The notes below the pieces were generated by a model that saw only the letters and a list, made by a program, of their open reading frames with translations, did not search any database and was not told where the DNA came from. A stretch of 64,000 nt of DNA, taken from positions 3,924,001-3,988,000 of the forward strand of contig OX387201.1 in the NCBI GenBank assembly GCA_947561715.1. Reading direction: 5' to 3'. This DNA comes from Ascidia mentula. Lineage: Eukaryota; Chordata; Ascidiacea; Phlebobranchia; Ascidiidae. The translations under genes and the position numbers were made by a program. Below are positions 1 to 64,000 of the stretch, one piece after another; positions within the stretch are counted from its first letter, which is position 1; the number at the start of each line of letters is the position of its first letter.

Positions 1-3000
1 TTCGATCTTCAAGCACGAGGAGAATTGTTTGCTTGTAATGCAGAGTTCATTCTGTGATTAAAACAATTTTGACAAACAATTTTAGTATCCAAATTTGGTC
101 GATGTTGTATTTAGTTTTTTTTTATTCAAAAGTAATTTTTTTACTGTCGCTTTTGCTCGAATGGTGTAAAACACATAATTGTAACCTAACTACTAAAACT
201 GCAACACAATTTCGAAACTGTATTCAATGAATTGGAAAATTCGTACGACATGCCAGAGCGCGACTCACACCGCGTAAAACCACAACAACTGTAAACACCA
301 ACTACATCTAACACATGACGCAAGCTATAAGCACACAATGGCTCGCTGTCCGGAACTCTCTTGTAGTTCCGTTAGGACATAAAGAAACTAGATAACTGTA
401 TTAACAGGATTTAAAAAACACCCCAACAATGACATGACCTATACGTGTTGGTTATGAACTTGAGAGTTGACGCAGTTCTATAAATAGACCAAAAACTCTA
501 AGTGTGATTGTATGAAGCAACTTTCGACCGTTGCGTTCGTGCTGTTTATCGAGGGTATTACCACGTATTAATGAAATCGGTTTATTGTTCGCCAATTTCA
601 CCGGTTTCTCGGTAACACAATAGGCGAACATTAAGAACCCGTCATATTACTTCGCTAGAGGTGGCAATCGAGCAATAATAACCGGAGCAGAACGTGTAAT
701 AGAAAAAGAATCGGCGACATCACCAGCATTGGCTGTGAATTTGATTTTGCGGCTGAAGTGAGAAGATTAAATGCTCCCGTGATTTTCATTCATCGACGGG
801 AAGTGAGATCGCGAATTATGACGTCACGCACAAAGGGTTGGGTCCCATTTGTTTTAGCGGAACGAAGATTTTGAAACGACGTCAACGGATAAGTTCTGGG
901 ACTCAATTAGGGGTTACTTGCCAGGTCGATCCAGATGTTCGTGACCAAAGATAATGAATTTGGTTTTGGGTGGATTGGTTTATTGGTAATATTTGCACAG
1001 TTTTGGATCCTGTCACGTTGCTAGGGGTGTAACTGTTTTGTAAACGCCCATGATTATGCCGGTACTTAAATTTTGACTTCCTGACAGACGAACTGGGACG
1101 AACGTGGGAACATAGGTCTGCGAATACGAGTTCTCTATACGTTCATTAGGGGATTCAGCGCTATTTTCAGCTGATGGTTGAAGATTTAAATTAAAATATC
1201 TTAATAGGCAAAATAGTGACGCAGATGGATTTCTCGCAAAGTGTTGAACGATTGTATAGTTGACTGAATGAAGATTAATTCTACTTTTTAATTAGTCCCA
1301 GTTACCTCGTAAAACGGCAAAGCTATCCGCGTTCAAATTAAACTTTTATTAGGGATATTTCTGTTGTTCGGGAATCGTTTGGTAGATACCACATGTATCT
1401 ATATATATTTTTACAGTGCATTCGTATTGGGTGATTTTCCACTGTGTCTGCGGTTTTCTGGACAAACAACTGGTATCCGTCTGGTGGTAATTCCCGTAAC
1501 CACGCACCGCCATCTTTTTCAGTTTTCGAGGAACGATCAGGATTTCCCGGCATAGTTAGATGAGAAAGCGCTTTACCATCATGGCCGAGACACGCAGTGC
1601 CAAGAAGAGCGAGGGGTCGAGCAAAATGAACGACTCTTGTCAATAGTTACACAGCGAGCTGCTATGAGTCCACGACACGATGGAAGACGGCGGGTGGCAT
1701 GGCGAAAAGCCGTATCGCCGACAGTTGGGCACCACAACGACAGTTTCAGGAATGTTGTAGATTCCAGAGATGACACCATTTGCAGTGACGCCCACCTCTA
1801 ACAACAGACGCACATATCAATACAGTGGGATTCAACTTCCTGGGCGTATAGAATCATTCAACAACATATTGAAACGGACATGCTGTGTATACAGTGGGGC
1901 AAAATAAAAGAGGAACAGATTCGTCCCACCTTTAATGGGTCACGTTTTAGAAGTTGGAGGGAATAGCAAAATGTCAAAAATTGCCTTTTAATTTTAGCTG
2001 AAGGAATTTTCATTTTGTCTTTTTTTTTATTTCTTTGGTTTTTCTGTGTGATGTTTTTGGTATTAATATATTTGAATAGCTTCCAATAATCTGTTCCTTT
2101 GGCATCGAAATTGCAATATACCTCATAAACGCCAAATCCGCTTTTGAGGCGTCTAAATAAATACTACGAATCACACGGATTACAAACGATCTAAAACCTC
2201 ACTGTTGAAAAGGATAATACACGAATTACACGATCCATGTATATCCGAATTTAAAGCAACGAAAAAAACCGAGCAGTTGTAGTACGAGGATCGGATTAGA
2301 CGTGACAATTTCGACATCTAAAATATCAGGGGCCAACTGTTATGCGAGGCGAAGAAAATTCGCTCGATACTCTGGCTATTTTAAGGCTGCAGTAAACGTG
2401 TCGGATTGCGTTCCGTGGAATCGACGAGAGGGATTTGAACTGTTTGATCAGGGTTTCTTCCAGCAAGACTTGTTCAATTTTTTTAATGTCTGTGGAGGTT
2501 GTGTAAATGTGTACATTTGTTGCCAAATTAAAACGCGTGGTCATCTGTGTGCCACGAAATCGCTTTGGGGAAAACCAGCGTACCCCGAAATCATTTATTC
2601 CCCCTCCACATGTACAGTTTACAACATATGTCAACAACACAAGTGATGACGTTTTACCACGGCAAAATTGCGTGAATCGTATTTTACGGTGTCAAACACA
2701 ATCGCGAAATTTATCGCATTTTAACATCGGACTGACTTCCCTTAAGCACTGAACAATAAGCGGATATCGAACGAAACGGCAAAACGCAGACGCAAGCACA
2801 ACAACTTAACGACTCAGCTTGCCCGGTAATTTAGTGAAACCGCGTAGATATCTCTGCAATCGATCGCAAGGCTACCGTCGTAACACCCACCACGGTTTAA
2901 ACATCCGCACTGCCGCGCGACATTTAACATAATCGAATCCAGTTAAAGTAATAAACCAACCTCCCGCGGCTGCCGTTAAAGTGTATTAAGTGAATGTCGG

Positions 3001-6000
3001 TGACGCACGGAAGGATCGCGCGTCGCGGCTTGGCCTTGGTCTCTCGACGGCTGACGAAAAGGGGACGCGATCAAATTTCGTTTATTCTTGGTCTTCTGCC
3101 GGGCTAAGGGGGCTTAAGCGATCAATAAGTGTACTTTGGCCCCTGCCTTTCACAATCGTTTAGACGCCGAGAAAACGGGCCGGTAAATTTATTTAAAAAT
3201 GCATTACACCACTTGAATTAAGTTAGCTAAGCTCTTCCAATACTTTGTCCATGTGGGCAAAACATACGAAATTTAAATGTTGTAAATTCTGATGGTTTGC
3301 GACCCGCGTCACAAACAAATGTGAAAAAGCTGACAACTGCATTTGATCGTCAGGATTTCAGTTCCGACTCCCGCTTGCTCACTCAACACTATAACGATGA
3401 CCGAAGTGCTGAACAATATGTTTTTTTAGCTAAGTACGGTTCCTTGGACGTCACAGTGACGACACGGGGCCGGTAGCGGACATATCGCTGGACAAAAATA
3501 CCAGAAAAACACTGTAGTCGCGTGTAAAGCAATGAGGACACACGCCGTGGCGACACAGGTTCTAAGGTGAAACGTGCGAAAAATCACTCTGGTTTCGTCG
3601 CCTAATTGCTCAAATCTGTACATTCCAAGTACTTAATCAGACCGGCTGTCATACTACAAGCCACTGTATAGTCTTAGGAATCGTGCCCGCTGTAGCTCAG
3701 ACGACGGTCGTGGTACGGGGTGACTCCATTCACGGGCGAGGCGACCGCCAAATAGGCGAAAATGGGTGGATTGCATTCACAAGCGCAAAAACTGCTTCGT
3801 CGAGGTTTCGGTAAAGTGCGACGTGACTTGCCACAACTATGTACGCAGCGAACCAGGTAAACAGGTGGTGCTGCGCCTTTTGCAGCTGCAGCAGTCGATT
3901 GCTCTGCAGCTTCTTGATTCGGGTCGCGTATAGGGCAAGGTGCTATTGCTTTTGTGTTTGTATATTTTATGCCATTGGCCAATAAATTGCGGCCGTAAGT
4001 TTGAGATCTTGAAAATACAGGTCGGCAAACATATATTTTGAACGTATGTTGTAAATTTAAAGTACGTATTTTTTAAAGTATTTCATGGTTTTCTTGTGAA
4101 ACGACTACAAACATCTGCTGGGAGTTGGCAAGCAGGGGACACTTGGACCGCGAAATGAGAAACACACGGATGCAATTCCGCAGCATCTGTCATTCTCCAT
4201 GGGAAAATGCACTCGTCCCAAAAACGTTCAATTTTAACCTAAAAAAAGTAATAACCAATAACGTGGTTGGGGTACAACGCCACATTTTAGTGTAGAGGCG
4301 CCAAAAAAGGCGATACTCTTCCAGGATTTCCGCGAAGCCGCCGGTATGCGGTTACCCATAACTAGGTGGTGGCATTGAAGAGAAATTGGTTTCACCGCAA
4401 GTATCACCATTAACAACCCATCAAGGAACAATCGCCCGCCTCTTGAAAGCAACTTGGCACGTCTACCGTCTCCATGACCGCTGTATCAATACAGTTAACC
4501 ACATGTTAAAGGCCAGTTACGATAAACCGATCGCGCAGCACCAATGACTGTATAAACCATCCATTACGCAACACGAAGGTAAACAACGGCTCTACTGTGA
4601 CTGCATGACACAGAGCGCTTAAGAACAAGGGCAAATTTTGCTCATCTTAACTACATGGTTCTTCTCATAACCGTAGGTAGAAGGTTTTGCCCATATTATT
4701 TATTACGTCATGGGATTTACGTCCGCGCTGAGTTAACCCTTTAAACAGTTGTTTACGCAACAAAATTTGTCCCCGTCGTGGCACAAAAGGTGAACCCCAC
4801 CACCGGTATACCAATAACCGCTTTATTTGACTTAGTCACCCCAGCTGTCTCCGAGGTCGCCGCCGATGCCAAGACAACGCGAACACACGATCCACCTCAA
4901 ACTCTTCCAGACATCCGGATCAGGGGGGACATGTTAAATCGAAACATCAACAAGCGGGCGCAGCGGCGATCAAAGTAAACGATCAGTGCCCGAAATTGAA
5001 CTGACTCACCGACGGAATTACATTGGCTCCCATTGTGCTCAGACCAGCAGGAGCAGCCGAAGCTGACGTAATGGTTGAAGCCGCTTCAGCGTCGGAGAAG
5101 ACAAAACAGCAACACGCGATTAGAAACACAAGCGGTATTTGGCGAGCGTCTCGCTCTCGAGGGCCGGTTAAACGCTGTGACTACCTCCGCCAGGCATCAG
5201 TCTAAAGTGAGCGTTGCGCAGCCGCTAAACACTACTTGCAACATCAATGGGCTTAGTTGTGTTCGCAATAGGTCTCATTTGTACGTTAAATTGCCTTTTG
5301 TCTGTCGACGTGGGCTCGCAATTGCCGCTCCAGCAAACCTGCAACGCGACGTTGGCCAAAGCCTGACCCACTCGAGTGGCGCGGAACGACAAAAATGCGG
5401 TTCTAAAAATACCCCCACCTCCGTTATTTATCGGGTCGCGACCCCAGCTGATTACAAGTGTCCCGTCGACCAATAAGCGTGAAGTGAAATTGTTTCTCGA
5501 TGGGCTGAGTCGGCAGGACGAGGCCTAGACAAACAGCGCGAACAAACAAAGCACATACCCCCTGTCGTTTCGAACTTGGCCAGGGGATAAATTAACTGTT
5601 TGCGATCAATATTGGCCCAACTTATTTTGTCACGCATATCATTTCTTGGTACCAGAGACAGTGGCTTGTTGCCAAAAACACGCCATGGCGCAAGTCCTTG
5701 TTTTCGCGCTGAGCGTGCAATTGAGTTTCGCACTGCACGGGTCGATTTTTCTTGCGCGTGATCTTGCTCCTAAGGCCGCCAAAATAAACGTTTATTAGAT
5801 TCGGGTTGGGCGCACGAGTCACTGCCGGTCACAGATGGAATGAGACCGCATAATAAAGGTGATGGACAACTTGTTCGAACGGGCGATCACCTTAATTCGG
5901 GAAAAACCATCACCAACTTTGGATAATGATAATAATTGCAGAGGGCAAGTTCTATTTGCAGAGCTCTTATTATTATTCGGGACAGCCTCCCTCAAAATGT

Positions 6001-9000
6001 AATTTGGTCAATTTGATTGCTCAACAGGTTGAAAATGTTACAGCAATAATAACAGCACCCCAACAACACTAATTTCCTTTTTACTTATTCCTCAACACAA
6101 CGTTGCATGAAATAGATTCTTGTGCATTTCAGACCAACTTTGAGACACTCGTATATATTACTGAACACGGTACACTAAACCATATCACTAATTGCACCCA
6201 TATGTGCACGCGGTACGCGACAATTGACAATATCATATTAGCACTGTCATTTAATGATTAACAGTTGTCTTACAATATATATGTGAATTATTTGCATAAA
6301 CATGCCAAGCAAGGGGTTTCCACGCCCCTATCCTACGCACATCCCACGTTAATACGGATCCAAAGTCATTTATAAACCATACAACGATAAACATAATTGT
6401 ATTGCGGGCACACTCCGTCCAGGTTAAAATTACACACAGCAAATTATATCAGCAAATCAACAGTACCAGGCAACAGATGACGCAGCAAAATGAAACACGT
6501 CATGGACCTATGACACTGCACAAACCGCCGACTCTAATGGAAACGTATGGAAATCGAATGTCGTTGTCGCGCGCAGGTTATTTGCATCAGCCGTATTTTG
6601 GCCTTAATTATCACCTGTCAGAAGTTGTGGCTTGCGCAAGACCGACGACCGACTCCATGGGGAGAAGGACTTGATTGAAAAGGGACACGAGGATTGCGTT
6701 TATTTGATCGATGATAAGTCACAGGACCGACGACGTCTTCAGGTTAATGGCCCCAAAACCGACCCAGACTGTACGCCTGTGCAAGCAACGGCACTTATAC
6801 ATTGTTGACAGGCGACCTATATTAAACACAAAATCACGTGATCTCGTTTGGGTAGTTGTGCGCGGATTCCAAATCAGCGGTGTCTGATGATTATCTGACG
6901 AAATCTCTCGTGCTCTACGTAACGATATTCGTAACCGGCGCACGTTTTTTCGCACAACTTGGCAAACTTTTCGCCGGTAAACACCTGCTTGCACGGGAAC
7001 AGTGTTTTCAGTTTATGACTGGGCGTTTGAAGACCGAATTAGGACAAACCGATGGACATCATGCAACGTAGTCACATACGACTTTGTCATGGTATAAAAC
7101 AATGTAGATGTCTGGGTTTGTGTTGTGTTGTACGAAACATGTAGTGAAGACCACACAGCTAATCGTCTGTTTGATGAATACTGCCCAAGCGACCTTTTAG
7201 TCACCTCAAATATATACACCTGCAGAAAGTATACCAAAGATAAGAAAAATTTAACAAACCATGAAATTCATGAGACAAAAATTTATAACCACGACGTAAT
7301 GGAAATACCAGACAAAATCAAACTGAAGATAAAATTCTTCGGCGATTTCGCATCGTGAAGGAGTTAGCATAGACGGAATATCTACAACACGCCCCCTCGG
7401 CTATCAGCTGCTTTACCCGAAACTGCGATAAGTGTTTAAAGTCGATCACCTGTCGAAACACATGACGTAGTGGGTGACTGTTTGGTTACAACTGACATTG
7501 TTACGTAAAATGACGATGCTCGAACGCTCCTGGAATGTTAGGATTGCCGAGTTGATGATCAAACAAAAGGGGTAGATGCTACAAGCTCACTTTTAGATTG
7601 TTCAACACTCCACAAGAGGGACGGCTGTACTTTTAGGTGATTCACAGTGGACTGTTGTTTAGCTTAGGGTCCTACTCGACTGTATTGAGCCCTATTTTAA
7701 ACTACAAGAGTCACGGTCGCGTCAATGGATTTGTGACGAAATATTGGGAGAAAATGGCGTTCTCGAAAGCGGTGATCGAGTCCAAAGATTCTGTAAGCCG
7801 TTGTCAATTAACGATATGATTCGACAAAAAAATCGCGGCCAAAATTTATGAATTTTCACTCATCGTATGCGAGGAAATTCTCACATGACATCACGTGCTG
7901 TGACGTGAGCGGCGTGTGATGAAATCGCGGGAAATTTTGTAGTGGGTCAATAAAATGTTTTGTGAGGAAGTGAGAAGTAGAATTTATGAGTTTTACCGCT
8001 TATAAGCTATCAGAAGGCAAACATTAAACTCATTGGAGGGTAATGTTGAAGCGTGGAGTCGTTAATGTGGGGAGAAACCCCTGGGTAGCTGATGATGGAA
8101 TTTCACGCAAACAGAGCAGCGGAACTTTACAAAAACTTTTTAATATTGCGCACTAGTTACAGCTTACTTCTGGATTAAATACACATTTACCAATAGACAA
8201 ACAAACCAATGTATGAAACAATGGCTTCGGAACTTTTCCCGCAAAAAAACAAATAGCAATGAAAATTGTGGTTGTTACAAATAGTACAACCAGGGCAACA
8301 AAAAAATTTTAAAATATTTGAAAGTAGAATCTTAATTCCAAACTACGTGGTAAGTTACTCTTGTCCCCTTTTCCATGAGCTGATCATACAAAAACAACAC
8401 GCGTGGAAACAAATAAATCCTAACAAGTTTAAAACAAAAAAATATTCATTGGATATATGTTGCGCAATGATTAATCACAGAATTCCTATTTTTTATCACC
8501 GACCGCGGCTCCTGTCGACAATTTTTCCACTGGGTCTTACGTCATGTTGAAAGGGTCGTCGTGCAATCCACGGTGACGCCAAAAATGTGTCAAAAACCTG
8601 CACGCCGACGCCGGCGCGCGCGTGGTAATTGACAATAATTGTGGCTAATTGCCGCTATTTTGATATATTTACCAGGGTTTGGTGATGGGCATAGATAATA
8701 CGGGAGAGGTTATTCATCACTGGAGCTGGAACTTCAGAGTAAAACGCGTAAAAGTCGACAACGTCAGGGATGAGTATCAACTTTCACGAAAATGGCGCCG
8801 CTGAATCCGACAAACCTGACCGTACAGTTCGTCCGAGAAACCCTACATACTCCATGATTACACTCACCCCGAAAGGGTACTCCATATAGCCTCTGTATTG
8901 GCGGAGGAGTGGTTGAAGTTGATGAAGCATGTTGAACCGGTTTAAAAGCGCAACCTGCGTAACCCCAGGTGGATTGAAGATGCGTATCTGAGACCGGCGT

Positions 9001-11399
9001 CAGACGGAGGTCGCACGTCCAAAGCTGTTCCATCAACGCATGGAGTTGCTATCTGGACAGCTTGTAATGTGAACGCGCACCTAATTACTTCGCAGTCCCT
9101 TGAGTTTATTTCGACACCTGAACCTGTATTGGAATTTTCAGCGATCTTTGTACTGATGCCACGTTCCATCGCGCAGTACGGGCGCCAGCACCACAAACAA
9201 ACCCCATTCGTTACCCGAGTATTTTTCACCTTATCACTGGGACAGACTGCCCCCCTTTATCACGATACGCGCCTTCGGGCGGAACCGAAACAGTAAAGGC
9301 CACTTGAACACAAGGCGGGTAATGCTAAATTTCCCGAGGTCTATGTAAATGGTTATATGAAACTGAGGTGAACAACACGAAACTTGCACAAAATTTTCGC
9401 TGCCGAATATGCAAAATGCAAAGCGTCCCTAAAATGTTGTTACGGCCTTAGATCTCCGCAGTTAGATCATATCTATCAACAATTGGCCAGCATCTACAGA
9501 ATGGAGAAATTTCCGGGGCGATAGTCGAAAACATTTTGACAAAAAGTGCCTGATTGCATTTTCATTTGCCGTTTAGCAGATTCCGACGCAAAAGCCGGTT
9601 TACATTCGCAGTTGTTTCACAAATAAACTCTTTCCTTATCAACCCCCAAACCGCGATATCCCGGCAATTCAAAACTAACTTAGCGGCCGAAAAACCGCTT
9701 GAGACCTCGCCCGCATATCTTAACGAGCAACTTTATCGATGATATTTACTAAATAGCGCCTTTTCATTATCGCTGCTCGTTTGATGCGAAACACGTTTGA
9801 TGGATGGAACGTGATCGAATCTCGCTGTCTTGTACCATTCGACACATTAAGCGTATAACCGACCGCGTTTTCCACGTCACGAGCGGGTTTTCCAAGAACG
9901 CCGATAGAGAGCAAGTGTTTGAGTCCAGAAACGGGGACCTATCGCTCAACAAACTGCAACAAGGAGGCGTAATGCCATCGCAGGGACACAAACACTTGTC
10001 GGGCTTGCTGATTAGAATCGCTTAATAATTGACAGCGCGCCGCGGAATGCGGCCTACGCGGCTGCGCTGTTTCACGCTGTAACACGCGAAGTTTCGGGCC
10101 GAAAAACAGTAGGAAAAGGGCAACTGATACCTCGGCCTGCAAGAAGTGAATGGCTGCGTGGATTGTCGCATTAGGTAAAAGTCACACGACTGCGTGGTTT
10201 GAACAGTTTCCACCGCCCACTCAGCGCGAGGCACTTAAGGAAGTGGCGATTTGCGATAAATTGGAGATAGAGGAAAAGTTCCTTTAACCTTGGTCGTTGC
10301 GAAATTACGAAGGTTTTTAATTATTGCAACACTGTGTACAATTATAATGTGAAAAGGGAACGAGGTAATTCACACGATTTTTCACTTTTCTCATTATATC
10401 CACGATGCTCAGCAATGTTGCGCAACCCAAAATTTTCCAAAACTTTCTGAAATTGAAAAACCATTGTTCGAAACGTGGATGGATTCACCTCAAAATCCTT
10501 TCGATTCACATTTCAATTAGATCAACCAAACTAACAAAACAATGGTGCCAATTTTTCGCCTTACACGCGAGGTTGGTATTGTTTTGTCCGAAATGGTCGG
10601 TTTACAAGCAAATGTCCTCTATGCCGCGTTTGTCAGTCCGAAGTGCTTGTTTGTGTGGCGGACTGTCTTAAGAGCGGCCGATGTACACGCGCCACAAGAC
10701 AATTGATCGGCACTTGTCACAAGTGTCGAACAGCATACGCCGACACACGACCAAACTTGTTTTGAAATACGATACCACTGATGTACTGCCATACTTGTAC
10801 GTTTCCCTGACATACTTGAGGCCATACGTATAATGGTAAGGGAATCTCGAATTTATTTAAGGGTTCTTCACACGGGTTCGTTTGGATATGGGGGATATAA
10901 CAAGCAAGTGGCATCAGTGCGAGTGAAAATTTGTGGCGGTCGATGGAAAATGGATTCCTTTACTTTTAAGGTTGGGATGTTAACAAGACGGGTACTACGT
11001 TCAACTTCCGGCACCAATTGTTACTCACAATGCACGTGTGCGTCAGAGGCGCGGCTATCACTCGTCAAAACAAACGCCTTGATGAATAGAAGACTGTGTA
11101 AGCTATCTATATATACCAATGCACCCTAAACATACGTCCAATCTCAAACGGTCGACCACAATGACATCACAGCCATGAAATCGGCTTAAAACGTAGGGGA
11201 GGCCTGTATATGACTGAAGGACCACGTACTGTCCCACCCAAGTACTTCCTACGGCCCACTTTAAGAGAAAGTGGACCCGAAGGGTCACCAACATCGATAT
11301 TTGTCCGCGTGAGACTTCGCAACGCACCCTGGGGGTCACGGTGAATGACATTATCTGCCCCAACGCTAAGTTTCGCATAAATAGGCCGCCGGCTCTATT
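1..11399. other. Gene-free CpG-rich stretch
   Basis: I see no exon chain, RNA gene or recognisable domain here. Open frames are short (about 60-105 codons), overlap one another on both strands and lack convincing splice partners. The base composition is richer in CG dinucleotides than the right half of the window. A lone TATA-like string near 480 (TATAAATA) has no recognisable gene behind it. The stretch directly upstream of 11.4 kb may hold control elements of the downstream secreted-protein gene, but nothing in it proves this. Confidence 0.5.
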
Positions 11400-11416
11400 G
11401 CGCTCAAGCCGCCGTC

Positions 11417-11530
11417 TGACGTAAGCGCGCGATTTGGTCCGTTGAGCGAAGTGCGCCGAGAAAAGAAAGTCGGTCGAGCATTTTTTCTCTCGCTCTGGGT
11501 ATAAATAATGCGCTGGAAGCGCTGGTTTAG
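11417..11530 (+). promoter_or_regulatory. Core promoter: CRE-like site and TATA box
   Basis: A CRE/ATF-like TGACGTAA lies at 11417-11424, and a good TATA box, TATAAATA, at 11500-11507 in a locally GC-rich stretch. Transcription would be expected to start about 25-30 bp downstream, near 11530. An exon-like stretch with a strong donor follows (GCATAG|gtgtgagt, exon end 11660). The position fits the first exon of the secreted-protein gene whose ATG is at 12237. A CRE would suit cAMP-responsive expression, as is common for neuroendocrine precursors; that part is inference. Confidence 0.55.
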
Positions 11531-11660
11531 ACACAGGTCGTCGAGTGTTCCTCGAGCAGTCTTCCTCCGAAGCGGAGAACGCTCCTCCAGTGCGATTTGG
11601 TGGAGGACATCAGCCACGTTGTGGATTTAAAAGTTAGCGTCTTAAGGTTCTGCCGCATAG
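11530..11660 (+). other. Probable non-coding 5'UTR exon
   Basis: This stretch sits between the TATA box and a strong splice donor at 11660/11661. It has no useful ATG-led frame on the plus strand. The next good acceptor is at 12228 (a T-rich tract ending in caacag), only eight bases before the ATG at 12237, so a leader exon followed by a signal-peptide exon is the simplest reading. The transcription start is estimated from the TATA position only. Confidence 0.45.
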
Positions 11661-12236
11661 GTGTGAGTGTAGTTGACGGAACTTGACTCGTAGCATAGAG
11701 GGATGTAGTATGACAAGGCGTTCTTATACAATTCTTGCAGAAAATATGGCAGAGTTCACGATGTTTAAAATGTATTTTTTTTTGTTTAGAAAAATAAGCT
11801 TAAGCAAACAACTAAGAAACGTGTTCTTAAAAACTCTCGTATCAACAACTGCTATACATTCATCAAGTACCTTGCAACGAGAACGGAAAACGTAAGTAAA
11901 CTTATCTCGTAAAAGAAATAGGCAAAAAATATCCTGGTCTTTTTTTGTATAGCCAAGTCTTAAACTATTGCAATGCCTGCATTTTACTTTAAGGGTTCAA
12001 ATGAGACTGCTATTTACCGCCGTTTTGTTACGGGGAAATTAAAAGCCCACCGGTTTGTTTATCTTGGGCCAGTTATCAAAGCCTGGCCCCGCGAGATATT
12101 GTAAACACTCCGCTCCGGCCCGCCTTAACCTTGCGACCCCGACGCGTCGCTTTCTCACGAAACGACCGAAGAGCAAAAAAAAGTTGGCAGCATTCTTTCG
12201 AATACTAAAATTATTTTTTGATCAACAGAAACAAAA

Positions 12237-15200
12237 ATGCAGTCACCGGGAACAAGTTTGATTCTTCGCTCCGCTGCTGTTCTTATCCTGTATTTCATTG
12301 TCGTCAGCGACGCCCGCCCCACGTCACAACAAAGAAACTCTGTCGTGCACCCGAACATGGTTCATAACGTGAATCAGCACGCAAGGTGAGCCCTCAATTT
12401 TGTGAGCGACTTTGCGGGAAATGAAGGGTCAAAACCCGGCGGCGCGCCTGTCGGGCCTAAAGTGTTTTGCGAAGACGAAACGTCGCTCGCTCGAGCGCAA
12501 GTGGCGTTACGAAAACAATTACGTTGCGCGACCGGTTTTAGACGGCTCGCGACTGGCACGGGTATTCACCGAAAATAGCAATGTTGTAACCGTGATTAAT
12601 CAACAGCGTGGTAAAAAAAGCATTGGAATTGCTTGTTTTAAAATGAACTTTTTAGTTAAATCAAAAAATTTTGAATTCCACAGAACATCAGCGCGCAAAC
12701 GACACGCCGAAATTCGCGTAACGGACGAATACATGCGGTACTTGATCGAACTCAAACGCAAAATGCTGCTCAACGGAATGGTCAGCGCCTTCGAGAGCAA
12801 GAAAATAAAGGTCAGTATCGATATACAGTAATGACACTACTTGCTACAATTCACTGCATATCACTCACATACATACACACACGGGTCGTTTCCTAAAGGC
12901 GACCTGTAGTGCATTTTGGCTTGTATGTTTGCTTATTCTACGTGGTCACCCAATACATCAATTCGATCGCGAACTCGCATCGACTTTGTGTGCTAAAAAA
13001 ATAATACTCATCGCCCGCAACCCTTGCACGAAACCCCCAAACCCCCTTTGCCGCCTCACAGCCCCTCACGTGCCGCTAGCACTTCGACTTTAGCCAGTAC
13101 CGTGACAGTAGCACAATGATTTGGACAGAAAGCCAATTGTGCCGTCACAGGAGGTTATTAAAACGAACCAGCGAGCCAGATTTTACTAACAGAGTCATGT
13201 GTATGATAAAAAGGGTGTTAGAAGTTAGATTTTAACTGTGGATAAACGCTCTTGATTTTTCGGGCCTCCGCAAAACGCCTCTAGTTAGGGATAGCACCCG
13301 GCTGTTTGGCCGGATTACGGGCAACACATAAACGTCAATAAACAGGCCGCTGTGGGTCTCTGCACACGTCGTCCGCTGGGAAACAATAGACGGCCTTATT
13401 CCAGGGCACAATAACGGCCATTGACTTAAAACGAATGTTCGACTTACGCGGGAGTAGAATTTACTGCGCAATGATAAAGCTTACAAACAGATCATGCCAT
13501 AAAAGTGGAATGCAAAGTAATTTCTCAAAGCGCAACCCCTTTTGTAAAAAGTCGATTGCGAGTTCGAAATCGAATGATGTATCTGACCACAAAAAATGAC
13601 CTATTTATTACACTTAAAAACTATCAATTAAAAAGTAAATTTACAAACATATTACGATAATCATTTTTAAGGTTATATCGTAAAACACGTTTTTGTTTTT
13701 TTCACTTACAAACACTTCTGAACTAATGCTTTAGTTTCCTGTCCAAATTACATACGACAACAACACCATCACAAACATTACTAGATAGGCAAAAAAACGC
13801 GGGGCCCGTCGCAAACCTTGAGCGTTTATTCACAGATGATGAAAAACAGAGTCTTGCGACAATACTTGCGGATAAAGTACGCAAACAGCAAAAGGCGGTC
13901 ATGAGGAAGAAGGCCAAGAAGCTGGCACGCCGAGCCACCGAGAGAAGCCACACCTCTTCCCAGTAGAGGGCGTTAGAGAGAGAGAGAGATGACGTAACGC
14001 TATGCGGAAAGAGAGAACGAGTGACGTTTTCATGCTATCTCTATAGCTCCGAAAAAAACTGACTGCTACATATACGCCGCAAACTTCGCCGCCACCCTTA
14101 TAAACTGTGAACTGTGCGCCTTTTTTTATACATATTATACATATACTATTTATTTTTCTGCCTTGTCAACCATGGCTGCATTCCGCGATACTGTGTTTGA
14201 GATCCCCACCTTTTTTATTTATTAAATTCCACGCCGCCTATTTTCACGTGTTGCCTGCTTCACGGTGCTGTGCGTGGTTGAGCAATACGCCAGTATAATT
14301 GCTCCAATCGCGCGCGGCGCCATCAGCTATATTTCTGCATTCCTCTTTTGCGCAGCTTTTTTGTACTATTTAAAAATGCACCGTTGTTGTGCACTGTAGC
14401 AAGCAAAAAAATAACAATAAACGAAGACAGACAAAAGTTGCTTCACTTATACGCCATGAGTCTGAGCAAGACAGAGTTTGTCAGGATATATCAGTCTGTG
14501 ACGACAAGAAGGCCAGTTAAAGCGGCAGATGTAAAGAATTAGCCGGTCAAGTTCGCCAAACTAACAGCGAAAACGGCACTTAAAATCATCTCCAACTAAC
14601 GTTTTCATATCTTATCAATTGGATTTATAATACTAACACTATGACTAACAAGTCTAACACTGCATGCAGTTTATCTGAACAAAAAATCACTTTCAGCCCC
14701 AAACCCACAAAGCCGCATTGTTTTAAACTAACTGACGTGATCAACGGGTCGTTGACTCACGCACCCGACTGACCTCTGTAGCCGTGTCTTCTTCGCAGAA
14801 CCTCCAGTTTTGGACGCAGTACGACTCGTACGGCCGCCGCTACAGGCAAATGGCTAGTTTTCAGGTATTGCAACATCGCCATTCACTCATCGAAAACATT
14901 GCGTGAAGTTAAAACTGTCATTAGGCTGCTTTAAACTCGGTAGAAAGGCGACTTAAAACTCGTCGGGCAAACCTATGAGGTGTTTTGCAGCGGCGGCTAA
15001 GGTTATTTGGCCGAAGGCTAATCGGAGCTGCAGCGTTCTCCGCTTGCAGGATATTGCATGCTGGGTGTGCTTTGGTAATGTTTCACCTTCTCTGTTTGCA
15101 TGGATTGTGCTCTTTAAATATTCTGTTACTGATTCTGCCTGCTCATAATATGAAGATAAGCTTCTGGCAATAGGAAACCGAATAAAATCAGCTTCGTATT

Positions 15201-18200
15201 GCCAGGAGAGCTATTTTTTATGTTAGGATTGTGCTCTTGCTTGCTTGCTTGCTTTTCTTACTCACTACGACCACATGCAGTACTAAATTTCATATAGAAT
15301 CGCGTAATAAGGCCTTGGTTTACATTTGCTTTGTACCATTTCCAACGCCATCTCCAGGGTACATGGGACGCGGTTGCCGCAAGGGTCGAGGATCAAACCT
15401 GATAGCATTTGCCAACATTTGCGTCGCGTGTTGACTAATCCTGATTGACGCCGAATTCGCCGGCAAACTGGCAGCGAGATGTCAGAGATTCGTGCAAATA
15501 GCCTGTTGAATCACTTTATCACCACGCAAGCCTGCGGGCGCAAGAAAGATGTTGTCGCGCGAAAGCCGTTTTCACGGGTTTCGGCACACGCAAATTCACT
15601 TAATCTTGGCGAGATAACAACACAATTTTGAGTTTAAAACAAACCAGACACATTTCGCGTGAACTTCGGCCATTCAGCGCACGGTAAGCTCTGGTGCAGA
15701 ACGGTTTGCCACGAAACAAATGACCACTATCGTAATCCGATCTGACAAGCAAATAATTTCGTATGATGTCATCACTAACTACTGTAACACGCTTTCACTT
15801 CAGCAAAATGCCAAATTTGTGAAGCTATATATATGCACGAATGAAGGGGCATACAAAATGCAGATTCGATTCGATGCAGATTTGATTCCGAAATCAGGCC
15901 AATTTGGGCCTCAGTTAACGCAATTTGCCTTGCGCCGAATCCTTTGCAAGAGCCACAATCCGATGACGAAACCCACGACACAAACAAACCTTTGTATCCA
16001 ATTTCAGTTTGGTTCGACTATACGTGCTCCCAAGTCCCTACGGCGGTGGCACAACATACGCGAACAATAGGACACATTTATCGCAACGTTTTCTAAGCGC
16101 ATCCGAGTAGTCAGATAAACTCCATTTTAACCGTTACAGCCTAAAACTGTTTTGCCCACAACCGATTACGTAATCACACAGACTCGGCGTGAGTTTTGAG
16201 CGGATTCGCCGGTTGCTAATCACTGCTGTGAAACGTGACGGGAAGGTTGATATTGACCCCACAGTGGTTTATTTTTCTTTGTGAGTTGCCCACAAAGCGT
16301 AATCACCTTTCGTTTTGGTTATCCCTGGTGAGATAGCAATAACAATAGATAATTTTACGCAAAAAATTGCCGACGACCTTATTGTGACAGCGGAAGCACA
16401 AGCAACGCATATAAACAAAACACCGATGGTTAATTTAAATAACAGTGAAAAAGCATGTGCAAAAAATGGCTTTGATTTTTTTGTTGTTACCAAAGAAACT
16501 CGGACGAAAGCACGTTTCTTTGTAGGCAAGTGGAACTTGAGCGATAAGTGTAACCGTAGAATGGGCACCAACACCTGGCTGCACATGCATCTGACCCCCG
16601 GGGCAGGTGTGAGTTGTCGCACATCTCGACCTTTGTGTGAGTTTCTCGTATAAGTAAGTGAAACATTAGGTGTTTGTGAGTCAGCGGGAACAACGATCGA
16701 GGTGCAGATATTATCCACAGCGACCTGTAGCCGCCCGCTTATCTTTCGTCGCAATTTGCAAACGAGCACCACGCGCGGTATATTGGCCGTCGGCTATATG
16801 CATTAATTGCTGTGGTTGTCTGATTTCATGTAGTTTACGTATAAACATTACCACGTCCTTTGCGTTGAACCATTCCGGCGGTTAATACTGTAAACGCAGC
16901 CAAGGACCACACCGCTTCTTGAAGATTCGTAGGAAATTGGTCAACTAGTCACTAGTGGGAAAGGTACCTCTCTACAAACGTATCGTACGAACAATCGACT
17001 GATTTCTTGGCGTGATCAATTAGCCAGGACCACGAAGCACCTTTTAATGAAGCCACTGTCGGAAAGACGTCCGGGCGATGTGAGTCTTTTTATAGATAAA
17101 TCGCACAAACAAGCGTCAATCTTGAGCCAAATCGCGTCGATCAGGGTCGTTGTGTTTATTTTAACGGCAGGCAAGTGTTTAGCCCAGAGTCTAAAGGCGA
17201 CTGCTTCGTTTTCGAAAAAGAAAACCGAAAAAAAAACTTCCCACGTCCGGTAACGACTTGTTAATGATCAACAAGTTGGGACGAAACTACCCACGACAAA
17301 ACTTTCTCATTTTGAACGTTTATGAATTAAAAGAAACGTTCTCAACACAGCAGGTCCGATCAAACCCTGGCATCAATACAAGACTTGAACGATCTTGTTT
17401 CGACAAGTAAGATAAACGCACACAAAAAATGATCATACACATCGTGAATCATGAATATGTACGCTGCGCTTCTTCAAACTAATTCGTGAATGTACAGCAT
17501 TGCATCTCATGAATCTTTTAACACTGCGGTGCCAATAAAAATATCTTAAATTTGCCGCGGAATGAGAACTCCCGATCTGAACGTTTGGCCTTTATATGAC
17601 AACTTAAACCGCCTTACAAAAGTCTTAAATTCATACCACAGAAAGAGAAGGCCTCTGTTGTTCTCTCAATAGTTATATGCATGATGTGCGCGCTTGTCGT
17701 GTTTATTTCAATGAAGTGTGCGAGGTTAAAGGTGCGGAGAGTCTGTACAACAACGCGTCTCCGTAACAGCGCAAGCATGCCATTGCAATTGGTTGCATTA
17801 AATGAGCAGCTGTGCTTTTTGTTCGCCAGAAAGTCTGTTTCAAAGGCCTTTAGAAAACAACAAAATCCGTTTTTATAAAAAAACAAAAGGTCATGTTATC
17901 GCTATCTGTTTTCACCTCAAACGTGTTTTCGGTTTGTTTATGGCATGACTCATAGCATAAGAAAAAAGACTGCACCGTATATTCTCCTAAAGCGTCTTGC
18001 GGAAAACATGGGCCCTACGTGAGGCTAATTGCCAGAACAAGACGGGTCAGCTGCAGCTTATTACACAGGCTAACCGCAAACTGAACTATATTAATACAGC
18101 AGCAAGCCAGTGGCTGGCTGTCAAGCGCCAATGGCTTATCAAGCCGTGAATACATTAGGTGGTTGAAGAGGCACTCGTGATAACTTGCACTATCCCCAAG

Positions 18201-19083
18201 TGTTGGGTTACGTGCAGATTGCAGTTTGGCGTCATCGACAGGCGAGGGGTTGTTATTGGTTCATTTCTAGAAACCCTTAATCTGTTACCCCAGTGCTCTT
18301 GATAAGGGTGCAAGGGGCTGTAAGTTAATCATGCATTTGACTTTACCCGAACCTGCACAACAAACAATTGCGGTTAGGCCTTCTGTAGGTCATTAACTTA
18401 ATGTTTTCCTGTTGACTCGACCCAAGTCAAGTACAGTATCACAAACAGTTGGACCGAAACCGACGTATCGGAAAAATACAAGCGAAATTCATACAAAACT
18501 AACAAATTTTTTTTGAAAATCATGTCGCCCACACAAAAAGCAGCGACGAAGGGGGTATTCAGCTGCTTTTCTTTGCGTCCAGGTATATCCCACCCGCATA
18601 CCACATAGAAAACTGAACACGGATATTTTGAACCAGATCGACGGTAGCGAAGCGAACGGACTGCGCGTACGAGTTGTTAACACAAACCCGACGCGAATGC
18701 CAACCACCTCAGAACAATACTCAAGGTAAGCAGTTGCATAATATGTGAAAACATATTTTTATGTTTGTGAAAACATATACTATTTGAAAATAGTAACAAA
18801 ATGCTTGAAGTAAACTAGGCAAGTGAATTATTTCACGAGGCAGTAAAATATTCCAGTCCCTTTGACAAAGCAAAGTTGCATCACTTCTAAGCGGCGCGCT
18901 TAATTTTCCCTCGGCAGATACGTCCAACAAACTCACGACGCGGCTGCTGTGGCCAAAACATGCCAAGACATGCAAGAGCTCATGGCCCGAAACAATCTTC
19001 GCTTTCGCGTGAGCTGCCAGACCAACCCTTCGCGAAGGAGAGTGCCAGTCCGCTATTCCAGTCACCGTTTCACAGCAAAATGA
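12237..19083 (+). CDS. Secreted peptide/cytokine-like precursor, 5 coding exons, unrecognised family
   Basis: Proposed coding exons are 12237-12385, 12684-12810, 14799-14864, 18583-18725 and 18918-19083. Their phases (2, 0, 0, 2) match exactly and every junction is GT-AG; the sum is 651 nt, 216 residues. Residues 1-26 form a signal peptide (hydrophobic core AAVLILYFIVV, likely cut after SDA). A furin-type SARKR site at 52-56 is followed by HAEIRVTDEYMRYL. In an ungapped alignment this segment shares H1, T7, D8, Y10, R12, K20, L23 and N24 with VIP, and the HAE start with GLP-1. Exon 3 ends near a GRR triplet (104-106), the usual amidation plus dibasic signal. The last two exons encode two related units, NGLRVRVVNTNPTR and NNLRFRVSCQTNPSR. 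Only two cysteines are present, so it is not a cystine-knot factor. I cannot name a family. A class B1 GPCR ligand precursor is the best guess for the middle; the C-terminal repeats are unexplained. The splice model is by eye. Confidence 0.6.
13735..13966 (+). other. Candidate alternative terminal exon (basic helical tail)
   Basis: The acceptor ...aatgctttag| at 13734 opens a frame of 76 codons ending in TAG. It is rich in charged helix-forming residues (LERLFTDDEKQSLATILADK, then a Lys/Arg-rich run ending RATERSHTSSQ). The acceptor phase fits the signal-peptide exon (donor 12385) directly. It also fits the second exon if that uses a later donor at 12827/12828 (ATACA|gtaatg) instead of 12810/12811. 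The latter gives a 174-residue precursor, about the size of prepro-PTHrP, with the same helix-then-basic-tail plan. A random open frame of this length is possible, so support is composition plus phase only. Confidence 0.33.
13976..13990 (+). repeat. GA microsatellite
   Basis: A short GA run directly follows the TAG of the candidate terminal exon at 13735-13966. A CRE-like TGACGTAA lies a few bases further on, near 13990. No function is implied. Confidence 0.6.
14356..14542 (+). other. Second candidate alternative terminal exon
   Basis: A pyrimidine-rich acceptor (tcctcttttgcgcag) at 14355 opens 61 codons ending in TAG, again in the phase left by the donor at 12385 or 12827. The peptide contains TINEDRQKLLHLYAMSLSK and ends in a basic RRPVKAADVKN. 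Its spacing of acidic residues, Gln and leucines loosely parallels the exon at 13735-13966 (TDDEKQSLATILADK), hinting at exon duplication. A second acceptor at about 14399 would read a different frame. No transcript evidence is available. Confidence 0.25.
16526..16606 (+). other. Exon-like 81-nt segment, unassigned
   Basis: A good acceptor (cgtttctttgtag|) and a very good donor (GGGGCAG|gtgtgagt) bracket exactly 81 nt. One frame is open through it and contains NLSDKCNRRMGTNTWLHMHL. That frame is also open upstream back to about 16315. Its phase does not match the phase-0 junction between the exons ending at 14864 and starting at 18583; inserted there, it would bring an early TGA. It may be a poison cassette, an exon of another transcript, or chance. 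Confidence 0.2.
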
Positions 19084-19612
19084 AAGGTGGCCCACAAACT
19101 GGCACTGAAACAAACCGGGATTTTGAAATTTCTTCAACCTACACAGTGTTCAATAGACATCAGCGAACGCCGATTTCAAAGAAGCTTCTTGCCACCCCCC
19201 CACACACAATACACAGTCCATTTATTGCCGTTCTTCGTGATTTTTTGTCTCGCGTGTGCGCAAATAGGTGTGCAGTGATCGTCTGCGTTAAAACCCTGAC
19301 CAAGATGTCGTTCAATACATCAAAATAACGTGCAACGTAATGAGAATAGCTTGCTTTTTGCTGATAAATGATACTGCAGCACACCAAGGCGTGTACATAA
19401 TGGCAATTTTTTCAGGTTCACTTTTTCCGAGAAATTATGACGTTGGGACCACATATTTTTTTTTACTTGCTACGAGAAAGTACAATTACCAAGAGCAAAT
19501 AGCCCACCAAGTTCCAAGAAACATCCAAAAGGCTTTTCAGTAACAGTTATGATAGGACTTAAACACACATAACGCACATATACTATTCAACATCACTGAC
19601 AGCTTGCTAGTT

Positions 19613-19618
19613 AATAAA
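19613..19618 (+). terminator. AATAAA polyadenylation signal
   Basis: This is a canonical AATAAA hexamer about 530 nt after the TGA of the secreted-protein gene at 19081-19083. It would give a 3'UTR of ordinary length. An earlier usable signal is not obvious between the stop and this site. Confidence 0.4.
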
Positions 19619-22600
19619 ACCTACCTGCATTGATAGTTTCAACAATGAATGAACCGCTTCGGTCAAGCAATATGCCTTTTCCAAAGATCACAAAGAGTTT
19701 CATGCCAAAGAACTTCGCTTTGAACTTTCCGACTCTAGCTGCTTGTTCTGTAATTATTACGCAACAGTTGCAGTCAAAAATTTTAGAAAATTTAACAATA
19801 AATGTGTCAATGGAAGTTTTATTTATTAAAAAAGGGACAAGAAATTTTAGGAATTAAAAGAGGAGAACTGACTCTGTTAGATATTTATATAAGAATCCAA
19901 AAACATTTTTCCTTTTGTGACATCAATGGAAATTCACACTTTAAATGCAATAAACCAATTGTTTGTAAATTTTCGTTTGTAATTAGGCAAGTGTCAAATG
20001 CAATGAATTTTATATTTGAACAGGGATTTAAAAACGTGCCCAATAAAGATTTAGGCAAACAAAATAAAAGGGGAAAAGGTGAAGCATTGTGGAGGGCGTT
20101 TTCGCCAGCTGTCGCGCTCATTTGCCAACTGCAATTCAACGTTTTTTTTTGCGGGACGCATATCTCAAATACGAACGCTTGAGTGCGTGATAAAACAGCT
20201 TCAATAAGCCGATTACGAGCATGAGAAGATACGTACGGTAAGCACACACTATCAGGGGGTAGCTGACTGTCGAGATGCAAATATTTGTACACCCGCCGAA
20301 GGTGACGAAGCCATTATGTTCGGATAACGAGGCATGTGTTTGATGTCTACACGTACTTATGACTACTGAACTGTTTTCGCCTTCCCAACTTTCCTAAACT
20401 CCATGACCCCCTGCGTGGCTTGGACAGGCGGCAATGGCGCAGGCCGTATTTGCCCATTGAGGACGGTGGCGGCTCGCGTCCTGGAATGTCTTTTGTTGGT
20501 CGCTGGCCAGGGTGCCAGAAGCTTAAATTAACGCCAATCTGATCTCGCCAACTCCAATAATCCACGGTAAACACAACCACACGCAGAGGCAAACACAAGG
20601 ACATTTCCGACAGAGCGATATTGTAAGGAATTTAGACGTTCTTGTTATCCACTGACCTTTGGCGACCTTCGCTGCAAGGAAAGAGTCCGCTTTTTGCAGG
20701 AAAAGGCAGCTGTAAAATATTCCTGGTGAAGACAACCGTTCAGATGAGGGATGCACAACTCAAACGGTTATGGGCGCCATAGTGATTTTATTCTGTACAG
20801 TCCAGTGCCATACTATGACACATGATTTTATAGAAATGTTAAAATAACGGATAAATCTTAGACATGAGTGTAATTTTATTTTTATAGTTTTCATCGACAT
20901 ACACGAAATTTTGTCCCTTTTGTCGCGCACTGCACAGTTTTCCTGAATTAACGACAGGCTGGAACACCAGGTGTCCGGAAGTCCCTCCGAACCACAGAAG
21001 TGAAAGGCACTCTTCTTGCATGTCGTCGAGTTATGTATCAATGAACACTTCGGAAAATGTTAACATACGAGCTGTCAGTTCAAAACCACAGTCCGGGCCA
21101 TACACCCACAACGCAACAAGCCACTCGCATTGGACAAGCTGTTGTTAAACTCCTGCGTCCACCTGTCGTCTAGACATACCGAAAAGTAGACAGTAAAATT
21201 TTACGGCCTTCCTCAACTTTATTTGCTTAAGTTTCAACAAAAATGTTCTTAAATAGAGTGCGGTGTAGCCATGTCGGTTTACTATGGCCGTTAAACGGAT
21301 TATTGCAGCTGTTAACGAGCAAGTGTTTGGCAAGAGTATGCGTGGTCTCCAGTTCCTCGAAATTTAACCACAGTCAAACATTAATACCACGATTTTTGTT
21401 TGTTTTAACCCACGTTAAGAGTATCTTGTCCCCTAAAACAACCAAGCTTAAATTTTCTGATACATTTATTCCTGGTCAGCTAAAATATTGATGAATGCAC
21501 ACCATCCCAGCGCCTCACGTGATTCGTTATAGACCTCGGGTTGTTGTTGTTGTTTGTTTTTCAAATATTCCGCTTTCCAACAGCAGAGACAATTAAGCAC
21601 GTGAACAAACGAAAAACGTCACACATACTCCGCGGTTCCAGAGTCCGCCACTCACTACGGTGATCACGAGTTTATTGCCACGCCCATTTTACTTCAACCA
21701 ATCAGTTTGTTCGCCGCTTTCAAACCTCCCGAATCTGTCATTTGTTTAAACTTTCGATTTTTATAACGCTGCAACAGCTTCTTATTTTTCTTAAAGTCCC
21801 CCAAGGTCATGTTTTATTTAAGTCGATTTGAAATGTTCAAATTGTTTATCGAATCTAAGTAAATGTTTATATTATTTGCTGCTAACCAAACCCTTACACG
21901 ACTCTCCAAATGCATTTAAATCCTCGGATTCGTTCATATTTTGCGTCTTACTACATGGAGAAAGGCATAGCATTTGCGGCAGGCACCACTTACCCTACGT
22001 CAAGCTCAAGTTGACGCACGTTAGTGTGACTTCTTACCCCACGTTTCAGCGCGACGATGCCCCGAGGGCGCGAGGTCCGTGGTTCGCAAACTGCACAATC
22101 TTCTATAAGCGACCGGCTGTGCGTTATGGTAAGATCGTGATTCTCCTTTGCCTGCACGCATTTGCATTCCAAAATGGGCCTTACGTTATCGCGACAAAAA
22201 GGCGCGAAAAATCATGATGTATTTTACACTAAAATAGTACATAGTAGTACTCGGGAATATTGGCCAGCAAAGGTGCGTATATTACCGCGATGACTGTCAA
22301 GGATTCTACATCAAGTGTTCATTAGGCCTGTTTATATTGGCCGTTTGCTTTTAAAGATTATTTCACAACCCAAATATAAGGTGGAAGCAAAACATAAAAA
22401 GTAGTGTGACTTCAATATTTTCTGATTCTAATGGATCATCTAACCTTTTCTGGATGTTACGCAGCGACTTTCGTCATTATCACAAGTATGGCACAACAAG
22501 CAAATCAAATGATATAAACTCCTACGCAAATAAATAACTACAAGTAATGAAATGGCGTTGGCACTGAACATAAAGGATATGTGGAGTTGGCGGCCACACA

Positions 22601-25600
22601 TGGCGACTAAAGCAATCTAAAAACGCCAACGCGTTTCACTTTTAATCTAATATGACAGACTTAACTATTCTAAGGATTGTACCAAAGAAGGTGACCATTA
22701 TTGTGTGAGTGGGTAATAAATTAAACTCGCTAAAGAGAAAAAATGGCGTCCCGAGCCTGAAACGGTAAACGAATGAATACATGGAAAATGTGTGGGCGGT
22801 TTACGCTGGTGGTATCTGTAAGTAACTATATATGTATCTATAGTATTGGTGATACTATAGGTGAAAATTTTAATGCTGTGTTTTGTTTATTCCCTCGTTA
22901 CCAGACATTTTAGAGGTTTAAACATCAGCTTTTCGTCTTGAACCCGCGAAATCAATTGTATTTTTACAACATAATACGTACAAACTCCTCTAGTTTTGAT
23001 AAAAAATGTTAGACCTCTAAGCACACACAAAACCATAGATGTCACAATCTCCGATCAAAATTGAAAACAAACTATTTTAGTGATGGCATTTTCTCTTTCC
23101 ACCGCCACCATCTGTGGACGGTAAACACGGACCTTAGAAAAGGTTAAAACTACAACCGCAATTGCATCCATAAACAGGGAAGTGCGCCTGGAGTTCTGGG
23201 GGTGAAACGGGTAGTAACAAAAATGTGTGGGGCGCCCATGCAAAGGTCGTTAGCACGTAGCGGCGACTGTAAATATTTGGGGAAAAGTTAGTCCACGGAA
23301 CACAGCTGAGGGGCGCAGCATAGCCCTCGAAACCCAATAACATTAGCTGCGATTAAAATTCCAAAACATTACGCTGTCAGGTTTAGTGATGGACAGCTCG
23401 AGCATCAAATCTATACAAGCTCGTGCACACCCATTGCGTGCCAAAATAGTAGACGTTTATGAACGTGACCCGATATTTGCCAGTGCTATTGCTTTCGGGG
23501 TGGCGAACAGGCAAACAAACCTCGGGGTTTGGTCCCTGTTTTGTCAAGGGATGGGTCCTTTCGGGGTAGCGAGCTGATGATCACGATTTGGGGTAAATTT
23601 GTCGCAGTCGACCGCAAATGACTGGCGTTGTGAAAACAAGTGGCGCCCGATGTTCGGATTAACCTTTCGAGGGATGGGGTGAGGTTTGATATGTTAGCAA
23701 TGTGGTAACTGTTGCGGGCGATCAACATGTTGTCGTGGGTCCGTTCAACGGAAGATTCTCATTAGGATCAAATTAAAAGGACTTTTAAGACTGTACTGAC
23801 ACACAAGCTACTGTAGCCTACATACGTACATAATTTTGCAAATGTGTGGGACCAAAAAATAATCCACCAAGGCATTCACGTCCATTCACGTCCGTATTAA
23901 CTCTTTAATCTATTATATCATAAACTGGACTTGTTGTTCAAAATATATATGTTTACCGCTCGATACCACACAATAATGTTGTGCTCGCAATAAGAGATTA
24001 AACTTCGAACGCCACAGATTGAACACCACTGTGGTGGCGCGTGAAGTATTGGAGAAAATAAAAGTTTATTGAGCCTGTCAACAATAAGTTGAGATATTTT
24101 TGGCGCGATGTGGTGCATGCAAGACATGTTTAAATTGTCTAAACTGGTGAAATCGAAGTTGCTAGAAGCGTGTACACAAACACGATAACCGTTAATATAC
24201 GATAATTGTGTGGTTCATGACGATGTCCCAAGAGTTGCATGCCTAAGGTGACCTCAAACCGAAGGCATGCGTTCCGCGGTACTGCTACCAATTTCTCCTT
24301 CCTTGTTAAAATACACAAGGGACTTCTTGTCGCATTCACGACATCAAACCGCGGTATGCGAGGCGAAAAAAAAACATTGCATCGCCGGGGATTAATAGCG
24401 GTATCTTTTTAGTTTTTGTTTCAAAAAGCAGCTGCTAAAAATGCCGGGAATCTATATTAAACCGACGGTAAGCAGGTGCGCGTCGCCGACGGTCCGAACC
24501 TGGTACCTGGGTGTTAGCTTACGAGACCAATATTCTCACAACGACGCGATCGTCTCAACGATAAGATTATTGCGGGCTTTCGGGGAGCGATGCAGAGTTT
24601 TCCGAGCGCCCCGTTGGCCGTTCGATCCCTCATCGTTAGCAGGTTGCCCATGGATGTTGAGTGACACTATCCATCAACCTTTATCGCGCGAATCTGTATT
24701 CGAAACACAACAGTATCACCTCGCTTTCTCGCCTGCGATATTGCCAGGTCGAAAAATAAAACCGCCGGGCGATAACGCCCCGCTGATCCGATACAGTCGC
24801 CAACGCAGCGAAAATGTCAGGGAACGTGGCCTGAAATCAGTGAACAAACACACGCCTGCAAGGAATGCCTGCAACACGCCAGTTGTCCTTTGACCTTGGG
24901 CTTATTGCTTTGACGCACGCGCCAGCCGCTTGATAAATGTAAGCTCGTCAGGTATTTAGTCGTCCTATTGTTCTTTGTAGCGATCGTGGTTGAGATTGTA
25001 GGCGGGCATTTGGGGTCAATCGCAATTGATTCGCTGCAGCAAAACATCAGATAAATGCAGTAAACGCCTAATCTCTCCATGTAAGTCGATGGTTTTCCTC
25101 AAAAACAAGAAATGAACGCACTCTGAAGACATTTAGGGAGATAAGTGGCATGTGTTCTTGAACCGCGCTGGCGTCACAGGCATGGAATTACCCATTTACA
25201 TCATTCGAAAGTCTTAAAAATATTTATTGTCGCCTAAATTTAACAACCAACCAACTGGGAGTGTTTGAATATATTCCAAAATTGGGTTGTTTCCGACAGA
25301 ACTCTATCGCAGACAAAAGCAGTTATGTTGTAAAATATGTTATTGCCTATTGGTGTCAAAGCGGAGGTACGCAGCATGAATACCTGGTATCTAATTGTCT
25401 GTTGATACGCCGTATTGTTAAAAATAAACTGCATATTTACTCTCGGCATGGGGCTAACATTGAGCCTAAGTCATGGCATTTATGACAACTTATTTTTAAT
25501 TGTCTATAACCATGCATGTACCAAAAAGAAAGGAAATACCCAAAATATACTTCGATTGTAAATCAATTGTAAACGGGTGAGGCCTATTTCTCCACCGAGG

Positions 25601-28600
25601 GTTTTTTAAAAATACTATTTTCTGTTAATTTTGTCTGCGTACACTTGAACAATCATTTTTTGTGGTCCAGTGGTATATTACACTGTAGTGACGTCGCAAC
25701 TGATTTTCCTACTTATCGCGTAAGCTCAAATATAACTCATTAAAATTACAATTTTTTACACTATCGAATAATTCCAAGAAAATTCGTGATTCACTTAAAC
25801 ACACCCCAAACACAAACCCAGAGTGTTACCCATAATGCATTGATGTTCACGTGACGTGCGCAGACCACGGCACGCGCAGTAACGAACTGATGACGTCACT
25901 GTGTCTTAGTTCTGGATATTTACGCTTGGATTTGGTAGATTTAGTTAATCGCGTTTTTACCTTCAACCTACTTCCAATTGGGCGAGCAAGGTTTCGCCGA
26001 ACTGGCGTGATTCGCGAGATCATGCTCGGCGTCACTGTGACGAAACAATGGGCGCTTGTTAAATTGTTCATCCTAAAGCGTTCACTTTTCGGACTGCTGC
26101 TCTGAAAAAACGGAAAAATCAACAGTGAATGTAGAATAATCTTACTTAAAGAGAAACCATTCTAAACAAAAAAATGAGTAACGAAAATATGAAACCAAAA
26201 GTTGAGTAAAAAACAAAACCCAATATTTCTTGGTAAATCTGTTGCAGCCAAAATAGGAGCAACAACAAGTAATTTACTTCAAATTGTTTCGTGGAGTACA
26301 AGTTTACAAAAAAAACTCGTGTAATTTTAAACCAAACAGGACGACAAGAAGTATAAAACGGAAACAAACTTACAAGCAATTACTCAACTTAACCTGCTTT
26401 CATGTATTGATTTCCGCCCAATACGTGACGTTACCGGCAAACACCACGCCCGCCAAATGTAAGCACAGGCGGCTACCGGACAACAAATTTGCGGGCGTCA
26501 TTCACCAACTGAAACGCGTATACAAATTACTCATAATCGGCTGACCATAGGCTTTGCTCAAAGCTTACAGGTCAAATCTTCGCTAAATGTACGTATAATC
26601 TGTGCTTGATATGACAACAAACATGGTCTGGGCCACCCGGATGCTCACCGGGTATTGTTTACGAAACAAGGTGAATCACCCGAGCGCATAAAAATAGAAC
26701 ATTACTTAATTTTCAAGACAGTACAGATTTGTACTGGTTTTACTTTGGATCATTTGAGACTTTTCTTTGATTTCTGTTTATCATTTTAATCTAATATGCA
26801 GTAAATCTATACATACGTAACGGGAAAAAGCGCTTTAGTCAAAACATTGCTTGTTTTTTCATGTTTAAATATTTTCCATCTGTAACATATTTTTTTTAAT
26901 CTAAAATTACCGTTGGAAGGTCACGGAATGCGTCTTGGTGCAAAAATATTTCCAAACACCCACAAGTATTTTTACAGCTTGCTGATTGCAGATGAGCAAT
27001 TATGTGTATGACACATAACGTTAAAATGTCAACAGATAAGCAATATATGAAAATTAGTGATGAAGGAAACGAACCCAAATAACGCTTGTCTTTTAAACAA
27101 GTTCGACAACTACCTGTTATAGTGCTGTGTGCAAAGCGGCCACCCACGCATTATCAGAGGACGAATGAAATGTTTCGCCGCGTTTAAACATGTTGGTTTA
27201 CAAAGCTGTGAATGAACTTTTACCAAACTGTGAATGGCGTTGTTGAATTTTGCAAAAAAACGGTGTTTTTGATCAACATTGTTGTGTAAATTTGATTGAA
27301 AATAGCGGAAAATACACAGGAGTTTTGTGTGCATAGATTTTTTCAAAATTTCACGACGCAAAATTCCAGAACCATGAATAGCTTTCTTTATAAATTCATG
27401 TGGTTTTGGTTCCAAACCACAAAACGTTATGCAGGAACATCGATGATTATTGTCTGATAAAATCAAAACAAACCCTTAAATCAGACAAAAATCTCAAGAG
27501 TATGCCACAAACTTGCTTGCCCCTTAAAGTATGACATTCACAAAACCACAATCTATGAACTTTAAGAAGTAGACAGCTTCAGGGCAAAATTCAATGTTTT
27601 GCAAACTTGGTTATGTAACAGATGTTATGCAACTGCATGGTTTATCGACCTGTATATCAAACATGAGTAGAAGTGGGCGTTTTGTTTTTTGCTGCACAGC
27701 AATCAGAATGTTAACATTTTTTCCCCATTTCTCGCAGCAGTTGTAAATTTGCTGCGACAATGAGGTACAGTGGCAGCTATTGGGGTCAAAAGTAGCTTTT
27801 TCTGTCATCGTGACTAGTCAAAGCGAGATACGAAAAGCCAATCTCCCGATAGGATTTGAATTCTCGACCGTATGGTCATTGCATGACAACTGAAATCACC
27901 AAAGATATATTACTCATTTTTTCCAATTAAAGGAAAGTATTTAGTATAATAATATTTAAAATCAGCACTATTTTAATCATTAAAGTCAAAGTGTTTCAAC
28001 ATAATCTAGTATATTTAGAAATCCATTAGGGAACACGCACTCTTTGCTATTGCATGGTTTACCAACGTTGGATTCTGCATAGCAATGCATCATAATTGCA
28101 GCAATGCATCAAAAAGTATGTCCGGGGGCACACTTTACAGTTTCTATCCTCACCCTATGACCACAACATATGAGAACTAGGGTAAGCACCAATGTCAAAA
28201 ACAATTTTGAACATACGATATGGGCAATTGTAACCATAATTGCCTCTCGAAGTGTGAGTGTTGCATAACCTACAACAATTTTCACACGTTTGGCATGAGC
28301 ATATGATCCCTTTCCGTTATGCAAGAGTTGCTTAATTGCATTTTAACGAACGTTCGATTCGCCTTGCTAAATTTTGCAATTTATTTTAAACTCTGCATAC
28401 AACCATGCAGACTGGTTTGTAAATACACGCGCACGGTGATTGAAGGATCATTGAAACCAAGTTGCATTGATGCGTGCATTTCAAGATCGCGGTCAACTGA
28501 ACAAACAAATGGTGACAACGAATCATGCATCAACGAAATTGCTCTGTTGCGTCATCTGACGGAATAACTTTATTGCATCTTGGTAAAAAAAACGAAGAAT

Positions 28601-30108
28601 AAAGTGACTGCAACAAAAGATGATGTCCAACGCCAAAGTGGTTTATTGGAGAATCTTAAGTTGAGGAAGTAAGATTGACATAAACCAATACCGCTTTGTT
28701 GCTACCCCGTTATAAGACCTGCTAAAATGGTTCCCAAATAATTGCCCCTCGAGAACTAGGATGAGACGCAATAAATTAAATAGAACCCACAGGACCTTAC
28801 ACTATGCTACATGGCCTACCTTCTGTATCTTTATATATGATCCCTGCTTCCGTGTTGTCATATATAATTCTTGCTTTCATATCAACATATGCTTAAACAC
28901 CAACACCACTGTAAAGATATAATTAAAATGTTGTTATAACGCATCAGTAACTGCAGTAACACCGGGGACTTGTCATTTAGCCAGGTAATCGTGAAGCTGT
29001 GCAACCTATAGTTGTAAGCTGAACAACACAACAGAAGGCTGCAATCTTTAAAGCGCTTTATATACAAACATATGGTGGCGATAGGATACGCTTACAACCC
29101 ATAAGAAATGATTCAGAGAAGAAAAAATACATGTGTAATGTCACTTTTGAAATTATATAGCAAAGAGTTAAGCCAAGAGAAACGTTTCTGAAGGGGTTGG
29201 ACAACCTACAGGCCTATATGTGCCTGAAAGGTGGTTGATTGGTTAGACCTAAAACAGCCACATAAGCACCAATATATCGATTATTACCTTTAAGTTGTTC
29301 TTGTTTTTTATAAATTAAGAAAAGATTTAGCTTTGTTGGAGAGGACTGTTTAACAAAGCAAGGCCACGGTGTATTAAAATCAGAGCTTAGTTCGAAAAAT
29401 GGAATAAAAATAAAATGCAACATGAATACCGTGCGCACGTGCGCATATGGTAACAAACGAAGGCCAAATTCGAGCATTTTTTTCAATGACAGACAAATAT
29501 TGCAAGAGGTATTCGCTTGTTTCAGGAAATTGGTGAATTCACATAAAAATCTAGATGTGAAAGTTTCCAAAGCGAAGAAAATTCCAGGTCAATGCATTTA
29601 ACCAGTGAGATGATACTACATTGAACTGCTTTTAAACAAGGGAATATACACAGAAGTAATTTATGTCGTTTGTACTACCTGCCATGCACATTTTAGTCCT
29701 CCTTTAATTGCGGCCTGGCTAAAATACGCAATAGCTGAAAAAAAGTTTATAACACTGATCGCATTGATTACCAGAGACAGGCGAAATGTAGGGTGTTACG
29801 GACAGAATATATGATAACGTATGACGAGAAAAGGCACGGGCCGAAAGGAATATTGAATAGAACATGCCATTCACCAGCCTTGTTCAATCAAATAAGTCAC
29901 GGCGGACCCAATTTTTTCCAAGTGTAGATGAGGAAATTTGTTGAAGAACAACAACAATTTGGTTGAAACAGCACGAAAAAAATCCAAGTAATGATGTCTA
30001 ACCTTTCGCAAGTGTGAAAATAAGCGATAATTTCCTTAACTGAAACAGCGCAGTTGCACAACGTACAAAATACAAGTGGATAAAAGAAAGGCTAATATGA
30101 AACTGAGT
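19619..30108. other. Gene-free stretch
   Basis: No exon chain with matching phases is visible on either strand. The longest open frame (24441-24893, plus, 150 codons) is arginine/proline-rich, without a domain or splice context, and looks like chance in a GC-rich patch. From about 26 kb the DNA becomes AT-rich and visibly poor in CG dinucleotides, and this character continues through the ligase genes to the right. Confidence 0.4.
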
Positions 30109-33100
30109 TTAAATCACGGGGTTATTTTCATCATCTGATTCCTTAGGTGTTTGGAAATCTGCAAGAAGAAGTGAGCGTTAGTATGATATACATTAGGGGG
30201 GTTAGATCATGGTAATGCATTGTGACTTGATTTAAAAAACAATTTGAATTGAAATTTGCCTAGACCTTAACTTTAATACCGCCACTGCAATATGCCCACA
30301 GCTGCTTCGTACGTAACCGTCATTGTACGTATGAGCGCGAAACCTACGCAGTCATCACCACTGTGGCGCAATAATAGTAGGCGGAAGTCATTACTTTGCA
30401 TGTACAATTGGCAGAAGAAAAAAATTAGTACACTTACTTCCAGAAACGACAAAGACTTCTTCTTGGGCGTCGCGGAAAGAACTGATTTCACTGCCTTCAA
30501 CAGGGCTGCTGCTACAACTGGAAAATTATGTGAAAGTTTATAAAGTTATTGTCAACGATGCGGACCAATGCGATGTCTACCTGTATTCTTCATCTGACTG
30601 CATGGCTTGGAAGTCTGGATTTCCCGGTGACACATCTGAAAAACATAGGTTCAGGTTGTGTTAAGTATAAGAACTGCATTCAGTGCACATTATTACTAGG
30701 TCTCATCAATGCAGCTAGTGTTGACTCACATTTGCCCGCCAAGCAGATGAGACCTAATAGGTCAAATTATGTCTATGTGTCAAATTAAAAATATCCTCAA
30801 AATGTAATTTTTACTTAAGCATCCATTTTTCAGCAAATTCCTGGTCTACAGGAGTCTCATTGTAATTTAACAATTCTTTCAAAATGTAGAACTTAAAATA
30901 GCACTGGTACCACATCAGTGACACATTGGATTGTTTAATTCGTTACCCTGATAATAAAGACAATTTGATACAGTTTCATATGTAGCTCTATTTTAGGGTC
31001 ACCCTAATGTGTGTACATACTGCGCACCCAAAGAACACATTGACAAACCTTGCATGCACAAATGTTTAACAAGGAAGCACTCACCAGCAACTACGACCAG
31101 ACTGTGTGCAAGGGGAGTGTCTGTTTCCCTTACTGAGTGAAACACTGGGGTCTCAGCTTGACCATGAAGATCTATCATCGAACTGTGCGGAATTTCATCC
31201 TCAAAACTGTGTAACAAACGCTTTGGTTAAACAGCATTTTGATGGGAACCCATTGTTAGAACTATCATAAACTGAATTTTTTGCATTTTGTTTGGGAACA
31301 GACAACAATTTGACCCGGATTATATGATCTGTTATTGATTAACTTGCGTCTACAGCATTTGAAGCACAAACTTTTGTTATCAGTAGTTAACTTTTGTAAA
31401 CAAAACCTGTGGTGGCCTGCCGATCCCACTGTTGTGATTGTGCTGTTGGAATAACTGCGCAAAATGGGATTTTGGGAACTGAACCCTGTAGCCAGTGTTG
31501 CTGAATTTGGGGATGATGCCACAGCATTTTGTATGAGCGGTGTACGCTCGCTATCATCGTCACCTGGAATAAAATCATTAAAAATTGATAAACAACCCAT
31601 GGCAATGTGGGTAGTTCGGTTCAATAGCAATGGATAATTGACCAATGATGTGGTTCAACACAATTGTTGAAATAATTTAAAAATACAAAAATTTAAGATA
31701 AGAAAATTCTTACTGTAATCTGTATCGGAGTTTGAAGATTCGTCGTCACTCAATACACGACGCTTGCATAGAGGACACACTCGCTTACTGCTTGTCAGCC
31801 AAGGATCGACACACTTGCAGTGGTAAGCTAAAAACAGGTTCTTGTGTCTTTGAATGGGCAAGAGCACCATATTGATCAACAAAGTACAATGCTTTATAGA
31901 GTCACGCCAAATTAAAACTTTAAACGCTTACCATGTTGGCATGGCAACACTCTAAGCTTGTCCCCTTCTTCATAATCATCGAGGCATATTGCGCAAACAT
32001 CATACTCATCACCTGAACGTAGTATAGGAAATATTTAAATAAATAACATCAGTGGAAATGGGTTATGAAGTCATCATGAAACCTTTTTGATATTGCTTGA
32101 CTGGTAGCTGTTTCAACCTTTGTCTGGACAGTCTGTTGCGCCGCTGTCTTCGTCGGTCACGCATAAATTTAACAAACTGTAAAACAAGCAATTATGTTCA
32201 TACAAAGGAATGCACATATTTATAAATGTTTACTGTGATTAAAATGTGTCATTAAGTTAAGACGTGTGTAAATAAAACTATGAATAAATGAACAATGTGC
32301 ACAAATTAAAACGTGATTCACAAGTTTTAAATATTACCACATCACACTCAAAATACCTATCATGTGACAAAATACTTGTTTTTATTTCTAACGAACAAGA
32401 TATAATTCCAAATGAACTTAGATTGTTAACTTTGAGAATATTGGAACCATGTTGTAAATTTTGTTAATGTTTAGGATAAAATAATTAGCAAATAAAAATT
32501 TGAAAGCAGCTTGAAATTACCATGTGAGATACAGTTAAGTATATTGGGTGATGGAAAACATTTGGCAAAACACTGTGCATGCCTAAATGAGTGCATGAAC
32601 ACAACATTAGTGGGAAAAGAGCTTACCGATGCGATAGCAAACACTACAACAGTAAAGCCCAAGAGCGCGAGGACAATAATAAACTCTTTCCACCACGATA
32701 CAGTGGAGTGGTGCATGATTTGCACAATTGATCTACAAACAAGTATAGGAAACAACATTAAACAACTGTAGCTAGGAGCGTGGACTTGGTGCAACAATAT
32801 GAAATTGTCATTGTTTTATGCAAAAGTGGTCGGTGTGCAACAATGTTTAAGATTTAATGACATATGTTGGGCAAATCTAGAACCTACGATACACCAAAAG
32901 GATTTTTGAAGGTGATTGTTACACCAAGTCCACTTTGCGGACTCACCATAAATATAAGTAGGGCAGCAAAGCAAGTGCCCACAACTGTTACAAAAGGTAC
33001 AATGTAATATTTGATAGAAAAAGGGTAATATCCAGCCGTGATTTCAACCTGTGGCGAAGACCTGAAGAGTGGATTGCATTAAATTTAATTTTTGATGGCA

Positions 33101-34480
33101 ACAAAAGGTTCTTTAAACTGAAGGGCATGCAACATTTTATAGCATTAAACATGCCATGGCTGTGATTTTTTTCAGAGAATACCTATTTTTGACATAAAGG
33201 TTAAAACAAAAAAAAAACAGATTCAACAGGTATTTAACAACTGACATTGTGCTTTGGTAAATCAGTCTGTAGGGCAAAAGCAGTGCATATATATACTTCT
33301 CTATGATCAAGTTCAATTACATTTACTGTATATATGTATTAAAGATTTCAGTTAAGTACTGTTTGCATTTAAAACTTCTACGTATACATTACCTACCCAT
33401 AAAAATAAAGATATGATGCATTTAGTATCCACCCAGTTGTAACACCAACAAACACTGATGGGATTGTAATTTTGTCCGCAACAGCAGCTGCACAAGTTTG
33501 ACATTATATCAGCATTATTAAATTGCAACAAGAAAGTCATAAATATATCATTGGCAGGTAACAAAAGACCATTGTCATAATAACTGTTATATAAATACAT
33601 TATGACACACAGAAAATAAAGTCAATAAGGCTATTACAAATCAAATACATACGGTTGTTGGAGCTCATCCGAACCAGGTCATCTGATTCGCCATCAAACA
33701 CAATCGCGGCATCAAAGTTTGCATTTTGTGCATTTAAAACCTAAAACATAACGAACATTGCAAAACTCCCGAATAACAAAACTAAAAGCACAAAAATACC
33801 TTCACGGCAAAGTCACAGCCTCCTCTGATGATAAGGGCAAAAGCGCTGACAGAATCATTCCCAGAATTATTGGGATAAGGCCTCCTCTGAATGGGGTTGC
33901 AGGCATCAAGAGGGTTTGCCGGAGCCAATATACCCTAAAGTAACATTTTGTCATGTTCCTGTTGCATGATTACATTCGGAAGTTTGCCGCATACGTACCA
34001 CGATAGCATCTTCTATAGTTGTTCCAAATTCAGATTCATAATCGTTGAAAGATCTTGAAATGTTGGTTTTGTCATACTGGAAAAATAGGAATGTTGCATC
34101 ATTCACATGTTTATTTAAATTAACTGAAAATTAAATGTATATACTTGTCCCTCAGGTCAGAAAAAAAATGTTGGGTATTTTACCTCTGTGTGATTTTGCA
34201 AAATTTACCAATTATCTGTGCAAAAAAAACTAGCTTAAGCATTAAAGTTGGAAAAAATGTTTGCCAGTCCTTGCAATTAACAGTCAATTTGCCCAGAGAA
34301 TTACAAATTTTCCAATTATGTATTTTGACTGTATTTCGACAAAATAGTTTTGGTTTCTGCTGTTTTCATTTGTCACTAAGTAAAGACTTGTTGGTAACTT
34401 ACCCCAATAACTTCGCTAAACACTAGATGAGGTTGCAATGCCTGCAGCATCATAATAATCACAACTGTTTTGGAACCCAT
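30109..34480 (-). CDS. RNF13-like: RNF13-like PA-TM-RING E3 ubiquitin ligase, 14 exons, complete
   Basis: Exons (minus strand): 34480-34403, 34076-33999, 33934-33800, 33740-33653, 33487-33397, 33061-32947, about 32176-32082, 32012-31932, 31827-31714, 31563-31407, 31206-31085, 30635-30581, 30517-30438, 30158-30109. Phases agree throughout and give about 445 residues. Order: signal peptide ([20 protein letters not shown]); protease-associated domain with the paired cysteines in DACNP and GGCDF; one TM helix (about 176-195); a basic juxtamembrane stretch ([11 protein letters not shown]); RING-H2 (CAIC...PCQH...YHCKC...CPLC, about 232-275); and a Ser/Asp-rich tail containing [10 protein letters not shown] and ERTPLI, as in RNF13. 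The family works as an E2-dependent ligase in endosomal/lysosomal membranes with the PA domain luminal. The tail is longer than in human RNF13 (381 aa). All eight RING ligands are present, so it should be active. Confidence 0.93.
32627..32732 (-). other. Exon-like segment in RNF13-like intron 6, possible TM exon
   Basis: On the minus strand a good acceptor (ttgtttgtag|) at 32733 and donor (ATCG|gtaagc) at 32627 bracket 106 nt. One frame reads [20 protein letters not shown], a typical membrane helix. It lies in the intron between the RNF13-like TM exon and the juxtamembrane exon. The flanking introns are phase 0 and 106 is not a multiple of three, so inclusion would shift the frame and truncate before the RING. 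It could be an alternative, regulatory or non-functional exon. Confidence 0.2.
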
Positions 34481-35842
34481 GATGCTGAATGAAATCCAAA
34501 CTAACAAGGCATTTACACAGTAAAGCTTCTTAAGTTTTACATGTTTTTACACTAAAAAGCTAGTCCAAAAAACAGTATATCAGTCAAAATATCATAAATT
34601 TTGTTTGTGGAATTCTTTTAACTTGCCACAAAACAAAACAAAACAAATCGAAATTTTAATATTTGCCAACAACAACCCGTGACTTCACCAAGTCGTCACG
34701 ACTCAGTGAGCAACTTAAAGGAAGGTGTCCTAATTAAAGGTAGTTGTACAACAAAATTAATATTTCTTCGAGGTAAGGGCTGATATAAGTATACGATAGT
34801 TATACCTATGGACCAGAGTTTTATGTAGACTTTGTATGCAACCATGGTCATAATGAATTAAAACCAGTTTGGGAAGGATCAATTCATGATGTGGAGCAAA
34901 GGACTGAAATTAACGTAGTTTTTTCATTTCATTGCGCAGGTCCAATGGGTAGAATCATAAACATGACATCCGACTGGAGACAAAAACGCGTTAAGATAAC
35001 ATGGGATAAACGTCCATCGTATTCTAATCGGCCAATGGCCATGGGAAAGATTGCGACATTCAGCACAGTGTGCTGTAGTATAAAGGATACGTCGTAACTG
35101 TTGCAGCTTATTTTCACAAACATGCACAGCATGGCAACGTGCTAAACGCAGCGAATGTCTTAAACCTCCTGCAGTTTTAACGTGACATCGCGACTTGTTG
35201 TTGAAAAACTCATCTCATAAGTTTCGATATAGAAACAATGTCGTTTCTCTATTTTCTGAAATAATGTAAATAACGCTGCCAAACATTCCTTATGAGAGGA
35301 GTTTTTCAATTCGCGATGCTTAAATAACGCTACCAAACATTCCTTAAGTGGCTTGGCATTCTTAAATATTTATCGCCATTTGACGTTAAACAGTAAACTA
35401 GGAACCAAATCAAAACAGGCATTACGTTTTCACGTATAAGCTCATCAAGCTTAAAATAACTTTTACCACATATATTTTGAAGAAGTATGATCTTAGTGAT
35501 TTATTTTCATGATTTTTACACTTGTTACAAAATATAAAACAAAACTGAAAAGGATTGTTTTTCTATCAACAACAAACTAACCACTGGCAGTGTTTTGGGC
35601 ACAGACTAGATATTAAATGCCGTTCCCAAAGCAAATTAGGCATACAAAGCGCTCATGATGCCAAATGTGTAATGACAAAGTTTTTTCAACCCTGAAAAAG
35701 GCTTTGAAAAAATAGTCCTTGAATAAGCATAGATACGAAAGTGATATGTGCAAAAGTTGCGTAGGCTACATATATAGGTGAAACACAAAATATTTATATG
35801 CGTCCAGAATAAAGGATTTCTGTATATACAAGTTATGTATGA
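34481..35842. other. Intergenic gap between RNF13-like and MIB-like A
   Basis: This gap holds the upstream region of the RNF13-like gene and the 3' flank of MIB-like copy A. Sequence at about 35330-35560 resembles the 3' flanks of copies B (about 46100-46480) and D (about 61820-62180), so the flank was duplicated with the genes. I see no exon. Confidence 0.4.
35201..35309. repeat. Short inverted repeat (MITE-like or stem-loop)
   Basis: Arms at 35201-35221 and 35289-35309 are 21 nt inverted copies of each other with one mismatch (TTGAAAAACTCATCTCATAA on the left). A related arm with its inner flank recurs near 46069-46108, in the 3' flank of copy B. The size suggests a tiny non-autonomous element or a 3'-end stem-loop. 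No target-site duplication is obvious. Confidence 0.4.
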
Positions 35843-38800
35843 TCAGTCACACAGTTTTGGTTTTTTGCTTTGGACGCTCCTAATGGCTTCTCCGCAAATG
35901 TGACACTTCTCAATTGAAGTGTAGCATTCATCGCAAGATCCATGTCCACACGGGACAAACGCAAGGTTACGTTGATTGTCTTCGCAAATGGCGCAAATTT
36001 CTGATTCCTGCATCGCTTGGAGCTGAAAATTACACAACGCTATAGGCTGAAATTATTTTGTCCTACTAGATATAAAGTGTCGTTCTGGTAATCGAAATTT
36101 AGCTCACCGTGTTGTTGGTGAACGGAATATAAGCGTAGGCTACATTGTCAGTCCACATATCAAATAATGACTAAGGACAAACAAAGCCTGATACAGCACT
36201 GATAAAGGTAATGTACATTTATAGCCGTTTCCTTGATAATCAAATAAATGTAAACCGCGCCTTGTACCGTTATTTATAAATACAATTTTATCATAAAGAA
36301 ACGAAACCACTAAATATTAAATAGTAACTTCGTTTTGCAATTGTTTTGTTTCCTCTTCGTAGGGCAATTCTTTCTTTGCGATTATTGTGTTGCACGAAAG
36401 GCATCTTTTCATTTTGACGCCACAATCTGCAAAAATATCATGTTATGTTTCAACATACGTGTATGATTTGTTTAAACAAAGTTTATAATATGGTTTGTGT
36501 GAGCTGCAAACACACAAAGTAAGTTATATGATTTGATGCGCGACATGTTGGCTTTACCTTCACACAAGATTTTATGACCACAAGGACGGAAAATGACCGC
36601 GGAAACCTTTTCTTCACATATCCGACATAACTCATTGGGCGATTCATCGGGTTGTTTCGATCCCCCCTTAAAGTTGAGTGAATATTATTTTATGGAAGTG
36701 AACCCTTTTCACAATGTCGAATTTGCCTACGACAAGATAAATTAAGTTAGTTTTACCGTGCTGGTGGTACTGCTGGCATCAGTGGTTTCAAATCGCCGCT
36801 TGTGTGAAAGTCCTTTTTGACCTGCATGGCATATAACATGAGCACAAAAAAACCCATGCATCGTTTGTCACAGTATTGAGCTTTGCTGCTGCTTTTAATG
36901 TATAGGTCATGACACAAATAATGTACGCAATAACTAGCAAAAATCAATTAAGAATATGTTGCTTTTTTACCTCGAGGTTCTGCATCCGTAGCCGATGATT
37001 GGCTAAGTACTGATTCTGAGGATGGTCCAGGCTCGCTAGGATTGGTTGACGTTTTCTGTGGTTTAGACCTAGAAGTATTGCTTGTGCCTGCAGAGCTTGT
37101 TTGTTGAAACGTCGTCGGTGTAGACCCTTCATGTAGAACGTTTGTTGTTTAAAGCCAAAACCTATATTCTTGTTTCGAACTAATAAGTTAAAAAATACTT
37201 ATTTCTTAAAACAACCATCAGGTCCACTCATGCTTCAATCTTTACCCATACAAGAAGACAAAATGAAAGACATACCCAGTCTTTTGTGACTTACCTGTTA
37301 CTTTCTTCAGTGTGGCGGGGTTGAAAACTCCCATGCAACCATCACCCACAATATCTGTGCCCAATTCCTCCTGGGCAAATTTTACCCAAACATCGTTGTC
37401 GGAATCGATTTTGAAGACACGTCCTTGTTTGTTCATCAACTGATAAAACATGACGGGTAAGATTAAAGTATTTTTGAACATACCGTGTAACTTCTTACGA
37501 TAACCATACGATGATGCCAACCCCCGTGACCTCTCTGCATCCGCTTTATTTGCGTGGGATGGAATTTAATTTCTACTTTGTCGCCAATTTTGAAAGGTCG
37601 CTCCTTGGTATTTTCCTGTGGGGCTCCTACAAACATGTAGATATATGTAATTTTTTGTGGAATTGGACCACTAAAATTACACTTCACGTTTACATTGCGA
37701 AGACGCAGTTGCGCTTATAATGTTTTTATATATGCAATATTATATATTTAGTCTGGTGATATGATCTCTGCTGGTTAGTTGTTAAGTAGTGTTGTGCTAT
37801 ATGTTAACACCCTGCAACTAAGAGTCACATCTTTCCTATTGACTCCAGGCAGGCATTTACCGACTGGGCGCAGAAATTCCTTGTAATACATGGGTCCGTT
37901 GGCAGGTGAAACACATTTGACATCCACCTGATTGTCACATCCCACCTTGCACGTGTTTGTGTTTCCATTCCCCCACTTCAACGAAGCCGCATCGTGGGCG
38001 TATTTGTCACGAAAACCTCTGTTCACGTCACATATAAACAGGTAAAGAATACACTAATGATAAACGTGTTGAGCAAGTAGTCGGCTTCGTCAGACATTTG
38101 TGCAAAATAAATGAATAATGATGACGAACCTAATGTCCAGAATTGTTCCTTGTTTTCCAGCTCCACCGTCCTGATCTTCCCAACCCCAATGCATTCCTCT
38201 TTGAACCACAGCACCAGGAAATAATCCACGGCTCTGAATACGCGCCGCAATTGTGTCACGAGGTGGAAGCAGCAATCTTCCAAAAAAATTTACATGAGAT
38301 AAACACAGGTAAATTCCTAAACAAATATTCAGGAGAAAATTTAAACCTTGCCTACCCTGATGACCCTGGAGTGTCGAATCTGATGAAACGATGTTTCAAG
38401 TCGTGTTTCTTTGCCATAAAGCATGTCGTGCAAAGATCGAAGTCTTCACACTCGTGGCATTTCCATCTTGCACCGCGCAGGCAATCGTCCTTTTCCTCGC
38501 ATCCGTGACACGAAACGTTTTCATGTTTAACACCTGCGAATGTGGATTAACGTAAGCAAAACCTTTCGTTGAGAATGCTGCAATGCAGGTATAAATAATG
38601 CATCAATAGAAATAAACAATATTGCCAGAAGAGCCTTTTTGTGGCCGTTGGATGAGCCAAACCTGCTTATCTATATTTAATGATCACATATAAAAATCCC
38701 AATGTAACCATGCAACTTTGTAATCTCAAATTGTTAGCTTTACATGAACCATACTTTAGTCTACAACCAGCAGGTTGTCTTTTTAGCGATATGTTTTGTA

Positions 38801-40976
38801 CGTACAAGATATCAATAGTTGCTTGTTTTGCAAGTTGTTCATTCGTTTTTTATACGTAACGACACAAGGATCACCAACACATAATTACCGCAAACCATTT
38901 TAAGTTATTTACCATGGGCAATCTAATTCTGATAGAACAGAAGGGTTTCCGAAACGTTTTTGCTCGCGACCCCATTCATTGCATTAAAATTTTCCTCCTC
39001 GTGTTCGAAAGTCGTATAATTTAAAATTTTTTTAAACAGTAATTTTCATTACATAGTAAACCGAGCAGTACTTTTCTGGTATATATGTTTTATTTTCTTG
39101 AAAACATGAGCTTTCGCGAGTCCCTCCCGCTTCATAGATGTAAATAATCAGGATTATCTATCAGGTGTCTGATTAAAACCTGAAAATTAGCCGTGCGACC
39201 CCCCAGTTTGTGAATTCCTGTGATGGTTAAATGTTCTCCTTTCATAAGCGATCAATATTTGAAGCAACAGCATATAGGGCAGTACCAATACTGCGCCATT
39301 TGTGGGCATGTAAAATATAAGTTACGAAATTAATTCAAAATCATAATTTTGTACCTGCTGGTCTGCTATCCAGTATAAGCAAGTCGTAGCTTCCATCGGT
39401 ATTGTAGGTGTTGCTGGCTCCGGCATCCCACACAACTTTTACACCCTCTCTCTCGATCTCTATAACTGTTCCAACATTTCCTTCACCACCGTCCTGGTTA
39501 CGTAAGCACATTTATTTTCAGTCTATAGATTTTTGTGCAGTAAATAATCAGACAAGGGTTCTCTCGACTGTAACTAAAATAATCACAAACGTTAAAGTTA
39601 CCAAACCTGGTTCATCCATTTCCACGAGTCGCTTCGCACTACTCTCGCTCCAAGCAGGTCTAAAAAATATTTAGCTTATAAGGCATTTACAGATTTGAAA
39701 AAACAAAAGCTTTTCCCGTGCTGCGAATGTAGAATCCCACTGCTGATACCACCATGTATTGTTGTAAACTAGCGGAAAGAGATTACCACGGTGCACTAAA
39801 CTTCTTGCCACATATTGCTTCGACCACAAAGTAATTATTCCGAAATATTTGCGCCAAACGTAGTATCCAAACAGTGTTGTTCTTTGGTCTAACACCCTGT
39901 ATTTTATACGTTACACGTCATTTAATGTGCGCTGTAGCGCAATTGACTTAAGATTCATGGCAATGATAGGGAAGTTATCATGACATAAAGTTTGCCATTT
40001 GTAGTTGCTTCAAAGTTGGTCATATACGAGAAGTTGGGAAGAAGGGACGTGCTGTGGGCACATGTAAGGTGAAGTTCAATGTTTATACTTAGATATTCGC
40101 ATTTTATGTGCAGTATGTTTGCATAAGCACACAAAAAAAAAGTTTACAAGTTTGAGCAAATAATACCCAAAACAAAGCGTTCTTGACTCTTTGAAAGAAT
40201 AGCACTCCATATATACCCACAATTCATTTTGCTAACTGGGAAATTTTGATAAAAGTAAAAGTATTACGTCGCCAAAATTTCCGCCAGTGTTTGTGTTCTA
40301 TTTTATAAGTTTAAAACGTACGACACTACGTTATGTAAACCTTCTAGTATATAAATGTATGGATAATACTGTCTGTACTGTACAATTTTTTCCGTCGTCT
40401 TCGGCGCCATCATCGTCATCATCTGCGTCATCTTCTAGGAGCATGTCCATGGTGATGTTAAAAGCAAGGAAAAGACGTTTCAGTTCCTCTGCGTCAGCAA
40501 GATCGATTAGAACTCGACTTTAATTAATTAGGACTCACTTTAACTATTTGTTGACGTGAGTTCCCCTTTTGATAAAGCACCGTTAAAGCTAATTCTTTGG
40601 ATGGTTACAAAACGACACGACCCATGGAAATGCGTTTTTGATTTACAAACGTTAGTTGACACGAAAATAAATTGAAACGAAAGTTTGTTTTTTCGATTTG
40701 AAGTAGACCTAATTTTTACCCCGGTTTCGTCTTCTCTCCAGTACGTCGTGTAAGGCCTGCCAAAATAATGTAGAAAAAATAACCATAAAAAACCTCTTCC
40801 TGTTCGACCAAAACCAAACGAGACGAAAGTTTTACCAATAGAGGGTCAACTTCTTCGGCCTCACAATCTTCCTCGTGGAGGATCTTTCCGATTATGTTGG
40901 AAAATGTTTCACCACAATTTTCACATTCAAACTCCTCAGGCGAAGATGGGTCCTCCGTGCTCTGATTGTTCCCCAT
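35843..40976 (-). CDS. MIB-like E3 ubiquitin ligase, copy A (short form, no ankyrin repeats)
   Basis: The start exon is 40976-40836: MGNNQS (N-myristoylation pattern), then a C2HC finger C-x2-C-x12-H-x3-C. Small acidic exons follow (about 40.73 kb; 40488-40384). Next come MIB/HERC2 domain 1 (39659-39607 and 39493-39355; GARVVRS...WKW, DGGEG); a ZZ finger (38533-38356; SCHGC...[12 protein letters not shown]); MIB/HERC2 domain 2 (about 38.28-38.13 and 38.02-37.83 kb; [12 protein letters not shown]); a REP unit (about 37.62-37.50 and 37.46-37.29 kb; [36 protein letters not shown]); a Ser/Thr/Pro linker; RING1 (about 36.66-36.56 and 36.43-36.33 kb; [15 protein letters not shown]); and RING2 (36.03-35.84 kb; CAICEDN, PCGHGSC, CHIC). 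It is roughly 650 residues. MIB proteins ubiquitinate Notch ligands and other targets; here there is no ankyrin block, so substrate choice may differ. No disabling lesion was seen. Confidence 0.85.
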
Positions 40977-42350
40977 ATTGAGACTTAATTCATGTGCCTC
41001 TCAACAAAAGGATATTTGCAACAGTAAGAATATCTTAAACCAATCTGACAACAAAACCTGTTACAAGAAATTAGTCTCTATCGCCATATAAGACTTTAGA
41101 TGTTAACAATCAAACAAACATCAGCCAACAACACTGAGAACTGTCAGTGAAAAAATGACACACTATATACTTTCGGCAACCTATTTCGTAACTTGGCCAA
41201 CGAAAATTATATGTGCGCATTTTGTGCAGTTTTTATTACAATGCAATGACATTTTTCGCAATATTGATGATATAAACGTAAAGTTTCATGTGCGGAAAAG
41301 ATTATTCTAGTAACAACCAATTATAACAATTATGTTTAATCCCACAAAAACACCTTTTTTGCCGGAAGGTAGAGTCAAAAGGCTATTATGCATATTTGCG
41401 CGCATGGAGACAGCAAGTACAGATAGGTTTGTGGAAGGTCATATAGTGATTTGCCAAGACAACAATTTGCATTGACGAATTTAATACTGTAACTGAAGGA
41501 AGTCTGAATGTTGCGAACTAGATTCACACGTTTTCGTCGGACATAAGCCAACTGTTTCTTGTCTTTTTTTGGTCTTTTGTACCCAGCTTACTTCTATCGA
41601 TAACTGTAAACCTGAAATCGCCTATTGCAAAGTTTCCACGTCAAGGTTTCGCATGATAAATTCTAGCTTGGAAAGGAATAAAAGTATACAACAGTGTTAC
41701 TTCAACTGGCTTCGATTATACCCCGATTATATGATATACCCACGGAAGTTTGATACACTGTATATGCACCATACACCAACACAATACGCATATTTACCCG
41801 CTAAAAAGCTTTGAAGAATGCAAGTTTCGGTACCTCCCAAAAGACAAAAACCTCCGGTATACAGCCAAACAACAAACCCCAAACAGTCGCTACAGTGGTT
41901 CAGCTATAACATAAAGGCGCAATTTATTGCGTCTGCTCACCCTGGGTTCAAAATGCGGAACTGAAATTGGTGACGCGTTTGTGTTTGCCTCGGACGTCCT
42001 GTCAAGTTCTATAAATTATAACAACCCAGACATGACCATTGCTTTAAAACGATAAGGTGCAAGCGAATAATAATCTTAATAAACCTTTTCGGGTATTTGC
42101 AATTTTTCTTGGTGCATTATATTTTAAACTATAAGGGCTAAAATTTAGAATCCGAAAACACCCTGCTTTAAGTTAACTTTTTCCAAAACGTTGCACGATG
42201 ACCGGTAACGTTTTATCTAACAAACATAAACCGTTCGTGACAAAAAGTTTTCTAATATAGTAAAAAGGGAAAGATGGGAAACAATCAGCGTCAACATTTC
42301 GTTAATATGACTCAATAAACCTAACGACAATTCCGCCTAACCCGGCATAA

Positions 42351-42474
42351 AATGAGGAACTGAAATTTGTGAGGTGTTTGTTATTGATTGTTACGTTTAT
42401 TGCATTATAATGCCGATAATAGTCTCGGAAGTTCCCGTACTGTAAAGGCCAAATGTACAAACGTTCGGAGACAA
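42351..42474 (+). repeat. Dispersed repeat, core copy 1
   Basis: This core of about 120 bp begins TGAGGAACTGAAATTTGTGA. It continues through a GATTGATTGTTACG stretch and ends with ACTGTAAAGGCCAA and a GCAAACGT-like tail. Further plus-oriented copies lie near 42700-42830, 43254-43375, 44061-44185, 44912-45030, 45717-45842 and 53176-53302, and an inverted one near 60180-60330. Many are preceded by a shared CAATTCGGCTTAAC motif. No transposase frame or clear terminal repeat was seen, so a degenerate non-autonomous DNA element or SINE-like unit is the best guess. Confidence 0.6.
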
Positions 42475-43223
42475 ATTAGCTTTTACGATTTCTATCTATG
42501 GTAGTAATGTAGATTGCTTTAACCCTGGTTTCTGTTAATGTTGTTCCGAAATTCGTCGTATGTGTCGACAGTTACCTTGAAGACCGGTTTGGCATATAAA
42601 CGATACAAACATCGTGGAAATTAACTTTGCGAACGTACATTCCAAAAGACACTTTGTTATTATGACGTTAATGCCCATTCGGCTTAACTCAGCAATAAAA
42701 TGAGAAAAAAGGAGGAAGTCGTAAGGTGTTTGTGATTGATTGTTACGTTTGCTGAATTATAATGCCGATAATAATCTCGGAAGTTCCCGTACTGTAAAGG
42801 CCAAAGGTGCAAACGTTTAGACAAATAAGGATCACACTTATCTGACAACGCCTAAAAGTCACTGTCTTCCAAATCCCAAGCCAGTGAAGACTACCGCTTA
42901 ATAAATGGAAGTGTTTTGCATTAGGTTTCATTAATCCTAAGACGAGTGTCTGTTATATATTTTTTTGTTCGTATATTCACGCCTTCTCAGCAACTGAAGA
43001 TTATTTTAAAGTGAAACAGCAAATTTTACCTTGTTGTTATCTGTGAAGCTCCTTCCCAAAAATTTAGAGAAAATAGCCTATTTTACACGTGCGTCAATAA
43101 TTAACCGGTTGTGAAGTGTTTATCTACAGCATATCGTAATTCAATAAATATGTCTCAATATCATATTAGTATGATCTTGCAAATACGCAAACTTTCTAAA
43201 AATTATTTGCATACATTTGGGGA

Positions 43224-44406
43224 GGCTTATAAAATGCTATAAACCAGCTACAAAATGAGGAACTGAAATGTGTGAGGCGTTTTTGATTAATTGTTAGGTA
43301 TAGGTATCATATTGCCTATAATAGTCTCGAGGCGGAAGTCGCCATACTGTAAAGGCCAAAGGTGCAAACGTCTGGTGACAAATTAGCTTATACGATTTCT
43401 ATGGTAGTAATGTAGATCGCTTCAACCCTGGTTTCTGTTAACTTATGCAAATAGTAAGAGGTTTGAGGAACGATATTTGCTGCAGTTACGAAAAATATAT
43501 TTTTTTGCATTGTTGTAGTTTATTACCAACAACAACGAGACGGTGTAACGCACACACAAAGGTAAATTGTGAATGCCTTTGACGACACCAAGGATCTCTT
43601 TATAGAAAGGGTCACGTGACACTACCGCGTTGTGGAATCAATCATGCGAAACACCTAATACTTTACCCCTCCCCCAATTTTCTCAAAATTCAAATAGCAT
43701 TGTGCACACTTTATACAACGCGATACAAATCTAGTCGAACCGGCGTTCTACAAAACGACCAGAACGCGAGAGCAGTTGATGTTGTGTTCCGAAATCTGTC
43801 GTAAAAGTCTTGACAATTACATTGAAATGAAGTTAAGTTATGAATGTATACTTCATTGGACATGTACAAATTGAATATAGTTATTCAAAATTTACATCAG
43901 TGCAGCCCAACAAATTTATACCCACAGGTATATATAATGTAACAAAATACTATTAATAATCCCGACAGTAGTTCAGTTTAACCACCAATGCTCTGTGTAC
44001 AACAGTCTTTAATATGACTAAATATGCCTAATGTCAATTCGGCTTAACTTAACAATAAAATGAGGAACTGAAAATTGTGAGGTGTTTGTGATTGATTGTT
44101 ACGTTTATTGCATTATAATGTCAATAATAGTCTCGGGGCGGAAGTTGCCGTACTATAGAGGCAAAGGGTGCAAACGTTTTGAAAAATAAGGTTTACATTT
44201 ATCCGACAACGCCTGAAAGTCACTATTGTCTTCCAAATCCCAAGCCATTCAAGACCAAATAGAAGTGCTTTGCATAAGGCATTATTGATCCGAAGTACCT
44301 GTCAACTAGGTTTGAAAGAACACATTTTTCGTTGTTAAACTGTTGTCGATGTTATTTTTAGGGTCTAGCAAGGATTGCTCTCTCGTTGCAAATCTGGCTT
44401 TTGTCA
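43224..44406 (+). repeat. Long direct duplication, unit 1
   Basis: This unit begins GGCTTATAAAATGCTATAAA and ends at GGCTTTTGTCA. The same sequence with scattered substitutions recurs at 44878-46060, offset 1654 at both ends, so the two 1183-bp units differ by little or no net indel. Each unit contains two dispersed-repeat cores. The 471 bp between the units is different sequence. Confidence 0.85.
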
Positions 44407-44877
44407 AGTTATGAATAGTAAGAGGTATCGCTTGTGGAACGATATTTGCTACAATTACGACAAATACATTCATTACGGCAGCAATTTGCTTTTCTTTTTT
44501 TGCTTAAAAATGCAATTCTAAAGACGTTTCACGATACAGTTTAGTGGATAATAAACTTTTTTTGATATATTCCAGTATCGTCGCATGAGAGATGGCAAAA
44601 TAGTTATGTTTATGTTATTTTTACTACATAGAAATTAGCAATTAACCACATGTACAGCACACACAAATTAGTCGATTCTGTTTAGCCCAACTAGAAAACG
44701 GGGATCTGAACTTTGTGACGCAGTTGTGATTGACTGTTTTGTTTTGTCAAATTGTACGCAAACTGTTGTTCTCATAGTCACGCCTATTCGCAGAGACGAT
44801 AGTTCAGTTTACCCACCAATGCTCTGTGTACACAACACTTAGTCTTTAATATGGCTGAATATACCGTATGGCGATTC

Positions 44878-46060
44878 GGCTTATAAAAGGCTATAAACCA
44901 GCTTTAAAATGAGGAACTGAAATGTGTGAGGCGTTTTGATTAATTGTTAGGTATAGGTATCATACTGCCTATAATAGTCTCGAGGCGGAAGTCGCCATAC
45001 TGTAAAGGCCAAAGGTGCAAACGTCTGGTGACAAATTAGCTTTTACGATTTCTATGGTAGTAATGTAGATCGCTTCAACCCTGGTTTCTGTTAACTTATG
45101 CAAATAGTAAGAGGTTTGAGGAACGATATTTGCTGCAGTTACGAAAAATATATTTTTTTGCATTGTTGTGGTTTATTACCAACAACAACGAGACGGTGTA
45201 ACGCACACACAAAGGTAAATTGTGAATGCCTTTGACGACACCAAGGATCTCTTTATAGAAAGGGTCACGTGACACTACCGCGTTGTGGAATCAATCATGC
45301 GAAACACCTTATACTTTACCCCTCCCCCCATTTTCTCAAAATTCAAATAGCATTGTGCACACTTTATACAACGCGATACAAATCTAGTCGAACCGGCGTT
45401 CTACAAAACGACCAGAACGCGAGTGCAGTTGATGTTGTGTTTCGAAATCTGTCGTAAAAGTCTTGACAATTACATTGAAATGAAGTTAAGTTATGAATGT
45501 ATACTTCATTGGACATGTACAAATTGAATATAGTTATTCAAATTTACCATGCATCAGTGCAGCCCAACAAATTTATACCCACTGGTACATATAATGTAAC
45601 AAAATACTATTAATAATCCCGACAGTAGTTCAGTTTAACCACCAATGCTCTGTGTACAACAGTCTTTAATATGACTAAATATGCCTAATGTCAATTCGGC
45701 TTAACTTAACAATAAAATGAGGAACTGAAAATTGTGAGGTGTTTGTGATTGATTGTTACGTTTATTGCATTATAATGTCAATAATAGTCTCGGGGCGGAA
45801 GTTGCCGTACTATAGAGGCAAAGGGTGCAAACGTTTTGAAAAATAAGGTTTACATTTATCCGACAACGCCTAAAAGTTACTGTCTTACTAATCCCAAGCT
45901 ATTCAAGACCAAATAGAAGTGCTTTGTATAAGGCATTATTGATCCGAAGTGCTTGTCAACTAGGTTTGAAAGAACACATTTTTCGTTGTTGAACTGTTGT
46001 CGATGTTATTTTTAGGGTCTAGAAAGGATTGCTCTCTTGTTGCAAACCTGGCTTTTGTCA
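44878..46060 (+). repeat. Long direct duplication, unit 2
   Basis: This is the second copy of the 1183-bp unit at 43224-44406. It ends where sequence shared with the flank of copy A (AAACTCCTCTCATAAG) begins. The near-identity implies a recent event, by unequal exchange between repeat copies or by replication slippage. Confidence 0.85.
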
Positions 46061-46726
46061 AAAAAAACTCCTCTCATAAGTTTTGATATAGATACAATCT
46101 CGTTTCAAGCTCTCAGAAAAACCCAAGAAAAGAGTAGCGACTGAAGCGATGCTGAAAAATACGGCAATTACTGCTGATGACGTAATGAAGCTAAACCCCT
46201 GCAAGGCACTTTTAAGTGGCTTGCTTGGCTTCCTTGTATATATTTATCGCGTTATGACATAAAGCGTTGAACTAGGACCCAAATTCAAACATACATTACA
46301 TTTTCACGTGCGAGCTTATCAAGCTTTATGACTTTTTACCACATATATTGTAAAGAAGTGTGTCAAAATCTTGATTATTTATTTTAACGATTTTTACACT
46401 TATTACAGTATATAAACAAAACCGAAGAGCATTGTAATTACACCAACAAAAAACTGCCCACTGTCAATGTTACCGTACGCAGACTAAATATTGATATGTT
46501 GGTTCCAAAGCAAATTAGGTACACAAAGCGCCCCATAATGACAAACGTTTTTCAACTGGGATAAAAGCGTTTGAGAAAACATTCCTTAAATAAGCATAGA
46601 TATGAGAGTGATATGCTCTGGTGCAAAAGTGACGCATATTTATGGGTATAACGCAAAAATATTTATACGCGAAAAAACTATAGGATTTCTGTGTATATAC
46701 GAATGACCAGTCACACAACGTCTTGC

Positions 46727-49700
46727 TCAATACAACTTTAGGACGCTCTTGATGCCTTCTCTGCAAATGTGGCACTGCTGCTCAAGACCAGGGCAGCATT
46801 CATCACACGAACTATGACCACACGGAGTGAAGGCAACGTTACGTTTTCTGTCCTTGCAAATGGCGCAAGTTTGCGATTCCTTGATCTCCTCAAGCTGAAA
46901 GTTCAACGTCGTAATTAATCATATATGATGAAAAACACCCCTTTGTCAATTTTCCTTGGCTGTGTGAACTTGTTTAGCGGTATTTACGTTGCGGAATTTT
47001 TGAAAGAGTAAGTACGTGAATATTAAGAGGACTTGATTTACTGCACAAACATTGTTACGCTGAATTTGTTTTGTTAGACATTACTTAGTATTCTGTTTAA
47101 AAAAATACAACGATACGAAAGGCCGTTTTTGCCACAGTTACTCAATCTAAACTTCCGCACTTTACATTTCAAAGTGGAATGTGTTTGTGGTCGTGTTATT
47201 TAGAATAAAATAAAAATTAAATTACACTTGTATCGTCATTTTCCCTACACCAGAAACGAAACCACTCGCAAATAAGAATACGAAAATACCGGCCCATAAT
47301 GCAGACAACCTTATATCATGCTTGTTCAATACGTTTTGGCGGTCATCAGAATTTTGACATATTTCGCAAATAGTAAATAAATTGTTGAATAAAAATGAAA
47401 AGACCAACAAATAAAACCTTGGTTTTCAACTTTTGTTTTTGCTCTTCACATGGCAACTCTTTCTTGGTGATTTCTGTTCTGCAGTCAAGGCATCTTTTCA
47501 TCCGGGAGAATAGGCTACAATCTACGAAAATCTCACGTTATACGTCGTAAGAAATGAGTAATGCGCGACATGTTAGCTTTACCCTGACACAAGATTTTAT
47601 GCCCACAGGGACGGAAAATGACCGTGGAATCCTTCTCTTCGCAGATCCAACAAACTTCAGTAGACGAATATCCGGGTGCCGTCGCTTCCTGATCTTCTAC
47701 TTCTTCCTGAAATGGACGTAAACATTTTTTTATTTTATTTCACAGGCCTTTTTTGCTTTGCCAAATTTTCTAAATATGAAAGGTATAGCGGCAACAATTT
47801 TACCCTGGTGCTTCCACTTTTATCGGTTCCAATTGCCGGGCTCAGTGTATCTCCTTCTTCACCTGTGAGACATACAATTGTATCTGTTTTGTACCTCGGT
47901 ATTATTAAACAAGCATGTTCATTAGTGATGCAAAGAAAACTTTGCCCACACGATCCAAACCTGGAACCAGTTGCAAAACTTCTTTGTGGTAATAGAAAAT
48001 AGTATTTTCTAGATTCAATCCCATTCTGTCATCGACTCTGTATTTAACGCTGACAATACCGTCTGGCTTGATCGCACAAACCGTTGCTTTTTTTCCATTC
48101 ATCTGACGAAAAAACAAATAATCTGTTCAAAAATGTGTGCCGTATGTATGTCAAAGGGAAAAGAAACTATAGGCTCGAGTATATATCTTCAATAGATGTT
48201 GGTGCTGATAATTTATCATAACTTAGAGGAATGAATTCGTGTCACTGTTGCATGTCACACAGGTAAAATACTTACAACAAGAAAATTTTCCAAACACAAA
48301 ACACACACATGCAAACCTTTTCCATTTCGTCGCTCCAGGTATTGGTGTGAGCCACCATAAAGTCCTTCAGGGTGCTCACAGGCAAAGTACATCTCACAAC
48401 ATCTCCTTCCTTGAATTCTTGGCTTCCTGGCGGTGAACTGGGTCCAGGAAGTTCCTTCACACCTACATTTTCGCGGATTTCTTTAGACACTCGTTTGGGT
48501 GTTGGCGGATCTGCCAACAGCCAACAAAAATTAAGACATGGCTAAAAATGAACGATGTAGACTTTTTTAAGCAGATCGATTGCTGAGAAAAGCGTATATG
48601 AATTCATGCATCATGATTTACTTAAAAAACAATCAACGGCATTCAAATTTAAAGCATAATGCATTACATGAAACAAAAATATTTAATTAATCAGAATTGT
48701 TCTTCTGGCACTTAAGTTTCTAAAGTGTTTATTTGAAACCGACGTTTCGTCTGCCATCCGGCGAGACTTCCTCGCAGGGTTATGTCAACAATAATGCATC
48801 AAGCGCATAATCACTAAAAACGCAAGAAAAAATGTAAGAAAACACAAGACAAAGGGGGAACGGATAACATTGGCACCGCTTGTATCGTCACGTGACCAGG
48901 TGTGTAGCGGGGCGTAACACTTACAACAAGTTGTTGTAAACCGCTGGAAAGTACACACATTGCTCCTTGTCATTCACGCAATGGTTATTCTTGTGAATGT
49001 GGAGCGCAAAAATAGCAGTATAAAAATATTTAAATAATGTTCGAACTAAGAACGTTTCCGTGAAAAGATAAAAAGTCATATTTTTTGAGAGACAAGCATT
49101 AAAACAGGTCATTTCAAGCGTCGCATTATCTCGTATGTTTTGTTGCATACAAAACAAAACTTGTTCCTCATCCCGACGCAAAAATATTGGTAAATTAAGT
49201 CCCACCTAGACTTTCATGATACCTGTTACTTTCTTAAGTACAGCGGGGTTAAACATTGCAATGCATTTATCGTCCCCAAAGTCGATGGCCAAATCCCACC
49301 GGTCGTATTTCACCAGAACATCATTATCGGAATCGATGCTGAACACACGTCCGTGTTTGTTCATAAGCTGATAAAACATGTCGGGTAAGATTGGAGAATT
49401 TTTGCACATAACGTTTGACTACTTACGACAACCATATGATTTTGCCACCCCCCGTGACCTTTCTGCATTCGCTTCATTTGCGTGGGATGAAATTTGATTT
49501 CTACTATGTCTCCGATGTCGAAAGGTCGCTCTTTGGTATTTTCTTGAGTCGATCCTACAAAAAAGTATGGATTTTCGAAAAATCGGTAATATACTTGTAA
49601 ACAATAGAAAGACCTCTGGGAAAAAAATCAATTAATGTATATTATTCTCAATCCCTATGCTTTGTTGTTGAATGGTTTTGTTTCTATATTCACATCATGG

Positions 49701-52129
49701 GACCGAGAGTGTTACTTCACTTTTTGCTCATTCAAGAACTTACCACAAGGATGCAACAAATCCTTATAATACAAGGGTCCATTGGCGGGAGATACACATT
49801 TGAGATCCACCTCGTTGTCACATCCAACCATGTACTTACCCACATTCTGATTACTCCAAATGACGATTGCTGCATCGTAGGCGTGCGGGTCGCGAAAACC
49901 TCTGTTAAGAACCGGAAGTGATCACTCTTCAATATTACCAATGCAAAGCCATTCTATTTTTTTATAGTGATGCTTATTCGTAAAACGTAAAATTTGTGTG
50001 AGCAAATAATGCACAAAAAATGCATTTCTTTGAAATCAAATATATGGTTACGTGATTTCTATGATTGTTCCTTGTTTTCCTGGTCCACCGTCCTGAGCAC
50101 TCCAACCCCAATGCATTCCTCTTTGAACCACAGCACCATGAAATAATCCCCGGCTCCGAACACGCGCCGCTATTGTGTCGCGCGGTGGAAGCAACAATCT
50201 TAAATTGCCATGGAATAAAAATTGGTAATGGCGACATTTTAAAAAAATGTGTGAATAATTTCTTCTGAGTAAGTTACTAAAACTGTTCCATAATCACAGC
50301 CATTTCTAGACAATGTTTGCAGTGGCGCAATAATCTTTGCTGAATATATAGATATATAATACAAATATAAATATATAATACATATATAACCTTAAACTTT
50401 AATTTTCTCATACTTATCTGAGTTGACCGTTTGAGTAACCATTACCTACCCTGATGACTCTGGATCATCGAATCTAATGAAACGATGTTTCAAGTCGTGT
50501 TTCTTTGCCATAAAACATAGCGTGCAAAGATCGATGTCTTCACAATCGTGGCATTTCCATCTTGCACCGCGCAAACAATCGTCCTTTTCCACGCATCCGT
50601 CGCACGATACGTTTTCATGTTTCACCCCTGCAATGCGGACTTGGAAAGTCAGTGTCGTATGACCACTTGCGAATTTATGCTCTAGTCGTGACACCCAAGG
50701 TATCGCAGCATGTTGGTGATATAGCAATATTCAAAGAGTGGACAACAAAGTACAGTCCAACATCATAATTTCGTACCTGCTGGTCTGCTGTCCAGTATAA
50801 GTAAGTCGCAGCTTCCGTCCATACCGGCCCTGTAAGAGTAGTTTGCTCCACCATCCCACAGCACGTTTACCTTTTCACCCACAATCTTTATCACGGTTCC
50901 AACATGTCCTTCACCGCCATCCTTTGGAAGAAAACAATTTTGTAAGGAGCCATGAAAGCAGGACCCTCTTATCGACCTTTTTTACTGTACTAAACCTGCT
51001 TTATTGCTCATGCTGGCATATTGCAAATATACGCAATTCTTTTTCTAGCACAAACAACTACTCTAACACGTCAAACCATAAACTTCATACCTGATTGCCC
51101 CATTTCCACGAAGCACTTCGCACCACTCTAGCACCGAGCAAATCTGTAAAGTTTCGATAATTATTCTAAAAACGTATTGTAAAAAATAAAATCGTTTTAT
51201 TTCCGCAAATTGTTTTTTATAATACATGCACATTAGTGTATATTATGTCAAGTGCAGTACATTTTTTGCTCTCGTCTTCGACGTCATCATTTTCGTCATC
51301 GTTTTCCAGCATTTCCATGGTGACGTTAAACTCCAGCAAAGAACGTCTAAAATCCTCTGCGATAATTTCAAACAAAATCGATTTTTAAAAACCTTGCAAT
51401 GCCAACATTCACATTCTGACTAAAGTAAAATTAGTTTGTGTACCAACACAAAGGCATACGTTAGCAATGTTCTCATTCCAAGTAAATTTTGGTTAGCACG
51501 AATCATAATCATCAATGATGGGCCTGGTTAGCCCAGGGTCGTGAGTTCAAACCTTCCGAGAGTTTGATTATTTAAATCTTGCTCGGACTTGTCAGGAAAA
51601 AGTGGCTGATCCAGCTAGGCTGGGCTGCCAAGCCTGCAAACCTCATCAACTCTGTATGATTCTTATTATTGGTTTATTTATTATAAAATTATACGTCACT
51701 ACTATGTTTATGTACAAATTTATCAATATATTAAATATTTATATAGGGCTATGGCCTACCAAGAATCTGTCGCTTTATCTCAAGTTCTTGCAAAGTCTGT
51801 TGAAATAACGACGAAAGAATTATAGGTAAGTACCGATATCCTATTTGCAAACATTAATAACCTTTCGCAGGGATTTGTCTACAGTTTAGTTTAGGGAAGC
51901 AAATGTGTTATTAGTGTACATGATAGAAATACAACACACATGCAACATCAGTTCAATGCAATTTAATGAGATTTACCATTAAAGTCTCTACAGCGCTAGC
52001 TTGTAGCTTAGCTTCGCAATCGTCTTCATGCAAAATCTTCACGATATAGCTGGAAAACTTTTGGCCACAATGGTCACATTTAAATTCCTCGGTTTGAGAT
52101 GGATTCGCATTGCTCTGCGTATTCCCCAT
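46727..52129 (-). CDS. MIB-like E3 ubiquitin ligase, copy B (long form, two REP units)
   Basis: The start exon is 52129-51977: MGNTQS (myristoylation pattern), C2HC finger KCDHCGQKF...HEDDC. Small exons follow at about 51.79 kb (TLQELEIKRQ) and 51.36-51.24 kb (acidic). Next: MIB/HERC2 1 (about 51.14-51.09 and 50.93-50.78 kb), ZZ (about 50.63-50.45 kb; SCDGCVEKDDC, KCHDCEDIDLC), MIB/HERC2 2 (about 50.20-50.05 and 49.90-49.74 kb), REP1 (about 49.55-49.43 and 49.38-49.22 kb), then a second REP unit missing from copy A (about 48.51-48.32 kb, EFKEGDVVRCTLPVSTLKDF, and 48.10-47.94 kb, KKATVCAIKPDGIVSVKYR). RING1 is at about 47.69-47.46 kb ([19 protein letters not shown]) and RING2 at 46.90-46.73 kb (CAICKDR, PCGHSSC, CHIC), ending TGA at 46727-46729. 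There are no ankyrin repeats. Every zinc ligand of both RINGs and the ZZ is present, so the gene looks functional. Confidence 0.85.
51520..51665. repeat. GC-richer insert in copy B intron, possible SINE remnant
   Basis: In an AT-rich intron this patch contains GTGAGTTCAAACC, close to a pol III B box, with TGGTTAGCCCAGG 15-20 bp upstream. That spacing is too short for an intact tRNA. A GCTAGGCTGGGCTGCC stretch follows. A tRNA-derived SINE remnant is possible but weakly supported. Confidence 0.2.
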
Positions 52130-53589
52130 ATTTAAATCTAATGCCTACTGATAAAAAAGCATTTCTTTCGTTAAATACCAGTTTTCACGCATTGTTTTAG
52201 GCGATTATGGAAACTGTGTAAACAAGCACATTCAATAAATTCACTCGATATTTCGCCACAAAAAGTTCTTGACCTTCACACTTACTGTGTAACCTTTCTT
52301 TTCATCTCGTCTTATTGTGCGGAATGTTAAATTTTTTAACTGTGAAGAACGTGAATATTTTCAAAAACAGTTCTAGTCATAGCCAATTGCATCAAGGTCT
52401 CCATAACCAACAATGGTTTGCATATTCCATGATATAAACATACACCATCTTATACCCAACACGTAGATGGCCGTAAAACATCGTCTGCAGATGGTGATGT
52501 TTTTACGGTATGATGATATCATCTGTTTGGGTTCCAACGTAAAAACTAAAATCATTTACAAAGCGCTCGTTGCTCTTTGGCGAAAAAATGTTGGACACCA
52601 CTGCCTAACACAAATGAACTGCGTCCGTTCTACTAGCTGAAGAGGTTCATCAGTTTATCAATTTATCCACCAATTCTCTGTGTGCACAAAACTTCCCCTT
52701 TGATATGGCTTAATATACCTTTTGTCAATTCGGCTTATAAATTCGACAAACCAACTTCAAAATGAGGAACTGAAATCCGTGACGCGTTGTTAGATTTGTT
52801 GATTTGTCCGAAAATAGTCGGAAGTGTGCAATCTCTCATGAGAAGTCCTTACTGTGGTTTGAGGTGATTGCAAACTGTGTAAACAAATTTTTTTCAACAA
52901 ATTTAGTCGATATTTTGCTGTGGTCGGAAGTATCAGTGCAGAATGTGAAGTCATGGATATATACTTCATTGGACATGTACAAATTGTATATAGTCCTTCA
53001 AATTGTACCACACATAAGTGTAACCCAACAAATTTATATATGTATATCTATAGTTTAAACACCAATGCTCTGTATGTTCAAAACTTGGTCTTTATTATGA
53101 CTCAATTTAGTATGTCAGTTTATTATGACTTTATTATTATGGCGTTAATGCCCATTCGGCTTAACTCAGCAATAAAATGAGAAAAAATGAGGAAGTCGTA
53201 AGGTGTTTGTGATTGATTGTTGTGTTTGTTGCATTATAATGCCGATAATTGGTCTCCGGGCGGAAGTTGCAGTACTGTATAGGCCAAAGATGCAAACGTT
53301 CAGACAAATAAGGATCACAGTTATCTGACAATGCCCTAAAGTCACGGTCTTCCAAATCACAAGCCAATAAAGTCACCTATCCATAAAATGCGGAAGTGTT
53401 TTATGTTATACCATGACAAGCCAGGATCGCCCACTGCGCAGTTGTCTGGTTTATAAAAACTTAAGATGAAATCTTGTGCATGTCATTTTACCAGTCACTT
53501 TGATCTACTCGTTTAATGCTTATGTAAGGTGTGTTGTAACTGTTACAAAAACTTTCAAAAATACTGTTTTGTTTGGAGACTATAGAATT
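52130..53589. other. Head-to-head spacer between copies B and C
   Basis: This spacer contains fragments of the dispersed repeat (near 52665-52800 and 53050-53302) and no exon that I recognise. Copies B (minus) and C (plus) diverge from it, so it should hold the promoter of B. The CCAATGCTCTGTGTAC-type block here also occurs near 43.98, 44.81 and 45.63 kb. Confidence 0.45.
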
Positions 53590-56500
53590 GTTGGAAACAA
53601 ACAGAATGAGGGAACCCATCTCCACCTCAAGAGTTTGAATGTGATAAATGTGGCAAAAAATTTCCCAGTATTATCAGGAAGATCATCCACGAGGAAGATT
53701 GTGAAGCCAGGCGAAAAGCAAGAGCTGTGGGCGCTCTTTTGGTAAATCTTTCGTAAATTGCATTGAACTGATGTGTCTGTCTTGCCTGGTACGTTTATTG
53801 CGTTGGTTTTTAGATGTTAAGACGCACAAAAGTCTCTATTTCTTCCATATCAAATGTGGTAGGGATATTTAGTCTTCATTTTCTTGCGTTGCTTTCGCAG
53901 GCTTTGCAAGAACTGGAGAAACGGCGAAAGATGGGTAAGAAACGACAAAAAACATGTTATTGTGTTTGAACATGTAGTTGGGTGTGTTACATCGATTTAC
54001 ACCATTTACATGAATTAATACCAAAAAATAATACAGGCTGTATATTAACCCATCACCTCCCAGTGCGACTGGCTGCGATCCTACGACAGATGGTGATTCT
54101 TCGTGAGGAAATCACCTTTACATGGGCGCTTGACTCGATAACCTTTATGGTTTTATCGGTGCTCATGCCATTTTATATCTTTGTATATTGTTCATACGCG
54201 TAGTTGCTTTTTTTCGCAAAATAAACATGATTTGATTATTAAGTTTGAGTGTTCCTATGACGATAACATTGTGGTAAACGGTAAAAACCTATGAAGAGCA
54301 GTAACGCTATTACCGAAAGGGCACCAGCCCCCTACCTGTGTCTTGTCAGGCCGCACTAATAATGCATCTGTTATACCAAACTAAATTATTATATTGCTAA
54401 AAGATGATTAAATATATTTATACCGAGATCTAACTATCTTGCTGACGCAGACGAACTGAAACGTCTTTTCCTTGCATTCAACATCACCATGGACATGCTC
54501 AAAGACGATGACGCAGATAATAACAGCGAAGACGACAGAAAAAAAAGTAAAGTACTAAGCAATGGTTTATTGTTTTATACTTATTTAACATGACTTTACG
54601 GGAAGTTAACTGTGTTGTTTTCACAAAACAGCGACACACTGAAATTTTGTAGATTTGCTGAGCGAGAGTAGTGCGGAGTGACACTTGGAAATGGAGCAAT
54701 CAGGTTTGGAGTTTTATGTTTTAGCGTGTGACAGTTGAACTGTCGAACTTCGGTCTGATATTTCAATATGTACTTGATTCAATGATTGATTTTTCAATAC
54801 ACACTTTGCCTAACCAGGATGGTGGCGAAGGAAATGTTGGAACAGTTATACAGATGGATATAATAGGTGTGAAAGTTGTGTTGGATAATGGAGACATCAA
54901 CCATTACAGGACAGGAATTGATGGAGGTTACGACTTACTTATACTGGATAGCAGACCAGCAGGTATACAGAAAATACAGCAAGTTATTGTATAGATGCAC
55001 GTGACAAATTCTTGAGTATCTTTTGATTTGTCAGTAAGACTTGCTGTGGGATTACGGAACGGTTTTACAAAAAGAGAACTAGATTTTCCCACACTTACCA
55101 CACTTGATCGATGCTTGTATAATTAACTTACCACTTACACAAGTGGTTTCCTAAACTGTGGGCACAAAAGAAATTTCAATGGGCCGCAGAGCTATTTGAA
55201 CAGATGATGCTATTTTACAAAATTAGGTCTACTACGTGAACAAGTCATTATCAAACATATCGATCAATTTTGTTGAGTCGCGAAAGATTGTAAAATGCCC
55301 TTTCCCGTGTTTTAAAAAAAAAAAATTTCAGTCGTATACCAAAAAACTGCGGGGACCAGAGATTTACACTGTCAAAATTTTTCTGCCCAAGTTACAATGT
55401 ACAAAGTTACGATCAAGCACCAATAGACAACTTTGTATACAGACGACAACCACTGGTATTTTGGGCGTAAAAAACGTTGTCTTCATGCATGAAAGACCTT
55501 CAATACGCACAGCCAAATTGTGTTTATTTAAGTTAACCCACGGTTGCAGGGGTGAAACACGAAAACGTTTCGTGCGACGGATGCGTGGTGAAGGACGATT
55601 GCCTGCGCGGGGCAAGATGGAAATGTCACGATTGTGAAGACTTCGATCTTTGCACGACATGCTTTATGGCAAAGAAACACGACTTGAAACATCGTTTCAT
55701 TAGATTTGATACTCCAGAGTCATCAGGGTAAGAAACGTTAAAACTCTCGTATAAACTAATAGGGAATCATTGTTTACCAATATCCATCTCATTGGAACTT
55801 TTTTTGGAAGATTGCTGCTTCCACCGCGTGACACAATATCAGTGCTAATTCAGAGCCGGGGATTATTTCCTGGTGCTGTGGTTCAAAGAGGAATGCATTG
55901 GGGTTGGAGAAATCAGGACGGTGGAGCTGGAAAACAAGGAACAATTCTGGACATCAGGTTCGTCCAGATTACGTATTTGTTTTTGTTTAAAGTTGCAGGA
56001 CCCAACTTAGAAACGAATCCTAGTTATGCTTCGGTAGTAAATAGTTAACGGAAGATTTTTTACTCGCAGCTTCTTAAATAAGTTCTAGCAGGGTAGGATA
56101 TGAGTGTACAATGGGTTTGAATCGAACGTATCAATATTTACTCACCTTACTCGTCATGACGTGAACAGAGGTTTTCGTGACAAACACGCCCACGATGCAG
56201 CTGCTGTCAAGTGGAGTAATGGTTTTGCAAGCAAGTACATGGTGGGATATGACCACCAGGTGGATCTCAAATGTGTTTCTCCAGCCAACGGACCCTTGTA
56301 TTACAAGAAGTTTTTGCATTTGTGTGGTAAGTTCTTAAATTTACAACGGTGCACTTCGAAGAGCATGATACCACACGACAGAAAATGCATCGGTGGTAGT
56401 AAATTACAAGTGCATTGCGGTCTGAATTAAAGGATATTTTTAGCGGAAATACTACATGTATTATTGATGTATTCGATCGTTAGTACAGTTTTTTCTCTGT

Positions 56501-59379
56501 TTGCGATTAAAATTGTAAATAACTTTTTGTTAGGATCCCCGAAAGAAAAAACAGAAGAGCAACCTTTCAAATTCGGCGACAAAGTAGAAATTAAATTCAA
56601 TCCCACGCAAATGAAGCAGATGCAGAAAGGCCACGGGGGGTGGCAACATCATATGGTTATCGTAAGTAGTTAACACTTCGTTGGAAAAAACACTCCAATC
56701 TTCACCATGATTTATAAGCTTATGAACAAACGCGGACGAGTGGAAAAAATTGATTCCGACAACGACGTTTGGGTAAAATATGAGCGGGAGGAATTGGGCA
56801 CAGATATTGTGGGTGATGGTTGCATTGGAGTTTTTAATCCCGCCGCATTGAAGAAAGCAACAGGTATGTCAACTTTTATGAAAGACCAGGTTTTATTTCA
56901 CTGTTTTTTACTTCGTCGATATAATAAAATCCAGACATAATTAGACCTGATTCTTTTAAGTATGTAATAGCCTATTTATGTGCTTGGCAAACACATAGTT
57001 TTTATCTATAAATAGGATTTGAAATGTAAAATGCCTTCCACTTGCAGAGACAACAACGTCGACATTGCAACAAGCCAGCACCACAGTTCCAAGCAATCCC
57101 GAACTGGAACCTTCCACTTCCAGAGAGCCAGAACCATTCACGGCAACATCATCTCAACAACCATCGGCCCAAGTTGTGGCCAAACCCCAACTAAAAGATT
57201 TACAAGTGTCTTCGCAAAAAGGTATTCCGCTTGGTCCACTGTAAACGTGTTATTTATATGGCGTTTAATGGTCCACTATGATACTGTGACGAAACTTGTT
57301 GCCCAACATATCCTGTATTCAAGCTAACCATCGATTTATAAGACAAAACATCAGTCCCATGTGCATAAATAGCGTAGCCGCCAACAATATTTATATGCAG
57401 TTTTGCGCAGTTCTTTTGTAATGAATTTTTGTGAATGTACAACAAACAAGAATTTTTGAGGCATTTTGACGATTTGCAGTTTTGCCGTCGACACCCAAAC
57501 AAATGTCGAAAGCAGGCTACAAAAAATCAGCTAAAGCTGATGCGGGAGAGTGTAGCAGTGGCTCTTCAGCGTCATCATCTGCGGGCCCGTCATCAGACAC
57601 ACATACGTTCAAACCAGGAGATGTTGTGAAAGTCATCTTGCCAGCAGACATCCTAAAAGATATTATGGTGGGCCTCACAGATTGCTGGAGCGACGAAATG
57701 GCAAAGGTTTGTATGTGTGTTTTTGTACTCGAACGACACTCCAACTGCTACGATTTGAATCAGGTCATAACTAAACAACAACCAGATGTCCAGACCATAC
57801 CTCGCATTAATCAAATGTGTATTGTTATATTTACAGCTCGACAGAAAGGCGATCAATGTATTTGTCATTAGTTTGTTTTCCTAGATTTTTTTCCAGATTA
57901 AGGTTTTAAATTGCAGTGATAACAAACAGAAAATAGAACTTTTTTATATTGCTGTCCTTTACCGTTTTGTTGTCCTAAAGTTAATATAGGTAACACCTGA
58001 CATACGATGTGCGAAACATCCGAAAAACGTACATGAGCGATTCTACTACATTGAATTGTCTTTTCATGAGTACCTTTTCCGGCAGATGATTGGAAAATCG
58101 GGAACCGTCCAAGCCATCAAGCCAGACAATCTCGTCCGTGTTGAATACAGTGTCGATGATACGATGGAACTAAATCTGAAAAACGTTTTTTTCAATTACC
58201 ACCGAGAGGTTTTAGTGCTGGTTCCAGGTTCGGAGACATTACGTTACAGAAAGTTACAGAAACAGAGTGTTGAACTGTGCAGAGCGTCGTAAAAATTCTT
58301 TGACTAAAAATAACTGTATATAAGACTGGTAACTTCCTTGCAAGTTAAATTTTTACTTCATTTTGTTCATCTAAACTTAACAGAAAGCTTAACTAAAACG
58401 GATTGTGCCAAAACGTGACTAATTATATTATTTCTCATACGTTTAATGTTACACAGGTGAAAAAGGTGTTGGACACAAAACCGCTATTGAGGCCTCTCCA
58501 CACTCCAAGGTAAAATTGTCATTTAAAATTTGTCATTTTAAGAAACTTGGCTAACATGAAAGAACTTGGTTAAAACTTTATAATTTCGCGTCACCTTCAT
58601 GGAAAAACGAAGCCATTCGATGACTCAGAACAAAATTGTCGCATATGCGACGACAAGGCTCCCGAGGTCATTTTCCGTCCATGTGGGCATAAAATCTTGT
58701 GCCAAGGTAAAACCAACATTTTATGACAAAAATAAAATACTAAACTTAGTTCAGCATCTTGATGTTTTTATAGAATGTGGCCTAAACTGTAAGTTGAAAA
58801 GATGTCTTTTGTGTCGACAAAGTATCAACAAAAAAGAATTTCCCCTTGAAGAGGAAACAGAAAAATTGAAAAAAGAGGTTGTTGTTTGTTTCTAATTTCG
58901 TTACAATAGAGATTTTTTTTACGATTATTACGCAAAGTTGTTTAACTTTTTAATAGAAATATATCGTCAAAAAAAATTACTCAAAATTTGTGGGCTATAT
59001 ATTCTTTAAAGACAAAAGTTTGTCCTTGCGATTTTTCATTTTCATTTTCAGCGCAATGTTGTGTTGTGAGGAACATAAAACACACTCAATATCTATAAAA
59101 AAATTTTCCAAGCACACAAAACTAAAACAATGAAGAATTACTTACTCAGACACCAAATTTTTCATGGAATTGTGTTTGCCCGGCGTAGTGGTAATCATCA
59201 CCATATACTTTCAGCTGGAAGAGATGAAGGAATTGCAAACTTGCGCCATTTGAAAGGACAGAATACGTAACCTTGTCTTCACTCCGTGCGGTCATGGATC
59301 TTGTGGTGAATGCTACCCTTGTCTTGACAAGTGTCACATCTGCAGACAAGCCATTAGCAGCGCCCAAATACAATATTGA
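53590..59379 (+). pseudogene. MIB-like E3 ligase, copy C (long form, inverted, probably decayed)
   Basis: The full long-form order is visible. C2HC exon 53590-53741; 53909-53943 (ALQELEKRRKM); acidic exon from about 54444; MIB/HERC2 1 from 54653 and about 54819-54960; ZZ about 55551-55729; MIB/HERC2 2 about 55807-55960 and 56168-56330; REP1 about 56534-56663 and 56707-56862; Thr/Ser/Pro linker about 57047-57222; REP2 about 57480-57708 and from 58086; RING1 about 58618-58707 and 58773-58878; RING2 about 59212-59379. Lesions: the ATG position of A and B is GTT (53590-53592); exon 1 is frameshifted between GNKQNEG and the finger; two bases are missing at GARVVRS (near 54661); and in RING2 the second zinc Cys codon (CAIC) is TGA at 59251-59253. 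Most middle exons remain open, so loss is recent or a truncated product from an internal start survives. Confidence 0.75.
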
Positions 59380-61704
59380 TCGAGACGTAATTGTAACCAC
59401 TTGTATACATACTGACACTCCTAGTCGCCTAAATATAAATAAATTTTGTTAAATATTTTTGTATTTTAAATATTTACTCCACTGAATATTATTCCCCAGC
59501 TGTATAGCAACAATTTGTTTTGACATACTGTAACTTAATTTTCGTTAGCATACTTGCAATCTTTGCGGCATGTGTGAATCTCATTTTTCGTTGTATGACA
59601 TAACTTTTGCCCGTGTATCACCAAGCAGAGCTGTAAATATACCCTTCATATGTATGCAAAAGATGTTTACGAAGTTTGCGTTATTGCAAGATCATACCAA
59701 TACGGCGTTGAGGCATGTTTATTGAAGTACTAAGCTGTAGAAAAACACACGTGGAAAAACAGGCTTTTTCCTCTTATGAATTTTTTTGGGAGGAGCTTTA
59801 CAGATAACAACAAGTTAAAAGTTGCTGTTTCAACATAAAATGATCTTCACTTGCTAAGTAGGCGTGAATATACGAACAACAGTTTGCGTGGCAAAAGCAA
59901 TTTGCTCCCACAATCAATATATATGTAGTAATAGCAGAAAATAATGTTCCTCAAGGGATACCTCTTACGTTTCATAACGACAGACAGGTTAAATCCTTGA
60001 TGGACTTCGTAAATTATCATGGCCAATAGTTTATCTCCGAATATTGTATTCTGGCGAACCTGGTGTGCAGGCACTCGTCCTGGAGGTGTAACAAAACCTA
60101 ATGCAAAACACATCCATTTAATAAGTGGTAGTCTTTAATGCCTTGCGATTTGGAAGGCAGTGTCTTTTGACTTTAAGGCGTTGTCAGATTACTGCGATCC
60201 TCATTTGTCTGAAAGTTTGTACCTTTGGCATTAACAATACGGGAACTTTCGTCTTGATTTAATTATCTGCAGTATAACACAACAAACGTAACAACCAATC
60301 ACAAACACTTTGCAACTTCCTCATTTTGAAGCTGTTTTATAGCATTTCGAATCGACTTTAAAGTACTAATTGTTGTAGATGTGTCGCAAAGTTCAATTCT
60401 GCGATGTTTGTTTCGTTCATACGCGAAACCGGCTATTACAAGGTAACGGTCGACACATGCGATGGATTCTAGAACAACATGAACTGCTTTCGCGTTTTGG
60501 TCGTTTTGTAAAACGCCCGTTCGCCCAGATTTGCTATCGCATGATGTTGACGTGTGTCCATTGCATTTTTTTTTAATTTTAGGAAAATGTGTTTCGCATG
60601 ATTGATTGCACAACGAGCTAGTGTCACGTGACCCTTTCTTGGTGAATCTTGGTGCAGTTAAGGGCATTCAGATTTTACAGTTGTGTGTGCGTTAGAACGG
60701 TTTGTTTAAGTTAGTACCAAACTACAACAATGCAACCAAAAACAGCAGTTTTTGTGACAAAATCCATTTGCTGTCATAATAAATTCATCGTAATTGGAGC
60801 AAAATCGTTCCACATCAGATACTTCTTACTACTTGCCATACTGTAAAGGCCAAATGTACAAACTTCATGAGACAAATTAGCTTTTTACGATTCTGCGTAA
60901 AGTAGTAATGTGTTGCTTCAACCCTGGTTTCTGTTAAGTTATGAATAGTAAGAGGTATCGGTGGTGGAACGATATTTTCTGCAATTACGATATGTACATT
61001 TTTTGTGGCAGTAAGTTGCTTTTTTTTCTGTAAAATGCAACTATAAATACGTTTCTGGATTCGGTACCGTGAATAATAAACTTTTTTATTTTATTTCAGT
61101 CTCATCGCATGAGAGGTTGCAAAATGTTTGTGTTGTTTTTACTACATAGGAATCACTTTACTCAGAACGAGGTTTGCTTCGTATCCGTGTATGTTCTTTT
61201 TGGAGAAATATATATGTCACAATATTATAATAAAAACATCAGCAAGCCATGTTGGGAAAAACAATAAAGAAAGAAATTTCAAATATGCATAAATTTGACA
61301 CAAGTTGGAAACAACAATCAAGGAAGTCTTGCACTTTCTGAAGAAATGGATTATTGGGCAGGTAATTGGAAATATCAGTCAAGTGCCCCACGCATATGCC
61401 AAGAAGAAAAACTAATAGGGACCTTAAACAGGATATCCTGGGTTCGAACTCGATGTGCCAAAAAGTCCTTTGTTTGAAAGTTGACAGTGGTCCATAATAA
61501 TAAAAACGGTGAAAAAAAAATAGATTAGGATTAAGATACACACATGCCGCAGAGTTTGCAAGTATATCAAAACAAATGGTTACGTTTCAGCTTAAGAATA
61601 ATATTCGGCCGAGTAAATGTTACATACTAATCTTACAAAAATTCTCAACGGCAACTCTGCAGGAGTTTGTGTCTATATACTAGTTATTACAATAGGTCTC
61701 GCTC
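59380..61704. other. Repeat-bearing spacer between copies C and D
   Basis: Inverted copies of sequence from the 42-46 kb spacer occur here. One is the dispersed core (about 60130-60330). The other is the block with CACGTGACCCTTTCT (about 60450-60640), matching 43600-43800 and 45250-45450 in reverse. A plus-oriented block at about 60838-61160 matches 43350-43450 and 44400-44640. A perfect-looking pol III B box, GGGTTCGAACTC, lies near 61439, but no A box or tRNA fold goes with it. No gene was seen. Confidence 0.5.
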
Positions 61705-61775
61705 AATATTCTTTTTAGACTCCCGGGGGCTTGTCGGCATATGCGACACTTGTCAAGACAAGCGAAACGTTGAGA
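61705..61775 (-). pseudogene. Orphan MIB-like RING2 tail fragment
   Basis: On the minus strand one frame reads LDKCRICRQAPGSLKRILS, matching the last zinc pair and C-terminus of RING2 in copies B (QCHICREGIKSVLK) and C (DKCHICRQAIS). Nothing upstream continues the domain; the match stops abruptly near 61776. This is a broken remnant of a further copy or of a rearranged copy D. Confidence 0.6.
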
Positions 61776-62392
61776 TGTATAGGGCAGTCTTGTTGTAATA
61801 ATTTTGCATTGTTTTAGTGATGTACTCAAGCTCTCAGAAATTTAAAGAAGATAGTAGTATGGGACTGAAGCAACGCTGATAAACACGGCAATTACTGCTA
61901 ATGATCTAATAAAGTAAGCCGTGCAAGAAACCTTAAATTTGCTTGGTAACATTAATCTAGGAACCAAACTTAAACATACATTCCCTTGCCTTGTATGTGC
62001 TTCTCAAACTTTCAAATGACATTTACCAAAACTTTATTACGAAATATGCAAATCAAAATCTTAATGATCTATTTTCACGATTTTTGCACTTGTTACAAAA
62101 TATATACAGAACCGAATTGGATTGTAATTCTACCAACAATTAACATTTTGATATCTGACAATGTTCTCGGGCGCAAACTGGATATTAGTAAGACGTTTCC
62201 ATATCAAATTAGGTATGCAAAGCGCCGATTATTACAAACGTCACATTGACAATAAAGCTGTTTCACATGGAAAAAATCATTCGAAAAAAAAGAGAGAGAT
62301 ATTCTCGGTGGCATTAGTTACGTACATTTATAAAGATGCAATACAAAAATTCTGTATGTACAAATTATGCATGATCAGTCACAACGGCTTGC

Positions 62393-64000
62393 TCAATATA
62401 ATTTTTGATCGTTCGTAATGGTTTTTCTGCAAATGTAACACTAATCAAGAGAAGTGTAGCATTCATCACCGCAAGGAATAAAGGCATGGTTACGTTGATT
62501 GTCTTTGTAAATGGAGCAAAATTGTCTTGGTGCCGAAAGTCCGAAGTATATGTAGTACTTATACGTTACTTATAAGTAATTACATAAACTGGCTGTAGTG
62601 GATTCTTTTTACATAATAAAACGTAGTAGGCTGAATTTTTAAAAACGTAATAGGCTGAATTTAAACGTAATAGGCTGAATTTTATCTTACTGGATATGTA
62701 GTGGCATTCTGTTGAAACAAGTTCGACACAATATAGGTAAGGTAGTGAATATTTTAGTCGCTTTACTGATGATAAAATAAACGGTAAACCGCCTATCGTT
62801 ATTTATAAACAAAACCTCATCATAAGAAACAAAAGCATTAGTAAATAATAAGTTGTGTTTTAATTGTTTTCCTTCCTCTTTCTAGGGCAAGTCTTTGTCT
62901 GTAATTATTATGCTGCACGAAAGACACCTTTCCATTTTGAGGCCACAATCTATGAAAAACTCATGTTATATTTTGACAAATGTGTATGATTTGATGCGCG
63001 ACATGTTGGCTTTACCTTCACACAAGATTTTGTGACCACAAGGACGGAAAATGACCGCGGAAACCTTTTCTTCACATATCCGACATAACTCATTGGGCGA
63101 TTCATCGGATTGTTCCGATCCCCCCTTAAAGTTGGGTGAATATTATTTTATGGAAGTAAACAATTTTCACAATGTCGAATTTGCTTACGACAAGATAAAT
63201 CAAGTGAGTTTTACCTCGTTGCTGCTACTGCTGGCTTCCGTGGCTGTGCCTGCAGAGCTTGTCTGTTGCGATGTCGACGGTGTAGAACCTTCATGTAGAA
63301 CACTTGTTGTAAAAAGCCTAAACCTATATTATTGTTTCTAACTTAAACGGTAAAAAGTACATGTATATAAAACAATCATTTCATACGCTGATTATATTCG
63401 CCACTTATGTGTTAAACTTCACCCATACGAGAAGACACACTAAACGTCATCCCCAGTCTTGTGGCATTTACCTGTTACTTTCTTCAGTGTGGAAGGATTG
63501 AAAACCAAAGTGCGGTGGATCTCTCCAATGTCAACAAGCAAATCCTCTCGCTCATATTTTACCCAAACGTCGTTGTCGGAATCGATTCTGTCGACACGTC
63601 CATGTTTGTTCATAAACTGATAAAACATGCTTGGTAAGATTGCAGTGTTTTTCAACCTATGATGTAACTACTTACAATAACCTTATGATGATGCCAACCC
63701 CCGTGACCTCTCTGCATTCGCTTCATTTGCGTGGGATGGAATTTAATTTCGACTTTGTCTCCCACTTCGAAAGGTCGCTCCTTGGTATTTTCCTGTGGGG
63801 CTCCTACAAACATGTAGATATATGTAAATTTTCGTTGAATGGGGTCCACTAAAATTACACCACACGTTTACATTGCGAATAAATAGTTGCGCTTGTTTTA
63901 GAAATGTTTTTACACCTGCTTAAGTGTGACCTTTGTTATATCATTTCTACTGGTTAGCTGTTATGGTGTTGTGGTATGTTTTAGCATCTTGCAACTAATA
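62393..64000 (-). pseudogene. MIB-like E3 ligase, copy D (short form, partial, decayed 3' end)
   Basis: The gene runs off the right edge. Visible from the edge inward: REP1 (about 63805-63685, [18 protein letters not shown]; 63628-63473, [19 protein letters not shown]), a short linker (about 63300-63215, [10 protein letters not shown]), RING1 first half (about 63125-63015, [15 protein letters not shown]), RING1 second half (about 62953-62885) and RING2 (62530-62393). The first RING1 exon and its intron are almost identical to copy A (36.56-36.76 kb). The second RING1 exon has TAG where copy A has TAC (after KDLP). RING2 has lost the HGSC part, the second Cys has become Tyr, and an internal TAG is present. 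The protein would stop after RING1 unless splicing differs. As in copy A, no second REP unit exists. Confidence 0.7.
62618..62683 (+). repeat. Three tandem copies of about 20 bp
   Basis: The unit AAACGTAATAGGCTGAATTT occurs three times in a row with small differences (first copy AAACGTAGTAGGCTGAATTT). It lies in the RING1-RING2 intron of decayed copy D. The matching intron of copy A has a single related stretch near 36040-36060 (TAGGCTGAAATT), so the array grew after duplication. Confidence 0.7.

Follow-up and report, generated by a model that had tools for sequence, protein, structure and literature searches.

Structure of a predicted five-exon precursor gene

The window, that is, the whole 64,000-nucleotide stretch of Ascidia mentula DNA that was analyzed, contains five predicted exons on the forward strand that join in frame between 12237 and 19083 to give an open reading frame of 216 amino acids followed by a stop codon. 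In the mitochondrial COX1 of this animal, 13 of 16 AGA/AGG codons coincide with glycine positions, which marks it as a tunicate. The four introns of this precursor gene all have GT-AG borders. The features of the locus are as follows:

11500..11506, + strand: putative TATA-box-like sequence, ~0.7 kb 5' of the ATG
acceptor ending at 12229, + strand: possible spliced 5' noncoding exon
12237..12385, + strand: coding exon 1, predicted signal peptide and start of the propeptide (synonymous codon score, best of six frames)
about 12237-12314, + strand: predicted signal peptide, residues 1-26 (by eye and Kyte-Doolittle profile)
12684..12810, + strand: coding exon 2, end of the propeptide, RKR cleavage site and hormone-like segment (sequence, codon scores)
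12694..12702, + strand: R54-K55-R56 prohormone cleavage site (sequence)
12703..12786, + strand: 28-residue class B1 hormone-like core, residues 57-84 (family alignment)
14799..14864, + strand: coding exon 3, C-terminal end of the predicted 47-residue peptide, followed by GRR (sequence, codon scores)
14832..14840, + strand: G104-R105-R106, predicted amidation and cleavage signal (sequence)
18583..18725, + strand: coding exon 4, basic C-terminal region with repeat unit 1 (NGLRVRVVNTNPTR) (sequence, repeat with exon 5)
18918..19083, + strand: coding exon 5 and stop, repeat unit 2 (NNLRFRVSCQTNPSR), with lower codon support than the other exons
19613..19618, + strand: AATAAA, candidate polyadenylation signal, 530 bp 3' of the stop

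We scored codon usage using 16 exon stretches from the same genome (11 from kinases and 5 from seven-transmembrane proteins) as the training set. None of 3,000 joins of random open segments equaled the coding sequence in synonymous codon usage, while 46 of 3,000 did so in full codon usage; the segments were drawn from the whole window, the precursor gene included. With stops ignored, the proposed frame had the highest codon score of the six frames in four of the five exons. In exon 5, it ranked third, and both better frames contain internal stops. When the precursor was used as a query for paralogues, its own five exons were the only matches.

The original prediction described a secreted precursor with a cleavage site followed by a hormone-like start and a GRR triplet, and these elements are all in place: a signal-like N terminus (judged by eye and hydropathy), RKR at residues 54-56 with H57 next, and GRR at 104-106, 47 residues past the cut. 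Judged from its sequence, the precursor is predicted to be secreted and carries both a basic cleavage signal and an amidation signal. KRK and KK within the predicted 47-residue peptide could also be cut. The C-terminal region, which had been called untypical of such precursors, indeed adds 110 residues beyond GRR. It includes an internal repeat between exons 4 and 5 (21 of 5,000 shuffles were equally good) and, at positions 177 and 195 in exon 5, the only two cysteines of the precursor, which has a pI of ~10.9. A second hormone in exons 4 and 5 was rejected, as none of the six best starts listed lies there.

It is quite unlikely, in our estimation, that exons 1 and 2 alone form a short hormone precursor by intron retention, with exons 3 to 5 representing an alternative form or another gene. 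The exon 2 frame is open to 12831, a coding-score segment extends from 12706 to 12822, and translation into the retained intron would stop at 12829-12831, leaving a peptide that ends in KKIKVSIDIQ; moreover, PTH and TIP39 are described as simple three-exon genes in the available text of PMC4354418. Against this stand the GT donor at 12811, the three further in-frame exons with supportive codon usage, and the location of GRR in exon 3.

The hormone-like segment and the secretin/PACAP/glucagon family

Vertebrate secretin-family hormones begin right after a basic cleavage site. Likewise, residues 57-84 of the tunicate precursor, which directly follow RKR, align without gaps with all nine vertebrate secretin/PACAP/glucagon hormones compared. 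This comparison was picked after inspection of the sequence, and the reference set comprised 12 class B1 peptides and 11 others; of these, Pfam confirmed the family of the nine secretin-family peptides, PTH, and PTHrP. The ungapped scores at the cut site were 38 for VIP, 35 for GHRH, 34 for PACAP, 31 for PHM, 29 for secretin, 28 for glucagon and GLP-2, 24 for GLP-1, and 16 for GIP, and this range of 16 to 38 reaches into the lower part of the scores between pairs of secretin-family members (21 to 106). The match is specific to this register, as all six shifted alignments (offsets between -3 and 3) scored negatively against every one of the nine hormones, and residue 57 is the best hormone-like start within the precursor. 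The 8 of 28 identities with VIP that had been claimed were recovered.

A score of 38 was attained by 1 of 20,000 shuffles of the segment and by 46 of 100,000 shuffles that preserved the hydrophobic pattern. The mean anchored BLOSUM62 score against the nine hormones, 29.2, was attained by none of 100,000 hydrophobic-pattern-preserving shuffles, and among 136,142 open-frame 28-mers the segment alone attained it. Within the window, the segment ranked first of 32,037 open 28-mers (z 6.4), the second having a mean of 13.0. Using a family PSSM, the segment scored 23.5 bits, compared to 12.4 for the runner-up among 141,664 28-mers, and none of 200,000 shuffles reached its score. The 28-mers in these comparisons are from open frames of the window and of selected genome loci rather than from annotated proteins; repeated peptides were counted once in the anchored-score, mean-score, and PSSM comparisons, and six loci that duplicate the window region (L001-L006) were excluded from the HMM and PSSM comparisons only. 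Extrapolation of the tail from the window predicts ~4 such 28-mers per genome when a cleavage site is optional and ~0.06 per genome when a dibasic site has to lie upstream, both figures being possibly off tenfold.

Like vertebrate VIP, PACAP, GHRH, secretin, and glucagon, the segment has H1, A/S2, D/E3, T7, Y10, R/K12, L14, K20, and L23 in the same register, each position being common to some of the nine hormones, and its precursor carries an amidation signal. The N-terminal pattern derived from the nine references (H/Y1, A/S2, D/E/Q3, A/G4, x, F6, T7, with I7 in GIP and S7 in GLP-2) is matched at positions 1, 2, 3, and 7 and unmatched at positions 4 and 6, where the segment has I4 instead of A or G and V6 instead of the F of all nine. 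It also differs from the vertebrate family in lacking a Hormone_2 match, in its longer predicted peptide, and in the 110 extra residues with a repeated segment. Another parallel is amphioxus PACAP/GCG, which, in the portions available of PMC9049855, is also an invertebrate chordate gene for divergent class B1 peptides, with four exons, peptide exons after the first, and low similarity to vertebrate hormones; compared by description, it gives rise to three peptides via alternative exons, while the tunicate precursor has one matching segment.

The lost family residues at positions 4 and 6, the exon 4/5 repeat, the high pI, and the outcome of the Pfam, NCBIfam, and PDB searches described below would also fit a secreted basic tunicate-specific protein in which the exon 2 helix is hormone-like by chance and the repeat is the working part. 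That the match lies in exact register with the cleavage site and extends to all nine family members argues against this explanation, which we regard as improbable.

Profile searches and other peptide families

A check against the Hormone_2 and Parathyroid profiles, which the original prediction had proposed, was negative. The PF00123 cut-off of 21.2 bits was not reached by the segment, exon 2, exons 2-3, or the whole precursor, and the window was not listed in a whole-genome PF00123 search. Similarly, neither the segment nor the precursor matched PF01279 (cut-off 22 bits), and the genome search with this profile was also empty. In control searches, 11 of 11 reference peptides, including PTH and PTHrP, matched their own family, and the nine secretin-family references scored 31.5 to 59.1 bits against PF00123. 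Because both profile searches were negative, formal family membership is unsupported. Pfam, NCBIfam, and PDB searches of the precursor and fragments gave nothing convincing, the weak matches (E 0.06 to 0.15) resembling chance.

An HMM derived from the nine hormones assigned 4.5 bits to the exon 2 frame, which ranked 9 of 3,738 frames, with a top score of 12.0 bits for a frame at locus L038; the precursor was absent from the top 12 of the nine-peptide HMM search. L038 and L039, of which the latter contains the second-best PSSM 28-mer, are sub-threshold PF00123 places elsewhere in the genome and entered the comparisons since PF00123 had selected them; by eye, neither has a basic site and histidine ahead of the match, and both were rejected. 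A canonical-start pattern (two basic-type codons, H, [AST], x, [AG], x, F, T) occurred at three places compared to two in the reversed control, and none of the three reads as a hormone.

The similarity to PTHrP that had been pointed out is real but weaker than that to VIP, with a score of 20 in a shifted register that 57 of 4,000 shuffles equaled, compared to 0 of 4,000 for the secretin family. Tunicate PTH-like peptides are reportedly traced to Mirabeau and Joly 2013, and the precursor could encode a PTH-type ligand of this kind acting on a PTH-receptor-like receptor. The scores of PTHrP and TIP39 (both 20, at offsets -1 and -3, respectively), the resemblance of the predicted tunicate helix LKRKMLLNGMV to LRRRFFLHHLI, and a clear PTH-receptor-like exon in the genome, which encodes the matching receptor type, are consistent with this possibility, as are tunicate PTH-like peptides mentioned in excerpts of the reviews PMC4354418 and PMC5640766. 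We nevertheless consider it unlikely based on the shifted register, the lower and more readily shuffled score, the lack of a Parathyroid match, and the presence of H1-A2-E3 and T7-D8-Y10, which is the secretin-family reference pattern.

Among the calcitonin and CRF families, the scores at the cut (offset 0) were -3 for CRF, -18 for urocortin, and -31 for calcitonin; urocortin scored 18 at offset -3. The W-x3-D-x2-G-x2-Y pattern in exon 3 may resemble augurin (ECRG4). This candidate was dropped because there was no profile match, no augurin family being among the Pfam matches with E up to 10, a threshold at which HMMER filters still discard most weak matches.

Receptors and a possible class B1 ligand

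The same genome contains glucagon/GLP-1-receptor-like (GCGR/GLP1R-type) exons on C72 at 16.60 Mb and PTH-receptor-like exons, of which one is clear, on C1 at 21.50-21.51 Mb. In Ciona, eight secretin-family receptors, including PTHR- and GLPR-type receptors, are described in the available part of PMC2396169. The original reading of the segment as a class B1 ligand is supported by the register-specific, family-wide match together with the class B1 receptor exons. We favor, with some reservation, the interpretation that the gene encodes the precursor of a divergent class B1 ligand, an amidated 47-residue peptide whose receptor is most likely the glucagon-type one.

According to this interpretation, the gene would be transcribed and translated into a secreted tunicate prohormone. 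The signal peptide would be removed first, and a prohormone convertase would cut after R54-K55-R56 and at G104-R105-R106. The 47-residue peptide from H57 to Y103-amide would then be produced by a carboxypeptidase together with the peptidylglycine alpha-amidating enzyme. Residues 1-28 of this peptide would be a divergent secretin/PACAP/glucagon-type class B1 ligand, similar, we infer, by homology rather than convergence. The C-terminal half of the predicted helix would be gripped by the extracellular domain of the receptor, while H1-A-E and T7-D8-Y10 would enter the transmembrane core, resulting in Gs activation. The putative receptor is most likely the glucagon/GLP-1-receptor-like one on C72 and less likely the PTH-receptor-like one on C1.

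The precursor may be an orthologue of something reportedly in Mirabeau and Joly 2013. We tentatively suggest that the gene represents the tunicate orthologue of the ancestral PACAP/glucagon gene and encodes the ligand of the tunicate glucagon-type receptor, which has so far lacked a genome-encoded partner, and that it was hidden by divergence of the N-terminal motif at positions 4 and 6 and by an unfamiliar repeat-bearing C-terminal region. As far as the accessible sections of PMC2880984 and PMC7251081 report, no ligand gene of the secretin/PACAP family turned up in surveys of tunicate genomes and transcriptomes, and the Chelyosoma PACAP cDNAs are regarded as unconfirmed. In tunicates, the sister group of vertebrates, a candidate encoded in the genome would show whether this lineage retained or lost the hormone family, and it brings the ligand question within reach of an assay with a single synthetic peptide and a few receptors.

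Gene model and precursor anatomy

The original prediction described a secreted precursor at 12237..19083, and this feature is real as sequence. The five predicted exons join in frame into 216 codons plus a stop, with compatible intron phases, GT-AG introns throughout and support from codon usage.

Predicted exons and flanking signals
11500, TATA-like sequence upstream of the gene model
12229, possible splice acceptor immediately preceding AAACAAAAATG
12237-12385, +, exon 1, in-frame join, GT-AG introns
12684-12810, +, exon 2, in-frame join, GT-AG introns
14799-14864, +, exon 3, in-frame join, GT-AG introns
18583-18725, +, exon 4, in-frame join, GT-AG introns
18918-19083, +, exon 5, in-frame join, ends in stop
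19613, AATAAA 3' of the gene model

With codon usage learned from 16 exon stretches in the same genome (11 kinase and 5 seven-transmembrane), we joined random open segments from the window 3000 times; 0/3000 joins equaled the coding sequence in synonymous codon score and 46/3000 did so in full codon score. For exons 1 to 5 separately, the fractions of random open segments matching the synonymous score were 0.0165, 0.039, 0.016, 0.069, and 0.0335. With stops ignored, the claimed frame ranked top of six in four of the five exons; it was third in exon 5, where the two frames ahead both contain internal stops. A protein search of the assembly returned only the gene's own five exons and no paralogue.

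The processing signals on which the prediction was based are all present in the precursor: residues 1-26 are signal-peptide-like, as judged by eye and hydropathy, R54-K55-R56 immediately precedes H57, and G104-R105-R106 follows 47 residues after the cut. The predicted product is H57-Y103-amide, within which KRK (74-76) and KK (89-90) are further possible cleavage sites. The only cysteines are at positions 177 and 195. Exons 4 and 5 (18583-19083) share a short motif without a known family (NGLRVRV-VNTNPTR versus NNLRFRVSCQTNPSR; local score 35, equaled by 21/5000 shuffles).

Likeness to class B1 hormones

The 28-residue stretch beginning at H57 was scored without gaps against human class B1 peptides at every offset from −3 to 3. 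All nine secretin/PACAP/glucagon hormones gave positive scores (16 to 38) at offset 0 and negative ones at the six other offsets; family members, scored likewise, gave 21 to 106 against each other. For eleven other hormones, the score never exceeded 7 at offset 0 or 18 across all offsets (urocortin, 18). The score of 38 was reached by 1/20,000 shuffles, or 3/20,000 with H1 fixed, and by 46/100,000 shuffles keeping the hydrophobic pattern, none of which reached the nine-hormone mean of 29.2; with residue 1 left out, 6/100,000 full shuffles equaled the 28-mer. These shuffle figures are optimistic, since the hypothesis was framed on the same sequence. Of the 2,179 28-mers that follow a dibasic site and the 136,142 taken from all open frames (window plus sampled genome loci), the 28-mer from H57 alone reached 38 or the mean of 29.2, the runner-up behind a dibasic site having a score of 30 and a mean of 13.0. 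On a PSSM, it scored 23.5 bits, compared with 12.4 for the next best of 141,664 and 31.8 to 48.6 for left-out family members, and 0/200,000 shuffles equaled it. Extrapolating the window score tail gave about 4 equal 28-mers expected by chance per genome with no other requirement and about 0.06 with a preceding dibasic site, both by rough arithmetic possibly off by tenfold.

The line-up with PTHrP noted in the original prediction stood as a likeness (best PTH-family score 20, at shifted registers) and proved weaker than the secretin-family match, with 57/4000 versus 0/4000 shuffles equaling the real score. The proposed profile check turned out negative: neither Hormone_2 nor Parathyroid matched the segment or the whole precursor, while 11/11 reference peptides matched their Pfam family. 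Because the Hormone_2 test failed, we do not place the precursor as a formal Hormone_2 member. A HMMER profile built from the nine peptides placed the exon-2 frame ninth among 3738, at only 4.5 bits; the precursor was absent from the top 12 of the search. The likely cause of the weak profile scores is the loss of G4 and F6, presumably the weightiest positions there.

Over the whole genome, PF00123 and PF01279 returned no hormone above cut-off. A canonical hormone motif pattern occurred at 3 places versus 2 in the reversed control; none of the 3 was hormone-like, and we rejected them as better ligands. Such motif and profile scans could miss Y-starting, intron-split or further diverged hormones.

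Genome setting and receptors

The window (C69:3924001-3988000) belongs to an assembly of 195.8 Mb in 79 contigs. When COX1 (contig C79) was translated under two mitochondrial codes, 13/16 AGA/AGG codons aligned to positions that are glycine in the PDB COX1 chain closest to it, which points to the ascidian code (table 13) and hence to a tunicate. In 2-kb windows, GC drops near 26 kb, from 0.41-0.47 over 1-26000 to 0.35-0.40 over 26001-64000. About 11 kb further on, both strands of 37242-63819 carry several exons of MIB_HERC2 and Mind-bomb SH3_15 type. These exons, some of whose matches are under the Pfam cut-off, suggest that mind-bomb-like genes or fragments are clustered there. The 28-mer ranking second in the window for hormone likeness, HINNTFTVDQAEYLFAKTLVNLLVGVWP preceded by IKR (57177-57260, − strand; mean 13), lies inside this cluster and is probably a chance likeness.

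Elsewhere, seven-transmembrane (7tm_2) matches form large tandem arrays on contig C2 (415399-1797162, also 3.4-4.2 and 7.5-7.8 Mb), which we take to be probably adhesion-type. Protein-kinase-domain matches also form large arrays (C1:1.99-3.01 Mb and C2:0.36-3.3 Mb), many spanning profile positions ~44 to 258.

The Pfam HRM domain was found at 12 places in the genome, 4 of them above cut-off. An exon at C1:21.506 Mb scored highest against the PTH1 receptor (77 bits, compared with 53 for the secretin receptor). At C72:16.60 Mb, two exon frames had their best matches among glucagon and GLP-1 receptors, at 99 to 101 bits (the top match, 5vai, carries the name 'Uncharacterized protein' only); since the secretin receptor (93), VIPR1 (86), and PTH1R (85) scored close to these, the glucagon/GLP-1-receptor type is likely, not firm. 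In this partial receptor list, calcitonin-type and CRF-type receptor exons also appeared by eye to be present.

Tunicate ligands and placement of the precursor

Ciona has eight secretin-family receptors according to the portions of PMC2396169 drawn on here, and those of PMC1764030 describe Ciona PTH-type and GCG-type receptors and call for their ligands. According to excerpts of PMC2880984 and PMC7251081, neither genomes nor transcriptomes of tunicates have yielded a secretin/PACAP gene, and PACAP cDNAs attributed to the tunicate Chelyosoma were still unconfirmed. An amphioxus PACAP/GCG gene is described in part of PMC9049855, passages of PMC4354418 and PMC5640766 credit tunicate PTH-like peptides to Mirabeau and Joly 2013, and a section of PMC7481443 lists Ciona CRF-like and calcitonin peptides. 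The main text of the 2025 Ciona neuropeptide atlas is without the words PTH, parathyroid, glucagon, secretin, class B or calcitonin (PMC12441681), and the sections of PMC11521371, PMC5818035, and PMC11551080 consulted contain no tunicate ligand of the PACAP/glucagon kind. In the literature surveyed, partly as excerpts, we found no genome-encoded tunicate ligand of this type.

The match to nine hormones in one register supports the class B1 hormone-like call as the best reading of the precursor, which we place as a putative, divergent ligand precursor of the secretin/PACAP/glucagon type.
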